Source: Candidatus Polarisedimenticolia bacterium
GTDB taxonomy: Bacteria; Acidobacteriota; Polarisedimenticolia; Gp22-AA2
DNA: 64,000 nt
Direction: 5' to 3'
Assembly: GCA_036001465.1 (NCBI GenBank)
Contig: DASYUH010000055.1
Location: 1 to 64,000 of the forward strand
The position numbers were made by a program, and so were the translations under genes. The notes below the pieces were generated by a model. That model saw nothing but the letters and a program-made list of their open reading frames with translations, ran no database searches and was not told the DNA's origin. How positions within the stretch are numbered: position 1 is the stretch's first letter; each line of letters starts with the position of its first letter. Below are positions 1 through 64,000 of this stretch, in pieces.

Positions 1-62
1 GTGCCGCCGGGACGTTGCGGCGCCGGGTTGTGGCAGAATGCGCCGCACAGGGAGGTGCCACG

Positions 63-623
63 ATGCCTTTCGGAAGCTTGTGGGTCCCCGTCATCGTCTC
101 CGCGATCGTCGTCTTCGTCGCCAGCTCGATTCTCCACATGGCGCTCAAGTACCACAAGGCGGACTACAAGGTCCTCGCGAACGAGGACGCCGTGCGCGAG
201 GCGATCTCCAGGGGAAACCCGTCACCCGGGATCTACGTGACGCCCCATTGCGCCGACATGAAGCAGATGAAGGACCCGGCGATGCTGGACAAGTACGCGA
301 AAGGGCCCGTCGCGATCCTGTCCATCCTTCCGAAGGGCGCGCCGAACATGTCGAAGCACCTGTCGCTCTGGTTCGGGTTCTGCGTCCTGGTGAGCTTCGT
401 GTCGGCCTACGTCGCCCGGCACACGCTGACGCCAGGCGCCGACGGGATGCTGGTGATGCGGATCACCGGCACGGTCGCCTTCGCGGGCTACGCGCTTTCC
501 GAGCTGAGCGCCTCGATCTGGAAGGGGCAGCCGTGGGCCAACACGTTGCGGCACGCCCTCGACGGATTGATCTACGCTCTTCTGACGGGTCTGACGTTCC
601 GTCTCATGTGGCCGGGGGCATAG
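63..623 (+). CDS. Conserved multi-pass membrane protein of unknown function
   Basis: A 186-residue protein whose function I do not recognise. The ATG at 63 is chosen because GGGAGG lies about 8 bases upstream; a longer frame back to 15 has no such site. Residues about 3-23 form a hydrophobic segment followed by a charged soluble stretch of roughly 75 residues. Three further hydrophobic segments follow, at about 103-120, 132-150 and 160-180. The middle part (HCADMKQMKDP) is polar and could sit on one side of the membrane. It stands alone on this strand; the next gene starts 295 bases later. A GC-rich hairpin begins just before its stop codon. Coding is well supported by strong third-position GC bias, but no role can be given. 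Confidence 0.75.
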   Translation: MPFGSLWVPVIVSAIVVFVASSILHMALKYHKADYKVLANEDAVREAISRGNPSPGIYVTPHCADMKQMKDPAMLDKYAKGPVAILSILPKGAPNMSKHLSLWFGFCVLVSFVSAYVARHTLTPGADGMLVMRITGTVAFAGYALSELSASIWKGQPWANTLRHALDGLIYALLTGLTFRLMWPGA

Positions 624-633
624 CCCCGGCCAC
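608..633 (+). terminator. Perfect GC-rich hairpin at the end of the first gene
   Basis: GTGGCCGGGG (608-617) is the exact inverse of CCCCGGCCAC (624-633), with a 6-base loop that ends in the TAG stop codon of the upstream gene. No T-tract follows, so it would be an imperfect intrinsic terminator or an mRNA 3'-end stabiliser. The call rests on the inverted repeat and its position only. Confidence 0.4.
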
Positions 634-917
634 AAGCCGTTGATTGGCCCCCCGGCAACGGGCGCCGTGTCCATGCGATCGACACTTTCTGTACGGCGTC
701 TGGACGGCTCCCGCTAAGGGCAATCCTCGCTGCAGTTAGGGACCCCCTGGAAGCGTCCCCCGCCCCCGGTTTGTCGGGAATCCGCACAGATCAGGCTATT
801 CAGGTGGGTCTCGCATCCTGCGCGGCCCGCCCCCTGAAGCCCATGCGCGCCAAGGAGTTACGCGAGGCTTCGGGTTGAACGCAGCGCTGGCAGGGGCCTT
901 GCAGTTCCTCAGGGCGC

Positions 918-2720
918 ATGACACCTCACCGCCGCATGCCATCGAAGCCAGCTGTCTTCAGGGTCATCGCCCTGATCGTCACGCTCCTGTTCGGCCAGCC
1001 GGCACAGGCGGGTCTGCTCGACCCGCTTTTGGACACCACGCAGCAGCTCCTGTCGCCTCTGGACCCCCTGCTTTCCGGCGTGACGGGGATCCTCGGAAAG
1101 TTGTCGGGTGACCTGCTGGCGATCCTCGACGGGCCGGCCGACGAGCAGATTCCGGTCGTCGTGCAGACCTATTCGGCACCCGACTCGGGCACGCTGAATC
1201 TCCTGGGGCTCCTCGGCGGCGTGCTGAAGTCGAGTTATTCCGCCATTCCGGGATACTCCGGCACGGTCCCGCGAGGTTCCCTCCAGCAGCTGGCCTCCGA
1301 TTCGAACGTGGAGCGGATCTCTCTCGACGCCCCCGTCAAGGCCCACCTGGACGTGGCGGCCCGCGTCGTCAGGGCCGACCGCGCCGCCACGCTGTCGGGG
1401 TGGTGGGGCGCCGGGCTGACCGGCCGCGGGATCGGGATCGCCGTGGTCGACTCCGGAGTGCAGCTGCACCAGGACTTCAAGCGCCCGTACGGCGCGAAGC
1501 AGGCCATCGAGGTGGAGGTCGTCGGCCACGAATCCGGCCTCGCCGACTATTTCGGCCACGGGACGCACGTCGCCGGAATCCTGAACGGCAACGGCGCCGC
1601 GTCGAGCGATGCCCTGTCGTTCCGCACCTTCAAGGGGATCGCGCCCGGGGCCCAGCTGATTTCGGTGCGCGCCCTGTCACCGGACGGCACGGGCTACACG
1701 TCCGACATCATCGCGGGCATCGACTGGGTGGTGAAATACAGGAGCAGCTACAACATCCGGGTTCTCAACCTGTCGCTCGGGCACCCGGTCTACGAGTCGT
1801 ACAGGACCGATCCCCTGTGCCGGGCCGTGGCGGCGGCGGTCAGGAAGGGAATCGTCGTCGTGGTCGCCGCCGGCAACGACGGATCGGTCGGGACCGGGTT
1901 CGGCACCATCACGAGCCCCGGCAACTCCCCCACGGCCGTCACGGTCGGCGCGCTGGACGACAAGAATACCGTCCCGACGACCGACGATGTCCTGGCCTGG
2001 TACTCGAGCAAGGGCCCGAGCCTGGTCGACTTCGTCGTCAAGCCGGACCTGGTCGCCCCCGGGACGTGGATCGTCTCCGCACGCGCGGTCTCCTCGTGGC
2101 TCGACACAGCGCACCACGAGCTGACCCTGCAGATCGCCGACTACAAGAACGATCCGGCCCATGCCGCGCAGGACGGCGCCTACTACACCCTGTCGGGGAC
2201 CTCGATGGCCGCCCCGATGGTCGCCGGCACGGCGGCCCTGATGCTGCAGAAGGACTCGACCCTGTCGCCCGCGACCGTCAAGGCGCGGCTGATGAAGTCG
2301 GCCGTCAAGGACACCCGGCTCGTCTTCCAGACCGGCGCCGGCATGCTCGACGCCTACGGCGCCCTGAATGCGACCGGCACCGCGCAGAACTCCCCCTCGC
2401 CGCTCGCCATGGCGGCCAGCGACGGCTTCGTGTACATCCAGGACACCGCGATCCTGTGGGGATCGACCTGGTCGCAGGGGGCCATCTGGGGCGGCGACAA
2501 GGGCAAATCCTACGGCGTGACGCTGACCCCCGTGCCGCAGGCGATCACGTCCGGCAGCGGCGCCATCTGGGGCGGCGGCGCGGGCGCCAAATCGACCCTC
2601 GACAACGCGGCCGTCACCGGCTCCGGGGCCATCTGGGGCGGCGACCGCTGCTCCCTCGGCTCCACCTTCGGCTCGGTCGAGGGGGACGGGGCGATCTGGG
2701 GCGGCGACAACCGCAAGTGA
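918..2720 (+). CDS. Secreted subtilisin-like (S8) serine protease with C-terminal GAIWGG repeats
   Basis: A 600-residue exported endopeptidase. The catalytic triad is complete: Asp178 in VVDSGV, His214 in GHGTHVAG and Ser429 in GTSMAAP. A signal peptide (about residues 7-31, ending PAQAG) is followed by an I9-like propeptide region before the catalytic core starts at about 165. An alternative start at 936 would shorten the N-terminus by six residues and leave the signal peptide intact. After the catalytic domain (to about 490) the last 90 residues are a Gly/Ser/Trp-rich tail with four GAIWGG copies, the last almost at the C-terminus. Such tails may mediate surface attachment or secretion, but that is inference. 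A second S8 protease with a related motif at its other end is encoded at 6929-9454. Confidence 0.93.
   Translation: MTPHRRMPSKPAVFRVIALIVTLLFGQPAQAGLLDPLLDTTQQLLSPLDPLLSGVTGILGKLSGDLLAILDGPADEQIPVVVQTYSAPDSGTLNLLGLLGGVLKSSYSAIPGYSGTVPRGSLQQLASDSNVERISLDAPVKAHLDVAARVVRADRAATLSGWWGAGLTGRGIGIAVVDSGVQLHQDFKRPYGAKQAIEVEVVGHESGLADYFGHGTHVAGILNGNGAASSDALSFRTFKGIAPGAQLISVRALSPDGTGYTSDIIAGIDWVVKYRSSYNIRVLNLSLGHPVYESYRTDPLCRAVAAAVRKGIVVVVAAGNDGSVGTGFGTITSPGNSPTAVTVGALDDKNTVPTTDDVLAWYSSKGPSLVDFVVKPDLVAPGTWIVSARAVSSWLDTAHHELTLQIADYKNDPAHAAQDGAYYTLSGTSMAAPMVAGTAALMLQKDSTLSPATVKARLMKSAVKDTRLVFQTGAGMLDAYGALNATGTAQNSPSPLAMAASDGFVYIQDTAILWGSTWSQGAIWGGDKGKSYGVTLTPVPQAITSGSGAIWGGGAGAKSTLDNAAVTGSGAIWGGDRCSLGSTFGSVEGDGAIWGGDNRK
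2455..2711 (+). repeat. Degenerate GAIWGG-coding repeats in the subtilase tail
   Basis: Four in-frame copies encoding GAIWGG (near 2478, 2560, 2625 and 2689), spaced by 20-30 residues, with a related ILWGS motif just upstream at about 2452. The DNA copies share the core gccatctggggcgg with small differences, so the motif is maintained at protein level in an otherwise variable Gly/Ser-rich tail. Confidence 0.75.
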
Positions 2721-2996
2721 GCGCCCGCTCGGATATCCCCCTGGCCGACTGACACCACCCGCAAAGCGAAATCCGGAACCACGTTCCCCGACGACACCCC
2801 CCCGGGCCGCCCTGTCGGCGGGTCGGCGGGTCTCTTCCTTCGAAAGGACGCTTGGTGATACTCTTTTCGCGGCGTCCGGGCCTCCTCCGCCTCAGTTTCC
2901 ACCGAGGCAACCGGGTTTTCGGAACGACCTCGAGGATGCTCGACGCCTTCTCTGCGTTTGCGGGATGCGGGCCAGACGGCGGGAGAGTCCACGGCC

Positions 2997-4163
2997 ATGA
3001 AGATCGTCGCTCCACGGGAGACGCGACCGGGAGAGCGCCGGGTGGCGATCGTTCCGGAGTCCTGCAAGAAGCTGGCCCAGGCGGGCTTCGCGGTTTCGAT
3101 CGAGAGCGGCGCCGGCGATGCGGCCATCTACCCGGACGAGGCCTACCGCGAGGCCGGCGCCACGGTGGAGACGAATCCCGCCGCCCTGCTCGGCTCCGCG
3201 GACGTCGTGCTCAAGGTCAATCCCCCCGCCGACACGGCGGACCGGACCGAGATCCAGTGGATGCGGCCGGGGGCGATCCTGCTGGGATCGCTGATGCCCC
3301 TGCGCCATCTGGAGGCCGTCCGGGCGCTCGCGGCGCGCCGGATCACCGCCTTCTCGACCGACGCCATCCCGCGCACCACCCGGGCCCAGGCGATGGACAC
3401 CCTCTCCTCGATGGCCAACATCACGGGGTACAGGGGGGTGCTCCTGGCCGCGGCGGATCTCGGCAAGTACTTCCCGATGTTCATGACGGCCGCCGGAACG
3501 GTCTTCCCCGCGCGCGTCTTCGTCATCGGGGCGGCGGTCGCCGGCTTGCAGGCGATCGCCACGGCCAGGCGGCTGGGCGCGAACGTCCTGGCCACCGACG
3601 TGCGGCCCGAGGTCAAGGAGCAGATCGAGAGCCTGGGCGCCAAGTACGTGGGGGTCGAGCTGAAGGAGAACGCCTCGGCCGGCGGCGGCTACGCCCGCGA
3701 GCTCACCGACGAGGACAAGGCCCGCCAGCGGACCGTGCTCGCCGAGCAGTGCGCCGCCGCCGACGTCGTGATCACCACGGCGCTCATCGGCGGGGTCCTC
3801 GCGCCGAAGCTGATCACCGCCGAGATGGTGCGGCGGATGCGGCCCGGCTCGATCCTCGTCGACCTGGCCGCGGACGGCGGAGGCAACTGCGAGCTGTCGC
3901 GGCCCGGTGAGACCGTCGTCGAGAACCGCGTCCGGATCCTGGCGCCCTTGAACCTGCCGTCCTCCATGCCCACGCACGCGAGCCTCCTGTTCTCGCGCAA
4001 CCTGGCCGCCTTCGTCCTGGCGTTCACCCGTGACAAGGCGTTCCATCTGGATCTGGGAGACGACATCCAGAAGGGCTCCATCATCACGCACGAGGGCGAG
4101 ATCGTCCATTCCAGGACCCGGGAGGCGGTGCAGACCGCCAGCGCCGGCGGCCTGCGGAGCTGA
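2997..4163 (+). CDS. pntAA: NAD(P) transhydrogenase subunit alpha part 1 (NAD-binding domain I)
   Basis: A 388-residue soluble domain I of the proton-translocating nicotinamide nucleotide transhydrogenase, which transfers hydride between NADH and NADP+ driven by the proton gradient. It opens with MKIVAPRETRPGERRVAIVP, the standard N-terminus of the alanine dehydrogenase/PNT family, so the ATG at 2997 (GGGAG about 11 bases upstream) is preferred over in-frame starts from 2958. A Rossmann motif GAAVAGLQA lies near residue 183, and RPGSILVDLAADGGGNCE near 280-300 is typical of the C-terminal lobe. It is first in a pntAA-pntAB-pntB operon. The split alpha subunit resembles the three-gene Rhodospirillum/Thermus arrangement rather than the two-gene E. 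coli type. Confidence 0.96.
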   Translation: MKIVAPRETRPGERRVAIVPESCKKLAQAGFAVSIESGAGDAAIYPDEAYREAGATVETNPAALLGSADVVLKVNPPADTADRTEIQWMRPGAILLGSLMPLRHLEAVRALAARRITAFSTDAIPRTTRAQAMDTLSSMANITGYRGVLLAAADLGKYFPMFMTAAGTVFPARVFVIGAAVAGLQAIATARRLGANVLATDVRPEVKEQIESLGAKYVGVELKENASAGGGYARELTDEDKARQRTVLAEQCAAADVVITTALIGGVLAPKLITAEMVRRMRPGSILVDLAADGGGNCELSRPGETVVENRVRILAPLNLPSSMPTHASLLFSRNLAAFVLAFTRDKAFHLDLGDDIQKGSIITHEGEIVHSRTREAVQTASAGGLRS

Positions 4164-4230
4164 GAGCCCGCAACCCGGCTGCCGTGGCAGCGGGTCCGAG
4201 TCCTGCCGATCGGAAAGGAGACGAACACGA

Positions 4231-4713
4231 ATGTCCGGACAGCAGATTGCAAGGCTGGCGGTCCCGCTGATCGCCGCGGCCCTGGCCGTCGTGGCCTTGG
4301 CGCAGGGGCCTGCGCAAACAGGGACCGCGCCGGCGGCCGTCCTCGCCTCGGCCCCGCTGCCCGACGCCTCCACGCCGTCCCCGGCGGAGGCGGCCGCCGA
4401 GCCTTCCGAGGGGGCCCGGCAGCCCCTGGACTACTGGTCCATGCTGTTCGTTTTCATGCTGGCCACGTTCATCGGGGTCGGCGTCATCCGGCGCGTCTCG
4501 CGGCTCCTGCACACTCCGCTCATGTCGATCACCAACGCCATCTCGGCGATCGCGGTGGTCGGATCGATCATCGTGACCGGCTCGGATCACCCCCTGTACA
4601 TTCGTGTCCTCGGGGCGGTCGCGCTGTTCGCCTCCATGACCAACATCGTGAGCGGATTCCTGATCACGGACCGCATGCTCAAGATGTTCAAGCGCGACGG
4701 AGGGCGGAAGTGA
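4231..4713 (+). CDS. pntAB: NAD(P) transhydrogenase subunit alpha part 2 (membrane domain)
   Basis: A 160-residue small membrane subunit. ATG at 4231 follows AAAGGAG at a good distance. Residues 1-25 are a hydrophobic leader, followed by an Ala/Pro/Ser-rich linker, unusually long for this normally about 100-residue subunit. The conserved membrane core starts at about 73 (LDYWSMLFVFMLATFIG) and includes the family motif HTPLMSITNAISAI, then two more helices. It helps form the proton channel with PntB. The last codon region overlaps the GTG start of pntB (GTGA at 4710-4713), indicating translational coupling. The N-terminal leader plus linker could be a cleaved signal sequence, which would be odd for this subunit. 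Confidence 0.93.
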   Translation: MSGQQIARLAVPLIAAALAVVALAQGPAQTGTAPAAVLASAPLPDASTPSPAEAAAEPSEGARQPLDYWSMLFVFMLATFIGVGVIRRVSRLLHTPLMSITNAISAIAVVGSIIVTGSDHPLYIRVLGAVALFASMTNIVSGFLITDRMLKMFKRDGGRK

Positions 4714-6122
4714 TCAACGCGCTCACCCAGCTGTCGTATCTCCTGGCGACGGCGCTCTTCGTCCTGGCCCTCCACTGGATGAACGATCCGAAGAGCGCCC
4801 GCCGCGGGGTGTTCGCCGGCGTCATCGCCATGCTGATTGCCATGCTCGCCACCTGGGCGCAGCCGCAGATCATCGTGCACCACGTCTGGATCGTCCTGGC
4901 CATCGCCGCGGGATTCCTGGTCGGCTGGCCCCTGTCGCGGGTCCCGCTGACCGCGGTGCCGCAGCGGACCGCGCTGTCGCACGCCTTCGGCGGCCTCGCG
5001 GCCGGCCTGGTCGGGACGGCGGAGTACTTCCTCTGGCTGGGCGAGAACCAGGCCCACCTGACGCCCTTCCGCATGACCGCGATCCTCGCCGAGATCATCC
5101 TCGGCTACCTGACCTTCACCGGCAGCCTCATGGCCGCCGGCAAGCTGCAGGAGATCCGCTGGGTCCCCCAGAGGCCCGTGACCTACCCGTTGCAGAACGT
5201 CACGAACATCGCCCTGTTCCTCCTGGCGCTCGGACTCGGCGTGGCTCTCGTCCTGAACCCCGCGGCGCCGTGGTCGTCCGCGATGTTCCTGGCGGTCATC
5301 GGCCTGGCGCTCCTGTTCGGCGTGCTGCTGATCATCCCGATCGGCGGAGCCGACATGCCGACGGTCATCTCGATCCTGAACTCCTACGCCGGCCTCTCGG
5401 CGGTGGCCATGGGATTCGTGCTCGACAACAAGCTGCTGATCACGGCGGGCGCGCTGGACGGATCGAGCGGCCTGATCCTGTCGATCATCATGTGCAAGGC
5501 GATGAACCGCTCTTTCGCCAACGTGCTCTTCGGCGCCTTCGGCTCGGTCGAGGCGGCCAAGGCCGGAGGCGAGCAGAAGGCCTACAAGTCCGAGACGATC
5601 GACGGCGCGGCCCAGCTTCTCGAGCAGGCCAGCCTGGTCGTCATCATCCCCGGGTACGGCATGGCCGTGGCCCAGGCGCAGCACAAGGTGCGCGAGCTCT
5701 ACGACCAGCTCCGGAAGCGCGGGATCACGGTGAAGTTCGCCATCCACCCGGTGGCCGGGCGGATGCCCGGCCACATGAACGTCCTCCTGGCCGAGGCGGA
5801 CATCCCCTACACGGACCTGGTGGAGATGGACGAGATCAACCCCGACATGCCGCAATGCGACGTCGCCCTGGTGGTCGGGGCCAACGACGTCGTGAATCCC
5901 AAGGCGCGCTACGACAAGGGGAGCCCGATCTACGGCATGCCGATCGTCGACGCCGACAAGGCCCGCACCGTGTTCGCCATCAAGCGCAGCAAGAACCCCG
6001 GCTTCGCCGGCATCGACAACGAGCTCTACTTCGCCGACAAGACCTTCATGCTGTTCGGCGACGCCAAGGCGGTCGTCGGGGAGTTGGTGAAGCAGCTGTC
6101 GGGCGGCTCCGGCATGCACTGA
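4710..6122 (+). CDS. pntB: NAD(P) transhydrogenase subunit beta
   Basis: A 470-residue subunit carrying about eight membrane helices (residues 1-270) and the NADP-binding domain III. Diagnostic motifs are visible: GGADMPTVISILNSYAGLS in the membrane part, and IIPGYGMAVAQAQ, HPVAGRMPGHMNVLLAEA, VGANDVVNP and IKRS in domain III. The GTG start at 4710 overlaps the pntAB stop by four bases. Length and motif order match the family over its full extent. The complete operon would supply NADPH at the expense of the proton gradient, relevant to peroxide and disulfide reduction. Confidence 0.97.
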   Translation: MINALTQLSYLLATALFVLALHWMNDPKSARRGVFAGVIAMLIAMLATWAQPQIIVHHVWIVLAIAAGFLVGWPLSRVPLTAVPQRTALSHAFGGLAAGLVGTAEYFLWLGENQAHLTPFRMTAILAEIILGYLTFTGSLMAAGKLQEIRWVPQRPVTYPLQNVTNIALFLLALGLGVALVLNPAAPWSSAMFLAVIGLALLFGVLLIIPIGGADMPTVISILNSYAGLSAVAMGFVLDNKLLITAGALDGSSGLILSIIMCKAMNRSFANVLFGAFGSVEAAKAGGEQKAYKSETIDGAAQLLEQASLVVIIPGYGMAVAQAQHKVRELYDQLRKRGITVKFAIHPVAGRMPGHMNVLLAEADIPYTDLVEMDEINPDMPQCDVALVVGANDVVNPKARYDKGSPIYGMPIVDADKARTVFAIKRSKNPGFAGIDNELYFADKTFMLFGDAKAVVGELVKQLSGGSGMH

Positions 6123-6217
6123 GACGGGAGTCCCCTCCGCGTTTCTCCCTCGATCCGGAATCGGTAGTAAAATCCGCTCGCTCCGTCGGACGGAGAACCG
6201 ATTCAAGGGAGGACTCC

Positions 6218-6901
6218 ATGAAGCACGGACGCCTGCGTGTGTTTCTGCCTGCGCTAGGATGCGCGGCGATGATCGGGCTCTTCGTTGCGACTCCGGCGTC
6301 GATGATGCGCGACGGGGAGTCCGGTTTCGTCTACTCGACCCCCCGGTCGATCGCCGAGGCCCAGTCGATCCTCGTTCAGGCCGGATACCTCAATGCCTCG
6401 GCGTACAGGCAGGGGGAGCTCGACAAGGCGACGGTCTCGGCCCTCCTGGACTTCCAGCGCGTCCACAGCCTGCGGCGGACCGGCGTGGTGGATTGGGAGA
6501 CGATGAGCCTGCTCCCGGCCCACGCCCATGGGAAGGGCGCGCGCCTCTTCGAAGGCAGCAAGAGATCCCTTGTCCTGGAAGGCGTGAACTTCGAGACGGA
6601 CAGCGACACGCTGACGGCGTCCTCGCACGCGACCCTCGATCGCGTGGCGCAGTCGCTCAACGCCTACCCCGACATCCGCGTCGAGATCGCCGGGCACACG
6701 GATTCGCTCGGGGGCGCCGACCACAACATGCAGCTCTCCGCAGCGCGGGCCGACTCGGTCAAGCGGTACCTCGTGAGCCGGGGCGTCGACGGCTCGCGCC
6801 TGGTCGCCAAGGGGTACGGCGACAGCATGCCTGTTGCCGACAACGACACCGCCTCCGGGCGAGCGAAGAACCGCCGCGTCGAGCTGAAGCGGATCGACTG
6901 A
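6218..6901 (+). CDS. OmpA-family protein with N-terminal peptidoglycan-binding domain
   Basis: A 227-residue envelope protein. ATG at 6218 has GGGAGG 8 bases upstream. A hydrophobic signal or anchor segment (about 9-27) is followed by a PG_binding_1-type domain at about 43-95, recognisable from the pattern IAEAQSILVQAGY...LDFQRVHSL...G.VDWETM. A C-terminal OmpA domain (about 110-227) has VNFETDSDTL, the peptidoglycan-contact motif EIAGHTDSLG, LSAARADSVKRYL and the terminal KNRRVEL. Having two wall-binding domains suggests it tethers the outer membrane or another complex to peptidoglycan. It is convergent with the protease gene ending at 6929, only 27 bases away. Confidence 0.9.
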   Translation: MKHGRLRVFLPALGCAAMIGLFVATPASMMRDGESGFVYSTPRSIAEAQSILVQAGYLNASAYRQGELDKATVSALLDFQRVHSLRRTGVVDWETMSLLPAHAHGKGARLFEGSKRSLVLEGVNFETDSDTLTASSHATLDRVAQSLNAYPDIRVEIAGHTDSLGGADHNMQLSAARADSVKRYLVSRGVDGSRLVAKGYGDSMPVADNDTASGRAKNRRVELKRID

Positions 6902-6928
6902 TCGGCACGGGAGCGTCGAGAGGGCGGG

Positions 6929-9454
6929 CTACCTCAACTCCAGCAGCCTGAGGAGGAAGCGGGCCGCCGCGATCCGCGGCACGTCCCCCTTCGGGTCGAA
7001 ACTCACGGCCCCTCCCGAAACGACTGTGTCGATGAGGCCCCGCTCCACCGCGACCGCGACGTAGCCGCGGAGCGCCAGGGGGATCTTGTTCTGGTCGAGG
7101 AAGCCGAGGGACTCGCCGGCGCGAGCCTCGGCCTCGGCCTGGAGACCGGCGCCTCGCACGAGCGCGACCGCGAAATCGAGGCGGCTGACTCCGGCGATCG
7201 GGGCGAAGGAGATGGCGTTCTTCGGATCGATGAGCTTCAGCCGGGCGCGCGAGCCGGCAACGCTTTCGATGTAGGGAAAGAGGGGGTTCCCCGTGCCGAC
7301 GTCGTTGAACGAAGGCCTGACGGGAATCCTCTGCGGCCGGCCGGCGGCCAGCGCGAGGGCGCGCGCCAGCTCGCCGCGCGTCAGGTCGTCGTAGGCGTCG
7401 AAGACGTTTCCGCGCCCGATCAGGACGTTCCGGCCCACCGCGCGCGTGACCGTGTCGCGGTCGTCGGGCGGAAGCCCCGCGACGTCGGTGTAGTCGGTCA
7501 CCACGGCCACGGCGTTCTCCTGGCGCATCTGGAACTCCTGATCGGCGAGCCCGCTTCCGGGCTTGAAGTAGGTTTCCACGTCGAGCGTCTCGGGAATCGC
7601 GCCCAGAAGGTGCGCCCCCTCGGCACGACCGAAGAGCGACAGGCCGTCGAAGGAGTCGCCGCGCGCCAGCTCCCGCCCGGAGGGATCGAAGACGACCAGA
7701 TCGAGATCGTTCAGGCCGGGGAGCGTCCCCCAGGCGAGGAGCGCCTGCCAGGACAGGGCGCCCGGCTCCACGGTGACCGGAAGCGACAGCCGCCCTCCCG
7801 CGGGCAGGACCTCGCGGGTCACGATCGCCGGCCGGTGCTCGATGCGGTAGGGACGCTCGTCGAGCCAGCCGGGGATGTGGGTTCCGAACGGCCTCGCCGG
7901 ATCGACTCCTCCCGTGATGGCGGCCCAGGCATCGAGCAGGCCGGCTCCGACCTCCGAGCGGTCACGGACCAGGACCGGAGTGGCCGTCGCCTGCAACAAC
8001 CGCTTGATCGCCCCCGGGGTCAGGTCGGGCCGTGCTTGCAACATCAGCGCCACGACCCCCGCCACGTGCGGGGCGGCGAACGACGTGCCGCTCTCGGTTG
8101 CATAGTAGGCTCCGCCATTGAGCACCACGGGGCTTGCGACGGTGATCGCCTCGCCCGGCGCCATGATCGTCGGGTGGTAGAGCACCTCCTCGAAGATGCC
8201 GCGCGAGGAGAATGCCGACAGCCGGCCGTCCTTGCGCGACGAGGCGACGCCGATGACCCAGGGGGCCGCCGCGTAGGGATTGAGGGTGTCGGCGGCGGGT
8301 CCCTGGTTGCCCACGGCGAAGACCACGGTGATTCCGGCGTCGTACAGAAGGCGCGTGGCGATGTTGACCGGATCGTCGGGATCGAACCAGCCCTCGGTGC
8401 CCCACGAGCAGTTCACCACCCGCACGCCGTAGCGCGCGGCGTTTTCCAGGATGTAGTCGAACCCCTCCAGGACGTGCACGATGAACAGGTCCCCGGCGGA
8501 GAGCCCGAGGATCGACGCTCCGGGAGCGACGCCCCGATGGACCCCTCCGCTCGCCAGCCCCGTCCCCGCCGCCACCGAGGCGACCGCGGTGCCGTGGCCG
8601 AGCACCAGGTCCGTGTCGGGGAGCCCCTCCACCGCCACCGGGTAACTGAAGCCAAGGCCGACGCCCGTGGCGGGGGCCAGACGCACGTTCCCGGTGACCT
8701 TGCTCCCGAACGGCAGGTCGGGGTGCGTCGCGTCCACTCCGGAGTCGAGCACCGCGATGGTGACGCCCGCGCCCGACAGGGGCAGGCCCCCCGGCCGGGG
8801 AAGGGACAGATCGGCCGCGACCTCGTCCAGGCCGATGAGCGCCCGGCTTTCCGCGTCGAGCCACGACAGCGTGCGATCCGCGAACACCGAACGGACCGCC
8901 GGCAGGGCCGCGATGCGGACAATCTGATCGCGCGTGGCGTTCACCACGACCATCGGAAGCCGGCGGAACCGGGTACCGCCCAGGATCCCCAGGGCCTGGA
9001 GATCGGCCAGGTCGGACGCCGTCGGCGCCGAGCGGTAGGTGACGATGACGTTGAGCCAGGATGTGTCGGGCAGGAACGACAGCCGGCTCAGGAGCTCCAG
9101 GTCGATGCTCGCGATTCCGGTCTGAAGGGCGCCATCGAACAGGAGCGCGCCGACGTCGTTCCAGCGGATTCCTCCAGGATCGTTCCAGTGAAGGCCCGTC
9201 GCGTCGCTGAACAGGAGACCCCCGGTGTCGTTCCAGCGAATCCCTCCGGTGTCGTTCCAGCGGATGCCTCCGGCGTCGTTCCAGCGGATCCCCCCGGTAT
9301 CGTTCCAGCGGATCCCTCCGGTATCGTTCCAGCGAATGCCGGACGTCTCGGTGACATAGGGCCCGGCCAGTGTCGGCGGGGCGAACAGCAGGAGCGAGGT
9401 GAGCAGGTGGCCGAGCACCAGGGCCCGACCACGCGAGCACAAGCGAAGCATCAT
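6929..9454 (-). CDS. Secreted subtilisin-like (S8) protease with N-terminal GGIRWND repeats and SLH-like tail
   Basis: An 841-residue exported protease from the ATG at 9454 (a second ATG follows at 9451). The signal peptide ends near residue 30 (PPTLAGP). Next come about nine 8-residue repeats of the GGIRWNDT type (about 35-105), a propeptide-like region, and the S8 catalytic domain with Asp237 (VLDSGVD), His287 (GHGTAVAS) and Ser458 (GTSFAAPHVAG). A C-terminal beta-rich domain (about 550-680) precedes about 160 residues with S-layer-homology character (DLTRGELARALALAAG, FNDV, VSRLDFAVALVR, VAVAVERGLI). The gene lies 40 bases downstream of the large regulator, probably in the same operon. It may be cell-surface anchored through the SLH-like region; that is inference. 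Confidence 0.92.
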   Translation of the reverse strand: MMLRLCSRGRALVLGHLLTSLLLFAPPTLAGPYVTETSGIRWNDTGGIRWNDTGGIRWNDAGGIRWNDTGGIRWNDTGGLLFSDATGLHWNDPGGIRWNDVGALLFDGALQTGIASIDLELLSRLSFLPDTSWLNVIVTYRSAPTASDLADLQALGILGGTRFRRLPMVVVNATRDQIVRIAALPAVRSVFADRTLSWLDAESRALIGLDEVAADLSLPRPGGLPLSGAGVTIAVLDSGVDATHPDLPFGSKVTGNVRLAPATGVGLGFSYPVAVEGLPDTDLVLGHGTAVASVAAGTGLASGGVHRGVAPGASILGLSAGDLFIVHVLEGFDYILENAARYGVRVVNCSWGTEGWFDPDDPVNIATRLLYDAGITVVFAVGNQGPAADTLNPYAAAPWVIGVASSRKDGRLSAFSSRGIFEEVLYHPTIMAPGEAITVASPVVLNGGAYYATESGTSFAAPHVAGVVALMLQARPDLTPGAIKRLLQATATPVLVRDRSEVGAGLLDAWAAITGGVDPARPFGTHIPGWLDERPYRIEHRPAIVTREVLPAGGRLSLPVTVEPGALSWQALLAWGTLPGLNDLDLVVFDPSGRELARGDSFDGLSLFGRAEGAHLLGAIPETLDVETYFKPGSGLADQEFQMRQENAVAVVTDYTDVAGLPPDDRDTVTRAVGRNVLIGRGNVFDAYDDLTRGELARALALAAGRPQRIPVRPSFNDVGTGNPLFPYIESVAGSRARLKLIDPKNAISFAPIAGVSRLDFAVALVRGAGLQAEAEARAGESLGFLDQNKIPLALRGYVAVAVERGLIDTVVSGGAVSFDPKGDVPRIAAARFLLRLLELR
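9157..9348 (-). repeat. 24-bp tandem repeat encoding GGIRWND units
   Basis: The core cgttccag (plus strand) recurs at 9157, 9181, 9229, 9253, 9277, 9301 and 9325, an exact 24-bp period with one diverged unit in between. On the coding (minus) strand each unit encodes G-G-I-R-W-N-D-T or a close variant (GLHWNDP, GGLLFSDA). The units sit directly after the signal peptide of the S8 protease. The in-frame period means copy number can change by slippage without breaking the gene. Confidence 0.9.
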
Positions 9455-9494
9455 GGTTCCGCCATCCACGCCGTCTCGGTAGGCAAGACGGCCG

Positions 9495-12400
9495 TCAGGT
9501 CCTGGCGCCATCCGGGCGTCTGCGGAGCGCTGGGCGCGCCGGCTTCCGGGCCGCGGGCACCGATCGGCCCCGTCCCTCCCTCATTCTCTTCAGCACGTCC
9601 TGGTAGGCGCGGCGTGTCCCGGCGCGCGGCCCCGCGCCCCGGTCGTCGGCGAGGGCCTGCCTGAGCCGGCTGAACTCCCTGTCCAGCCCCTCGCGGTCGC
9701 CGATCTCTCCGAGGGCCCGCATCAGGCGACACGAGACTCGCTCGTCGAGCGGGTTCCGCTCGACGATGATGCGGAAGCAGGCGGCCTCGCGCTCGGCATC
9801 CTCGCGCCGCAGACGAAGGGCGGCCGCCTCCCCCAGGGCGGCAAAATACAGGGTCTCGTAGAACGCCCTCGGCGCCCCGATCCAGTCGTCGCGCTCCCCG
9901 TCCATCAGCGGACCGCGGTGAAGCGCGATCGCCGCCGCATAGTCGGCGAGCGCCCCCGCCGCGTCCTGGCTCGACGCGTTGCGGCGGGCGGAGCGCACGA
10001 GCTCCTCGAAGGTCTCGACGTCGATGTCGTAGCGGTAGGCCGGGTTCAGGAGATAGGCCCCCTGCTCGCAGCGGATGAAGTTCTTCGGAACATGGTGACC
10101 ATGGTTGAGCGCCCGGCGCAGCAGGGAGATGGTCGAGTGGAAATTGCGCTCGATCGCGGATGGCCGCGCATTTCCCCACAGGGCCTCGGCGAGCTGTTCC
10201 CGGGTGACGCGATGGTCGCGAGCCACGGCGAGGCAGCAGAACGCCCCGAGCGCGCGCCGGACGCCCGGGTCCCCCGGGATACGGTGAGCCGCGTCCCGGT
10301 ACACCTCGATCGGCCCGAGCAGCCGCACCGTCAGGTCGACGGCCCCGACGGCATCCGCCACCATGACGATCGCGCCGGGCACGCCGGATGATGGAGTCGC
10401 CACAGGCCTCGCGGCGCCGGCTTCCCAAAGGCCTCCGGCCGAAGCCATCTGGAGGTAACCCGGCGCATCCGCGAGCGACGCCAGCAAGTCACGGAAATCG
10501 GCGTCCTGGGCCGCGATCCGCAGCACCTGCGCCCGATAGTCATAGCGCGCGGCGATCTCCAGCGCCCTCAGGGCCTGCGCGACGGCGCGGTGCCGATCGC
10601 GCTCCAGCTGGCGGGCCAGCGCGAGCCAGAGCCGGGCCATGCATTCCTGGTACGCCCGGCCGCTCGCGGAGAAGTAAGCGGCCGCTTCGGCGAGCACCCG
10701 GATGGCTCGCGAGGCCGCACGGGCGCAGACGCGCACCTCGCCCAGCGCCAGGAGCGCGGCGGCCACGCCCTCCTCGTCACCGGCGGCGCGCCGGCGGGCC
10801 ACCGCCTCCGCAGCCAGCGTTTCCGCCTCGCCATGGTTGCCGCGTCGGGCGGCCAGGATCGCCTCCTCGCCCGCGAGGCTGTCGAGCAGGTCCTGCCGTC
10901 CGAGGTCCGACAGCGCGGCCCCTGCCCGGGCGTACCGCTCGCTCGCCGATTCCAGGTCGCCGCGGTCGCGACAGAGGTTCCCTTCCTCCTCGAGAACGTC
11001 GGCGAGCAGCCCCTGAAGCCGTCGCATCTGGGCGATCTCGCGCGCGTCGCCGAGAAGCGTCGCCGCGCCGACGTAGTCCCCCTGGAGCCTCGCGATGCGG
11101 GAGAGGTTCAGGTAGGCCGCCCCCTCCTCCGGCCCCAGCCGCGGATTGTCCGGGCCAGTCAGGCTGCGGAAGCACTCCCTGGCGCGGCTGAAATCGCCGG
11201 CCGCCGCGTGCGGCAGGCCGAGATTGTGGGCGATCATGAGGACGAGATGGTCATCCGCCGCCTGCCGCGCGAGGACCAAGGCCTCCTCCCAGAGCGCGAG
11301 GGCCTCGGTCAGGCGCTTCTGCCGCCAGCGGACGAGGGCCAGCGTGTTCAGGACGCGAGCCCGCAGGCCGGGGTCCTCGCTCCCGACCTCCGCCAGGGCC
11401 TGCGCGGCGCTCACCTCCGCGCGCGCCATCTCGCCGAGCCTCGACAGGGAGTAGGCCAGCCCCTGGAAGGCGGCGGCCCGATCGTGGCCGGTGATCTCCC
11501 CGGCTCCTTCGCCGCGCGCATCCAGGGCGGCCTGGAAGTGCGCGATGGCGGCGGTGTGGTCTCCCGCCAGCCGGCAGGCCTCACCCAAAAGCGCCGCCGC
11601 GATCGGCGGTCGCGCGCCGCGCAATGAAAGAAAGAGCGCCGCCTCGCGGACCGCTCCCGACATCCCGGCGCGCAGCAGAGCATCGCCCCGGCGTTGCAGG
11701 AGATCGGCGGTCTCCTTCAGGCTTTCGGCCGCCAGGAAGTGCGCCAGGGCCCGGGGAAAGTCGCCGCGCTGCGCGAACGCCCTGCCATAGCGCAGCTCGA
11801 GCGCCCTGCTCCCTTCGGGGCCGCGCGCGGCGCGGAGCTTGCGGCGCAGGAAATCGTGGAACAGGGGATCGTAGGCGTAGTAGCTTCCTCGGCCCTCCAG
11901 GGCCGAGATGAACATGTGCCGGCGCGCCAGATCCGCGAGGAGGCTGCCCGCCTCGAATTTCTGGAGGACCTCGGAGCAGACCTCGGGGTCGACGACCTGG
12001 GGCGGGCAGGATCCCAGCAGGAACTCCCGCACCTCGACGGTCTCGGAGGCGAAGACCTCCTCGCTGAAATAGTCGAAGATCTCCGATTCCGTGCGCGCGA
12101 ACAGGCCCTCCGGCGGGTCGGTGGCGCTCGCTTCGAGCCGTGCCGTCTGCCGCAGGAGCTGCAGGGCCGTGACCCAGCCGCGGGTGCGGGCGTGGATCCG
12201 GCCGACGGTGTCCGGCCGCACCCGGAGGCCGAAGGCGTCCCGCAGCAGCGTGCGTGTCTCGTCGAGCGTGAACAGCAGCTCGTCTCCTTCGATCCGAGTG
12301 ACCGCGTCTCCCGCCGACCCATTCTCGATGCCGACGTCCGGCAGCGAGCGCCCCGCCAGGACCAGGTGAATGGCGCCGGGCAGGCAGAGGGCGAGCCGCC

Positions 12401-12857
12401 GCAGCGCCTGCACGCAGGATGAGGAGCCCTCGAGGTGCTCGACGCCGTCGACCACCAGGACGATGCGTCCGCCGAGCAATTCCTCCGCGTCGTCGATGAA
12501 GACGTCGGCCAGGCGCTCGGCTTCCAGCGGATGGGACCGCAGGTCTTCATAGGCTCTCAGGCTGCGCTCGCCCATTTCCGGCACGTGTTCCGCAAACCCC
12601 TGCACGATGTTGCGGAAGAATACGAAGGGGTCGCGGTCGGACGGGTCGAGCGAGAGCCAGACCGAATCCTCACCGGATTCCCGGAGGAAGAGCGCCAGGA
12701 GAGCCGTCTTGCCGTACCCCGGCCCCGCCAGGACGACCGTGGCCCGCTTCTCGAGCCCGGCGTGCAGCCGATCCATGAGCCGCGGGCGGCGCAGGTGGAG
12801 GGGGCCGGTCGCGGGAGGCTGGAGCTTGGCGACGGGCCGGGTCGAGGATTCGCTCAT
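9495..12857 (-). CDS. Large MalT/LuxR-like STAND ATPase with C-terminal SARP (wHTH + BTAD) output domain
   Basis: A 1120-residue signal-integrating transcriptional regulator. The N-terminus (PLHLRRPRLMDRLHAGL) is typical of MalT-type NTPases. Walker A is GPGYGKTALL at 45-54, and a Walker B-like VVDGVEHL follows at about 128. Residues about 350-830 are helical TPR-like repeats. The C-terminal output is not a LuxR HTH: a winged-helix segment begins near 840 (TVRLLGPIEVYRDAA, VTREQLAEALWG) and is followed by a bacterial transcriptional activator domain (about 945-1090, YDIDVETFEELV, CFRIIVERNPLDERVSCRLMRAL), as in AfsR/DnrI-type activators. The start overlaps the stop of the upstream peptide-binding-protein gene (ATGA at 12854-12857). 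It probably controls the adjoining peptide uptake and protease genes. Confidence 0.9.
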   Translation of the reverse strand: MSESSTRPVAKLQPPATGPLHLRRPRLMDRLHAGLEKRATVVLAGPGYGKTALLALFLRESGEDSVWLSLDPSDRDPFVFFRNIVQGFAEHVPEMGERSLRAYEDLRSHPLEAERLADVFIDDAEELLGGRIVLVVDGVEHLEGSSSCVQALRRLALCLPGAIHLVLAGRSLPDVGIENGSAGDAVTRIEGDELLFTLDETRTLLRDAFGLRVRPDTVGRIHARTRGWVTALQLLRQTARLEASATDPPEGLFARTESEIFDYFSEEVFASETVEVREFLLGSCPPQVVDPEVCSEVLQKFEAGSLLADLARRHMFISALEGRGSYYAYDPLFHDFLRRKLRAARGPEGSRALELRYGRAFAQRGDFPRALAHFLAAESLKETADLLQRRGDALLRAGMSGAVREAALFLSLRGARPPIAAALLGEACRLAGDHTAAIAHFQAALDARGEGAGEITGHDRAAAFQGLAYSLSRLGEMARAEVSAAQALAEVGSEDPGLRARVLNTLALVRWRQKRLTEALALWEEALVLARQAADDHLVLMIAHNLGLPHAAAGDFSRARECFRSLTGPDNPRLGPEEGAAYLNLSRIARLQGDYVGAATLLGDAREIAQMRRLQGLLADVLEEEGNLCRDRGDLESASERYARAGAALSDLGRQDLLDSLAGEEAILAARRGNHGEAETLAAEAVARRRAAGDEEGVAAALLALGEVRVCARAASRAIRVLAEAAAYFSASGRAYQECMARLWLALARQLERDRHRAVAQALRALEIAARYDYRAQVLRIAAQDADFRDLLASLADAPGYLQMASAGGLWEAGAARPVATPSSGVPGAIVMVADAVGAVDLTVRLLGPIEVYRDAAHRIPGDPGVRRALGAFCCLAVARDHRVTREQLAEALWGNARPSAIERNFHSTISLLRRALNHGHHVPKNFIRCEQGAYLLNPAYRYDIDVETFEELVRSARRNASSQDAAGALADYAAAIALHRGPLMDGERDDWIGAPRAFYETLYFAALGEAAALRLRREDAEREAACFRIIVERNPLDERVSCRLMRALGEIGDREGLDREFSRLRQALADDRGAGPRAGTRRAYQDVLKRMREGRGRSVPAARKPARPALRRRPDGART

Positions 12858-14485
12858 GGGTGCGGCTCCTCGGTCGCCTCGAGCGACCACTCCTCCAGCC
12901 CGGCATAAAGGCTTCGCGGGCTGACGCGGGCCAGTCGCAGGCGGCGATCGACCGCGTGCAGCCGATCGCGCTCGAAGAGGAAGGTGTACGGCTGATCGCG
13001 GACGATGATGCGCTGCGCCGCGATCCAGAGGGGCCGCGCCGCCCGGGGATCGCGCTCGGCGCGCGCCCGATCGATGAGCCGATCGAGGTCCGGGCTCGAA
13101 TATCCGCCGTAGTTGTATCCGGCGTCGCGCGAGGCGCTGTGGAAATTGCTCTTCAGATCGACCTTGGTCGACTCGCGCCACGATCCGACGAAGGCATCGA
13201 ATTCGTGCGCCTCGTGCCGCGCGACGAAGGCCCCCGATTCGAAGAGTCGCGGCACCGCCTCGACTCCGATCCTGCGGAGCTGGGCGACTGCCATGCGGGC
13301 GACCGCCGACCGCTGGCCGGAGGCCTGGTCGGTCTCCAGCTCGAAGCGGAACGGCCGGCCGTCGCGATCGATCAGGCCGTCGCCGTCCCGATCCCGCCAG
13401 CCCGCCTCTTCGAGAAGGCGCCGGGCGGCGTCGGGATCGAACGGCACGGGCTCGAGCTCGGGATCGCGCGCCCACATGAAGGACAGCACCGGCCCGGCCG
13501 CCGGTCGTCCGACTCCGGGCAGAAGACCCTCGATGATCGCCTCGCGGTCGATCGCCATGGTCAGCGCCCGGCGCACGCGGGAATCCGAGAACAGGGGCCG
13601 GGCCGTGTTCCAGCAGATGAACGTGTACGACAGGTCGGGGACGCGCACCAGGCGGAGCCGGGGGGACGCCTGGACGCGGGCGGCGGCGCCGGGGGGCACG
13701 TTTTCCATCACATCGATGCCGCCGGAGACGACTTCATTGAGGAGGGTCTCCTCGTCGGGAATGACGCGAAAGACGACGGAATCGAGCCGAGGCAGCGGAG
13801 CCCTGAAATACAGGGGGTTGCGCGCCAGCTCGATCAGCGCGCCACGCTCGTAGCGCTTCAGGACGAACGGGCCCCCGGCGACCGGAGCCTCCAGGAAGGC
13901 GCGCTTCGGCCATTCGGAGAGGGGCGTCTGGTCGAACACGTGCGCCGGGAGGATGTTCCCCTCCACCGCGTCCATGAGCTCGTACGGGTAGTCCCGGACG
14001 AAGCGGTAGGTGACGGCCCGCGGATCGGGGGTGGCGACGCCGTCGATGAACTCCTTCACGTCGATCCCGGCCCAGGCGACGTCCGGACTGCTGGCCGCGC
14101 GATGCGACAGCAGGACGTCGTCCGCGGTGATCGGCCGCCCATCGCTCCAGACGGCCCGCGGATCGAGGTGGAAAGTGAGGCGCGTGCCGTCGGGAGACTG
14201 GTCCCATGACGACGCCACCCCGGCGCGGAAGGTCGGCGGCCCCTGCCGGAAATCATCCTCCTCGTAGGCGAGCCTGGGATAGAGAAGATCGGCGATCTCC
14301 TGGTCGAAGGCGCTGGCCGCGGTGTACACGTTGAGGGACGTCACGTCGCCGCGCACCCCGATCACCAGGCGGCTGGGCCCGGGACGGCGCGCCGCGGGAC
14401 CGCCCCCGATGCCGGCGAGCAGCACCGCCGCGAATCCCAACACCAGCAGGATCCCATACCGTCGCATCGACATCCCCGCGTTCAC
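12854..14485 (-). CDS. Oligopeptide ABC transporter substrate-binding protein (SBP_bac_5)
   Basis: A 543-residue periplasmic peptide/nickel-type binding protein. A hydrophobic export segment (about 10-27) has no lipobox Cys, so it is either cleaved by signal peptidase I or stays as an anchor. The family signature is clear: LVIGVRGDVTSLNVYTA at the N-terminus, DQSPDGTRLTFHLDPRAVWSDGRPITADDVLLSH at about 95-130 (a classic SBP5 motif), and AIDREAIIEGLLPG near 315. Alternative starts at 14473 and 14467 only trim the N-terminus. Its stop overlaps the regulator gene by four bases. The cognate permeases are divergent, starting about 150 bases away on the other strand. Confidence 0.94.
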   Translation of the reverse strand: MNAGMSMRRYGILLVLGFAAVLLAGIGGGPAARRPGPSRLVIGVRGDVTSLNVYTAASAFDQEIADLLYPRLAYEEDDFRQGPPTFRAGVASSWDQSPDGTRLTFHLDPRAVWSDGRPITADDVLLSHRAASSPDVAWAGIDVKEFIDGVATPDPRAVTYRFVRDYPYELMDAVEGNILPAHVFDQTPLSEWPKRAFLEAPVAGGPFVLKRYERGALIELARNPLYFRAPLPRLDSVVFRVIPDEETLLNEVVSGGIDVMENVPPGAAARVQASPRLRLVRVPDLSYTFICWNTARPLFSDSRVRRALTMAIDREAIIEGLLPGVGRPAAGPVLSFMWARDPELEPVPFDPDAARRLLEEAGWRDRDGDGLIDRDGRPFRFELETDQASGQRSAVARMAVAQLRRIGVEAVPRLFESGAFVARHEAHEFDAFVGSWRESTKVDLKSNFHSASRDAGYNYGGYSSPDLDRLIDRARAERDPRAARPLWIAAQRIIVRDQPYTFLFERDRLHAVDRRLRLARVSPRSLYAGLEEWSLEATEEPHP

Positions 14486-14632
14486 CCCAAAGAATGCACC
14501 GGAGATTCCCCGGGGGAAATCAGGTGAACTCCCGAAAAGACCTCGGGGAGATCATGGATGGGTCCGGATCTGCGGGCGGGGCGCCCCGGACGCACCTTGA
14601 CGGCAGGCGGCCTGTGCGCCGAATATCTCCGC

Positions 14633-15604
14633 GTGATCGGGTTCGTGGCTCGCCGGCTGCTGTCGACCATTCCATTCGTCTGGGCGGCCACCACCCTCGT
14701 TTTCCTCCTGGTCGAGGCTGCGCCCGGCGACCCCTTCGACAGGCTTCGCGAGCCGGGCGTCAGCGTGAGGACGGCCGCCCGCCTGCACGAGGCCTTCGGC
14801 ACCACCCGACCCTTCCACGTGCGATATCTCGATTGGCTCGGGGGCCTGCTCCAGGGGGACCTCGGTACCTCCTGGTCCTATCGACAGCCCGCAGCCGGCC
14901 TGGTCCGCGACGCGGCCCTCAACACCCTGGTGCTTGCCGGACCGGCGCTCGTCCTGCAATTCGCCCTGGGGCTCGCCGCCGGCGTCGCGGCGGCCCGCTC
15001 GCGCTCGGGCTTCGCCGACCGCGTCGTGTCGCTGGCCGCTGCGGCTCTCTACGCCGTCCCCTCCTATTGCCTGGCGCTGCCGCTCGCGTGGCTCATGGCC
15101 GTGAGGCTCGGCTGGCTCCCCGCCTCCCAGATGCATTCGATCGATTCCGTGGATCTTCCGGCCCTGTCGCGGCTCCTCGATACGCTGCGCCACCTGGCGC
15201 TTCCCTGCCTGGCTCTCGTCCTGCCGGCCGCCGGCGGGATCGCCCTGTACGTGCGCGATCAGATGCGCGACGCGCTCGGGCGCGGTTTCGTCAGCGCCGC
15301 CCGCGCCCGCGGCCTGGGAAGCAGGCAGGCGGACATGCGGCATGCCCTGCGGGCCGTCCTGCTTCCGGTCGCGGCGCTGCTCGGCGTGGCGCTTCCGGGG
15401 CTCCTCGGAGGAAGCGTGGCGATCGAGGTCCTGTTCGCCTGGCCCGGGCTGGGGCGCCTGGCCTACCAGGCGGTCCTGGCCCGCGACGTGCCGCTCATCC
15501 TCGGATGCACGTGTCTTTCGTCGCTCCTCGTCGCGGCCGGTGGCCTGCTGGCGGATCTCGCGGCAGCCGCCCTCGATCCGCGGGCGCGGGAGGCCCAGAC
15601 GTGA
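14633..15604 (+). CDS. Peptide ABC transporter permease, DppB-type
   Basis: A 323-residue inner-membrane permease of the DppB/OppB family. The GTG at 14633 is chosen because it yields the canonical N-terminus (IGFVARRLLSTIPFVWAATTLVFLLVEAAPGDP); the frame remains open further back to 14558 but without family-like sequence. Six membrane helices are discernible, and the EAA-loop motif DALGRGFVSAARARGLG occurs at about 215-232. The C-terminus SVAIEVLFAWPGLGRLAYQAVLARD is typical. The stop codon overlaps the GTG of the next permease. It partners DppC and the binding protein at 12854-14485. Confidence 0.93.
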   Translation: MIGFVARRLLSTIPFVWAATTLVFLLVEAAPGDPFDRLREPGVSVRTAARLHEAFGTTRPFHVRYLDWLGGLLQGDLGTSWSYRQPAAGLVRDAALNTLVLAGPALVLQFALGLAAGVAAARSRSGFADRVVSLAAAALYAVPSYCLALPLAWLMAVRLGWLPASQMHSIDSVDLPALSRLLDTLRHLALPCLALVLPAAGGIALYVRDQMRDALGRGFVSAARARGLGSRQADMRHALRAVLLPVAALLGVALPGLLGGSVAIEVLFAWPGLGRLAYQAVLARDVPLILGCTCLSSLLVAAGGLLADLAAAALDPRAREAQT

Positions 15605-16581
15605 GTCCGGGGCCCGTGACACACGGCGCCCGGCGTCTCCGCCGGAGGAGCCCCTGGACGATCACAGTGGTGGCCCTCCTCGCCCTCGCCGGGCCCTGGA
15701 TCGCGCCCTATCCGCCGGAAGAACAGGAAGACGTCGCGGGGGCCCGCCTGCTTCGGCCGTGGACCCGGGCCCAGGCTCTCGCGGCGGGACCGCACCGCAC
15801 GCTCATCGTTACCGGCCTGCACCAGACACCCGACGGCTGGGCCTTCGACCGGGCCGGTCGAAGGCAGACGCTGCCCGCTGCGGACGTCACGGAGAAACCT
15901 TCGCCGCGCTTCTATCTGCTGGGAACCGACGCGCTGGGACGGGACCTCCTGAGCCGGCTCCTTTACGGCATGCGGCACTCGGTCGGTCTCGCCGCCCTGT
16001 GCGTCATGCTGGCCCTTCTCGTCGGAATCGGCGCCGGCGCGCTCGCCGGGCTCGCCGGGGGGCTGTGGGACGAGATGCTGATGCGCGGCGTGGAGGTCCT
16101 GATGTCCATTCCGCGACTGCTCCTGGTTCTGGTCTGCGCCGCCCTCTTTCGACCCTCGATCCCGGTCCTCGTCCTGGTTCTGGGCGGAACGACCTGGACG
16201 GGGCTCGCCCGGATCGTCCGCGCCGAGGCCCTGGCTTTCCGGGAGAGCGGCCCGGCGCAGGCGGCCCGCGCCGCAGGCAGCTCGGTCCCGCGCCTGGTCC
16301 TCCGGTACCTCGTGCCTCAGATCGCCCCGGTGCTCGCCGTGTTCGCCGCGCTCCGGCTTGCCGACACGATCGTGCTGGAGTCGGCGCTCTCGTTCCTGGG
16401 CCTCGGGGTCCCGCCGCCCGCCGTCTCCCTCGGAGACATCCTGGCCTCGGGTCGCGAGGTGCTCCAGGAAGCCTGGTGGGTGGCGGCGGCGCCGGGAGCG
16501 ATGATCGCCGCGATCATCCTGATCGTGCGCTCGGCCTCCCGCGATCTCGTCCGCCTGCAGGATCCGCCTTCGATGACCTGA
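15601..16581 (+). CDS. Peptide ABC transporter permease, DppC-type
   Basis: A 326-residue permease. The GTG at 15601 overlaps the upstream stop (GTGA). A first helix (about 17-33) is followed by an external segment of about 85 residues, longer than in most DppC proteins, and then by FYLLGTDALGRDLLSRLLYGMRHSVGLA, the family hallmark. The EAA loop (FRESGPAQAARAAGSS) and LESALSFLGLGVPPPAVSLGDIL complete the match. No DppD/DppF ATPase follows; the next gene is an S9 peptidase. The ATPases must be elsewhere in the genome. Confidence 0.93.
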   Translation: MSPGPVTHGARRLRRRSPWTITVVALLALAGPWIAPYPPEEQEDVAGARLLRPWTRAQALAAGPHRTLIVTGLHQTPDGWAFDRAGRRQTLPAADVTEKPSPRFYLLGTDALGRDLLSRLLYGMRHSVGLAALCVMLALLVGIGAGALAGLAGGLWDEMLMRGVEVLMSIPRLLLVLVCAALFRPSIPVLVLVLGGTTWTGLARIVRAEALAFRESGPAQAARAAGSSVPRLVLRYLVPQIAPVLAVFAALRLADTIVLESALSFLGLGVPPPAVSLGDILASGREVLQEAWWVAAAPGAMIAAIILIVRSASRDLVRLQDPPSMT

Positions 16582-16666
16582 CGGCCGCGTGGGCATCACG
16601 GCCTCAAGGACGACTATCCGCGCACGGTCCGGTCGAGTAACATGGCGGCTTTCCCAGGAGGACAGG

Positions 16667-18886
16667 ATGCGCCGACACTCCGCGGTCTGCACCATGCTGC
16701 TCTGTCTCGTGCTTGTCTTCGCCGTCTCGAGCTCGACCGCCGCCGGGACGAGGCCGATCACGGAACAGGATCTTTTCCGTTTCGTCTGGATCGCCGACCC
16801 GCAGATCTCGCCCGACGGCTCGCGCGTGGTATTCGTGCGCGTGCAGGTGAACGAGAAGAAGGACGGGTACGCGACCGAGATCTGGACGGTCTCGACGAAG
16901 GGGGACGCGCCGCGACGGCTGACCGGCGGCCCCCGGGACGGCGGCCCGCGCTGGTCGCCGGACGGCACCAGGCTGGTGTTCGCGCGCTCGGCTGAGAAGG
17001 ACGGCAAGCCGCAGCCCCCGCAGCTGTTCGTGCTGCCGATGAGCGGAGGGGAGGCGTGGCCGCTCACCTCGCTTCCCAAGGGGGCCGGGGCGCCCGCCTG
17101 GTCCCCGGACGGCCGGACGATCGCGTTTCTCAGCAGCACCACCGACGAGGACCTCGCGAAGGAAGCGAAAAAGAAGAAACTCGGGGACGGTGAACCCGAA
17201 CGGGAGAGCGACGTGCGGGTCGTCACCCTGGCGGTCTACCGCGAGGACAACGACGGGTACTTCGATCCCGATCGCCACTCCCACATCTGGACCATCGCGG
17301 TGCCGGCCGCCCCCGGCGCGGACGCGTCGCCGAAGCGGGTCACGTCCGGTCCCTACGACGAGGGGCCCCCCGTCTGGTCGCATGACGGGTCCCGGATCCA
17401 CTTCACGTCCGATCGCAGCCTCGAGCCGTACTACCAGCTTCCTTCCTCGGCCCTGTACTCCGTGCCCGCGTCGGGCGGAGAGGTCTCGCGCCTCGTCTCG
17501 ATGGACGGGACCGTGGGGGCGTTCCGCTTCGATTCCGGCGGACGCCGGGTCGCCTTCGTCGGAGAGATCAACCGTCCGCCCCGGTCCTACGATCAGTCGA
17601 AGTTGTTCGTGGCGGAGCCGGGGCCGGGCTCCAGGCCGAAGGCGGTCGCTCCCGGCCTGGATCGGGAGGTGGGAGGGGGGATCATCAGCGATCAGCACGC
17701 GCCGCGCGGCGGGGCGCAGTCCCTGCCGTTCTGGGCCGACGAGGGGCGCTCGGTGATCGCCCGGGTGGCCGACCAGGGGACCGCGAATCTGCGGCGTTTC
17801 GACGTCCGTAGCGGCCAGGCGCAGATGGTCACCGCCGGCAGGCAGGAGGTCTCCGCCTGGACCGCCACGCCGGACGGCTCCCGGATCGTCGCCCTCATCA
17901 CGACGCCGACCGATCTCGGGGACCTCCACCTCGTCGGGGGGGACGGCAAGCTCACCCGCCTGACCCGCGTCAATCAGGAGCTGTTCTCCGGGCTCCGCGT
18001 CACCGAGCCGGAGGAAATCTGGTACCCGAGCTTCGACGGCACGAAAATCCAGGCCTGGGTGCAGAAGCCGCCGGATTTCGATCCCCGGAGGAAGTATCCG
18101 CTGATCCTGAACATCCACGGCGGGCCGCACGCCGCCTACGGCTTCAACTTCTTTCACGAGATGCAAACGATGGCCGCCCGGGGCTATGTCGTCCTGTATC
18201 CCAATCCCCGGGGCAGCACGAGCTACGGCCAGGAGTTCGGCAACGTCATTCAGTATCGCTATCCCGGCGACGATGCCCGGGATCTGCTGGCGGGCGTGGA
18301 CGACCTGGTCCGGCGCGGCTACGTCGACGAGCGCCGGGTCGGGGTCACCGGTGGCAGCGGAGGAGGAGTCCTGACCAACTGGCTGATCGGCCACACGTCC
18401 CGGTTCGCCGCGGCGGTCTCGCAGCGCTCCATCGCCGACTGGTCGGCCTGGTGGTACACCGCCGATTTCACGCTGTTCCAGCCGACGTGGTTCAAGGGGG
18501 CGCCCTGGGAGCAGGCCGACGATTACCGCGCCCGTTCGCCGCTGAGCTACGTCAACGACATCAAGACGCCGCTGATGCTCATCGAGGGGGAGGCGGATCT
18601 TCGAACGCCTCCGGCCACGGGGGGGGAGCAGCTCTTCCGCGCCCTGAAGTACCTTCGCCGCCCCGTCGTCATGGTCCGCTTTCCGGGCGAGTCGCACGAG
18701 CTGTCGCGCTCGGGCGATCCCTGGCATCGCGTCGAGCGCCTGGAGCACATCACGAACTGGTTCGACATCCATCTCCAGGGCAAGGAGCTCCACGTCTACG
18801 ACCTGCCCGGGAGCGCGGCGGGATCGAAGACGGCGACCTCCGCCACGGGCGATCGGCGGGGGGATGGGGCGGCCGATCTCCCTTGA
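16667..18886 (+). CDS. Secreted S9-family prolyl oligopeptidase / dipeptidyl aminopeptidase
   Basis: A 739-residue exported serine peptidase that would trim short peptides. ATG at 16667 follows CAGGAGG. A signal peptide covers about residues 1-27. A beta-propeller made of TolB/PD40-type repeats ([49 protein letters not shown]) fills about 28-450. The C-terminal alpha/beta-hydrolase has Ser564 in GGSGGG, Asp644 in EGEADLRTP and His677 in PGESHELSR. NIHGGPHAAYG forms the oxyanion region. Its position just after the peptide permeases fits a role in breakdown of peptides derived from extracellular protein. Confidence 0.95.
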   Translation: MRRHSAVCTMLLCLVLVFAVSSSTAAGTRPITEQDLFRFVWIADPQISPDGSRVVFVRVQVNEKKDGYATEIWTVSTKGDAPRRLTGGPRDGGPRWSPDGTRLVFARSAEKDGKPQPPQLFVLPMSGGEAWPLTSLPKGAGAPAWSPDGRTIAFLSSTTDEDLAKEAKKKKLGDGEPERESDVRVVTLAVYREDNDGYFDPDRHSHIWTIAVPAAPGADASPKRVTSGPYDEGPPVWSHDGSRIHFTSDRSLEPYYQLPSSALYSVPASGGEVSRLVSMDGTVGAFRFDSGGRRVAFVGEINRPPRSYDQSKLFVAEPGPGSRPKAVAPGLDREVGGGIISDQHAPRGGAQSLPFWADEGRSVIARVADQGTANLRRFDVRSGQAQMVTAGRQEVSAWTATPDGSRIVALITTPTDLGDLHLVGGDGKLTRLTRVNQELFSGLRVTEPEEIWYPSFDGTKIQAWVQKPPDFDPRRKYPLILNIHGGPHAAYGFNFFHEMQTMAARGYVVLYPNPRGSTSYGQEFGNVIQYRYPGDDARDLLAGVDDLVRRGYVDERRVGVTGGSGGGVLTNWLIGHTSRFAAAVSQRSIADWSAWWYTADFTLFQPTWFKGAPWEQADDYRARSPLSYVNDIKTPLMLIEGEADLRTPPATGGEQLFRALKYLRRPVVMVRFPGESHELSRSGDPWHRVERLEHITNWFDIHLQGKELHVYDLPGSAAGSKTATSATGDRRGDGAADLP

Positions 18887-18941
18887 GGGGGCCAGCCTGC
18901 CCTCTGCTCCGCCCCAGCGCGAGGGGCGCTCGCTGGCCCAC

Positions 18942-18970
18942 TTGACAATTCACCGGGCGGGCCTTACATC
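18942..18970 (+). promoter_or_regulatory. Sigma-70-like promoter of the beta-barrel gene
   Basis: TTGACA at 18942-18947 and TACATC at 18965-18970 are separated by exactly 17 bases. The ATG at 18980 lies nine bases beyond the -10 element, so the predicted mRNA would have only about a 3-base leader. Confidence 0.55.
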
Positions 18971-18979
18971 TGACGCATC

Positions 18980-19606
18980 ATGGGGCGGACGCGGCGAGGG
19001 CATGGCCTGGGGCGGGCCGGAGCTATCCTGCTCCTCCTGGCGGTCACCGCGTCACCAACATTCGCCGCCGAAAAGCCGGTCAAGGTCGACGTGGGTGGCG
19101 GCGTGGCCATCCAGGACTTCGCGAGCGACAGCGGGGGGGTCGGCCCCGATCCCCGGGGCATCTTCATGACGGTCGGCCTGGTCCAGCGGCGCGGCATCTA
19201 CTTCCGTGTGAATGCGGGCATCTCGTCGGACGAGGTGTTCGCCTTTACCGACCTGGGCCTCGGCGCCGAGCCGGCCGTCGACTCCTACGACCTGACGCGC
19301 CTCGAAGCCAGCGTAGGCTACGTGTTCAACCAGCGCGGCGTGGTCCGCCTGTTCGTGCACGGCGGCTATTCCCTGATCAGCGTGCAGGAGAAGCTCAAGG
19401 GGAAGCTGTCGGGTCTCGGCCGGACGCAGATCGACGACAGCGCCACCGCGATCAGCCTGGGGGCGGGAGTCGAGATCGGCGACGGGCACCACATTCTGAT
19501 CTTCGACCTCGGCGCCGATCCGCAGCTGGAGTTCAAGACCAGCCAGGGCACGACGGCCAAGTTCAGCATGGGCGGCGTCTACGCCGGCTACGTCTATCAG
19601 TTCTGA
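18980..19606 (+). CDS. Outer-membrane beta-barrel protein
   Basis: A 208-residue exported protein. The signal peptide ends at TFAAE (about residue 30). The rest is alternating amphipathic strands (VDVGGGVAIQDF, GIYFRVNAGI, RLEASVGYVF, VRLFVHGGYSLI, TAISLGAGVEI, KFSMGGVYAGYVYQF) with a C-terminal aromatic Phe, the usual signal for BAM-dependent insertion. The size suggests an 8-stranded OmpW/OmpX-like barrel. The specific function is unknown. A GC-rich hairpin follows at 19669. Confidence 0.8.
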   Translation: MGRTRRGHGLGRAGAILLLLAVTASPTFAAEKPVKVDVGGGVAIQDFASDSGGVGPDPRGIFMTVGLVQRRGIYFRVNAGISSDEVFAFTDLGLGAEPAVDSYDLTRLEASVGYVFNQRGVVRLFVHGGYSLISVQEKLKGKLSGLGRTQIDDSATAISLGAGVEIGDGHHILIFDLGADPQLEFKTSQGTTAKFSMGGVYAGYVYQF

Positions 19607-19668
19607 GTCGCCCGCCAGCCTCGACACGGCACCAGGGGCCCTGCAGCAACTCTCCCTGCTGAAAGCGA

Positions 19669-19688
19669 GGCCGGCGGCACCGCCGGCC
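19669..19688 (+). terminator. 8-bp GC hairpin downstream of the barrel gene
   Basis: GGCCGGCG (19669-19676) and CGCCGGCC (19681-19688) flank a GCAC tetraloop, 63 bases past the stop codon. There is no T-run, so it is a candidate terminator or processing hairpin only. Confidence 0.35.
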
Positions 19689-19879
19689 GCTTCTCGCGCC
19701 CCGGCGCCGAGCCGACCGTCGACGCCGGACCAGGCAGCACGATCGGCGCGCGCAGACACCCGTCTTGCAGTAGCATGGGCGCCAGTCGAGGCGCTCCAGA
19801 AGCAGCCCTTCCTTCCAAGTCTTCGGGAGCAGCGCCTGTTCACGTCGGGAATCGCTGGTCCACCGAGGCGATCGCCGGG

Positions 19880-20392
19880 ATGACACGGGACCTCTCATCG
19901 CCGTCACACTCCGAGCCCGCCGGCGTCGCCCTGATCGAAGTCCTCATCATGATCCTCGTCATCTCCATCATGACCTCCCTCGCGGTGAACGCGGCCATGA
20001 CAAAGCTCCAGAAGGCGCAGCTGGCGCGCTGCTTTGCCGAGCTTCGATCCATCCAGGCCCGGATCGATGCCGACCTTCTCGAAGGCGGCCTTCCGGCTCC
20101 GGACACCTTCTGGAAGGTGTACTGGCACGGCGTGAAGCCGGGCCCCTATTACTAGCTGATCGATGACAACGATCCCGGCAGCGGACAGGGTGGCGATCTC
20201 GACGCGTTCAACGAGAAGGCGCCGGGAGGCGCGCCCCGATCGGGGAAGGACATCCGGTTCGTCGTGCTCTGCCAGCACGACCATGGCGACCTGGCTCTGT
20301 ACGTCTATGTCGAGGACGACGGCCCGCCGACCGTGGCGGATGCGGCCCACAATCCGCACTACGACCTGCACATTCCGAAGGCCAGCCGATGA
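19880..20392 (+). pseudogene. Type IV prepilin-like gene interrupted by an in-frame TAG
   Basis: The frame encodes a prepilin: a short leader ending in Gly, then VALIEVLIMILVISIMTSLAVNAA, the class III cleavage/methylation motif with Glu+5, followed by an amphipathic helix and a small globular domain. At codon 92 (20153-20155) the frame reads TAT TAC TAG. Reading on, another 78 codons stay open with normal GC-rich third positions and sequence matching the acidobacterial pilin-domain style (LIDDNDPGSGQGGDLDAF, IRFVVLCQHDHGDLALYVYVEDDGPP), up to a TGA at 20390. That TGA overlaps the ATG of the next gene, which supports the longer frame as the original gene. Either a recent TAC-to-TAG nonsense mutation, a base-call error or stop readthrough would explain it. 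TAG ends other genes here (for example at 623 and 37467). Confidence 0.75.
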
Positions 20393-21114
20393 GGAGGACA
20401 CCATCGATTCGATCGAGCGAGACTGAGGCGGGCGCCTCGCGAGCGGCGGGACCCGATCGGCCCGCGGACAGTCGCCTGTGGAGCTGGCTCATCCCCCGAA
20501 GACGACGCTACATCGTGAACTGGAAGTACCAGCTGCGGGCCACCCTTTTCATCGTGAATCTCGCCCTGATCATGCTCTTCCTGGTCAACCTGAACGTCCA
20601 TTTCACGAACAGGGCGAGCACCGAGTCCATCCTGGTCGTCAATCCGGAGCTGCGACCCTCCCTCGAGGCGAGAGACCGCCGTCAGGGCTTGGAGCTGGCT
20701 CTGGGTTCCGTGGTCATGATCCTGGGCGTCTTCGCGCTCGGTATCTTCCAGTCCCACAAGACGGCCGGCGCGGGGTTCAGCCTCCGGCGGACGTTGCTCC
20801 AGCTGCGTGACGGCCGCTACGACGCGGCCCCCCGGCTGCGGCGCGACGACAACCTCCAGGAGCTGCTCGCACCGATCAACGACCTGGCCCGCGCTCTCCG
20901 CGAAATCAACGCGTCCGAGATGGAGACCCTGCAGGCTGTCGTGGAGACGCTCCGGAGAACGACCGCCGATTCGTCGGGGCGCGAGGTGACATCGAAGCTG
21001 CTCGACCTCATCCGGGCGAAGCGGGACAGGATCGCCCGGCCCGGCCCCGGCAGCCAGGCTCCGGCCGGCGCCCCGGGCGCCGGGGGCGGGCGAGGCGCAA
21101 TCTCCTCATCCTGA
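20389..21114 (+). CDS. Two-TM membrane protein with HAMP-like linker and coiled-coil tail
   Basis: A 241-residue protein coupled to the pilin frame through ATGA (20389-20392). Residues 1-45 are basic and cytoplasmic (IPRRRRYIVNWKYQLRATL). Two membrane helices at about 47-68 and 102-122 enclose a short periplasmic loop (NVHFTNRASTES). The segment after the second helix (GFSLRRTLLQLRDGRYDAAPRLRRDDNLQEL) has the layout of a HAMP linker, and the remainder is a heptad-like helix ending in a Gly/Ala/Pro-rich tail. No kinase or methyl-accepting domain follows. Similar small proteins are found beside pilin genes; the role is unknown. Confidence 0.75.
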   Translation: MRRTPSIRSSETEAGASRAAGPDRPADSRLWSWLIPRRRRYIVNWKYQLRATLFIVNLALIMLFLVNLNVHFTNRASTESILVVNPELRPSLEARDRRQGLELALGSVVMILGVFALGIFQSHKTAGAGFSLRRTLLQLRDGRYDAAPRLRRDDNLQELLAPINDLARALREINASEMETLQAVVETLRRTTADSSGREVTSKLLDLIRAKRDRIARPGPGSQAPAGAPGAGGGRGAISSS

Positions 21115-21146
21115 CCGTGGGGTTCCGGCGCGCGGCGAGGAACTGA

Positions 21147-21677
21147 TCAGGGCTGCCGCCTGGCGACCTTGAGCTCCTCCAGCTGCCTGGCCACGTCCTC
21201 ACCCGCCGACGAGGGCTTCACGCTGCGGTCGATGCGCAGGATGCGGCCATCCACGCCGATATAGAAGGTGCGCCGCGCGGCATAGCCGTCCTGCAGGACG
21301 CCGTAGGCGCGGGCGGTCTCCTTGCCCGGGTCGCTCAGGATCGGGTAGTCCAGGCCGAGCGACTCGGCGAACTTGCGGTTGGTCTCGGCGTCGTCGATGC
21401 TGGCCGCGAAGTACGCGACCTCGAACGACCGGATTTTGTCGCCGCTCGCACGGAGCGCCGCGCATTCGGCCGTTCAGCCACCCGTGAACGCCTTGGGAAA
21501 CCAGGCGAGGACGACCGCCTGCTTCCCCTTGAAGTCCGCGAGACTGTGGCTCTTCCCGTCCGAGCCGGGGAGGGAGAACGCCGGCGCGACGTCCCCCACA
21601 CCCGGCGCCTTCGCCGCCGCGCCGAGGGCGGCTGCGGCGAAGCCGAGTCCGACGAGCGCCATCCCCGCCATTCTCAT
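21147..21677 (-). CDS. Exported peroxiredoxin-like selenoprotein (in-frame UGA = Sec68)
   Basis: A 176-residue thiol/selenol peroxidase of the AhpC/TSA-BCP fold, from the ATG at 21677 (GAGGAGG upstream) to the TGA at 21147-21149. A signal peptide (about 1-23) places it outside the cytoplasm. The core has [17 protein letters not shown], then [13 protein letters not shown] followed by TGA (21474-21476) exactly where the peroxidatic Cys belongs, then T-A-E-C with Cys72 as probable resolving residue. The frame continues for 108 codons with typical peroxiredoxin sequence ([41 protein letters not shown]). A hairpin with a GU-containing loop follows the UGA. An ordinary stop would leave a 67-residue protein with no catalytic residue. 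Sec insertion is inferred and depends on SelA/SelB/SelC elsewhere. Confidence 0.88.
21440..21460 (-). promoter_or_regulatory. SECIS-like hairpin after the peroxiredoxin UGA
   Basis: Starting 14 bases past the UGA, the mRNA can form CGxCGCUC / GAGCGxCG: five base pairs under the loop, a G-G mismatch, then two more pairs. The apical loop is CGUGC, with GU 23-24 bases after the UGA, similar to the position of GU in the E. coli fdhF element. The fold was drawn by hand, with no energy calculation. Confidence 0.55.
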
Positions 21678-21871
21678 GAGTGATCCTCCTCGTTTCGTCC
21701 GCATCATGCACCCTCGGCCGGAGCTTACGGGCTCGGAGTGAATTTATCCCGGGCACGATCGCGTTCGGCTTTCCGCGTCACCTCGCAGGGAGGATGCATG
21801 GTCCTGCCCAGGCGTCGGTCCGAAAAGCCCAGCCTGAGGTGACACACTTCGCAGATCATCGTTCCTTCGAG

Positions 21872-22204
21872 TCAGGATTGGAGGCGCCGCCGGGATCGGG
21901 CCAGCTCCTTGGCGCGCGAGATCGCCACGGCAATCCCCTTGGCATCACGGACCTCCCTCACCTGCGCCTTCTGTCTCGGCTTCAGCTGCCGCATGTAGCC
22001 CATGTAGCGGCCCTGCAGGACCATGGAGGCGCGGGCCTTGGCGGAGAGGCGGGGGCGGGAGCGCCCATTGTCATTTGCCGAACCGTTCAAGGAAGCCCCT
22101 GCCGACAGCAAGGGCGTCAGGCGACGAAGAGAACGGTCGAACGCCTTGAGTGTCTGACGCAGGGTCATGAGTTCGCTGCCGACACGACGATGCAGACTGG
22201 CCAA
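21872..22204 (-). CDS. Small basic protein of unknown function
   Basis: A 110-residue, strongly basic protein. The start is a TTG at 22204, supported by AGGAGG about 8 bases upstream; no in-frame ATG lies before residue 13. The N-terminal half is helical (LRQTLKAFDRSLRRLTPLL). The C-terminal half (RPRLSAKARASMVLQGRYMGYMRQL followed by a Lys/Arg-rich helix) resembles small nucleic-acid-binding proteins found in soil bacteria, but I cannot name a family. It is flanked by the Sec peroxiredoxin and a kinase fragment. A DNA- or RNA-binding role is a guess from charge only. Confidence 0.6.
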   Translation of the reverse strand: MASLHRRVGSELMTLRQTLKAFDRSLRRLTPLLSAGASLNGSANDNGRSRPRLSAKARASMVLQGRYMGYMRQLKPRQKAQVREVRDAKGIAVAISRAKELARSRRRLQS

Positions 22205-22288
22205 GGATCATCCTCCTATTCACGCGACGAAGTATTTGGATCCCTACACGCCGAACCGACATTGATAGTGTACACGCAATCGAGCTGC

Positions 22289-22384
22289 AGCATCGGCGCG
22301 GGCGCGATGGGCGAGGTGTATCGCGCGAAGGACACGGGACTGGGTCGCGACCTGGCGATCAAGCTCGTGAACGAGAGCGAGTAA
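22289..22384 (+). pseudogene. Fossil N-lobe fragment of a Ser/Thr protein kinase
   Basis: A 31-codon stretch encodes GAGAMGEVYRAKDTGLGRDLAIKL, the glycine-rich loop and the VAIK Lys strand of a Hanks-type kinase, then ends at a TGA. It closely resembles the same segment of the complete kinase at 28917-31610 ([24 protein letters not shown]). No start codon with ribosome-binding site and no other kinase motifs are nearby. It is most simply the remnant of a deleted paralogue. Confidence 0.75.
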
Positions 22385-22408
22385 CGACTTCCGGGAGGGC
22401 GGACCGGC

Positions 22409-23401
22409 TCAGGGGCGCGAGCGCCCTCCCTCCGCGCGGGCCGGCTCGGCCCGCGGGATCGTCTCGCCCACCGTTCCCGGACGAGGAACGGCGGCCTCCA
22501 TCCACTTGCGGATCCGATTGGCGTCCCCGAGGCGCGTGTACTTGCCCCAGGAATTGAGGAGCACGATGACGATCTGCCGCGCCGCGATCTCCGCCTGCAA
22601 CACCAGGCACCGCCCGGCCTCGTTGATGTAACCGGTCTTCGACAGGCCGATGGTCCAGGTCTTGTTGTTCACCAGCCCGTCGGAGTTGCGGAACTCCAGC
22701 ACCCGGCCGTCGGCGAGCGTGACCGAGTGGAAGGACCTGGTCGTGGCCTCGCGAATTGCCGGGTACCCCGCCGCGGCCAGGACCATCCGGGACAGGTCCT
22801 CGGCGCTGGACACGTTCTCGCCCGAGAGGCCGGCCGGGTCGGTGAAGCGGCTCCGCAGCATCCTCAGCTCGTTCGCCTTGCGGTTCATCGCCTCGAGGCA
22901 CGCCGCGGTCCCTCCCGGATAGGTCCGCGCCAGCGCGGTCGCCGCCCGGTTCTCGGATGCCATCAAGGCCAGCACGAGCAGCTCCCCTCGCCCGAGCTGC
23001 GCCCCCACCGGCAGCCGCGAGCGGGTGTGCTTGCGAGTGTCCACGTCTGCGCGGTCGATCTCGATGGGCTCGTCGAGCGGGAGCTGCGCGTCCAGCACGA
23101 CCATGGCGGTCATCAGCTTGGTGATGGACGCGATCGGGGCGACCAGCGCGGAGCGTTTCGCGTACAGTGTCTCCCCCCGCTCCGCGTCGATCACCAGCGC
23201 CACGTTCGATTTGAGATCCGGGCCGCGGTGCCGTTCCACCCCGGGGTTCACCACCCTCGCGCCGCCGGCCGCCGGCGGACCGCCGTGGGCGTAGGCCGCC
23301 ATCGAAGCGCCGATCACGCAACCCACCGCCACCGCCCGCACGATCCGACCCAGGGGAGCCCCCCTCTCTTCCTGTCGCTCACACCGAACGACGCGCGCCA
23401 A
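22409..23401 (-). CDS. S11 serine D-Ala-D-Ala peptidase (PBP7-like)
   Basis: A 330-residue penicillin-binding protein that cleaves peptidoglycan cross-links or stem peptides. All three active-site motifs are present: SITK with Ser92 nucleophile, SEN at 150-152 and KTG at 256-258. The TTG at 23401 is favoured as start, since AAGGAG lies about 6 bases upstream; longer frames to 23446 overlap the preceding gene. A hydrophobic export segment covers about 20-37. The spacing and the GYINEAGRCL segment after KTG fit the PbpG/DacA group. It follows the small membrane protein gene with only a 2-base gap, so the two are probably cotranscribed. Confidence 0.92.
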   Translation of the reverse strand: MARVVRCERQEERGAPLGRIVRAVAVGCVIGASMAAYAHGGPPAAGGARVVNPGVERHRGPDLKSNVALVIDAERGETLYAKRSALVAPIASITKLMTAMVVLDAQLPLDEPIEIDRADVDTRKHTRSRLPVGAQLGRGELLVLALMASENRAATALARTYPGGTAACLEAMNRKANELRMLRSRFTDPAGLSGENVSSAEDLSRMVLAAAGYPAIREATTRSFHSVTLADGRVLEFRNSDGLVNNKTWTIGLSKTGYINEAGRCLVLQAEIAARQIVIVLLNSWGKYTRLGDANRIRKWMEAAVPRPGTVGETIPRAEPARAEGGRSRP

Positions 23402-23403
23402 TG

Positions 23404-23760
23404 CTATCTCCTTCTCGCGACCACGAACACGACGGCCGCCGTCCACGTCGGGAACAGGTTGGCGAACGGCACCAGCTCCCCCAGGAACGCCGGCAGGAAC
23501 GCCACGTGCCAGCCGAGCATCGCGACCATCGTCGCCCCGACGGCAATATCGAACGCGTCGTTCCAGGGCGCAAGGGCCCCTTCCATGAAGAGGGGCAGCA
23601 GGCCGATCTGCACGGCATCGGCGGCGAGGGCGATCGCCAGCGCCGCGAGATGGCGCCGATCGCGCCAGCGGCCGCCCCTCGGAGGTGCATCGACCGGCGA
23701 CCGCAACCTGCCTCTCCTTACGATCCTGTCCCGCCTGTCTTCACTTCTCGCTCTGGACAT
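23404..23760 (-). CDS. Small three-helix membrane protein of unknown function
   Basis: A 118-residue protein from the ATG at 23760. The N-terminal 35 residues are highly basic (RRDRIVRRGRLR). Three hydrophobic segments follow (LAALAIALAADAVQIGLLPLF, IAVGATMVAMLGWHVAFLPAFLG, LFPTWTAAVVFVVA), joined by short polar turns with PWNDAFDIAVG between the first two. Similar uncharacterised proteins are common in soil bacteria, but I know no function. It overlaps the probable promoter region of the divergent yceI-like gene and runs straight into the S11 peptidase gene. Confidence 0.7.
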   Translation of the reverse strand: MSRARSEDRRDRIVRRGRLRSPVDAPPRGGRWRDRRHLAALAIALAADAVQIGLLPLFMEGALAPWNDAFDIAVGATMVAMLGWHVAFLPAFLGELVPFANLFPTWTAAVVFVVARRR

Positions 23761-23799
23761 TCTACACTTGGGCGCGCCGGCACAGAGGAGAGGCGAACG

Positions 23800-24363
23800 A
23801 TGAAGACCGTCCTCCTGGCAGCAGGGATCTCGCTTTTCGCGACAGGCGTCCACTCTCAACAGCAGGCCGTCGACACGAAGCAGTCCACCCTGAGCATTCA
23901 CGTGGGGAAGGCCGGAATCTTCTCGGGGCTGGGTCACGAACACGATATCCGCGGCCCCATCCACATCGGCAGAGTGGTGACCGGCGCCCATCCGTCCGTC
24001 GAGGTGCACGTCGATGCGCGCGCCCTGAAGGTGATCGACAAGGACGAACCCGAAAAGGATCGTGCGGCCGTGCAGAAGACGATGCTGGGCCCCCAGGTGC
24101 TCGACAGCGAGCGGTTCAATGACATCATCTACAAGTCCGCCTCGGCCGAGCCCACCGGCGAGGGGCAATGGGTCGTGCACGGCGACTTGACGCTCCGCGG
24201 CAGGAGCAGGCCGGTGAACGTGCAGGTGAGGCTGAAGGACGGCCATTACATCGGCGAAGCCGTCGTCAAGCAGACCGATTTCGGCATCAAGCCGCCCGGG
24301 AAGATGGGCGTCCGGGCCGCGGACGAGGTCCGGATCGAGTTCGACGTTCTGCTCGCTCGTTGA
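23800..24363 (+). CDS. YceI-family periplasmic lipid-binding protein
   Basis: A 187-residue exported protein. ATG at 23800 follows GAGGAGAGG. The signal peptide ends at about residue 20 (GVHSQQ). The mature part has the YceI lipocalin-like pattern: DTKQSTLSIHVGKAGIFSGLGHEHDI (His residues at the strand edge), VEVHVDARALKVID, the segment LDSERFNDIIYKS and GDLTLRGRSRPVNVQVRL. Family members bind isoprenoid or amide lipids in the periplasm. TACACT at 23763-23768 is a possible -10. Confidence 0.88.
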   Translation: MKTVLLAAGISLFATGVHSQQQAVDTKQSTLSIHVGKAGIFSGLGHEHDIRGPIHIGRVVTGAHPSVEVHVDARALKVIDKDEPEKDRAAVQKTMLGPQVLDSERFNDIIYKSASAEPTGEGQWVVHGDLTLRGRSRPVNVQVRLKDGHYIGEAVVKQTDFGIKPPGKMGVRAADEVRIEFDVLLAR

Positions 24364-24371
24364 TCCAGCGG

Positions 24372-25013
24372 TTACGGGGTCTGCCAGCTTCCCTGGAGAT
24401 CCGCCGCGACCCTGGCCACCAGGAAATCGACCAGATCGCCGTAGGCGCGTTCGGGATCGTCGGCGTCGAAGACGAAGTCCTTGCCGCCGAAGACGCTCAC
24501 CTGGCCGACGGTGCGGGTCGCGCTGGCGGAGCGGCTCCAGATCGATGCGCCGGTCTCCACCTCGATCATCTCCACTTCGAGCGTCGCGTCCACCTGCGCG
24601 GTCACCTGTCCGGAACGGAACAGGGCCGAGATCTGCACGCTGGGACGGACGCCGGAAACCGTGAGCTTGCCTTGGAACATCGTCTGCACGCCGTGCTTGT
24701 GGCCGACCGCCCGGCAGCTCTCGGGGTTCCATTGACCCATGCCGACCGACGCCAGAGCCGCCTGCTTTGGGCCGATATCGACCATCCGCACCATGTCCTG
24801 GTCGCGGCGGGCGGCTTCGGCGAAGCGCCGTGTCGTGAGCGCCGCGAGCTTCCCCTTGCTGGGCGACGTGAACTCCACCATCCCGATGATCTCGTACGGC
24901 TTCAGGTCGACACGCGGAGCCACCCAGGCACGGCGCACGGGCGGAGTGCTCGCGCAACCGCAAAGGAGGATCAGCGACAGGACGGCGATGGAACGGGCAG
25001 GCATGTGCGACAT
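24372..25013 (-). CDS. Putative outer-membrane lipoprotein
   Basis: A 213-residue lipoprotein. ATG at 25013 follows GAGGAGG; ATG at 25004 is an alternative. The signal peptide ends in the lipobox LCGC (Cys18 from the second start). The mature sequence has an alternating alpha/beta pattern (YEIIGMVEFTSPSKGKLAALTTRRFAEA, VMFQGKLTVSG, VDATLEVEMIEVETGASIWSRSA) like CsgG/FlgO or GNA1162-type assembly lipoproteins, in which a beta strand is followed by the phrase TGxxxWS. The exact family is not certain. It is convergent with the YceI gene, eight bases away. Confidence 0.7.
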   Translation of the reverse strand: MSHMPARSIAVLSLILLCGCASTPPVRRAWVAPRVDLKPYEIIGMVEFTSPSKGKLAALTTRRFAEAARRDQDMVRMVDIGPKQAALASVGMGQWNPESCRAVGHKHGVQTMFQGKLTVSGVRPSVQISALFRSGQVTAQVDATLEVEMIEVETGASIWSRSASATRTVGQVSVFGGKDFVFDADDPERAYGDLVDFLVARVAADLQGSWQTP

Positions 25014-25086
25014 GGCTCTCCTCCTCGAGACGGGCACAATCTAGGTTCCCGGCCCGCCGGAGACAAGGAGCTCCATTACGAATTCG

Positions 25087-25617
25087 TCACGACTCCCCCC
25101 GCAGGATGGCGACCCCCGACGACGTCGCAGCCTTCAGCGGCCCCTGACCGTTCTCGTCGTAGATCCGGAAGGTGCCCGTCATCGAAAAGGAGACCCGATC
25201 CCCGTCCACCGAGTCGATCGTGACCCAGGCCTCCTCGGCCCCCGCGAGCCCTCCCATGCCGACGAAGCAGAAGTTCGCGTCGTCGCCGTCGCCGGTGAAG
25301 TCGATTTTCAGGCGCTTGCCCGCCAGGTCGGCGGTCCCGCGCACGGATGAAGGTAGGTCGCCGTAGAGGCCGAGGCCGCCGTCCAGCCCAGGGACGCAGT
25401 CTTCGTCCGGGTGCGTGGCGGGCTCCCCCTCGATGCGGAACCACGCATCCTCTCCCCGCTCGAGCGTCATCGACACATCGCGCACCTCGTAGCTCGTGCC
25501 GTCGAGGGACACGCGGGCGAATCCGCCCGAGCCGGATCCGGACGACACCGATGCCGAGCACGCCGCAGCGAGCGACGCGAGGGCGACAATCAGAATGGGT
25601 GCATTCGCGAAGCGCAT
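25087..25617 (-). CDS. Hypothetical lipoprotein
   Basis: A 176-residue protein from the ATG at 25617, preceded by GGGAGG. A signal peptide with lipobox AAAC (near residue 20) is followed by a Ser/Gly-rich linker and then a beta-rich domain (VSLDGTSYEVRDVSMTLERGEDAWFRIEG, LKIDFTGDGDDANFCFVGMGG, RVSFSMTGTFRIYDENG). No family is recognised. It appears to be a single-gene unit between the previous lipoprotein and the TonB-domain protein. Confidence 0.7.
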   Translation of the reverse strand: MRFANAPILIVALASLAAACSASVSSGSGSGGFARVSLDGTSYEVRDVSMTLERGEDAWFRIEGEPATHPDEDCVPGLDGGLGLYGDLPSSVRGTADLAGKRLKIDFTGDGDDANFCFVGMGGLAGAEEAWVTIDSVDGDRVSFSMTGTFRIYDENGQGPLKAATSSGVAILRGES

Positions 25618-25731
25618 GGGACCTCCCAGCGGCACAGAGCGCCGCGGACCCCTCTAATATGGAGACGAGGGGCGGTCGTGTCCAGGCGAAGCCGGCGCAT
25701 GCGATTTCCCCCGCCCGTCAACCACTGCGTG

Positions 25732-26724
25732 TTATCTGCGGTAGACAAAGTCGACGACTATCGTGAAGTAGACATCGACCGGCCGGCCGTCCACCGTGGC
25801 GGGCTTGTAGCGCCACTTGCGGACCGCTTCGATCGCCGATTCCTCGAACCCACAGTCACCGCCTGCACCCTGCCTGACCTCGATCTCACCGACGGTGCCG
25901 TCCTTGTGGACCACCGCCCCGAGCACGACTGGTCCGTAGGCTCTCTTGCCCTGGGCGAACCTGGGAAACCGCGGCTCCACCCTCGAGGAACGGATGGGCA
26001 CAGGGTTGGTGACGCCGCCCTCACCGGCCGCCACCGTGCCTGCGGGCACGCCCTCCTCGATCGGTCTGGACGGCATCGGTGGCAGCACCGGCGCGCTCCA
26101 CAGAGCAGCGATTCGCCTGAAGTTTGCCAGGTCGTCAGCAGTCATCGTGTAGTGCACGGTGTGCTGATAGCCCACGAGAGCGATGCTGGCCTGTGTGGCA
26201 TCGGCCAGTTTCAGCACCGACGAGGCCTGGTTCTGCAGGAAAATGGTCTGGGTCACGCGGCAGCCCGAGTCGTGAGTCTTGATTTTCTCCGAATCCAGGA
26301 CCGGGACGATCCAGGCCTCCTCTCCGGCTTCTATTTGAAGCGACGTTGGACGCCCCTTGGAGGGATCCTTCACAATGATGACAATGAGGAGCTTCCGTGG
26401 CCCGTCGTCCGCGCGCGCGATGGTGGGGTAGATCCAGAAATCGAGCATCCTCCACGGTTCGATCTTCGGACTGTACCAGGTGATCTTCTGGCTATCCTCG
26501 TAGGTTACCTCGACGCCGTCCAGGGCGGACGCGCCGGGGGCTGCCGACCCCGTTGCAGCGGCTGAAGCCGATGGAAACATGACTTGAGCCGCGGCTGCGC
26601 AAGCAAGCGCGCCGAGGACAGGCACGACACTGAAGACAGAGCACAGCCGATATCGGCGCATTGCGTTGGTTGGCCGCACCCATGCCCGATCTGCAACCCG
26701 CGGCTCCGCGAAAGAAGCGCTCAC
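25732..26724 (-). CDS. Secreted protein with C-terminal TonB domain
   Basis: A protein of 330 residues from the GTG at 26724 or 309 from the ATG at 26661. The GTG overlaps the stop of the upstream TPR gene (GTGA), arguing for coupling; the ATG directly precedes a proper signal peptide (RRYRLCSVFSVVPVLGALACAAAAQ). The last 85 residues are a TonB_C/energy-transducer fold (VVLGAVVHKDGTVGEIEVRQG, FEESAIEAVRKWRYKPATVDGRPVDVYFTIVVDF). The preceding region (about 50-220) is unassigned. There is no membrane-anchored ExbB/D partner nearby; such lone TonB-C proteins are abundant in Acidobacteriota and their role is unclear. Confidence 0.85.
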   Translation of the reverse strand: MSASFAEPRVADRAWVRPTNAMRRYRLCSVFSVVPVLGALACAAAAQVMFPSASAAATGSAAPGASALDGVEVTYEDSQKITWYSPKIEPWRMLDFWIYPTIARADDGPRKLLIVIIVKDPSKGRPTSLQIEAGEEAWIVPVLDSEKIKTHDSGCRVTQTIFLQNQASSVLKLADATQASIALVGYQHTVHYTMTADDLANFRRIAALWSAPVLPPMPSRPIEEGVPAGTVAAGEGGVTNPVPIRSSRVEPRFPRFAQGKRAYGPVVLGAVVHKDGTVGEIEVRQGAGGDCGFEESAIEAVRKWRYKPATVDGRPVDVYFTIVVDFVYRR

Positions 26725-28802
26725 TCGTTCGCCCGGATAGCGGGCTGGGCCCTCGTTGGGCCGCTTTTGAGACGCTCGAGGTTTCCCAGGGCGGATTGGT
26801 TGCCGGGATCGATCGATAGCGCTCGTTCCCAGGCGCTGCGAGCACCTTCCAAGTCTCCCGACCGCGCCAGCATCACTCCGAGGTGGTTCCAGATTTCGGC
26901 GTCGGAAGGATCGAGCTGGGAGGCGAGCTCGGCCTGCCGCAGGGCCTCCTGGGAGTTCGTTCGGCGTGAAGCGATCAATGAAAGGTAGAGGTGGGCCCGA
27001 GCGAGTTTGGGGTCGAGATCCATGGCGTGGCTCAGATCCGCCTCGGCTTGATCAAGGGCGCCCAGACCGAGTCGCGCAACACCGAGGTTCAACCACCCCT
27101 GCGCAAAGCCCGGGTCGATCTGCAGCAAGCGAAGCGCCTCCGATTGCTGTCCTGCAAAATCTCCGAGACTCCCCTTCGCCGTTCCGAGGCTCAGAAGGGC
27201 CTCCGTGTTGTTTGGATCGGACTCCAGGGCGCGTTCCGCGGCATCCTTGGCTTCCTGGTAACGGCCGGCGCGGACGCAGGCAATCGAGAGATTGGTCCAA
27301 ACGTAAGACGGCCCTGGATCGGCGGCAAGGAGCTTCTGGTACATCGCAATCTGGCTCTCCGGGGTCTTTGCTTCACTTCGGATCCGCAGGTCCGCAGCGA
27401 GCGCTGCTGCCCCATGATCGAGAGGGTCGATGTCAATCGCCTGCCTCGCGACTCCGTACGCTTCATCGAGGCGGCCCGCTTCGTCCAGGACATGGGCCAG
27501 GATGAGGCGCATGATCACCGATCGCGGCTCGAGCGCAATCCCCGCGCGGGCGAGGGACTCGTTGTTCCTCCACATGGTCGCGGCTGTCATCGTCCAGGCT
27601 GCCGCAGTCACACTGACGAGGACGCACCCCGCGGCCAAAACGTTCCGCGTCACAGGACCCGTGAGACGTCTCCGCACCCAGGCCAGGGCTTCCACCAGGA
27701 GCAGGCACGCGCCCAGCGACGGGATATACAGGTAGCGGTCAGCTTGGGCGCTTGGGCCCACGTACTGGACCTGCAGCGCCGGCAAGAGCGGCAACACGAG
27801 AAGGCCGATCCCAAAGGTCGCGGTTGGCGCGGATCGGCCCAGGGCGACAGCCGCCGCCAGGGCGCCAGCGAGGATGAGTGCCCCCATCACTGCAGCCGGG
27901 TCAAGAAGGCTGGCTACGGGAACAAACACGCGGTCCGGCATCAGCTTCCAGGGAAAGAACGCGAGCACGAGGTAGCGTGGCACCAGGGCGAGACCGTTCG
28001 CCACAACCTGGGGCATCGTGAAGCCCGCGTGCCTGACCAGAGGATGCAGGCCGCCCAAGGCATGCAGGCGAACAGGAACGTAGAGAGCCAGGGCGGCTCC
28101 GAACGACATCATGACCCACGCCGCCTCGCGCCACCTGGCGTTGACGCGTTGCGGGCGGGCCCGCGAGCTGATGGGAAGCAGACCGAGCGCCAGGATCGGC
28201 GTCACGACGGCGGTCTCCTTTGCCAGGAGGGCGAGGAAAAACAGAAGCCCCGAACACGCCACCAGGGCCGCCGGGCGACGCACGGACGCGTCATGTGCGC
28301 GGGACCAGGCCAGCAGGCATGAAAACACGAGCAGCGCGCAGTCGACATCGGTCGAGCCCGCGATCCAGGCGACCGATTCGACATGGGCCGGGTGCACCGC
28401 GAAGAGAACCGCGGCCAAGGCCGCGCGTCTCTCTCCGGTGACCCGGCGCAGGAGGAGAAAAGCCACGGCCGAACAGAAAGCATGGACCAGGACGTTCGTG
28501 AGGTGAAAGCCGAAGGGATGTCGCCCGAAGATCTGCGCATCCAGGAAATAAAGCAGAACCTGAACAGGACGGTAATAGTTGGAAGGCCCGGTATCCTTGA
28601 ACGACCAGACGGCCTTCGTGAAGAAGTTGAGCAGAAAACGCGGGTTCCAGATCCAGGGATTCTCGAGAATCTGATTGACGTCATCGTAGACGAAATCGTA
28701 GCCAAGAGTCCCGGCATAGACTGCAAATCCCACGGCGCCGATGACCGCGGCAGCAAGGCGAGGGGAGGTGAGCTTGCGAAGGTCATTCGCAGGATCCGCC
28801 AT
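26721..28802 (-). CDS. TMTC-like membrane protein O-mannosyltransferase with C-terminal TPRs
   Basis: A 693-residue protein from the ATG at 28802. The N-terminal 440 residues hold about 10-11 membrane helices with a GT-C layout: an early acidic motif in the first external loop ([14 protein letters not shown], two Asp), then [19 protein letters not shown] and [17 protein letters not shown]. These phrases are characteristic of eukaryotic TMTC proteins and their bacterial relatives. Residues about 450-690 are at least five tetratricopeptide repeats ([85 protein letters not shown]). It would transfer mannose from a lipid carrier to exported proteins; the substrate is unknown. It is divergent from the kinase gene. 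Confidence 0.85.
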
Positions 28803-28900
28803 GAGAAATCCTACACCCGGGGTGTCGAGGATGCGCCTGTCCCTCATGACAACTCCGTCCACCTGCGGCTCCCCCGACGCGGCACACCAGGCGAACCGTC

Positions 28901-28906
28901 TATAAT
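28901..28906 (+). promoter_or_regulatory. Consensus -10 element of the kinase gene
   Basis: A perfect TATAAT stands 10 bases before the ATG at 28917. No good -35 is visible at 17 bases (the site reads cgcggc). The expected start site near 28913 gives an almost leaderless mRNA. Confidence 0.5.
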
Positions 28907-28916
28907 CGTCGGCATC

Positions 28917-31610
28917 ATGGCGCTCAACGTCGCGAGCAGGCTCGGACCTTACGAAATCCTCGCCCCCATCGGGGCCGGCGGCATGGGCGAGGTCTACAAG
29001 GCGCGCGACACCCGGCTCGACCGCATCGTCGCCATCAAGGTCCTGCCGGCGCACGTCTCGTCGAACCCCGATCTCCGGGCGCGCTTCGAGCGCGAGGCGC
29101 GGGCCCTGTCCGGATTCCAGCACCCGCACATCTGCAGCCTGTACGACGTCGGGCGCCAGGAAGACCCCGGCGGGTCGGTCGATTTCCTCGTCATGGAGTA
29201 CCTCGAGGGGGACACGCTCGCGGCGCGCCTCGCACGCGGCGCGTTGCCGACGCCGGAGCTGCTGCGCATCGCCATCGCGGTCGCCGATGCCCTCGACAAG
29301 GCGCACCGGCAGGGCGTCGTGCACCGCGATCTCAAGCCGGGCAACATCATCCTGACCAAGGGCGGCGCGAAGCTGCTCGACTTCGGCCTGGCGAAGGAGC
29401 GGCGTGCAGGCCTGGCCGTCGACTCGATGACCGCGATGCCGACCCAGGCGCAGCCGCTCACGGCGCAAGGCACGATCGTCGGCACCTTTCAGTACATGGC
29501 GCCGGAGCAGATCGAGGGCGCCGAGGCCGATGCGCGCGCCGACATCTTCTCCTTCGGCACCGTCCTCTACGAGATGGCGACCGGCCGGTGTCCGTTCGAG
29601 GGGAAGACGCAGGCCAGCGTGATCGCCGCGATCCTCGCCGCCGAGCCGCCGCCGATCACCGCGCTGCGCCCGGCGGCCCCCGCCGCCCTCGATCGCGTCA
29701 TCCGCACCTGTCTTGCGAAGGATCCGGACGAGCGCTTCCAGTCGGCGCACGACCTGCTGCTGCAGCTGCGCTTCATCGCCGCCGACAGCTCCACGCCGGC
29801 CGCGGCCGCCGTCGCCGGACGGCGCGGGCGGCTCCGGGGCGACCCGCGTCTCGCCTGGGGTGTGGCCGCGCTGTCCTCGATCCTGGCGGTTGCGGCGGGC
29901 TTCATGCTGATGCGCGCCCCCGGGCCCGCGCCGCAGCCGGTCCTGCGCGCCGTCATCCTGCCGCCGGAGAAGGTGGCCCTCGACGTCACCGGCGATTTCG
30001 CCGGACCGGCGGTCATCTCGCCCGACGGAAGGCAGGTCGCCTTCGTGGCCCGCGCCGACGGGATCAAGTCGATCTGGGTGCGCCCTCTCGACACCTCGGC
30101 GGCGCACCGCCTCGACGACACCGAGGGGGCCTCGTTCCCGTTCTGGTCCGCCGACAGCCGGCAGATCGGGTTCTTCGCGGAGGGCAAGGTCAGGCGGACC
30201 CCGGCCGCCGGCGGCCCGACCGCGATCGTGACGGATGCGCCCAACGCACGCGGCGGCTCGTGGAGCAAGGACAACGTCATCGTCTTCTCACCGGACTACC
30301 AGGGCGGGCTCCTGCGCGTCCCCGCCTCCGGGGGCGCCGCGGTGCCCGCGACGCGCATCGATTCGCACAAGCACTCCACGCACCGCTGGCCGTTCTTTCT
30401 GCCCGACGGGAGGCACTTCCTCTACCTCGCCACCAATCACGCCGGGGGCGATCCCCAGTCGAACGGCATCTACCTCGCATCGATCGACGGCGACGAGCCG
30501 CGATTCGTGATGCCGTGCGTCTCGAACGCCGTCTACGCCAACGGCCGGATCCTGTTCCACGCCCAGACGGCCCTCATGGCGCAGCCATTCGACCTGGCAG
30601 GCGGGCGCCTCCTGGGCGAGCCGACCGCCCTGGTTGACGGGGTGCAGTTCGATCCCGGCGTCTGGCGGATGGTCGCCAGCGTTTCCGAGACCGGGACGAT
30701 GGTGTACATCCGCGGTTCGGCCGTCCTCGGTTCCGAGCTGGCCTGGTTCGACCGCAACGGCAAGGAGGTCGGGTCGCGCCTGCCGCGGGACAGTTACCGC
30801 GACCCGAGCATCTCCCCCGACGGCAGGAAGCTCGCCGTCGCCCTCGGCGATCCGCTGCGCACCATCTGGATCATCGATCTCGCCCAGGGCACGCGGGCGC
30901 GCCTGACGTTCGACACCGCGATTCACATCAATCCCGCCTGGTCGCCCGACGGCAGGTCCGTCGCCTACACCTCCGGCACGCAGCCCGGCGCCAGCATCCA
31001 CCGGAAGGGCGTGGACGGCACGAAACCCGACGAGCTGCTCGTCGAGGAGAAGGACGCCACGCTGCAGTGGCCGGCCTTCTCGCCGGACGGCAAACTCCTC
31101 GTCTACCTGCGGGCGACCGGGCCTTCGGGCAACGGAGTCTATGCCATGCCCCTGACCGGCGAGCGGACGCCGCGGGTCGTGGTCCCCTCTCCGTCGGCGC
31201 AGACGCTGCTCAATTATCCGCGCGTCTCGCCCGACGGGCGCTGGCTGGCGTACTCCTCCAACGAAAGCGGACGCTCCCAGGTCTACGTGACCTCCTTCCC
31301 GGGCGGCTCCGGCAAGTGGCAGGTCTCGAGCGTCAGCGGCGACATGCCGGCCTGGCGGCGCGACGGCAAGGAGATCTACTTCGTGAGCGGCAGCGAGCTG
31401 CAGGCGGCCAACGTCAACGCGGCCGGCAGCCAGTTCAACCCGGGCACGCCCCGGACCCTCGCGCGCCTCGGCAACGCCATCGCGAACGGACGCATCTTCG
31501 ACGCCATGCCGGATGGCAGCCGATTCATCGCGCCCATCGTGCCCACCGACACCGCATCCCCCATGCACCTCCTGGTCAACTGGCCCGCCGAGCTCGAAGC
31601 GAAGAGGTAG
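28917..31610 (+). CDS. Hanks-type Ser/Thr protein kinase fused to a WD40-like (PD40) propeller
   Basis: An 897-residue receptor-like kinase. The kinase domain has the Gly-rich loop GAGGMGEVY (19-27), Lys41 in [13 protein letters not shown] with catalytic Asp138, DFG with Asp155 and APEQ near 196. A membrane helix at about 312-332 separates it from a C-terminal domain with repeated PD40 units ([60 protein letters not shown]). The propeller is probably outside and senses a ligand or polymer. The start at 28917 gives the usual [14 protein letters not shown] opening and lies just after TATAAT. This architecture is especially frequent in Acidobacteriota. Confidence 0.95.
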
Positions 31611-31660
31611 GCGCACGGCCCGGGTCGCGCTCATGTCGGAGGTGGCGCAGGGCAACGTCG

Positions 31661-32812
31661 TCAGGTCAGGCAGCGATCGATCGCCGTGAGCGCCTGCTGG
31701 ATGTCCTCCGCGTCGTTGTAAAGATGCGGGGAGAATCTCAGGACGTTCCTGCGCGCCGACACGACGATCCCGGCTTCGTTCAGACGTTCGGCCAGGATCC
31801 GCACGTCCGTGTCGGCGAACCGGGTTGCGACGATCGAGGAGCGCGCGCCGTCGTCCGTGGGCGACAGGATTTCGGCATTCCGTTCGCGTAACCCCTCGAT
31901 CAGGAGATCGGCGAGTTTCTTGTTCCGGGAGAAGATCCGCCCGACGTCGAGGCGCAGCAGGTAATCGATCGAGCTGGCGAGGGCCGGCGCGCACCCGTAG
32001 GCCATGGTGCTGAACTCGAAACGGTGGGCGTTCGGGGGAAGCTTCAGTCGATCGGCGCGCAGATCCCACATCCGCTCATGGGATCGGAATCCGACGAGCC
32101 CCGGCTCGAGCCGTTCGTGAAGGTGGGGCGCGAGATACATCACGGCCACGCCGAACGGCCCGCACAGCCACTTGTAGGAGGCGGTGATCAGGGCGTCGGC
32201 CTCGAGCGCCCCGACGTCGATCGGGATCCCGCCGGCCGACTGCGTTGCGTCGATGACGAGCAGGGCTCCGCTCCGGTGCGCGGCTTCAGCCAGCCTCGCC
32301 ACGTCCAGCCGCCGGCCGGTGCTGTACATCACGTCGGAGACGCAGACGACGGCGGTCCCTCGATCGATCAGACCGATCAGATCGTCGGCCAGCGGATGAT
32401 CGCCCTTCATGCCGGCGAGCCTGATTTCGGCTCCCGTGTGGCGCGCGACGCGCGCCCACGGGTAGAGCGTGCTGGGGAACTCCAGACCGGTGCTGACGAT
32501 GTTGCTGCCGGCAGCCGGCGCGACGGCCCAGGCGAGGGAAGCCAGCAGCTCGGTCGCGCTCGATCCGACCGCGATCTCCTCGGGACGGCAGTTGAACAAC
32601 CGCGCGGCCGATGCGTGGAGTGTCGCGAAAGCCCGCTCCTCGGCGGCCTCGTCGAAATGGATCGTTCCGTTCTCGGCCAGATCGTGCGTCCATTCGACCA
32701 CCGCCCGCTCGGCGCCGCTGTACATGAGGCAGACGGAAGCGGTGTTGAGGTAGACGCTCTTCCCGCTCGCGGGAAAGTCGCCCGGTGCGACAATGGGGGT
32801 CAGGTCGGACAA
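31661..32812 (-). CDS. PLP-dependent class V aminotransferase / cysteine desulfurase-like enzyme
   Basis: A 383-residue enzyme. The TTG at 32812 has GGAGG about 10 bases upstream. PLP-site features are present: Lys214 in ASYKWLCGP as Schiff-base residue, Asp188 in VIDATQSAGG for the pyridine nitrogen, and GSSATELL for the phosphate. The fold matches the IscS/isopenicillin N epimerase branch. No conserved active-site Cys loop near the C-terminus is apparent (VVSARRNVLRFSPHLYNDAEDI instead), so it may be a selenocysteine/cysteine lyase-like or an epimerase-type member rather than a true sulfur donor. The substrate is unknown. It lies apart from the two Sec genes, so no functional link can be drawn. 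Confidence 0.88.
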   Translation of the reverse strand: MSDLTPIVAPGDFPASGKSVYLNTASVCLMYSGAERAVVEWTHDLAENGTIHFDEAAEERAFATLHASAARLFNCRPEEIAVGSSATELLASLAWAVAPAAGSNIVSTGLEFPSTLYPWARVARHTGAEIRLAGMKGDHPLADDLIGLIDRGTAVVCVSDVMYSTGRRLDVARLAEAAHRSGALLVIDATQSAGGIPIDVGALEADALITASYKWLCGPFGVAVMYLAPHLHERLEPGLVGFRSHERMWDLRADRLKLPPNAHRFEFSTMAYGCAPALASSIDYLLRLDVGRIFSRNKKLADLLIEGLRERNAEILSPTDDGARSSIVATRFADTDVRILAERLNEAGIVVSARRNVLRFSPHLYNDAEDIQQALTAIDRCLT

Positions 32813-32976
32813 TGCGGTGTCGCCTCCGATGGGGTTGTCCCTGTCGTTGCAACCTTACGCCCGGGGAGGCCCCGGTGTCCATCCTCCGAGTCAAGGTGAA
32901 GACAGGGCTCGACGTTATGGCCCAGAGCCGTACGCTGGCACTCGAGGGACACTGATGCAATGAGCCTCGCTCGGCG

Positions 32977-33006
32977 TTGACAAGCCTTGGCGGCCGGGTG
33001 TAAGAC
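32977..33006 (+). promoter_or_regulatory. Probable promoter of the Rieske ferredoxin gene
   Basis: TTGACA at 32977-32982 and TAAGAC at 33001-33006 with 18-base spacing. The ATG is 24 bases farther, and GAGGA lies between, giving a short ordinary leader. The -10 is weak. Confidence 0.4.
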
Positions 33007-33030
33007 TCCGAGCTAATTTAGAGGATTGCG

Positions 33031-33342
33031 ATGGCCACTTTCCAAAGAGTTGCGGCGGTGACGGACCTGCCTCCCGGCAAGAGTATGGCCGTTCAGGTGG
33101 GTGGACAGAAGATCGCCCTGTTCAATGTGGGCGGGACCTTCTATGCGATCGGGGACACCTGCACTCACCGCGGAGGCCCTCTGTCAGAAGGAACGATTGA
33201 GGGGACCACCGTGATCTGCCCATGGCACGGAGCCTGCTTCGAACTGGGCAGCGGCAAGAACCTGACGCCGCCCGCGCCGGCCGCGGTGCCTGCCTATCGC
33301 GTGCGCATCGAGGGGACCGACCTCCAGGTCGAGATCTCCTGA
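33031..33342 (+). CDS. Rieske-type [2Fe-2S] ferredoxin
   Basis: A 103-residue soluble electron carrier. Both cluster-binding boxes are intact: CTH at 44-46 within GDTCTHRGGPL and CPWHGACF with Cys63 and His66. Length, VAAVTDLPPGKSMAV at the start and YRVRIEGTDLQVEI at the end fit the NirD/biphenyl-dioxygenase-ferredoxin group. It is monocistronic here, with no oxygenase or reductase neighbour, so its partner is unknown. Confidence 0.95.
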   Translation: MATFQRVAAVTDLPPGKSMAVQVGGQKIALFNVGGTFYAIGDTCTHRGGPLSEGTIEGTTVICPWHGACFELGSGKNLTPPAPAAVPAYRVRIEGTDLQVEIS

Positions 33343-33380
33343 GGCCGCCCGGCCGCCCGCGCGTGGGCGCGAACCTCAGG
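33338..33380. terminator. Composite hairpin between convergent genes
   Basis: CCTGAGG (33338-33344) and CCTCAGG (33374-33380) are inverse, and the enclosed stretch can form a second CGCCC/GGGCG stem. It sits at the end of the Rieske gene and 40 bases from the end of the convergent MFS gene, a suitable place for a two-way terminator. No T-run is present. Confidence 0.35.
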
Positions 33381-33419
33381 CGGACTTTCGACCCGGCGCC
33401 GCCGAAGATCCGCGCGCCT

Positions 33420-34703
33420 TCAGGCTTGGCGCGGAGTGTCTTCCTGCATCGGGTCCGAGCGGGCGCGCTCGCGCCGCGCGAGCATGATGAACGGCAGTCC
33501 GAGCACCTCGACAACGGCGCCGACCAGGTAGGAGGTCGCGTAGCCCCACGCGTCGGCGGCCCTGCCGAGAGCCGGCTGGACGATGACGCCTCCCGACGAG
33601 CCGAGGAGATTGTAGGAGGACAGGACCGTGGCCCGCTCCTCGGACGGTATCAGGCCGTTGATGAACGCCTGGCGGACCGGCATGGTGGCGGCGAACACGA
33701 CGGCCCACAGTCCCATCAGCGCCAGGGCCGCCACAAAACTCGGCACCAGCCCGATCAGGGCCAGCGTGGCCGCGCTCGTCACCGTCCCGGCGAGCAGCAG
33801 CGTCGTCCTCCTTCGAAATACCCTGCCGGCATGGGGCACGAGGGCTCCTCCGACGATCTGGGCGCCCGCGACGATGGCCGCAGCCAGGCCGGCGACCGCA
33901 TACGATCCGCTGCGTCCATAGAGCTCGAGAAGATACGGCTGCATCGCGTAGAAGGCGTAGATCCCGACGCCGGCGCTGAACGGCGCGGCCAGCATCAGCC
34001 AGCGCACCGGCGCGTTGCGGAAGCCGTGCTGAAGCGATGATCGCAGAATGCGCCGGATCTCCTCCGATATCGAAGCGCTTCTCTTCGGCGTGAAGCCGAC
34101 GTCGCGCATCGACACGAACGCCACCGCGAACGTCAGGCCGAGCATGACCGACCTCAGGAGATACGGCACGCCGAGATTGGTGGCCTGGGCGACGACTCCA
34201 CCGGCCAGCGTCCCGGTGAGCATGGCGACCCCCGCCGCGATCTGGCCTCTGGCGAAGGCTGCCTCGAGGGTCCCCCGGTAATTCGCGAACCTCAGGCCGT
34301 CGACAAGCCACGCCTCGGTCGCCCCCGAGAAAAAGGTGAAGCCGAGACCCAGGAGAATCGAGACGAGGGCCCACGCCGGGAACGGACCGTGGAGCCGCCA
34401 CAGCAGGAGGTAGAGGAGCGTCGAGACGAAGAGCGTGGCCGAGCCGAGCAGGTAAGAGGCGCGTCGTCCGAGCACGTCGGCAACCACGCCGGTCGGAACT
34501 TCGAACAGCACCTGGCCTGCCGTGAAGAAGGCGTTCGCCGCGAAGGCCTGGGTGATGCTCAGCCCCGCATCGAGCAGGAACAAGGTGTTGATCCCCCAGA
34601 TGAACGAGGCCGCGAACGTTGACAGAAGAGTGAGGGTGACGTAGGTCCTGAGGACCCCGACGTCTGTAACGCGCTTCTGTTCACCCGGGCCGGAGGCGGC
34701 CAT
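33420..34703 (-). CDS. Major facilitator superfamily transporter
   Basis: A 427-residue 12-helix transporter from the ATG at 34703. The loop between helices 2 and 3 reads FEVPTGVVADVLGRRASYLLG, a conserved MFS motif A in its GxxaDxxGRR form. The halves are separated by a basic central loop (DVGFTPKRSASISEEIRRILRSSLQHGFRN). GATEAWLVDGLR near residue 110 is typical of the YfmO/TetA-like drug-exporter group with an acidic residue in the membrane. The substrate cannot be inferred. Confidence 0.9.
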   Translation of the reverse strand: MAASGPGEQKRVTDVGVLRTYVTLTLLSTFAASFIWGINTLFLLDAGLSITQAFAANAFFTAGQVLFEVPTGVVADVLGRRASYLLGSATLFVSTLLYLLLWRLHGPFPAWALVSILLGLGFTFFSGATEAWLVDGLRFANYRGTLEAAFARGQIAAGVAMLTGTLAGGVVAQATNLGVPYLLRSVMLGLTFAVAFVSMRDVGFTPKRSASISEEIRRILRSSLQHGFRNAPVRWLMLAAPFSAGVGIYAFYAMQPYLLELYGRSGSYAVAGLAAAIVAGAQIVGGALVPHAGRVFRRRTTLLLAGTVTSAATLALIGLVPSFVAALALMGLWAVVFAATMPVRQAFINGLIPSEERATVLSSYNLLGSSGGVIVQPALGRAADAWGYATSYLVGAVVEVLGLPFIMLARRERARSDPMQEDTPRQA

Positions 34704-34768
34704 GATCGTTCAGATTAAGGCAGCCCGACCCTCCTGAGCAACCCATGGCACCTCCCGCTGATACGACG

Positions 34769-34800
34769 TGGCGCCGGGGGTGGGAGTCGAACCCACGCAG
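34769..34800 (-). tRNA. 3' end fragment of a tRNA (T arm, acceptor strand, CCA)
   Basis: On the minus strand GTGGG-TTCGACT-CCCAC (34796-34780) forms a perfect T arm with the invariant TTC-A loop. It is followed by CCCCGGC, discriminator G and encoded CCA (34769-34771). The matching 5' acceptor GCCGGGG is absent from the 130 bases upstream, and no D or anticodon arm can be drawn, so this is a truncated tRNA, perhaps Leu-like by its acceptor. Such 3' pieces are typical relics of tRNA-targeted integration. Confidence 0.7.
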
Positions 34801-35016
34801 GCCGGACGATCGCCTCTCGCCCGGCGGCGGCTGGATCCGCGGCCTCTGTCCGGTTGCGGAATGGCGGATCCCGCAAGCGGACAATTCCACAGGAGCTTTC
34901 AGTCCCCTGGATCGCGGAGCGGCCCGGTATCGCGGCGTTCCCGCGCGCGCGGAGCTGGTCCGGAACTTGCACTCGACAGGGAGGACACTGCGACGAATGG
35001 ATCGGGAAGGGCAGCC

Positions 35017-37467
35017 ATGAGATGGATCCTGCAGGATGGGAGAGTCGGCCTGCGGATGCTGCTGAAGAAGCCCGGATTCACGGCGCTGGCGATCGTGACC
35101 CTGGCCCTGGGCATCGGCGCCAATACGGCCATCTTCAGCGTCGTCGACGCCGTCCTGTTGCGGCCCCTGCCGTTCCCGGAGCCGGAGCGTCTCGTCACGC
35201 TCTGGGAACGCAATCCGAAGCAGGGATACGAAGAGAACGTCGCCTCGCCGCCGAACTTCGTCGAGTGGCGGCGGCAGAGCAGGGCGTTCGAGCGCCTCTC
35301 GGCGTTCACGTTCGACGCGCGATTCAACCTCTCGGGCGACGAGCGGCCCGAGCCGGTCCAGGGGACCCGGGTCTCGGCGGATCTCTTCGCGACGCTCGGC
35401 GTCGATCCCGTCCAGGGCCGTCTCTTCCTGACGCAGGAGGAAGAGCCTGGCCGGGATCAGGTGGTCCTCCTCGGGTACGGCCTGTGGAGCCGACGATTCG
35501 GCGGCGATCCAGGAATCGTCGGCCGGCCGATCACCGTCGACAGCCGCAGCCTAACGGTCGTAGGCGTGATGCCGCGCGGTTTCGATTTTCCGGGAGGCAC
35601 CGGCGTCGTGCTCGACGCTTTCAGCAATCCGCCGGCCGAGCTGTGGATCCCGCTGGCGCTGGATCCGAAAGACCTCGCGCAACGCTCCAATCACTGGCTG
35701 CAGGTGATCGGCCGTCTCAGGCCGGGCGTCACGATCGAGCAGGCCGGCGCCGAGATGGACGCCATCGAGCGGGGCATCGAGGAGCGCAATCCCAAGGACT
35801 ACGTCGGCTCGGGCGTCAAGCTCGTGCCCTTGTACGCTCAAGTCGTCGGCAGCGTGCGGCCGGCGTTGCTGATCCTCCTGGGAGCCGTGGGCTTCGTCCT
35901 CCTGATGGCCTGCGGCAACGTGGCGAACCTCTTGCTGGTGCGCGCCACGGCGCGGCAGCGCGAGATGTCGATCCGCGCCGCGCTGGGCGCCAGCCGCCCG
36001 GCCCTTGTCCGGCAGTTGCTGGTCGAGAGCCTTCTGCTGTCCGCGTGCGGCGGCGCGTCGGGGGCGCTCCTGGCTCTCTGGGGCCTGGACGCGCTGGCCG
36101 CGATGATCCCGCAGAGCATCCCGCGATCGGGGGGCATCGGCGTCGACGGCCGCGTGCTCGGCTTTACGCTGATCATCTCGATCCTGGCCGCGCTGCTCTT
36201 CGGGCTCGCTCCGGCGCTGCACGCCTCGCGCGGCAACCTGACCGAAGCGCTCCAGGAGGGCTCGCGAGGCTCCGCGGGCGGGCTGCACCGCAACCGCCTG
36301 CGCAACGGGCTGGTGGTCTCCGAGATCGCGCTGGCGCTCGTGCTCCTGATCGGCGCGACGCTCATGATCCAGAGCTTCGTCCGCCTGCGGCGCGTGAGCC
36401 CCGGATTCGACCCCCGAAACGTGCTGACGATGGAGCTCTCGCTGCCCCGGGTCCGGTACCCGCGGGCCGCGGAACGCGGCGCCTTCGTGCAGAGGCTCGT
36501 GGAGGACGTCACGAAACTGCCCGGCGTGGAGTCGGCGGGAGTCGTCACGCACTTGCCCCTGGCCGGAGGCAGCATGAACTACGCGTTGACGGTGGAGGGC
36601 TACGCGTCGCCCGATCCGGCGAAGGCGCTCTCGGCGGAATACCGTGCCGTCAGCCCGGGCTATTTCGCGGCCATGGGCATCCGGCTCATGCGAGGCCGGC
36701 CCTTCACCGACCGGGACACGGCGGCGGCTCCGCACGTCCTGATCGTCAACGAGACCGTGGCGCGCCGCTATTTCGGCGGCCAGGATGCGCTCGGCCGGAA
36801 GCTGACGCTGGGGTTCGACGGCTGGACGGGCGAGATCGTCGGGGTGATCAGGGACGTGCGGCACACGGCGCTGGATGCCGGGGTCCTGGACGAGGTCTAT
36901 GGTCCATACGCCCAGACCCCCTTCTGGCCGTTCATGAGCCTGGCGCTCCGGACGAGAGTCGATCCGCTGACCCTGGCCGCAGCGGTGCGGCAGCGCGTGC
37001 TGGCGATCGACCGCGACCAGGCCGTCGCCCGCGTGCGGACCATGGACCGGGTGCTCGCCGAGTCCGTCGCCCAGCCGGATTTCCGCATGCGCCTGCTCTC
37101 ATTGTTCGGACTGCTGGCGCTGGTGCTGGCGACCGTGGGCGTCTATGGCGTGATGTCCTACACGGTCACCGAGCGCATGCGTGAGATCGGCGTGCGCATG
37201 GCACTGGGAGCGCAGCGGCACGACGTGCTGCGGCTGGTCCTGGAGCAAGGGATGCGCCTGACCCTGGCCGGCGTGGCGGCGGGTCTGGCCGGGGCTTTCG
37301 TGCTCGCGCGGGTGCTGCAGGGCCTTCTCTTCGGCACGAGCGCCACGGACGTGAAGACCTTCACCTGCGTCGCGCTGGGGCTGGCGGCCGTCGCGCTGGC
37401 GGCCTGCTGGCTCCCTGCACGGCGGGCGACCCGAGTCGATCCGGCGGTGGCGCTGCGTTATGAATAG
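35017..37467 (+). CDS. ADOP-family MacB/FtsX-type ABC efflux permease
   Basis: An 816-residue protein with two permease halves in tandem, the acidobacterial duplicated orphan permease type. The start at 35017 gives the usual opening MRWILQDGRVGLRMLLKKPGFTALAIVTLALGIGANTAIFSVVDAVLLRPLPF. Each half has a MacB periplasmic core domain (about 50-270 and 490-690) and FtsX helices (for example LLGAVGFVLLMACGNVANLLLVRATARQREMSIRAALGAS and the matching VMSYTVTERMREIGVRMALGAQ). No ATPase domain is present. Homologues usually lie beside PadR regulators, as at 39303-39689 here. The substrate is unknown. Confidence 0.95.
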   Translation: MRWILQDGRVGLRMLLKKPGFTALAIVTLALGIGANTAIFSVVDAVLLRPLPFPEPERLVTLWERNPKQGYEENVASPPNFVEWRRQSRAFERLSAFTFDARFNLSGDERPEPVQGTRVSADLFATLGVDPVQGRLFLTQEEEPGRDQVVLLGYGLWSRRFGGDPGIVGRPITVDSRSLTVVGVMPRGFDFPGGTGVVLDAFSNPPAELWIPLALDPKDLAQRSNHWLQVIGRLRPGVTIEQAGAEMDAIERGIEERNPKDYVGSGVKLVPLYAQVVGSVRPALLILLGAVGFVLLMACGNVANLLLVRATARQREMSIRAALGASRPALVRQLLVESLLLSACGGASGALLALWGLDALAAMIPQSIPRSGGIGVDGRVLGFTLIISILAALLFGLAPALHASRGNLTEALQEGSRGSAGGLHRNRLRNGLVVSEIALALVLLIGATLMIQSFVRLRRVSPGFDPRNVLTMELSLPRVRYPRAAERGAFVQRLVEDVTKLPGVESAGVVTHLPLAGGSMNYALTVEGYASPDPAKALSAEYRAVSPGYFAAMGIRLMRGRPFTDRDTAAAPHVLIVNETVARRYFGGQDALGRKLTLGFDGWTGEIVGVIRDVRHTALDAGVLDEVYGPYAQTPFWPFMSLALRTRVDPLTLAAAVRQRVLAIDRDQAVARVRTMDRVLAESVAQPDFRMRLLSLFGLLALVLATVGVYGVMSYTVTERMREIGVRMALGAQRHDVLRLVLEQGMRLTLAGVAAGLAGAFVLARVLQGLLFGTSATDVKTFTCVALGLAAVALAACWLPARRATRVDPAVALRYE

Positions 37468-37568
37468 CTCTCACATCTAGTCGACGGTTTATGTCCGCAC
37501 GGACTTTAGCGCCGCGCTGTGCCGCAGAAGCTGCGGCGACCCTGGACGATGGAGGTCAGAAGATTTGG

Positions 37569-37597
37569 ACGGCGGGCCGCTGTCAACGGCCCGCCGT
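37569..37597. terminator. Strong GC hairpin downstream of the ADOP permease
   Basis: ACGGCGGGCC (37569-37578) and GGCCCGCCGT (37588-37597) form a 10-bp perfect stem around a 9-base loop, followed on the plus strand by TTTC. It lies about 100 bases after the permease stop and overlaps the stop codon of the HAF remnant on the other strand, so it may act in both directions. Confidence 0.5.
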
Positions 37598-37915
37598 TTC
37601 GAGCGGAATGTGTGTCTGGCGTGGGACTGCGAGGGAACCGAGGCCGTCGGCGGTGTACCCGGCGATCTTGCCGTCGTTGTTGATATCCGCCGCGATCGTG
37701 AGGACCGGTGCGCCTGGCGCCAGGTCATTGAGTTTCTGGACCGGGGCCGTGGGAGTCTGCCAGATCACCGCCCGACGGCCGACGCCGGCGATCGTCACGC
37801 GTCCTACGATCTGATTGTCGTCGTTGATGCCCGGCGCCAGGCTGCGAACCGTGTCCGGCATTTGCGGCATTTCATCCAGCTTCTTGATGCCGCCTTCCTT
37901 GGTCCAGCCGCCGCA
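37583..37915 (-). pseudogene. Truncated 3' end of an HAF-repeat extracellular protein
   Basis: About 110 codons encode two HAF-type repeats (VRSLAPGINDDNQIVGRVTIAGVGRRAVIW and VLTIAADINNDGKIAGYTADG), preceded by GGWTKEGGIKKLDEMP. Proteins of this family normally have many such repeats and a signal peptide. Here the frame loses similarity upstream near 37915 and abuts the end of the membrane-protein gene at 37929. There is no start codon with ribosome-binding site. It is the C-terminal remainder of a degraded gene. Confidence 0.65.
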
Positions 37916-37928
37916 CGGTGCGGCACAA

Positions 37929-39299
37929 TCAGATATATGTGAACAGAGGTGGAAAGCCGATCACGACGATCGCCGCCCACACAAGATAGACCGGCAGGTA
38001 ATCCGTCTGCCACCGTTCCAGACCCGAGAACGAACCGCGCCCGCGCAGAAAGCGAATGTATAGCAGGGCGGACCACGCCAGATTGACCAGGAGAACCACG
38101 TTTTCGCCCAGGGCGGCCACACGGTTAGGGCTGAACCCGAATTCGGAGATTCGCGCGATGATGGCCCACAGCGCGACCGCGTCGGCCAGGAGCGCGCTGA
38201 TCACCAACACGACCTGCATCACGTCAAAGGCGCCGGGAGGCAACCGGGGGTCGCGGGCCGACAGGGAATAGAGCAGCAGGCCCAAGACCACCACCAGGAG
38301 CAGGTCGAACGCGATCAGCACGTTGCGCTCGATGTCGACTCCGCGTCCGGTCCACAAGACGGTGCCCAGAAACGCGATCAGGAGGGCGGCGAAGAGCGGC
38401 GTGAAGAGGCGCGTCAACACCGGCGCCATGTTCTCGATCACGTTCTGCTTGGCCTCCACCAGCCAGGAGCCGATCATGACCGCCCCTGCCGCGCCACACG
38501 GCAGCAGCCACGACTGCAAGAAGGGCTCGACGTCGATCCCGATCGCCTGGAAGGTCATCGCCATGAGTCCCGTGAGGACGCCGCCGCCGAGGGCGATCAG
38601 CACATAGTAGATGAAGAGCTCGCCCGAGAATCGAATGAAGTCCATGCGGCCGTCCACCTGCCGCCACCGGCCGCCCGCGTACCCGGTGCCCACGACCAGC
38701 CAGAGGGCGATCGGCAGGTGCAGCGCCGTCAGCCTCTCCGTGTAGCCGACGGGGGCGAACGGATAGACATTGGCGAAGACCCCCGCCGCGACGAACGCGA
38801 TGGAGAGCCAGCGGAGTGTTCGGGTGTCGAGCCGCCGTTTCCAGACGAAATAGCCGGCCAGGAGGGGCAGCACGAAGAGACTCGCATTGCGGGCGTAGAA
38901 GCCGGCGTCCTGGTTCAATTGGATCCCGAAGAGCGCCGGCACTTTGACGAGCACGGCCGCCGCCACCGCAAGACAGAAGGCGACGATGGCCTCCGTTCGA
39001 GCCTGCGCTCCCCGCTCCCCGGAATCGGAGGGAACGACGACGAGCTGCTTCCAGAGACGCTCCGCGTGCTCGCGCGCGAACTCCCGTGAGAGCGCGTCGA
39101 GGTTGCCCATGCGCTTCACCGCCACCAGGAACGCTTCATCGGTGGCGAGCCCCGCGTCGACCAGGACAGCCACCTGCTCGCGCAGATGGTCTTCCAGCTC
39201 CGCGACGTCGACGGAGTGAATCGCCTGCCGGCGGCGGAGGTAGCTCCGCCATTGGTCGATCTGCTCCTCAAGCGATACCGCGTCAGGTGAAGCCTGCAT
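37929..39299 (-). CDS. Membrane protein with N-terminal permease-prefix domain
   Basis: A 456-residue protein. Residues about 1-90 form the helical permease prefix domain often found at the N-terminus of ADOP-type permeases (LEEQIDQWRSYLRRRQAI, VAELEDHLREQVAVLVDAGLATDEAFLVAVKRMG). About ten membrane helices follow, in a DUF4153-like layout (FVLPLLAGYFVWKRRLDTRTLRWLSIAFVAAGVFANVYPF, WLLPCGAAGAVMIGSWLVEAKQN). It starts three bases after the PadR gene ends, so the two are cotranscribed. A regulator-controlled envelope-stress or transport role is inferred from context; the biochemical function is unknown. Confidence 0.85.
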   Translation of the reverse strand: MQASPDAVSLEEQIDQWRSYLRRRQAIHSVDVAELEDHLREQVAVLVDAGLATDEAFLVAVKRMGNLDALSREFAREHAERLWKQLVVVPSDSGERGAQARTEAIVAFCLAVAAAVLVKVPALFGIQLNQDAGFYARNASLFVLPLLAGYFVWKRRLDTRTLRWLSIAFVAAGVFANVYPFAPVGYTERLTALHLPIALWLVVGTGYAGGRWRQVDGRMDFIRFSGELFIYYVLIALGGGVLTGLMAMTFQAIGIDVEPFLQSWLLPCGAAGAVMIGSWLVEAKQNVIENMAPVLTRLFTPLFAALLIAFLGTVLWTGRGVDIERNVLIAFDLLLVVVLGLLLYSLSARDPRLPPGAFDVMQVVLVISALLADAVALWAIIARISEFGFSPNRVAALGENVVLLVNLAWSALLYIRFLRGRGSFSGLERWQTDYLPVYLVWAAIVVIGFPPLFTYI

Positions 39300-39302
39300 T
39301 CT

Positions 39303-39689
39303 TCAGGCTCCCTGTGGAAGCGGCGCGGCTGACGTCGGGTGACCGGCCGGGACGGAAAGGGAGAGCGCCCGCCAGATTCCACGCAGCGTCGCGTCCACCG
39401 CCTGCCACTGCCGGCGTTCCTCGGCGAGCTGAGACCGGCCCCCGGCGGTGATCCGATAGTACTTGCGACGTCGGCCGCTCTCCGCAACTTTCCACCGCGC
39501 CTCGACGTGGCCGAGCCGCTCGAGCCGATGCAGAACGGGGTAGAGCATCCCGTCCGTCCACTCCATGCGTCCTCCGGACAACTCCCGGACCCGCTTGAGG
39601 ATGGCATAGCCGTAGCTGTCCCCTTCGGCCAGGATGGCCAGGACAATCGGGGTCGAGGACGCGGCGATCAGGTCCTTGTTGAACTCCAT
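39303..39689 (-). CDS. PadR-family transcriptional regulator
   Basis: A 128-residue winged-helix repressor. ATG at 39689 gives the standard opening MEFNKDLIAASSTPIVLAILAEGDSYGYAILKRVREL. The recognition wing region (MEWTDGMLYPVLHRLERLGHVEARW, RRRKYYRITAGG) is intact, followed by a short C-terminal dimerisation helix. It is the first gene of a two-gene unit with the permease-prefix protein, and its promoter overlaps an inverted repeat (39743-39761), consistent with autorepression. Confidence 0.95.
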   Translation of the reverse strand: MEFNKDLIAASSTPIVLAILAEGDSYGYAILKRVRELSGGRMEWTDGMLYPVLHRLERLGHVEARWKVAESGRRRKYYRITAGGRSQLAEERRQWQAVDATLRGIWRALSLSVPAGHPTSAAPLPQGA

Positions 39690-39743
39690 GCTTTCGCTCG
39701 CCGCGTCGCGCTCATGAGATCGAATCCTCGTGTGCATAGCGGC

Positions 39744-39772
39744 ACTATACATTGCAGTGCTAGGTATGTCAA
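39744..39772 (-). promoter_or_regulatory. PadR promoter with overlapping inverted-repeat operator
   Basis: On the minus strand TTGACA (39772-39767), a 17-base spacer and TATAGT (39749-39744) form a near-consensus sigma-70 promoter. GCACT (39761-39757) and AGTGC (39747-39743) are inverse repeats placed across the spacer and -10, where a PadR dimer could block RNA polymerase. The operator role is inferred from position. Confidence 0.7.
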
Positions 39773-39985
39773 CGTCGCACGAGGGGGAGCCCGCCGGCAG
39801 AAATGAAACAACCCCTCTAGACAAAAAAGTGGCGACCGGTGCAGAATGCCCCCATCAGAGTGGCATCACTAGCCCGGCTTCTTTGGGGAGCGTTTCATGG
39901 ACTGCAACGCGAACCTGACGCGTCTGCTTTGCCCACAGCCCGCTCGTCCGCACTTCACGCACGTCCGTCCCAAGGAGGGAACGCG

Positions 39986-41434
39986 ATGAGCCTCTTTTCG
40001 CTCTTTTCGCACCGGAACACCGTCCCGTCGTGGAAGCTCTGGCCGATGCTGGCCATATCGCTCGCTTTCGCGGGCTGCGCGCTCTCCGACGCCGACATGG
40101 GGAAGGTGAAGAAGCAGCAGCCGGACGAGCCGCGCAAGGTCGGCAGCGGCAGGTCGTTCGTCGGCCAGACGGAGATTACCCTGGCGCCGATCCCGGCAGC
40201 CGCCCCCGGGTGGTTTTCAGAGGCCGCCGCGAGCGGACAAGATGACTGGGAGCCCGCGATAGCGGTCGATCCCGGCAACGCCAGCCTCGTCTACCAGCTG
40301 ATCACCCGCTACACTGGCCCGAAACCGTGCGGCAACTGCAAGCTGCCGTCGATCATCCTGAGACGATCGATCAACGGCGGTGCCACCTGGCTGCCGGATC
40401 AGTGGTTGAAGCAGACGACCAAGGCGCAATACGATCCGCAGATCAAGGTAGACATCGGCGGCAACGTCCACGCCGCCTTCCTGAACGGCACCACCCCCGG
40501 CACGACCTACGTGAAGTCCACCGACCACGGAGTCACCTGGTCGGCCGGCATCGACTGGTCGGGCCAGGGTCGAAAGCCGCAGTGGAACGATCACCCGTGG
40601 CTCGGCGTGTCCCGCGACGGCATGCACGTCTACATCGGCTTCAACTCGTCCGATTCCTACGCCGTCGTGTCGCACAACGGCGGCCAGACCTTCTCGACGC
40701 CCGTCAAGATGAACACCGACAGTCGGTACTACTTCCACCAGGGGGTGGCGATCAGCCCGACGAACGGGAACGTCGCCTACATCGCCACGAGCGACTTCAG
40801 CAGCGGCAACACTTACAACGGCGATGCCTTCGTCCGGGTGTGGAAGACGACGAACGGCGGGACGTCATGGGGGACCGCTACGCTCATCGACACCTCGCGC
40901 GACGTGCCGCCCTGCCCCTGGGCGGCCGGCTGCTACACGGGCTTCCTCGGCTCGACGCCGAACATGGCGATCGACAGCGCCGGAAAGCTGCTCATCGCCT
41001 ACCACGTCAACAGCACGCCCGGAGTCCCGGAGCAGATGTACATCCGCACCTCCACCGACGGCGTGGCCTGGACGCCGCGGCTGCAGATCTCCGTGGCCTC
41101 GGCGACTGTGCACAATGCCTTCCCATCGGTCGCGGCGCATCCGACCACTGCCGGCGACTTCCGGGTGACGTGGCAGGACGACCGGCTGCAGAGCCAGACC
41201 GGATGGAACACCTGGTACAAGCGGACGACCAACGGCGGCACCTCCTGGAGCGTCGATATCCGGGCGTCGGATCTCGGGAGCGGCGCGCCCTACAAGACGG
41301 CGAACGGCTACGCCTTCCCCTACGGCGACTATCAGGATCTGGGGGTCGGTCCGGACGGCATGAACCAGCTCACCTGGGGCGAGGGGGCCTCGTACACCGG
41401 ACCCGGCGGCTGCTGGCACGCGCGCGGGCAGTAG
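39986..41434 (+). CDS. BNR-repeat (sialidase-like fold) lipoprotein
   Basis: A 482-residue exported propeller protein. ATG at 39986 follows AAGGAGG. The signal sequence ends with lipobox FAGC (Cys31). The rest has repeated Asp-box-like motifs (RRSINGGATWLPD, KSTDHGVTWSAG, VSHNGGQTFSTP, KTTNGGTSWGTA, RTSTDGVAWTPR, KRTTNGGTSWSVD), about six blades. The Arg triad and Tyr/Glu pair of real sialidases cannot be identified with confidence, so enzymatic activity is uncertain. It is divergent from the PadR gene and followed by about 265 bases without a confident gene. Confidence 0.85.
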   Translation: MSLFSLFSHRNTVPSWKLWPMLAISLAFAGCALSDADMGKVKKQQPDEPRKVGSGRSFVGQTEITLAPIPAAAPGWFSEAAASGQDDWEPAIAVDPGNASLVYQLITRYTGPKPCGNCKLPSIILRRSINGGATWLPDQWLKQTTKAQYDPQIKVDIGGNVHAAFLNGTTPGTTYVKSTDHGVTWSAGIDWSGQGRKPQWNDHPWLGVSRDGMHVYIGFNSSDSYAVVSHNGGQTFSTPVKMNTDSRYYFHQGVAISPTNGNVAYIATSDFSSGNTYNGDAFVRVWKTTNGGTSWGTATLIDTSRDVPPCPWAAGCYTGFLGSTPNMAIDSAGKLLIAYHVNSTPGVPEQMYIRTSTDGVAWTPRLQISVASATVHNAFPSVAAHPTTAGDFRVTWQDDRLQSQTGWNTWYKRTTNGGTSWSVDIRASDLGSGAPYKTANGYAFPYGDYQDLGVGPDGMNQLTWGEGASYTGPGGCWHARGQ

Positions 41435-41699
41435 CCACGGGCCTGGTCGTCGATTTCCACGGCGCGGGAATAAGGGCGTCCGTCGCGGCCCTCCTGGCAT
41501 GCGTTCCCCTGCTTCTCGGGGCGCATCTCGGAAGGGACGCGGCGGACGACCCCTTTCCCGTGTCCGACGAGTCCGAGGAGGTGCGCGACTTCTCGTGGCG
41601 GCTTCAGCGTTCAGGGGGGCAGCCGCCCCTTGAGGTCCTTCGCCTGGAACGGCCACGGCGCTCGAGCCGGGCGATCCCCCCGCTCACGAGGCCCGGCCG

Positions 41700-43037
41700 C
41701 TACTCGACCTTCCTGAACACGATCGTCTCCGGCACGGCGACCTCCACTCCGGTCACCGCACCGTCCTGCACGACGAAGTGGTACGTCCGGTCGGAGTCCT
41801 CTTCGAAGAAATCGGTCTCCGATTCCGGCATCAGGTCCCGTAATAGTCCCTGGGTCTTCGCCTGGAGCCGGCCGGCGGGACCGAGGACGCCAATCGCGAG
41901 CCTGTCCTCCTCAAGCCGGTAGACGCCTGCGAAGCGCTTCACCTTCGCGGCGTCGAGCTTCACGCCCTTGCGTGGCGGAGGGACCAGCGCCGCGTCGTAC
42001 ATTCCCGCCACCCTCCGCGCGATGTAGGAGGGCGTCGCGCCCGCCATGTTGCACAACACCGCCACCGTCAGCCGATCGTCGGGATAGCGCCCGATGTACG
42101 TCTGGAACCCCTGCCAGGAGCCGCTGTGATCGATCAGCCGGTGTCCGTTCGCGGCCCGGTGGATCCCCCAGCCGAATCCGTACGGCTCGCTGCTGCCGTC
42201 GTTGAGCCTCACCGGCGACCACATCGCGTCGTAGCTCGACCGGCTCACGATCTTCCCCGCTTCCAGCGCCTCGTCCCATTTCGCCAGGTCCAGGACGGTG
42301 AAATACAGGCTGCCGTCGGCGGTCGTGTTCAGCGAGGGGGCCACCCACTCCTGGTTCTTGATCTCGTCGTCGACGATGCGGTATCCGGCCGCGCGGTCGG
42401 GGACGATGTCCGACTCGCTGATGATCCGCGTCCGTGTCATCCCCAGCGGGCGGAACACGCGCTCCGCCAGCAGGTCGCCGTAGAACTTGCCGCTCACCTT
42501 GTGGATCAGGACGCCCAGCGTCAGGTAGCCCAGGTTGCTGTACGACCATTTCTCCCCGGGCGCGAACAGCAGCTTCTGCGCCATAGCCATCTTCAGCTCT
42601 TCGTCCTCGGTGGCGTCCTTCTGCATCGGGAAGTCCTCGGGGTAGTCCCCCAGCCCCGAAGTGTGCGTCAGCAGGTGCCGCACCGTGATCCCCTTCCACT
42701 CGGCCGGCGCGTCCAGATACTTCGACACCGGGTCGTCGAGCGCCAGCTTGCCCTCGTCGACGAGCGTCATCACGGCCATCGCGGTGAACTGCTTCCCCAT
42801 CGACCCCGACTGGAACACCGTCTCCGGCTTCACCGGCACGCGATGCTCCAGATTCGCCATGCCGTACCCTTCCGCGCGGACGACCCGGCCCTGCCTGCGC
42901 ACCATGAGCGCCACGCCGGGAATCCTGTTCTTCGCGATGTAGGCTGTGACGAAATCCTTGACGGGGTCGCGCTCGGCGGCCTGCGCCGAAGACGCGACGA
43001 CGAAGAGCAACGGAAGGACCAGGAATCCCGCTTTCAT
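41700..43037 (-). CDS. Serine hydrolase of the beta-lactamase / class C PBP family
   Basis: A 445-residue exported esterase or peptidase-like enzyme from the ATG at 43037. The signal peptide ends about residue 20. Active-site motifs are SMGK (Ser79, Lys82), YSN (166-168) and HSG (304-306), as in EstB, D-aminopeptidase and AmpC-like proteins. After the catalytic domain (to about 350) a C-terminal lipocalin-like domain (FAGVYRLEEDRLAIGVLG) of about 90 residues follows, as in many acidobacterial members. The substrate is unknown. Confidence 0.93.
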   Translation of the reverse strand: MKAGFLVLPLLFVVASSAQAAERDPVKDFVTAYIAKNRIPGVALMVRRQGRVVRAEGYGMANLEHRVPVKPETVFQSGSMGKQFTAMAVMTLVDEGKLALDDPVSKYLDAPAEWKGITVRHLLTHTSGLGDYPEDFPMQKDATEDEELKMAMAQKLLFAPGEKWSYSNLGYLTLGVLIHKVSGKFYGDLLAERVFRPLGMTRTRIISESDIVPDRAAGYRIVDDEIKNQEWVAPSLNTTADGSLYFTVLDLAKWDEALEAGKIVSRSSYDAMWSPVRLNDGSSEPYGFGWGIHRAANGHRLIDHSGSWQGFQTYIGRYPDDRLTVAVLCNMAGATPSYIARRVAGMYDAALVPPPRKGVKLDAAKVKRFAGVYRLEEDRLAIGVLGPAGRLQAKTQGLLRDLMPESETDFFEEDSDRTYHFVVQDGAVTGVEVAVPETIVFRKVE

Positions 43038-43273
43038 CCCGCCAAGGCTAGCACATCCCCGATCGGCTCGACTTCCACGTCTCACGAGCCGGTACGCGCC
43101 ACGCTTTGCCCGATCCTCTCGCCCAAGGGACGCCGGACCAGCCATCCGGAGCCTCGGCGGCCCATTCGTTGCCCTTTTCCCGTCCATATGGCCCGAGGAG
43201 TGGCGTAGAGTTCGAGGGGTATGGGCACCCAGATGGACACCTCTTCTCGCCTGGGCTCTGACCTCGACGCGTC

Positions 43274-44473
43274 ATGAATCGCTCTGCAGCCTCCCTCCCC
43301 TGGCTCAACCGAACCGTGATCGGCATCGGGCTGGCGAGCCTGTTCAGCGACTGGTCGCACGAGACCGCCACCACGCTCCTGCCAGCATTCCTTGCCACGA
43401 TGGGAGGCGCGGCGGCGTGGCTTGGCCTCATTGAGGGGGTGTCGGATGGCCTGTCGAGCTTCGCCAAACTGACCTCCGGCTACTTCACAGATCGCTTGCC
43501 CCGTCGCAAACCCGTCGCGGTCGTGGGATACCTCGTAACGGCGATCGGTACGGCCTCCTTCGGATTGGCGACTGCGTCTTGGCACGTCCTCCTGGCGCGC
43601 GCCAGCGCGTGGCTGGGTCGCGGCGTTCGAACGCCGGTGCGGAAGGCGCTCCTGGCCGGGGCCGTGACTGCCGAGACTTACGGCCGTGCCTTCGGTTTCG
43701 AGCGCATGATGGACACGATTGGTGCAATCATCGGCCCCGCGACTGCGGTTGCCCTCCTGGCCGCGATGCATGGAAATTATCCCAGGCTCTTCGCGCTGAC
43801 CCTTGTGCCCGGCCTCGTGGCGGCGGCGCTGATCGCTCTGGTCGTGCAGGAGAGGGATCGCCGGCCGGTGCCGCATCTGTCGCCGACCGGAAGCTGGCGC
43901 GCGCTCCCGGCCGACTTCAAGCGGTTTCTCGTCGCGGTGGCCGTGTTCGGGTGCGGAGACTTCGCCCACACTCTCCTGATCCTCTTCGCCGCCCAGCGTC
44001 TCTCGCCGTCCCTCGGTTCGGCCAGGGCGGCGGCCATCGCCACGAGCCTCTATCTGCTGCACAACACCCTGTACGCCGGGTTCGCGTTCGTGGGGGGCTG
44101 GCTGGCGGATCGCTGTCCTAAACGGCCGCTGCTCGCCGCCGGGTACGCTCTCGCGGCCCTCATGTCCACCGTCCTGCTGGCGCTGCCGGCGAGCGTCGGC
44201 TCCTTGTTTCTCGTGTTTTCCCTGGGGGGGATCTACGTCGCGCTGGAAGAGACGCTGGAGGATTCGATCTGCGCTGAGCTGGTCTCGCCCGACCAGCATG
44301 GGATGGCGTTCGGATGTTTGGCGACCGTCAATGGCATCGGGGACCTGGCATCGAGCGTAGTCGTCGGGGCCCTATGGACCGCCTTCGGCACCGGACCGGC
44401 CTTCGTCTACAGTGCAGTACTCTCCCTGCTCGGCGCAGGACTGATGCTGCTTAAGCGCCTTCGGTGGCGCTGA
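43274..44473 (+). CDS. Major facilitator superfamily transporter
   Basis: A 399-residue, 12-helix transporter from the ATG at 43274. FSDWSHETATTLLPAFL in helix 1 and SGYFTDRLPRRKP (motif A form) after helix 2 match a group annotated as YfkF/nitrate-like MFS exporters. The second half repeats the motif as GGWLADRCPKRPLL. RTPVRKALLAGAVTAETYGRAFGFERMMDTIGAIIGP is highly conserved in this group. It is convergent with the HMA selenoprotein gene, 35 bases between stops, so it is probably not part of that operon. Confidence 0.9.
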   Translation: MNRSAASLPWLNRTVIGIGLASLFSDWSHETATTLLPAFLATMGGAAAWLGLIEGVSDGLSSFAKLTSGYFTDRLPRRKPVAVVGYLVTAIGTASFGLATASWHVLLARASAWLGRGVRTPVRKALLAGAVTAETYGRAFGFERMMDTIGAIIGPATAVALLAAMHGNYPRLFALTLVPGLVAAALIALVVQERDRRPVPHLSPTGSWRALPADFKRFLVAVAVFGCGDFAHTLLILFAAQRLSPSLGSARAAAIATSLYLLHNTLYAGFAFVGGWLADRCPKRPLLAAGYALAALMSTVLLALPASVGSLFLVFSLGGIYVALEETLEDSICAELVSPDQHGMAFGCLATVNGIGDLASSVVVGALWTAFGTGPAFVYSAVLSLLGAGLMLLKRLRWR

Positions 44474-44507
44474 ACGCCGCACTGGAACGCGCCCTCCGCA
44501 CCCAACT

Positions 44508-45038
44508 TTATTTGGTTGCCGCTCCGGTCGGAGTCTCAATCTTTTCGACCAGCAGGTCTGTCTCCGGTTCAGACAACCAACGTCCTTGGATCGCGATGGC
44601 GTGAGACGTGCTTTCGGACAAAGCTCTTTTTAGAGCGTCCCCAGTTGAACCGGGAGACAGGCGTAGCTCCTTCGCATTCTTCATCTGGTCCAGCACGAGG
44701 ACAAAACGGTCATGTCGCAGATCGAGCCTGCCGGTCACGGTGAGTCGAATCTCCTCAGGGACCGGCGTGAACCCCGAATCACGGATCGCGTCCAACATCT
44801 TCTGCGGCTCGACCCAGGCACCTGGCTTCAAAATGATCTCCAGATGGGGAGGGTCAAGAAACAGCTTCGCGTTTTCAACGCCAGCCTGGCGTTTGAGCCC
44901 CTTGACGAGGCTATACCCTCACGTCGCTCACGTTGCGCCTTTGACGCCGAGACGCACTCCCTTGACGTCGGCGGCGGCCGGCGCGAAAAAGAGCACGGCG
45001 AAAGTCACTGCCGCAAGTACCCTTCGAAAGTCCGGCAT
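44508..45038 (-). CDS. Exported heavy-metal-associated (HMA) selenoprotein with UxxU metal site (Sec37, Sec40)
   Basis: A predicted 176-residue protein from the ATG at 45038 (AGGAGG upstream) to the stop at 44508, read through two UGA codons at 44928-44930 and 44919-44921. A signal peptide (1-23, FFAPAAAD) is followed by an HMA ferredoxin-like fold: VKGVRLGVKGAT-U-A-T-U-GYSLVKGLKRQAGVENAKLF...EIILKPG...KMLDAIRDSGFTP. In MerP, Atx1 and CopZ this motif is GMTCxxC, so both UGAs sit exactly on the two metal-ligand Cys positions. A small beta-rich domain follows (about 95-168, IRLTVTGRLDLRHDRFVLVLDQ). A hairpin lies just after the second UGA. A mutated pseudogene is unlikely: only these two codons are hit and all else is intact. 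It is last in a four-gene exported operon. Confidence 0.85.
44896..44912 (-). promoter_or_regulatory. SECIS-like hairpin after the double UGA
   Basis: Seven bases after the second UGA the mRNA forms AGCCUC-GUCAA-GGGGCU, six pairs (one U-G) with a 5-base apical loop starting in GU. The loop is 13 bases after the second UGA and 22 after the first, so one element could serve both codons. Drawn by hand. Confidence 0.6.
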
Positions 45039-45063
45039 TCCAGGTTCCTCCTGTTGACGGCTC

Positions 45064-46002
45064 TCAGAAAAACATCTCCCATCCGGCACGCACTTCGTAA
45101 TTGAAGTCCGTCTCCTCCTCGTCACCGCTCTTCAACAACGGCACGAACACTCCGACGCGGTACTGGGCTCGACCTTTGGTGATGATCGGAGTGACCTGCA
45201 CGCCCGCTACTTGATGAGCGTTCTCGGCCGAGATTGCCCCTTCCAGGCGATCGTCTGCCATCGCCTCGGCATGAATTCCGACTGCCAGGTTGATCCCCAG
45301 ATCCTCCGCCACGTTGGGACGCACGATCCAGCGACCGTACGCCGCATCCAGCTCGACCGCGTCGCCGCGACGGAAGCCATCGCCGAACTCATGCGTATAA
45401 AAGACGCTGGCCCAGGCCGAATCGACAAGCCGCTCGCGGTCGACTGCATATCCCATCTCGAGGCCGTGGCGGCCGCTGCCGGGTTGATCCCCGGGGGGCA
45501 GCCGAATGCCCGTGGAATCGCGTCGGTGGCTGTCGCCGGTCGGGAGCTTCCAGCCGATGATCAGTGCCTGAGCCCTTTGAAACCCCGTGTCCTGGCGCAG
45601 ATGGAAGCGGTACTTCACGGAAAGCAATGCGTCGCCGACGCCGGACACCCGTGTCCGTTGAGTGATACCGCCGACCTCCTCCTCAAGATTCGTCTGTATG
45701 GCGGGTAGCGAAAGACGCACGTTCACGAAGCGGTTGATACCGTATTGCAGGCCGTATTCGGATTCGAGCTCGCGCGAACGCACGCCGTCCGACCCGGGAG
45801 GGCCGCCGTGGCGCGTGAGCCCTATCCGGATCTCGGGATGGAACACGCGCGGCCCGAAGATGGCAGGCGTCTCACCCCACAGCGGCTCGTGGGCGAAGGT
45901 CACCGCCGCGGAGCCGAGGAGGAGCCCTACGATCGCCGCGACATGGAGACAGCGCTCTGAGGCGGACAAGGATCCGGGGCTCGACCTCGTGTGCTTCGTC
46001 AC
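45064..46002 (-). CDS. Outer-membrane beta-barrel protein of the metal-handling operon
   Basis: A 312-residue exported protein. The GTG at 46002 overlaps the stop of the TlpA gene. The signal peptide ends near AVTFAHE. The mature part alternates beta strands (HPEIRIGLTRHGG, EYGLQYGINRFVNVRLSLPAIQT, ALLSVKYRFHLRQD, LEMGYAVDRERLVDSAWASVFYTHEF, DLGINLAVGIHAEA) and ends in NYEVRAGWEMFF with terminal Phe, typical of a BAM substrate. It resembles the phenol_MetA_deg/'transporter' type barrels often found in metal or solvent clusters. It is 25 bases from the selenoprotein start. Confidence 0.82.
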   Translation of the reverse strand: MTKHTRSSPGSLSASERCLHVAAIVGLLLGSAAVTFAHEPLWGETPAIFGPRVFHPEIRIGLTRHGGPPGSDGVRSRELESEYGLQYGINRFVNVRLSLPAIQTNLEEEVGGITQRTRVSGVGDALLSVKYRFHLRQDTGFQRAQALIIGWKLPTGDSHRRDSTGIRLPPGDQPGSGRHGLEMGYAVDRERLVDSAWASVFYTHEFGDGFRRGDAVELDAAYGRWIVRPNVAEDLGINLAVGIHAEAMADDRLEGAISAENAHQVAGVQVTPIITKGRAQYRVGVFVPLLKSGDEEETDFNYEVRAGWEMFF

Positions 46003-46583
46003 GGTTTACGCGCCTGTGGGTGAAGCGGCTTTCCGCCGGCGTCCAGCGCCTCCCTGACCGCCCGCTCGATGTCCTTCTCCTCGCCCTTGAGGTAGCCGGT
46101 GTTCACGAAGCGCACGATGCCGTTCGCGTCAATGAGCACGGACGTCGGATGAGCGACGATTCCGTAGAGGTCGCCGATCCGCACCTCGGGGTCGAGCAGG
46201 ATAGGGTAGGTGACGCGAATTTCCTGGATGAAGCGTGCCACTTGGTCGCGCTCCGGGTTCATCTGGGTGATCCCTATTAGCCGCAACCCACGATGTTCGT
46301 AGCGTCGGTGGAGCTTTTCGAGCTCGGGCATCTCAATGCGGCAGGGCGGGCAATTTACAGCCCAGAAATTGAGGAGGATGACATGACCGCGAAGCGCCTC
46401 CAACCCAAGCGTGCCTCCATCGATCCGGGCGCCGGAAAAAGGCGGCGCGGTCATCCCCGGCTCCACTCCGCCGGGCGAGGAAGCGGCGAAGCCGTCTGAC
46501 CCCGTCAGCAAACCCAGGCTGAGGGTGAGAAGCGTGCATCTTGCTTGATGAAACTTGACCGATCGGACCCTCGGAATGAACAT
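45999..46583 (-). CDS. TlpA-like periplasmic thioredoxin
   Basis: A 194-residue exported thiol-disulfide oxidoreductase. ATG at 46583 follows GGGAG. The signal peptide covers about residues 12-33. The thioredoxin fold is recognisable from APPFSGARIDGGTLGLEALRGHVILLNFWAVNCPPCRIEMPEL, with redox-active CPPC at about 79-82, and the cis-Pro in VAHPTSVLID. It would reduce disulfides (or a selenenylsulfide) outside the cytoplasm. In this operon the likely clients are the Cys-rich protein and the UxxU HMA protein; this is inference from co-transcription. The C-terminal 4 bases overlap the barrel gene. Confidence 0.92.
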   Translation of the reverse strand: MFIPRVRSVKFHQARCTLLTLSLGLLTGSDGFAASSPGGVEPGMTAPPFSGARIDGGTLGLEALRGHVILLNFWAVNCPPCRIEMPELEKLHRRYEHRGLRLIGITQMNPERDQVARFIQEIRVTYPILLDPEVRIGDLYGIVAHPTSVLIDANGIVRFVNTGYLKGEEKDIERAVREALDAGGKPLHPQARKP

Positions 46584-46666
46584 GGTTCTGCTCCCAAGAC
46601 ATCGAATGCCATCAAGCCACGCGTGGCGGGTGCCTTTGATGCTACAAGTCTGGTAGTTAAGAGGGT

Positions 46667-47062
46667 TTAGGAGACGGGTGGAGCGCGACTGGCACGGTAG
46701 GTCGGAGGTGGATCCGGCCGCAAATCGTCCGCTGATGCCGGCAGCTGCCCTTCAGAGGGTTGTTCGCCCGCGGACGACATCGAGGCCGGCAGGATCGCCA
46801 TCTCCGGTCCATCAAGAAGCGGCGCGAGGTTCCAGACGTACGAGAAGGGCTGGCCATTGATGACCGGCTGGCAGCAATCCCGCTTCCCAGCATCCAGCTT
46901 AAGCGTCTGTACCCCAGCGGAATCCATCCCGACCGAACAACAGGGGCTCGTCGCGGCGCAGCAAAAGCTAGACACGGGGAGACCAGTTAGGAGGACGGCG
47001 ATCGCGACCAGACAAGCCGCCACATGCCTGGTCCAGGATCCCCAACCGAGTCTCGATACCAT
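46667..47062 (-). CDS. Cys-rich exported protein, first gene of the metal-handling operon
   Basis: A 131-residue protein from the ATG at 47062. A signal segment (about 13-30, ACLVAIAVLLTGLPVSS) precedes three vicinal Cys pairs: FCCAATSPCCSVGM and, 20 residues on, RDCCQPV. The rest is Pro/Ser-rich without clear domains. Vicinal Cys pairs suggest soft-metal binding (Cu+, Hg2+, Cd2+ or similar), but no named family is recognised. A promoter whose -10 lies 6 bases before the ATG suggests a leaderless transcript. Confidence 0.75.
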   Translation of the reverse strand: MVSRLGWGSWTRHVAACLVAIAVLLTGLPVSSFCCAATSPCCSVGMDSAGVQTLKLDAGKRDCCQPVINGQPFSYVWNLAPLLDGPEMAILPASMSSAGEQPSEGQLPASADDLRPDPPPTYRASRAPPVS

Positions 47063-47068
47063 GAATGG

Positions 47069-47097
47069 AGAATACCGCAATCGACCCGGTTCGGCAA
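47069..47097 (-). promoter_or_regulatory. Promoter of the metal-handling operon, leaderless geometry
   Basis: On the minus strand TTGCCG (47097-47092), 17 bases, TATTCT (47074-47069). The ATG of the Cys-rich gene begins at 47062, so transcription would start at or next to its A. No MerR-type extended spacer or strong dyad is visible. A second TTGACC farther upstream lacks a matching -10. Confidence 0.5.
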
Positions 47098-47465
47098 CTA
47101 TCAGCCGTGGAGGGGTCAAATGAACCGAATCATGGACACGATCCGGGTTCATGAGCGCCTCAACTTCCAGCCTGTCGATCTGGAGGCCGCCACACGCGAC
47201 GTGCGAGGGCTCAGACCCCAAACCAATCGGGATTATTCCTCCCAGGAAATCAGTAGATCACCCGACAGACAAATGGAGGTGTTCACCGCACGTTCCCCGT
47301 GCAAGCTCGCGAGCTAATCGATCAAGGAGGAAGGGGAGAAGACGTCCACCCTGTCCTGATGGGGCGCCGCCGGATTTCGAAAGGCGCTCTGCCGTCGACC
47401 GCCTTATCAGAGGACAGCTATGTCCCGAAGTCCTTGTACCTGTTCAGGGCGCCTGGGAGGTCGCC
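47098..47465. other. Intergenic stretch without recognised gene
   Basis: About 370 bases between the divergent metal operon and the di-haem protein gene. Frames are open on both strands for up to 97 codons, but none has a ribosome-binding site, signal peptide or family-like sequence. It presumably holds the promoter of the plus-strand cytochrome gene, which I could not locate. Confidence 0.5.
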
Positions 47466-49694
47466 ATGCCGCAGAACGCGTCGGTACGCTGGTCCTTCTG
47501 GAGGCTCAGGATCCCTCCACTCGCGCTCGCCACCGTCATCTTTGTCTTTGCGGTGGTGGGCCTGCCTCCGGCGATATTCCATACGACCTCCTCTCTCCCG
47601 CCCGGCGCCGCGACGCCTGCTTCTGACGAGAAGCCGATCGGTCCGCTGCGGGCGCTCGTCGCCAGCCATTCGACTCTCGCGTCCGTCGTCTATCCACAGT
47701 GGCTGCGCGGCTACCTCGAGAATGGGGGTGACCGCAACGTCGTCGTGGGCCTCGGTTCGAGACTCGGGCTCTCCACGGAGCCAAGCGAGGCCCGGGGAAG
47801 CGTCGCCCTCGACCTCGTCGGAGGATCTCTGACGGCCCGCGTCGAGGGTCTCGGCGATCAGTCGGCGGATCTCTGGTTGATCGATGACTCTGATGCGCCC
47901 GGGCTGACATCGCTTCCGGAGCCCGGCGACCACATGGTCCGCGTCGGACGGCTCGAGCAAACGGACGAGGGCGCCCGCGTTTCCGCCCATCTCGGCGCGG
48001 GGTTCTTCGGGAGCTTCGAGCTGGACACGGTGGTCGTCTCCCGGGCGGGCAGCACGCCGGCCGAGAGCCGCATCCTCCTGGGCACCCGGCCCTTCTTCGA
48101 GCGGGTCTATACGAAAAGCCGCTTGGCGGCCGAGGCCAGCCGGCCCGGAGCCCTCCACGCCTCGCTCGAATCCCTGCTGGAACCACGGCCTGCCTTCGCG
48201 GATTCCACCCAGGTCCTCATCGCCCACGGCCTGGTGAGCCAGGCGGTCGGCAACGGGGCGGATCTCTTCTTCCGCGGGACCTTCAACGGCAACGGCCGCA
48301 CCTGCGGCACCTGCCATCGAGTGGAGAACAACCTGGTCGTCGAGGCGGCCTTCATCGGCACCTTGCCTTCCACCGACAAGATCTTCGTGGCCGAGTTTCC
48401 GTCGAGCCAGGGAGGTGTGCCCGGCCTCGAGCGGCCGGCGCTCATGCGCGGGTTCGGGTTGATCCTCGAGAACGTGGACGGGTTGGAGAACCCGACCGTC
48501 AAGTTCGTCATGCGCGGCGTCCCCCACACGCTCTCGGTGGGCACGTCCGTGCGGCCGCCCGCGGACGGCCGGAACGCCGTCGAACGAACGGGCTGGAGCG
48601 GCGACGGGGCTCCCGATTCAGGCGCCCTGCGTCTGTTCGCGAACGGCGCCGTCGTCCAGCATTTCACCAAGAGGCTCAACCGGGTCGTCAACGTCGACTT
48701 CCGCCTCCCGACACAGACCGAGCTGGACTCCATCGAAGCGTACCTGCGGTCCACCGGACGCACGAACGAGCTGAACCTCGCCGGCGTGAGCCTGTCGGAC
48801 CCGGGGGCGGAGCTGGGCCGCAGGATCTTCAACAACAATAACACCGACCCCACCATCGGCAGCGGCAAGTGCCTCAACTGTCATCGCAACGCCGGCGCCA
48901 ATCTCGGGAACGGGACCAATGGCAACTTCGACACCGGGGTCGAGAACGTCCCGCATCCGGCCAGGAACACCGAGAGCTTTCCGTTCGACGGCGGCTTCGG
49001 AACGGCCGCTCGTGACTGCAACGGTGACGCGATCAATGACTGCTTCGGCGACGGCACCTTCAATGCGCCTCCGCTCATCGAAGCCGCCGACACCCCGCCC
49101 TTCTTCCACAACAACGTGGCGAGGACCGTGGAGGACTCGGTGGCCTTCTACTCGAGTCCCCAGTTCCAGGCTTCGCCGTCCGGCGCCATCGTTGGCGGCA
49201 TCGCTCTCAGCGCTCAGGAGACCCAGAACGTGGCAGCGTTCCTCAGGGTCATCAACGCGGCATTCAACGTGGACATGGCGATCCAGCGCAACGATGCCGG
49301 CATCGCTCTGGAGAACAGCGCCCCTCTTGGCACCTGCTCGGGTGGCGAGCCCGTCCTCCAGAGTGACCTCTCACCCAGCGGTGATTCTCCCGGCGTGGAC
49401 TGTGCGGCAGGAGGGGATGAAACGGGGAAGCGGGAGACCATCAACAAGCTGCTCTCCCTGTCGAATGAAGAGGCGCAGGACGCAATCGACGTCCTGAACG
49501 CTCGGAGCCTGCATCCGGACGCAGTGACCCTCCTCCAGAGCGCGATCAACAAGAACAACCAGGCGATCGCCACCTTCGCATCCCAGCAGCGCAAGGACCT
49601 GATGCAGAGCGCGCGCAGTGACCTGAGCGCCGCCAGGCTGAGGTTCGGCACGGGGATCGGCCTGACGATGGGCGAGGGCAACCTGCTGTTCTAG
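47466..49694 (+). CDS. Secreted di-haem cytochrome c-like protein
   Basis: A 742-residue protein with an N-terminal membrane segment or signal (about 17-35). Two haem-binding motifs are present: CGTCH (280-284) and CLNCH (469-473). The first is followed by a long region with GLERPALMRGFGLILENVDG and MRGVPHTLSVGTSVRPP; the second by ARNTESFPFDGGFG and HNNVARTVEDSVAFYSSPQF, which recall the MauG/CcpA-type di-haem peroxidase ending, FFHNNV acting as the usual invariant phrase. The N-terminal 250 residues before the first haem have no assigned domain. Peroxidase or multicopper-like oxidase activity is inference. A perfect 13-bp hairpin follows the gene. Confidence 0.85.
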   Translation: MPQNASVRWSFWRLRIPPLALATVIFVFAVVGLPPAIFHTTSSLPPGAATPASDEKPIGPLRALVASHSTLASVVYPQWLRGYLENGGDRNVVVGLGSRLGLSTEPSEARGSVALDLVGGSLTARVEGLGDQSADLWLIDDSDAPGLTSLPEPGDHMVRVGRLEQTDEGARVSAHLGAGFFGSFELDTVVVSRAGSTPAESRILLGTRPFFERVYTKSRLAAEASRPGALHASLESLLEPRPAFADSTQVLIAHGLVSQAVGNGADLFFRGTFNGNGRTCGTCHRVENNLVVEAAFIGTLPSTDKIFVAEFPSSQGGVPGLERPALMRGFGLILENVDGLENPTVKFVMRGVPHTLSVGTSVRPPADGRNAVERTGWSGDGAPDSGALRLFANGAVVQHFTKRLNRVVNVDFRLPTQTELDSIEAYLRSTGRTNELNLAGVSLSDPGAELGRRIFNNNNTDPTIGSGKCLNCHRNAGANLGNGTNGNFDTGVENVPHPARNTESFPFDGGFGTAARDCNGDAINDCFGDGTFNAPPLIEAADTPPFFHNNVARTVEDSVAFYSSPQFQASPSGAIVGGIALSAQETQNVAAFLRVINAAFNVDMAIQRNDAGIALENSAPLGTCSGGEPVLQSDLSPSGDSPGVDCAAGGDETGKRETINKLLSLSNEEAQDAIDVLNARSLHPDAVTLLQSAINKNNQAIATFASQQRKDLMQSARSDLSAARLRFGTGIGLTMGEGNLLF

Positions 49695-49727
49695 AGCGGC
49701 AGGTGACTCCGCCTCGTGTTCGTGAAG

Positions 49728-49763
49728 TCCCCGGCCGGGAAGTGGAGACGTCCCGGCCGGGGA
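49728..49763 (+). terminator. 13-bp perfect hairpin after the di-haem gene
   Basis: TCCCCGGCCGGGA (49728-49740) and TCCCGGCCGGGGA (49751-49763) are exact inverse copies with a 10-base loop, 34 bases beyond the stop. There is no T-run. It is the strongest hairpin in the window and a plausible terminator. Confidence 0.55.
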
Positions 49764-49884
49764 TGGCGCGCCCTCAGCCCTGCGCGTCGGTCCATCGCCC
49801 GTCGACGAACCCGTAGATCGGCCCGAGAAAGAGGTTCATCGGCGTATAGTAAGGAATGCGTGTCATCGAAGGAGGCTGGCCATC

Positions 49885-51483
49885 GTGAAGCCTCGTTTCG
49901 GTCCGATGGTGTTGGCTGTCCTCATCGGCTCCTCGTCGGCTTCGGCGCAGACATGGGTCACGACGACCGAGGACTACATCACGGATCAGATTCGCGACGT
50001 GGTCCAGACGCGCGATGGGCGTTTTCTGGGGGTCGCCGACACCGGACGGGCGCTCGCACTCATCAAGCGCAACAGTGACGGAAGCCTGCTCTGGCAGCGT
50101 CTGTTGATGGGGTCCCCGACCGGCGAGGGCGGAAGCGACGTCCTCGAGCTGCCGGACGGCCGCATCGTGGCGGCCGGACGCGTCTTCGTCAATGCGCACG
50201 GCAACACCGACATGGGATGGGCGATCCTCTCCCCCGACGCCGGGACCGTGCTCGTGCAGCGTGCGTACGGCGGTCCGGAGGGAGATGACCGCGCCCTGGA
50301 CCTGGTGGCAACGCGGGACGGCGGCTACCTGCTCCTGGGGGAGACGCTCTCGTGGGGAGGTCCCGGCAGGAAGATGCTGGCCGTCAAGGTCGATCGAATC
50401 GGGGATCTCGAATGGGCCAGGGCGTTCGGATCGCCGGGCATCGATGATGTCCTTTACTCCGGCGTGGAGGTGCCGATCGGAGGGTACCTTGTCGCGGGAA
50501 GCTCCGGGTCGATCCTGCGCCTCGGCTCGAACGGCGAGCTCGTGTGGTCGCGGAATTACGGCCTCACGGCGAGCCGACAGATCGTGCCCGTGTCGGACGG
50601 GAACCTCGTTGTCGTCGGCTGGCGGGCGATCGGCGACAAGGACGCAGCCGAGATCGTGAAACTGGACGCGACCGGCGAAATCCTGTGGCGCGCGTCTTAC
50701 GGGCAGACGGGCGTGGCCTACCGCCTCTTCACCGTACTGCCCCTGGAGGACGGCGGATATCTCGCGGGCGGGGAGATCAACGGACCCGGCTTCACCGATC
50801 TCGACGGCTGGCTGGTCCGACTCAACCCCGCGGGCGACATCGTCTGGCAGCGCCATCTGAACGATGGCGGCGGAGAAATCCACGCCCTGGCGGCGGCACG
50901 GGACGGGAGCTTCGTGGTGGGCGGCCATCGGCAGAGCTTTCCACAGATGATGATGGCGCGGGTCGATTCGACAGGCCAGGTCTCGAGCTGCGCTCTTCCC
51001 GTCACGCAGGCCGTCCGGTTGCTCTCCGGCGCCGGCTGGTCGAGCGAAAGCAGGCAGGTGATCGACCCGGCGACCCTCGCCGTCACCGATACGAACAAGC
51101 CGGTCCAGGACGCGCCGTTTCCCGAGAACCGATTGGACTGCCAGGGTGGTCCGACCTATCCTCCGAGCGAGGTCTCCCCGCCCGCCGCGTCCCGCAGCCC
51201 GCTGCTCTTCGAAGACGAGAGGACGCTGGTCTGGGAGGACGGCGCGCCAAGCTCTGCCACGCGCTTCGACCTCTACAGGGGAACTCTCGCCGGCCTGCGT
51301 TCCGGCACGGGGCCCGGCTGTCTCATCGGCAGTATGGCTCTGAACCTCGCCTCGGACGCTGACGCTCCTCCGCCGGGCGCCGCGTTCGCCTATCTCGTCG
51401 CGGGAAGGAACGCCACGGGAATCGGGACCCTCGGCCACTCGTCCGACGGGGTCGAGCGGATCCCCACTGCGGCCTGCGACTAA
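49885..51483 (+). CDS. Secreted beta-propeller protein of unknown function
   Basis: A 532-residue exported protein. The GTG at 49885 follows AAGGAGG. The signal peptide ends at SASAQT (about 22). Six to seven propeller repeats follow, each with the pattern xxDGGYLLxGxT and GDLEWARAFGxxGxD (for example VVQTRDGRFLGVADT, VATRDGGYLLLGETLSWGG, AAARDGSFVVGGHRQSF), like a family of acidobacterial and deltaproteobacterial PQQ-less propellers. The last 100 residues are a separate Fn3-like beta domain (SRSPLLFEDERTLVWEDGAP, TRFDLYRGTLAGL). TATAGT at 49845-49850 may be its -10. Confidence 0.82.
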   Translation: MKPRFGPMVLAVLIGSSSASAQTWVTTTEDYITDQIRDVVQTRDGRFLGVADTGRALALIKRNSDGSLLWQRLLMGSPTGEGGSDVLELPDGRIVAAGRVFVNAHGNTDMGWAILSPDAGTVLVQRAYGGPEGDDRALDLVATRDGGYLLLGETLSWGGPGRKMLAVKVDRIGDLEWARAFGSPGIDDVLYSGVEVPIGGYLVAGSSGSILRLGSNGELVWSRNYGLTASRQIVPVSDGNLVVVGWRAIGDKDAAEIVKLDATGEILWRASYGQTGVAYRLFTVLPLEDGGYLAGGEINGPGFTDLDGWLVRLNPAGDIVWQRHLNDGGGEIHALAAARDGSFVVGGHRQSFPQMMMARVDSTGQVSSCALPVTQAVRLLSGAGWSSESRQVIDPATLAVTDTNKPVQDAPFPENRLDCQGGPTYPPSEVSPPAASRSPLLFEDERTLVWEDGAPSSATRFDLYRGTLAGLRSGTGPGCLIGSMALNLASDADAPPPGAAFAYLVAGRNATGIGTLGHSSDGVERIPTAACD

Positions 51484-51486
51484 CCC

Positions 51487-51511
51487 CCGGATCCTCTCTT
51501 TCCGGATTTTT
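51487..51511 (+). terminator. Intrinsic terminator of the propeller gene
   Basis: CCGGA (51487-51491) pairs with TCCGG (51501-51505), followed by ATTTTT (51506-51511). It starts four bases after the stop codon. The stem is short but the T-run makes it the only conventional Rho-independent terminator I see. Confidence 0.55.
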
Positions 51512-51604
51512 CGGTTAGCATCCCGGGGAGGGTGCAGCGGAAGGAGTTCTTGCACGGCGTCGTGCACGAGATTGCTTTCGATCCGGACGCCGCCACGGGG
51601 CTCG

Positions 51605-51754
51605 ATGGCGCTGCGCTGGACCGTGAGTGCTTTGATGCGTGCCGAGAAGAAGTTCCGCCGAGTGAAGGGTCACGCCGACATGCCGCGCCTGGTCGCGGCT
51701 CTCGACGCAACCATCGGCGGCGTCGCTCTGGACAGGCAGGTCAACATCGCGTAG
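51605..51754 (+). mobile_element. C-terminal remnant of an insertion-sequence transposase
   Basis: Fifty codons encode RWTVSALMRAEKKFRRVKGHADMPRLVAALD, resembling the conserved C-terminal helix pair of transposases that end with the phrase EKKFRRxxGHxxLPxLxxAL (IS256-type or related; family not certain). Upstream coding sequence is lost and no terminal inverted repeat is visible. It is the first of two adjoining transposase fragments. Confidence 0.55.
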
Positions 51755-51800
51755 AACGTGAACCCGAATCACCGTCGACTTTCAACGGAGGGCGGGACAA

Positions 51801-51976
51801 CCCCTCAAGCCGAAGGGCGGAGCGAAGAACACCCCGCCCGACGATCCGGGGAACCTGACCGTGGACTTCCGGGGACAGAAGCGCTCGAACGAGACGCACG
51901 CGTCGACCACGGACCCGGATGCGCGGCTGTATCGCAACGCTCGTTGCTCAGCCCATGGGCCCGGGCGAACTAGGTT
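51801..51976 (+). mobile_element. Internal fragment of an IS5-family transposase
   Basis: The frame reads DDPGNLTVDFRGQKRSNETHASTTDPDARLYR, the well-known IS5/IS1182-like motif with SNxTHASTTDPxARLxRK. It is cut off after the motif and continues only as short noise to a TAA. The frame differs from the preceding transposase remnant, so two different elements have decayed side by side. Confidence 0.75.
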
Positions 51977-52287
51977 CACGGCAGGATCCCTCTCCTCTCT
52001 ATTGCTATCGTGGCCAGGCACACAAAACTAACAACCGCGCTGATAATCGCGAGCGCAAACGCAGCTCGGAAATAAATGCGCAGTTTCCCGCTCGGATATA
52101 GCCTCCGGTATTCTCTGAATATCCGCAGCATCTTCGGGAGAGTGTAGCCGAAATAAGACTCAAGATTTCCGTCTGGCCTCTTCCGATTGATCTCGCCGAT
52201 AATCATAATAAGGAACATGTTGGCAAGCACTACACCACTGACGCCGGTGCAAAACGCAATGATCACAGTAATCACTCTCGCGTTCAT
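51976..52287 (-). CDS. Orphan small membrane protein in an AT-richer island
   Basis: A 103-residue protein from the ATG at 52287, which overlaps the stop of the upstream fragment (ATGA). Two membrane helices (VITVIIAFCTGVSGVVLANMFLIMIIG and YFRAAFALAIISAVVSFVCLATIAI) flank a cytoplasmic-type segment (NRKRPDGNLESYFGYTLPKMLRIFREYRRLYP). Base composition is close to even GC/AT and codon choice is unlike the neighbours, so it is probably of foreign origin. Function unknown; an immunity or phage-type membrane protein would fit its size. Confidence 0.6.
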   Translation of the reverse strand: MNARVITVIIAFCTGVSGVVLANMFLIMIIGEINRKRPDGNLESYFGYTLPKMLRIFREYRRLYPSGKLRIYFRAAFALAIISAVVSFVCLATIAIERRGILP

Positions 52288-52520
52288 TTGCAACCTTGTC
52301 TCACGGCATAGTTGACCCAGTCGTTTAAGGTGAACGCCCAGAACTTGCCTAGCTGATGGGGATCTGAGTAGGTCGTGCTTGATCCGCCACCCGTAACGCC
52401 GGTCATGAATGACCCTCCGCCGCTTAAGCCAGCTGTGAAGACGTTACCATTTGGCAAGAGTCCTCCCAAACCATGAGGATCATTTGCAACACGCAATAGA
52501 CATTCCAGCGGGAGAGAGCA
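52284..52520 (-). pseudogene. C-terminal fragment of an unidentified Gly-rich protein
   Basis: About 78 codons (LRVANDPHGLGGLLPNG, SGGGSFMTGVTGGGSSTTYSDPHQ, FWAFTLNDWVNYAVRQGCK) end in a TGA overlapping the small membrane protein gene. The frame stays open upstream to 52736 but the sequence there is low-complexity basic and has no clear start. It may be the end of a larger surface or toxin-like protein whose front was lost. Coding status is uncertain. Confidence 0.4.
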
Positions 52521-52796
52521 CAAGCCCTTTGTTGGACGCGAGTCAACGGGGAGACGATCGAGGACGCCTTCCTTCCTCGCGGAGAGAATTCGTGGCGACG
52601 AGCTTAGCCGCAGCTTCGAGGAGTCTTGCGTCTGGCTCCCCAAGCGTAAGTCTCTTCGAACTCTGGGACGACTCCGGTTAACAGGTGGAGAGCATTCACA
52701 ATCTAGGCCGCCAGGAGAACGAGGCCTTCGCTCCACCGATTTATCTCTTATTTGAAGGACGAATTTCGGGAGGGTGGACAGGAAGTTCTCTGAGGC

Positions 52797-55469
52797 TTAT
52801 GTCCTTCCAAGCGTTTCCTTAATCCCGTCGTCGCTGGGAGCGTCCAGAACCTCGCGCACCTTGCGCGCCAGGGACGCCAGTGTGAACGGCTTCTGAAGGC
52901 AAGCCCCTTCCACGTCCGGCACTCCTAGATGGGCGAGTGCGTTGCCCGTATACCCGGACATATAGAGGATTTTAATCTGCGGGCGCAGTGTAGCCACGCG
53001 CGCAGCCAGTTCCGGGCCGCTCATGTGGGGCAGCACAACGTCCGTCAATATCAAATGAATCTCGCCTTTGTGCAACTCGCAGACCCGCAACGCCTCCGGG
53101 CCGTGTTGCGCTTCAAGAACGGCGTACCCGCGGGCCTGCAGAATTTGACGGGTCAATGAGCGGACGATCTCCTCATCTTCCACCACGAGAACCGTCTCCG
53201 AACCATGGACCGCAACCTGAAGTGGTTTGGCTGACTCTTCGTGCTCAATCTCATTATTGACCCGGGGCAAGTATATTTTGAACGTTGTGCCGCGCCCGGG
53301 CTCGCTATAGACCCAAATGTAGCCGCCGCTCTGCTTGACGATGCCGTAGACGGTGGCGAGTCCAAGACCGGTTCCCTTGCCCTTCTCCTTGGTGGTGAAG
53401 AACGGCTCGAAAATGCTCGCTTTCGTCTTCTCGTCCATGCCGACTCCAGTGTCGCTGACCGCGAGCATCACGAACCGCCCGGGCCGGACGGCCACATGCT
53501 GGCGGGCATAGACCTCGTCGAGATCCACGTTCATGGTCTCCAGGATGAGCTTGCCCCCGCCGGGCATGGCATCCCGGGCGTTGACGGCGAGGTTCACGAT
53601 GACCTGCTCGATCTGGCCCGGATCCGCTTTCACATGACCGAGACCGGGATCCGGCACGTTGACCAGCTCGACGTCCTCGCCGATCAGACGTCGCAGCATC
53701 GGGAGGATGCCGACCACGACCGCGTTCAAATCGAGAACCTTTGGCTCCAGGACTTGCCGCCTGCTGAAGGCCAGGAGCTGCCGGGTCAGTGCCGCGGCCC
53801 GGTGTGCCGCCTTTAGAACTTCCTCCAGGTTCGACCGGAGCCGCTCGCCCTCTTTCAATGATGGCAGCATCAATTCGCCGTACCCGGTTATGGCGGTGAG
53901 GAGATTATTGAAGTCGTGGGCGATGCCACCGGCAAGCCGACCGACGGCCTCCATCTTCTGGGCCTGTCGGAATTGCATCTCCATCTTCTCTCGCTCCACT
54001 TCGACCCGCCTACCTTCGATGCCCAAGGCGACGTTGTCGGCGATGGTAGCCAACGCAGTAAGGGCGACCTCACTCAACCGGTGCTTCGCGAAAAGGGCCA
54101 TGACCCCAACAAGCCGATCATGTGCGATCAGCGGGTGGCCGGCGAATGCCACCATGCCCTCGCGTGCCGCCCACTCCCTGTCGCCGACGCGAGGGTCGTT
54201 GAGAACATCGTTCGTCAGATGGGGCTGACGTTCCTGGGCGATGAGGCCGATCTTATACTTCCCAACCGGCACCCGACTGTGGGATCCATCGACGTGCGTG
54301 TAGAGACCGGCGCTGGCCTGCAACTCCAGGATCTGGTCGGCTTCGTTGAGCGTCCAGATACGGGCGAAGGCCGCGTCGATGTGCTTCACAATGGCTTCGG
54401 CGCAGCGCTGCAGCCGCTCCTGCAGGTTGCCCGGCTGGATGAGCGCCACGGCCACGTCGGCCGCCAAGGCGGCCACGGGTGCTCTCTGGATCACCTCCCG
54501 CTCGCTACGCTTCCGGCCGATGAACTGGCCCATCTGGCTTCCAACGGTTGACAGCATCGTCACGATATCGTCGTCGGGCTCCCAAATCTCCCGGCTGAAG
54601 AAGTCCATGACCCCGAGAACTTCCTCGCGAAGCATGATGGGAAAGCCGAACGCCGCGCGCAGCCCTTCCTGAACCGCTACTCGCGCACGCGGAAGATTGG
54701 GATCCTTCGCCACGTCCTGGATCGAGATAGCCCTCGCACTGGCCCAGACCCTCCCCGGCAAGCCCATGCCGCGAGCGAAGGTCATCTCTCGGCTGACCTG
54801 TTCCAACTGAGGGAAGCGGTATGTGGGGGAGTGCCAGATCTCCACGAAGCGGAGAAGGCTGGTCTGCCGGTCCACCTGCCAGAGCTCCCCTACTTCCCAC
54901 TCCAGGACCTCGCCGATCGCCTTTAGGATGCGGGAAGCCGCCTCGGCCAGGGAAGTCGACTCGGCGAGGGCCAGGGCGCACGCGTACTGGACCGAGAGCC
55001 GTTCCTCGCTCCGGCGGCGTTGCACCACCTCCGCTTGAAGAGATTCCCGCTCCCTCTGGAGCGCCTCCTCGGCGCCTTTGCGCTTGCGGCGCTCCTCCGC
55101 CTCGCGCAGTTCCCGCTCGACCGCCGCCGTAAGCCTGGTGAGGTTGCCCTTGATGAAATAATCGTGGGCTCCTCGCTTCATGGTGGTGACCGCCACGTCC
55201 TCGCCAATCGTCCCGGAAACGACGATGAACGGTATGTCGAGGCGGGAGCGTTGGAGGATCTCGAGAGCATCCAGCGCCGAGAAGCGGGGCATCGAGTAAT
55301 CGGAGACGATCAGCGACCAGCTCTCGCTCTGGAGAGCCTCCCGCGCGGCCTCAGGGGTATACACGCGACGGTGGAAGGGCTCGTAACCGCCGCGACGCAG
55401 CTCGCGGAGCAGGAGCTCGGCGTCGGCTTGTGAGTCTTCGAAGAGAAGGACGCGCAGCGGGACGGCCAT
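52797..55469 (-). CDS. Hybrid histidine kinase: REC-GAF-GAF-HisKA-HATPase-REC
   Basis: An 890-residue soluble sensor kinase. The N-terminal receiver (about 5-125) has LIVSDYSMPR with the phospho-Asp. A coiled coil (130-165) leads to two GAF domains (about 170-325 and 340-490). HisKA carries the phospho-acceptor in LAGGIAHDFNNLLTAITGYGELM. The ATPase has NLAVNARDAMPGGG, DTGVGMDE and TGLGLATVYGIVKQSGGYIWVYSE. A C-terminal receiver (about 765-880, LILTDVVLPHMSG) completes a phosphorelay. No membrane segment is present. It is the last gene on the minus strand of the chemosensory cluster. Confidence 0.95.
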   Translation of the reverse strand: MAVPLRVLLFEDSQADAELLLRELRRGGYEPFHRRVYTPEAAREALQSESWSLIVSDYSMPRFSALDALEILQRSRLDIPFIVVSGTIGEDVAVTTMKRGAHDYFIKGNLTRLTAAVERELREAEERRKRKGAEEALQRERESLQAEVVQRRRSEERLSVQYACALALAESTSLAEAASRILKAIGEVLEWEVGELWQVDRQTSLLRFVEIWHSPTYRFPQLEQVSREMTFARGMGLPGRVWASARAISIQDVAKDPNLPRARVAVQEGLRAAFGFPIMLREEVLGVMDFFSREIWEPDDDIVTMLSTVGSQMGQFIGRKRSEREVIQRAPVAALAADVAVALIQPGNLQERLQRCAEAIVKHIDAAFARIWTLNEADQILELQASAGLYTHVDGSHSRVPVGKYKIGLIAQERQPHLTNDVLNDPRVGDREWAAREGMVAFAGHPLIAHDRLVGVMALFAKHRLSEVALTALATIADNVALGIEGRRVEVEREKMEMQFRQAQKMEAVGRLAGGIAHDFNNLLTAITGYGELMLPSLKEGERLRSNLEEVLKAAHRAAALTRQLLAFSRRQVLEPKVLDLNAVVVGILPMLRRLIGEDVELVNVPDPGLGHVKADPGQIEQVIVNLAVNARDAMPGGGKLILETMNVDLDEVYARQHVAVRPGRFVMLAVSDTGVGMDEKTKASIFEPFFTTKEKGKGTGLGLATVYGIVKQSGGYIWVYSEPGRGTTFKIYLPRVNNEIEHEESAKPLQVAVHGSETVLVVEDEEIVRSLTRQILQARGYAVLEAQHGPEALRVCELHKGEIHLILTDVVLPHMSGPELAARVATLRPQIKILYMSGYTGNALAHLGVPDVEGACLQKPFTLASLARKVREVLDAPSDDGIKETLGRT

Positions 55470-55475
55470 GGGGCT

Positions 55476-55568
55476 CTATCTCCCGGAATCCAGGAGGCGG
55501 TCCAGAGCCTCGTCGTCAGCGCTGTTCTCGACCACCATGATCCACTTTTCGCCCATTGGACCCTCCAT
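55476..55568 (-). CDS. Tiny frame resembling the start of a receiver domain
   Basis: Thirty codons ([30 protein letters not shown]) between two kinase genes, overlapping the end of the upstream one in another frame. [14 protein letters not shown] recalls the first strand and helix of response regulators (VVEDSxDDExL). It may be the relic of a deleted receiver gene or a chance frame. No separate ribosome-binding site was identified. Confidence 0.3.
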
Positions 55569-57525
55569 TTCTTACGGTGAAGAAGATGGTCGCGCCCCTG
55601 TCGGGAGCGCCAACGGCCCACACTCGGCCGCCGTGCCGGTCCACGATGCGCCGAACCGTGGCCAGGCCGATCCCGATGCCGGGGAACTCTTCCTGGTGGT
55701 GCAGGCGCTGGAACGCACCGAAGAGTTTGCCCGCGTATGACATGTCGAACCCCGCCCCGTTGTCGCGAACGAAGAAGGCTCTCTCGCTTGATTCCTCAGC
55801 GATCCCGAACTCGATCCTGGCGCGCTCCCGCTTGCCTGTGAACTTCCAGGCGTTCCCCAGCAGGTTCTGCAGCACCAGGCGGAGGAGGGCGGGGTCGCCC
55901 TCGGCTTTCGCGCCTTCGCTAATCACGCACTCGACCTGACGGTCGCTCTCGTGCTGACGGAGCTCGGCCACGATCTCGCGGGCGATAGAGCTTAGATCGA
56001 CGCTCTGGTGACCGACATTTGCGCGCGTCAGGCGGGACAGATTCAGAAGTCCGTCGATGAGCTGGCTCATACGAGCACTGGCCTCGACGATTCGGTTAAG
56101 CGCGTCCCTGCCGCTGTCGCTCAGGTTATCGCGGCACTCCTCCATGAGGATGTGGCTGAAGCCTCCGATGCTGCGCAGTGGAGCGCGGAGGTCATGCGAT
56201 ACGGAGTAGGAAAACGCTTCCAGCTCCTTGTTCTTGCGTTCGACCTCCTCGAGGAGGACCGCTCGGGTCTCGGCGAGCGCCCGCGCCGCCCGCGCCTCGG
56301 CTGCCTCCATCTCCGTGCGCAGCAGCTGGTCGCGCATGCGCCGGTTCTCGTCCTCGAACTGGCGCCGCCGGATCTGGGCCCGCACCCTCGCTTTGAGGAC
56401 CTGGAAGTCGCCCGATTTGGCGATGAAGTCGTCCGCACCGGCCGCCAGGCCCTCGATCATCGTCTGGCGATCCTCCACGGCCGTCAGCATGATGAGCGGA
56501 ATGTCCCGAAGCGCCGTGGACGCCTTGATCCGACGGCAGGTCTCCTGTCCACCCAGGCCCGGCATGCGAAGGTCGAGCAGGATGCAGTCCACGGGCTGAA
56601 CGGCGAGGTGCTGGAGCGCCGCTTCCCCTGAGGGCGCCAGGACGGTGTCGTAGCCCTCTCCCCGAAGCGTCGACGCCAGCTCCTGGAGGTAAGTCGGGCT
56701 GTCGTCAACGGCCAGGATCTTCTTGGGGCCGAGGAGACTCGCCGGCCCCGGCCCACAGGATTCCTGCCCGGCGTTGCGCAACACGGCGGCGAGCCGTGCG
56801 AGCATGACCGAGAGGTTTTCCTCCTTGCGGACGAACCCGTCGGCCCCGGCGTCGAGCGCCTGCAGCTCCATCTCCTGCGCCTCTGAAGCGGTCATGAGCA
56901 GGCAGGGGGTGCGCCTGAGAGCGGCGTCGAGGCGGAGGCGACGCACAACGGTGGCCCCGTCGATGCCTGGCAGTATGGCGTCCATCAGGATGGCGTTCGG
57001 CCTCGAGCCGCTGGCGATCAACAGGCCTTCCTCGCCGCTGGCGGCGACCGCGACCTCGTAACCCAGCGCTTCGAGGGCTTCCTTCAGCTGCCCGCGGACC
57101 GTCGGGCTGTCGTCGATAACCAGGACCGTCGCTTTCCCGGAACCGCCGGGAGCCTGTATCTGCCGCACAAGTTCTCTGGCTCTCGAGACCACATATCCGG
57201 CATCGTAGGGCTTTCCGATGTACTCGTCGGCGCCGCTCGAGAGGCCCCGGATCCGATCGCGCACCTCGGCTTCGGTCGAGAGAAGCAGGACGGGCGCCCC
57301 GGCGGCAGACGGAGAGGCCCGCACTTCCTGGAAGAACTCGATGCCGTCAGCGTCGGGCAGCAGGACGTCAAGAATGACGATGGCCACCCGTTCACGCGCC
57401 AGAATCTGGCGAGCCTCCCCGGCGCTTCCGCAGGGAAGGGGTCGGAAGCCTGCGGCTGAGAAGGCTTCGGCGAGATCCATCCGGACCGTGAGGCTGTCGT
57501 CGACGATGAGAACCGGGTCGTTCAT
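55516..57525 (-). CDS. Hybrid sensor kinase with three tandem receivers (REC-REC-REC-HisKA-HATPase)
   Basis: A 669-residue protein starting at 57525, with the ATG overlapping the cheB stop (ATGA). Three receivers occupy about 1-120 ([12 protein letters not shown]), 132-250 ([12 protein letters not shown]) and 268-390 ([12 protein letters not shown]), each with its phospho-Asp. A coiled coil (395-435) precedes HisKA ([22 protein letters not shown]) and an ATPase domain with [35 protein letters not shown] and [18 protein letters not shown], a bacteriophytochrome-type ending. Adjacent CheA could phosphorylate its receivers. The output is presumably the next phosphorelay protein. Confidence 0.94.
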
Positions 57526-58601
57526 TTCCGGAGCCCCGATTCGGGACGTACAAGCGATGCGAGAGCCGGTCCGATGTCACCCAGCGGAAGAACGTGCTGC
57601 GCCGCGCCCAGAAGCACCGCCTCTCTCGGCATGCCGTAGACGACCGATGTTGCCTCGTCCTGGGCGACGGTGTAACCACCGGCCCTCCGGATCGCGAGAA
57701 GGCCATCGGCGCCGTCCCTTCCCATCCCGGTCAGCAGGCATGCCGCACTCGCCTGGCCCCATTCCTTCGCCAGCGACGAGAACAGCACGTCTACGGAAGG
57801 TCGGCAGGAATGGCGCTCGGGGTCGGAGGTGAGAAAGAGCCTCTCCCCGCGCACGACAAGGTGCCGGTCTGGCGGGGCCATGACGACCCGACCCCGCGCG
57901 CCACCGAGAGGCTCGCCATCGCGCGCAAACGAGACGGGGTGAGAGGTCTGCCCGTCGAGCCATTCCGCGAACGCCGACCCGAACGGCTCTCCGATGTGAA
58001 GGACAAGGAGAACCGGCAGCGGGTAGACTGCGGGCAGGGCCCGCAGGATTTCGATAATGGCGGCCGGACCGCCCGTCGAGGCGCCCAACGCCACGGCGCG
58101 GGGCGAGGCTGCCGACGGGGGGACGTTTGGCGCCGGTGCGGCGATGCGCACCGGGGCCGAGCAACCCAAAGCCCCGAGGCGGGCGCGGGGATGCGTGATG
58201 ACCCTGATCCTGGAGACGAGCCTGACCGTGGAAATCAATCGTTCCGCCCATTGTCCATCCGGCTCGGCGCCCGAAGGCTTCTCGAGCACCTCGACCGCCC
58301 CCGCCGCGAGCGCTTCGTAGGTCTTGAACAGCTCGCCGCGGTTGGTCGACGAGGACACGATCAGGATGGGTGTGGGGCAGTGGGCCATGATGTATTCGGT
58401 CGCAGCCAGGCCGCTCATCGCCGGCAGCATCATGTCGAGCGTCACGACGTCGGGCCGGAGGTCGCGGCAGAGTTCGATACCGCGCCGGCCATCTTCGGCC
58501 TCTCCCACGATCTCGATCCCTGGATCGGCCGCGAGCACCTCGCAGAGTCGCCGGCGAACGGTCAGCGAATCCTCGACGACGAGCACGCGGATCTTCGACA
58601 C
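57522..58601 (-). CDS. cheB: Chemoreceptor glutamate methylesterase CheB
   Basis: A 359-residue enzyme that removes methyl groups from chemoreceptor glutamates. The GTG at 58601 follows the CheA stop closely. The N-terminal receiver has Asp56 in [13 protein letters not shown]. The esterase domain (about 165-355) has the catalytic triad Ser175 (LGASTGGP), His202 (VLHIGEP) and Asp296 ([10 protein letters not shown]). The linker of about 35 residues is Ala/Pro-rich. It is the fifth gene of the chemosensory operon. Confidence 0.96.
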
Positions 58602-58603
58602 GG

Positions 58604-60661
58604 CTACCCCGCAAGCCTCCGGATCGTTTCGAGGAGGTGGGCTTGGTCGAACTCATTCTTGGTGATGTAGGCGCCCGCGCCAACCTCCCGGCCGCGCCTG
58701 AGGTCATCCGGAGCGCTGCGGGACGTCACGAGGATGGCGGGAACCTCGCGAAGCACCGGATCGGCGCGGGTGCGCTCGACGAACGCGAACCCGTCCATGC
58801 CGGGCATTTCCACATCGACGATGAAAATGCGGTACCGCTGGCGCCTGGCCTTGTCGAGGGCCTCCTCGCCCGAGACGGCGATCTCCACCTCGTACCCCGC
58901 GGATTCGAGGATGCTCTGCTCCAGCATGCGCGTCGTAAGCGAGTCGTCCACGACCAGAATAGGCAGACGGGGCGCAGCCTCGGGCGTCGCGACGGCACCC
59001 TCCTGAGGGAGCGAGGGCGAGCGCAGCCCTTCGGGATCGATCAGGATCTGCGGGGCCCCCTCGGCATCGAGCCAGACCCCGGCGACGAGCGGTGCGGCGG
59101 GAGCGAGTACAGGAAGGGGCCGGAGGATGACCGTCCTGGCTCCAAAGACCCGGTCGACGCCAAGCGCCGCCAGCGCCGTGCCGCAGTCCACCACGACCAC
59201 CGAACAGGACCGGGCCTGAAGCGTCGGCCGGACGTCTGGAGCGAGCGACCGTGACAACAGAAAGAATGGAATGGTCTTGCCGTCGTGCAGGAACGAATTT
59301 CCCTGGGCCGTTTGTAGGATGTCCTCTGCTCGGACCCGGACCGTCCTCCGAACCGCGTCCAGCGGGATCGCCGCGGCCACGCCCGAGCAGTCCACGAGCA
59401 GCGCCTCCAGAGAGGACAGGGAGACCGGGACGATAAGCTCGAGGGTGGTCCCCCGGCCTGCTTCCGTGCGGAGGGCGACGTCGCCACCCAGCCGTGCAGC
59501 CGCCTCACGCACCACGTCGAGGCCAATTCCCCGGCCGGAGACCTCGGTCACCTCGCCCGAGGTGGTGAGCCCTCCCTTGAGCAGGATCTGGATCATCGCC
59601 TCCGGTGACGGCGGCGCCCCGTCCACGAGCAGTCCCCTGCTCTCGGCGACCCTACGAACAGCCTGGACGTCGATGCCGCGCCCATCATCCTGGCACTGAA
59701 AGACCACCCGCCGTCCGCGGCGCAGGACTTCGAGGACCACGCGCCCTGCGGGTGGCTTGCCCGCGCTCGTCCTCTCCGACTCTGGCTCGATCCCGTGAGC
59801 CACGGCGTTACGGACCGCCTGGATGAGCGCGCCCTGGATGCCTCCAAGGACGTGGGCGTCGAGACGGACGTCGCCTCCCCTGGGTTCGAAGCTCACCCGC
59901 TTCCCCAAGGCCTGGGCGGCGTCCCTGGCGGTCCGTTCGAGCGACGCGAACAGCACGCTGGCTGGAAGGAGACGCAATCGCTCTGCAGTGTCACGGACCT
60001 GACGCATTTCCCGCTCGACATGCTCGACGCCGCTCACCAGGGTCTGTTCCAACCTCGCGACGACCATCCGCAGATCCTCGGCGAGAGATCTGGTTTTGGG
60101 CGAAACGGAGGCATGACCCGGCCGGTTCGCGTCCGTCGCCCGGCGCGAGACGAGCTGCTCTCCCAACAGGTCGGCGAGATGGCGCGCTTGCTCGATCGCC
60201 TGAATGCCGCGCCGCATCGACCCGAGCTGCACGCTGGCGGCTGAGATCCCGTCGAGGAGAAAGTCCATCTCCGCGATATCCGTGCGGACGGTCTGGAGCG
60301 GTTCTTCCGACACCGTTCGCGACCGCACGGGCGATTCGACTCCGGCTGCCGCAGTGAGCTGGCCCACGCGTGCGCCGATGGAATCGATGAGCTTCAGGAC
60401 AGCGTTGACCTGCTGAGGCTGGGCCTGCTGCGTGCTCTCGCGCAGGGGCGCGAGAGCGTCCTCGACGGCATGGGCCATTTCGGCGATATCGGGTAGACGT
60501 ACCACGCGCGCCGCCCCCTTGAGGGTGTGGGCCATGCGGAGAAGCCGGGGGACGAGGCCGGCGGACGGGGGCCCCTTCTCCATCTCGAGGAGACCCTGCC
60601 CGAGCGTCTCCACAAGCTCGCGGGCCTCCACGCGAAAGTACTTATAGGGATCGTGTGCCAT
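58604..60661 (-). CDS. cheA: Chemotaxis histidine kinase CheA with C-terminal receiver
   Basis: A 685-residue kinase. The Hpt domain has His45 in RMAHTLKGAARV. After a linker come the P3/P4 parts (LRLLPASVLFASLERTARDAAQALGKRV, QAVRNAVAHGIEPESERTSAGKPPAGRV, DDGRGIDVQAVRRVAESRGLL, SGRGIGLDVVREAAARLGGDVALRTEAGRGTT), then a CheW-like P5 domain (SLSSLEALLVDCSGVAAAIPLDAVRRTVRV) and a receiver (about 558-680, FIVDVEMPGMDG). No P2 domain for CheY docking is evident, fitting an internal receiver as phosphate sink or output. It resembles CheA of non-flagellar (ACF or Tfp-type) systems. Confidence 0.96.
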   Translation of the reverse strand: MAHDPYKYFRVEARELVETLGQGLLEMEKGPPSAGLVPRLLRMAHTLKGAARVVRLPDIAEMAHAVEDALAPLRESTQQAQPQQVNAVLKLIDSIGARVGQLTAAAGVESPVRSRTVSEEPLQTVRTDIAEMDFLLDGISAASVQLGSMRRGIQAIEQARHLADLLGEQLVSRRATDANRPGHASVSPKTRSLAEDLRMVVARLEQTLVSGVEHVEREMRQVRDTAERLRLLPASVLFASLERTARDAAQALGKRVSFEPRGGDVRLDAHVLGGIQGALIQAVRNAVAHGIEPESERTSAGKPPAGRVVLEVLRRGRRVVFQCQDDGRGIDVQAVRRVAESRGLLVDGAPPSPEAMIQILLKGGLTTSGEVTEVSGRGIGLDVVREAAARLGGDVALRTEAGRGTTLELIVPVSLSSLEALLVDCSGVAAAIPLDAVRRTVRVRAEDILQTAQGNSFLHDGKTIPFFLLSRSLAPDVRPTLQARSCSVVVVDCGTALAALGVDRVFGARTVILRPLPVLAPAAPLVAGVWLDAEGAPQILIDPEGLRSPSLPQEGAVATPEAAPRLPILVVDDSLTTRMLEQSILESAGYEVEIAVSGEEALDKARRQRYRIFIVDVEMPGMDGFAFVERTRADPVLREVPAILVTSRSAPDDLRRGREVGAGAYITKNEFDQAHLLETIRRLAG

Positions 60662-60662
60662 C

Positions 60663-62141
60663 CTAGGTGGTCGCTTGCGACTGAATCAGACGAAGGAGGT
60701 TGCGCGACAGGCCGGTCAGCTCCGAAGCGGTCTGAAACGTTTGACCCGAGCTGGCCTCCGTCTCCTTGGTCGCCTGTGCCACGTTCGAGATCGCAACGTT
60801 GACCTGCTCGACCGCCGTCGCCTGCTGCTTGGTGCTGAGCTCGATCTCGCGCGCGGCCTGTGTTGTCGTCGCGAGCAACGAAGCAATCTGCTGGAACACC
60901 GTTGTGACTTCCGCGAACTGCTTCGAGCCGTCCTCCACGACCTTGGAGCCGGTCTCTGTTGCCATGATAGTGGTGTTGACGGCACCGCGGACGTCCTCGA
61001 TGAGCCCGCGGATCTCCTTCGCCGACCCCGCGACGCGGTCGGCGAGCTTGCGGATCTCGTCCGCCACGGTGGCGAAGCGCTTGCCGGCCTCGCCGGCCCC
61101 GGCGGCCTCGATCGTGGCGTTGACGGCGAGGATGTTCGTCTGCTCTGCCAGCTCCGAGACAATCTCCACGACCGAGCCGATCTGCTGTGATTTCTTGCCG
61201 AGGTCGAGCATGTGGTTCACGACGAGATCGACCTGTCGGCGGATGCCGGTGATCGACTCGTGCGTCCTGCCCACGGTACCTTCGCCCTTGTGCGCGCCGC
61301 CGGCGGCCTCTTCGGCGATGTGCGCCACATGCTGCGCGCTTTCGGCGATCTGGCGTGACGTCGCCAGAAGCTCGCTGATGGTCGTGGAGATCTCGCTCAT
61401 CGCGGAAGCCTGCTCCTTGGCCCCGGTGGCCTGCTGATTGGCCGCTGCCTGCAGCTCCGCGGAGGAGCTCTGCACCTGTCCGACCGCGGTCCCGATCTGC
61501 CGTGCAAGTGATCTGGCCAGAAAGAACGCAACGGCTGTCGCCAGCAGGATCGCTCCGACGACCATCGCGATCACCAGGCTGGTAGCGAGCCTGGCCGTGC
61601 TGGTTGAAGCGCTCTTCGCCTCCTGAAGAAACTGCTGCTGGCTCTCGACGAACTGCTGCACCTGATGGTTCAGGGCCACCCGCTTCGGGGTCACCTGTTC
61701 CTCGAAGGAACGGGCGACCGTCTCTAACGTCGCCCCGGTTCCACGCTGGGAGATGAGCCGTTCTGCGGCCGCCTGATGGTCCGCCTCCGCCCGGTCGATC
61801 ACATCGAGCTGGCGCCTGCCCTCCTCCGTGGCGACGGTCCGTTTCAGCCGGAGCATTTCATCGGCGAACGCGCTGCGCGCCAGGCGCACCTCCTCGAGGT
61901 ACTGCTCCTTGGGCGTCAGAAGATAGCCGCGGAAGGCGGCTTGCTTCTCCACCACGGCGGCCTGCAGCTGTTCCGCTCCGATCAAGATCTGGGCGTTGAT
62001 CTCGATCACGCGATCCTTGCTGCCCACGACGCTGTTTAGCGCATAGACCGCCACGATGCCGATCACGAACGTAATCGCGACGGTCGCCGCAAAGCTGAGG
62101 CCGATCTTCACTCCAAACGTCAGGCTTCGGGACATGGTCAT
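60663..62141 (-). CDS. Methyl-accepting chemotaxis protein
   Basis: A 492-residue receptor with ATG at 62141 overlapping the cheW stop (ATGA). Two membrane helices (about 13-37 and 186-210) enclose a CHASE3-like helical sensor ([33 protein letters not shown]). No clear HAMP of full length is seen after the second helix. The signalling tip [44 protein letters not shown] is conserved. The protein ends without a CheR-binding pentapeptide. It sits between cheW and cheA, the dedicated receptor of this system. Confidence 0.95.
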
Positions 62142-62707
62142 CGCTCCTTCGACGGACCGCCCGGGCGGATCCGTCTCCTGATTGCGTCAACAATAGAGGA
62201 GATGTCGAGGACCGGGCGAGCCGACTCTCCGTGACGTGCTACGTCGCGCACATGCTGAGGCAGCATTCCGGACTGATCCGAGGCGGCCACCTGGGAGCTC
62301 GGAATGCGCAAGTATCCTTCGTACTCGTCGAAGGCGAGACCCAGGCAATCTCCCGACGCGGCAAGAACTGCCCAGCGCAGGTTGTCGTGCCGGGGATACC
62401 CGAGCAAGACGCGCAAGCTGTACACGGGGACGATGAGGCCGCGGAATCCGACGATCCCCAGGAACTCATGGCACGCGTTCGGCAACTTCACGGGCTTTCG
62501 GCCGGCCAGGAGACCGCTCACCTCGATTCTCCTGAGCGCGAATGGAGCGCCGGCGATCCGTACAACCAGGAAATCCTCGGATTGCGGAGCGTCGGTCTTG
62601 GGGGCCAGCGCGAACGATTCGTCGAAGTGTCGCCGCATGTCCGCTGCCCTGTCGTCGAGGCCTGGCGGATGCCCGCCTGCGCGGCTCCCGTCGCCGAGAG
62701 GTCGCAC
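62138..62707 (-). CDS. cheW: CheW-like chemotaxis coupling protein
   Basis: A 189-residue protein from the GTG at 62707, three bases from the cheR stop; GGAGG lies about 12 bases before it. ATG at 62749 would overlap cheR. The CheW fold is visible from [59 protein letters not shown] and [23 protein letters not shown]. It couples the neighbouring receptor to CheA. An N-terminal extension of about 40 residues is unassigned. Confidence 0.88.
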
Positions 62708-62709
62708 GT

Positions 62710-64000
62710 TCAAGGCGTACCTCCGCAGGCTCCAAGCTCGGAGCGGCACAACGATACGAGTGATTCGCGGCTGAACCCTCCGCCGAAGAGAAGCACCCGC
62801 GACGAGTCCTCGCGCTGGAACAGCAGGAAAGCCTGGCCAAGCTCGCGCCGCGCGGTCTCCGGCTCGCCCGCCCGGCGGGCGAGAAGCCCGAGATGCAGCC
62901 GGGGCATCGCGAAGCCCGGATCCAGATAGACCGCGACCTGGTCGTGTTCGATTGCGCCTTGCCGATCGCCGAGGCCTTCGCGACAGATGGCGAGCAGGTA
63001 GTGTGCGCCCGCGTTCATCTCATCGAACGCCAGGAGTTCGGCGCAGACCCTTTCCGCCCCGGAGAGGTCGCCGCTCTGTGTCAGGAGGACGGCTCGCAGG
63101 AGGAGAACGTCCGGATCACCGGCCGATTCCGGAGGAAGCGCGCCGACCAGGGCCAGGGCCTCGGCGAAGCGCTCCTTGCGGAGCAGTTCGAGCGAACGAT
63201 CGAGGTCCCATCGAGGGGAGACCGCGGGCGTTCGATCGCTCCCCCGTTGAGCCGGGGCTCCCGGGGCGGCGCGGTTCTCGCTCAGCGTCTGGATTCGCCC
63301 CGCGGCGCGACGAATGGTATCCACCCACGAGTCCGCCGCCTCGACGACCGACACAAGAGGATCCTCGAGCGCGAGGAGCGCGCCGGGGGAAGAAGCGGGG
63401 CCAGTCCATGCCACAGTGGTGATGTCAGGCGGCGAGCATTCGGTGTCGCCCTGCTTGCGCTGGTAGTAGAACGTGCCGTGGGTGTGTCGCAAATGGAAGT
63501 CCTGCGAGAGTCCCCGTAGGTTCTCGGCGTGCCCGAGAAACAGGTACCCGCCCGGCACGAGAGCGCGCGACAGTCGGGTTACGATCGCTCTGGCCATCTC
63601 GGGAACGAAATACATCAGGACATTTCTGCAGAAGATGATGTCGAAGGTCTGGGGCAGCCAGAACGAGGGATCGTCCTCGATGAGGTTGCGCAGTTCGAAC
63701 GTGACCATAGCGCGTATGCTCTGGTCCAGGTCGAACTCGCGCCCCTTCACGCGAAACCAGCGCTGCTGGAAGTCCGATGGCATCTCTCGAAGCGACCAGG
63801 CCGAATAGTGACCGCGTCGAGCTTTCGTGATCATGGCTTTGTTGATGTCCACGCCACGGATTGTGACGTCCCAGCCCGCAGCCTCAGGCAGGTGCTGGCG
63901 GACCATGGCCGCCAGCGAATAGGCTTCCTCACCCGAGGCGCAGCCTGCGGAGAGGAGTTGCAGCGAGCGCCGCGCCCGCTGTGCACGCATACGATCCGGG
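62710..64000 (-). CDS. cheR: Chemoreceptor methyltransferase CheR with C-terminal TPR-like domain (partial)
   Basis: The 3' part of a gene that runs off the right edge; the N-terminal helical domain is missing, and the in-frame ATG at 63990 is internal. The SAM-binding motif LQLLSAGCASGEEAYSLA is followed by GVDINKAMITKARRGHYS, FDIIFCRNVLMYFVPEMARAIVTRLSRALVPGGYLFLGHAE, all typical of CheR. About 200 residues at the C-terminus hold TPR-like helices (LLLRAVLLTQSGDLSGAERVCAELLAFDEMNAGAHYLLAICREGLG), as in FrzF/CheR-TPR proteins of gliding or Tfp-linked systems. It is the first visible gene of the operon cheR-cheW-mcp-cheA-cheB. Confidence 0.93.
   Translation of the reverse strand, partial: PDRMRAQRARRSLQLLSAGCASGEEAYSLAAMVRQHLPEAAGWDVTIRGVDINKAMITKARRGHYSAWSLREMPSDFQQRWFRVKGREFDLDQSIRAMVTFELRNLIEDDPSFWLPQTFDIIFCRNVLMYFVPEMARAIVTRLSRALVPGGYLFLGHAENLRGLSQDFHLRHTHGTFYYQRKQGDTECSPPDITTVAWTGPASSPGALLALEDPLVSVVEAADSWVDTIRRAAGRIQTLSENRAAPGAPAQRGSDRTPAVSPRWDLDRSLELLRKERFAEALALVGALPPESAGDPDVLLLRAVLLTQSGDLSGAERVCAELLAFDEMNAGAHYLLAICREGLGDRQGAIEHDQVAVYLDPGFAMPRLHLGLLARRAGEPETARRELGQAFLLFQREDSSRVLLFGGGFSRESLVSLCRSELGACGGTP

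Follow-up and report, generated by a model that had tools for sequence, protein, structure and literature searches.

A gene with two in-frame UGA codons

The DNA analyzed here (the window) is the first 64,000 nt of contig DASYUH010000055.1, from Candidatus Polarisedimenticolia bacterium. It contains a cluster of four minus-strand genes, encoding a CC-rich exported protein, a TlpA/ResA-like protein, an outer-membrane-like protein, and, last, a heavy-metal-associated (HMA) protein whose gene holds two in-frame UGA codons, each predicted to specify selenocysteine (Sec; U) in a UxxU motif. The genes and codons are listed below, with surveyed genomes denoted by G numbers and the window genome as G000.

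46667..47062, minus strand: opens the cluster; small exported protein containing CC motifs (from sequence; similar in G003 and G085)
45999..46583, minus strand: TlpA/ResA-like thiol-disulfide protein with a CPPC motif (AhpC-TSA match, 1.5e-25; synteny)
45064..46002, minus strand: outer-membrane-like protein, partner gene (adjacent in G008, 71% identity, and in G003, 67%)
44508..45038, minus strand: predicted exported UxxU HMA selenoprotein gene, whole (176 codons, stop TAA)
44928..44930, minus strand: UGA1, codon 37, predicted Sec (frame reading and 24-row alignment)
44919..44921, minus strand: UGA2, codon 40, predicted Sec (frame reading and 24-row alignment)

Reading of the window placed the coding frame on the minus strand, from 45038 to 44508; the plus-strand frame at 44508-45038 is not open. 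The 176-codon frame contains two in-frame TGA codons, spaced 9 nt apart, and its translation with TGA as U begins MPDFRRVLAAVTFAVLFFAPAAADVKGVRLGVKGATUATUGYSLVKGLKRQAGV. TGA also serves as an ordinary stop in the window, one instance being the stop codon of the gene at 43274-44473. That plus-strand gene, which encodes an MFS transporter, is convergent with the cluster; 35 bases separate its end from that of the UxxU gene. Divergent from the cluster, at 47151-49694 on the plus strand, lies a gene for a large exported protein with CxxCH heme motifs and a weak match to di-heme peroxidase (MauG).

The TlpA/ResA-like protein matched the ResA model at 7.8e-26, below the cutoff of that model, and the outer-membrane-like protein matched no Pfam or NCBIfam family. 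The TlpA/ResA-like, outer-membrane-like, and UxxU genes are found together in G008 and G003, with 55 to 71% identity. A protein similar to the CC-rich one is encoded upstream at the same place in G003 and near a family relative in G085, and in six genomes (G019, G131, G277, G298, G319, and G376), genes related to the outer-membrane one are found close to family members.

Conservation of the UGA pair and the selenocysteine machinery

The original prediction had placed both UGA codons at the metal-ligand Cys sites of an HMA domain, and comparison with relatives bore this out. The best homologs among 100 relatives, in G008 (56% identity) and G003 (53% identity; same genus as the window genome), each have exactly two in-frame TGA codons, at the same codons. 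A profile built from nine members and searched against 396 genomes of the phylum showed that exported HMA proteins carrying a C-terminal extension form a broad family. More distant UxxU homologs were found in G014, G017, G064, G108, G127, G131, G159, G277, G298, and G319, so that the same codons are TGA in 12 other surveyed genomes, 13 with the window genome. Among the loci read, UxxC members are present in G376, G102 (two copies), G228, and G138, and CxxC members occur as well. As had been anticipated for homologs, both UGA columns hold Cys or Sec in every one of the 24 aligned family members.

In a maximum-likelihood tree of 33 members, there were seven changes among the UxxU, UxxC, and CxxC states, the direction of which (gain or loss) is not told by the tree; the same tree groups the window protein with those of G003 and G008 (support, 100/100). 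When genome contigs were scanned with a three-row alignment, the sole recovery was the G003 contig QHXX01000076.1 (Acidobacteria gp22); a scan of genome contigs with the single window protein gave no matches, and neither did a PHROGs search.

Several family loci stand out from the others. The window genome also encodes a CxxC relative with the same two-domain architecture (contig C15, 18141-18656), so Sec and Cys versions coexist in one genome. G376 carries UxxC and CxxC members in tandem (contig C87, 7208-8639), one on each side of a small membrane gene that is weakly MerT-like. In a long metal region of contig C16, G127 has another HMA gene, which contains one UGA (GMTUDSC).

At face value, two in-frame stops could mark a decayed gene or a sequencing error. 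The original prediction had itself raised the prospect of TGC or TGT in place of TGA; the identical TGA pair recurs in other genomes, which were assembled independently, and this argues against read error. Furthermore, differences in the HMA part after UGA2 numbered 12/6/22 and 12/6/23 at codon positions 1/2/3, and this third-position excess indicates that the part beyond the stops is translated and under selection. With a complete sel set and covarying RNA confined to UxxU genes (both described below) also against it, decay or error is highly improbable, and the pseudogene reading was rejected on conservation and covariation.

The window genome encodes tRNA-Sec with a UCA anticodon, selA, selB, and selD; thus, all four genes of the suggested sel check (selA, selB, selC, and selD) were found. 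Its selD (contig C13, 57411-58343) has one in-frame TGA, within an SGGUAAK motif, and is itself a selenoprotein gene, with a SECIS-type hairpin (GGU loop) 17 nt from the UGA. We also considered whether UGA might be decoded as some residue other than Sec, through near-cognate read-through or in a reassigned code, and found nothing in favor of this. The ordinary TGA stops elsewhere in the window, the tRNA-Sec with its UCA anticodon, and the alternation of both positions with Cys alone in relatives make this extremely unlikely, and such decoding was rejected on conservation and covariation. Selenocysteine decoding of codons 37 and 40 is strongly supported by conservation, the sel genes, and covarying RNA.

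Tandem hairpins downstream of UGA2

The original prediction had guessed that a SECIS would lie near 44880-44935, and a SECIS-like element composed of two hairpins was indeed located, at 44877-44912.

44896..44912, minus strand: hairpin 1 (covarying stem of 6 bp; loop GUCAA, variable in the family and 21 nt after UGA1)
44877..44893, minus strand: hairpin 2, probable SECIS (6 to 7 bp, loop AGGCU, conserved GG)

The UxxU genes align without gaps over 57 nt from UGA1, with hairpin 1 in columns 19 to 35 and hairpin 2 in columns 38 to 54. Pairing was retained in 96.2% of cells, compared to a mean of 86.6% in shuffled alignments (reached in 0 of 500 shuffles); the alignment rows are related, and this and the following shuffle counts are not probabilities. 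Cells with double changes numbered 11, compared to 3.6 after shuffling (0/500); most of the 11 separate the window trio from the remaining rows and hence represent few events. The numbers of pairs changed on both sides (145/500) and of further pair types (61/500) were not beyond those of shuffles. Pairing fell to 30 to 47% when the partner column was offset by 1 to 3 positions. RNAalifold arrived at both stems as well and, in 8 of 11 rows, closed a GGN triloop of hairpin 2 with an additional A-U/U-A pair; this is the N1-G-G-N-N2 pattern described in the published model of the bacterial SECIS (PMC13188914).

In UxxC and CxxC relatives, only 41 of 90 and 35 of 90 cells, respectively, were paired in the same columns, and a GG loop was seen in 1 of 15 such rows versus all 12 UxxU rows. 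The Arg codon CGC and the Gly codon GGC are found in 13/13 UxxU genes; GGC occurs in 7/15 of the others. When codons for the window amino acids were drawn according to local codon usage, the two stems formed together in 0.03% of draws. A covariance model built from eleven UxxU rows recovered those rows and two genes that had not been used, from G298 (near-identical to a used row) and G131 (E value, 7e-8). The G131 gene keeps all pairs of hairpin 2 and, with different bases and a one-base shift, still forms six pairs in hairpin 1. The three weakest matches to the model were in G065, G312, and G330; matches in G267 and G385 had no HMA frame and were judged to be due to chance. The UxxC genes of G102, G228, and G138 have a single hairpin (loop CGUGC, 17 nt). 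A lone hairpin at this distance, unlike the tandem UxxU layout, is the arrangement of selD and of three among the four UxxC-bearing genomes that were read. The two-hairpin layout therefore accompanies the double UGA and is absent from UxxC and CxxC relatives, and the conserved hairpin pair probably tells the ribosome to insert both Sec residues.

How the pair might serve two codons can be considered against the bacterial SECIS model, which specifies a hairpin 16 to 37 nt after the UGA, a G in the first two loop positions, and a minimum free energy (MFE) of -7.5 or lower (PMC13188914). Hairpin 2 conforms for UGA2 (31 nt; MFE, -7.5 to -7.9), and in the window, hairpin 1 conforms for UGA1 (21 nt; MFE, -8.5). 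It is possible, at somewhat less than even confidence, that each UGA has a SECIS of its own, hairpin 1 for UGA1 and hairpin 2 for UGA2, which would leave the protein and its function unchanged. Both spacings fall within the published range, and both stems are conserved. However, the loop of hairpin 1 is variable, while the GG of the hairpin 2 loop is invariant, and a model-conforming hairpin 1 for UGA1 was not found in 5 of the 12 UxxU genes, which favors a spacer over a second SECIS. Hairpin 1 is thus most likely a spacer helix.

We tentatively propose, with confidence again short of even, that a composite signal, a spacer hairpin followed by a GG-loop SECIS, programs two Sec insertions 9 nt apart. 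The distance from UGA1 to the loop of hairpin 2 is 40 nt, outside the published range of 16 to 37 nt, and counts against a reading with a single SECIS. With UGA1 in the A site, however, hairpin 1 would remain folded and bring the SECIS to an effective distance of ~23 nt; with UGA2 in the A site, hairpin 1 would be melted by the ribosome and the SECIS would lie at 31 nt. Hairpin 2 resembles the canonical bacterial SECIS in its stem of 6 to 8 bp, its GG loop, and its distance from UGA2, but unlike the canonical element, it is preceded by a second conserved hairpin and lies 40 nt from UGA1 (PMC13188914). The tandem-hairpin signal is, in our opinion, the most interesting part of this system, and it offers a compact setting, supplied by nature, for testing how the ribosome would read two closely spaced UGA codons as Sec. 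We know of no described bacterial SECIS with a layout of spacer hairpin plus GG loop.

Protein architecture, metal context, and relation to known families

The predicted protein can be divided into three parts.

44970..45038, minus strand: signal-peptide-like N terminus, residues 1 to 23 (by eye; family members start alike)
44760..44966, minus strand: HMA domain, residues about 25 to 93 (AlphaFold2 model, structure comparison, and profile search of solved sequences)
44529..44759, minus strand: C-terminal domain, residues about 94 to 170 (AlphaFold2 secondary structure, pLDDT 83 to 93; family-conserved)

An AlphaFold2 model made from the family alignment had a mean pLDDT of 86.7 (about 90 to 95 in the HMA domain) and showed the beta-alpha-beta-beta-alpha-beta order of the HMA fold followed by beta-beta-beta-alpha-beta-beta, a strand order that suggests an OB-like C-terminal domain. 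In VIA-align, the model matched 3cjk_B, an HMA domain of a copper ATPase (Z score, 8.9; rmsd, 1.9; 75 aligned positions). Further copper and mercury HMA domains scored nearly as high; every fold listed in the search was an HMA fold, and a profile search of solved sequences returned the same copper/mercury HMA families. The Pfam HMA model (PF00403) matched the window protein at 15.6 bits (E value, 0.021), below its gathering score of 24.8, and matched 22 of the 24 family members at an E value of 0.01 or better. The HMA fold proposed from sequence is thereby upheld by model and structure comparison, even with a Pfam score below the cutoff. The description of a stand-alone exported HMA protein held in part: the signal-peptide-like start, judged by eye, suggests that the protein would be exported, but the second domain means that it does not stand alone.

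The gene neighborhoods of relatives include several metal-handling genes. Near the UxxU gene of G319 is a MerT gene (PF02411, 1.1e-18). A CopZ zinc-domain protein and a metal-sensitive repressor are encoded there too, as is a pyridine-nucleotide reductase with a MerA score of 290 bits, below the cutoff. MerR-type regulators are encoded near family genes in G127 and G376. The metal region of G127 contig C16 contains genes for two MerR regulators, small membrane proteins, and CopZ-like and MerA-like products. No MerT was found in the window genome or in G008. The mer- and CopZ-type neighbors in relatives support soft-metal handling by context and mercury less so, and the absence of MerT from the window genome means that mercury is not supported locally. 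A role in soft-metal capture is likely, and mercury is perhaps the metal.

A different function, as a thiol/selenol oxidoreductase or redox partner of the TlpA/ResA-like protein with UxxU as a redox pair, would accord with the adjacent TlpA/ResA-like gene, conserved in three genomes, and with the fact that known selenoproteins are mostly redox proteins (PMC9312934). However, the protein has an HMA fold with its ligand positions replaced, not a thioredoxin fold, and its relatives adjoin MerT, MerR, CopZ, and metal-repressor genes; we consider a redox function unlikely. The dual-Sec metal-binding protein originally proposed is supported by the sel genes, the Cys/Sec columns, and the SECIS-like element, with the metal itself a matter of inference, and we think it quite likely that the gene product is a two-domain selenoprotein that is exported and binds soft metals, with a UxxU site decoded via the tandem hairpins. 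In the mechanism that we infer, from Sec insertion and export to metal binding, the metal involved, and the partner roles, SelA, SelB, tRNA-Sec, and SelD would place Sec at UGA codons 37 and 40 to form the UxxU metal site, with hairpin 2 carrying the SECIS-type GG loop and hairpin 1 drawing hairpin 2 close enough to serve both codons. Once in the periplasm, the selenolate pair would hold a thiophilic metal with higher affinity than CxxC would, the TlpA/ResA-like partner may keep the UxxU site reduced, and the outer-membrane partner may handle passage of the metal.

Both sulfur ligands of a textbook metal site thus seem to be replaced by selenium in a secreted protein, and the UxxU, UxxC, and CxxC versions within one family allow direct comparison. 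Such a protein would give Acidobacteria, common soil bacteria, selenium-dependent handling of soft metals.

The literature searched, which included few subscription journals, contained no account of the exported two-domain family or its tandem hairpins. The UxxU HMA motif itself is already cataloged as NF041115 (UxxU_metal_bind), a metal-binding (seleno)protein and "putative mercuric reductase" with two Sec residues that a 2026 review traces to an Olavius algarvensis symbiont (PMC13188914). Like the window protein, NF041115 has an HMA-type domain with UxxU and two Sec residues, but its model covers one domain of 74 positions, to which the window protein adds a signal peptide and the C-terminal domain. 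The window protein scored 32.3 bits against a cutoff of 95, which was passed by no genome of the phylum sample. NF045683, the MerT/CopZ fusion-like heavy metal transport selenoprotein, is likewise an HMA-related selenoprotein of metal transport; its MerT-type membrane part is absent from the window protein, and some family members match it, weakly. MerP (TIGR02052) and the CopZ/Atx1 chaperones, which are small or (MerP) exported and have a CxxC soft-metal site, share the HMA fold, but the window protein has Sec in place of both Cys residues as well as the extra C-terminal domain, and it scored 26.8 bits against MerP (cutoff, 92.55). As judged from these scores, the exported two-domain family, far below the NF041115 cutoff, is a variant of a known UxxU HMA motif.
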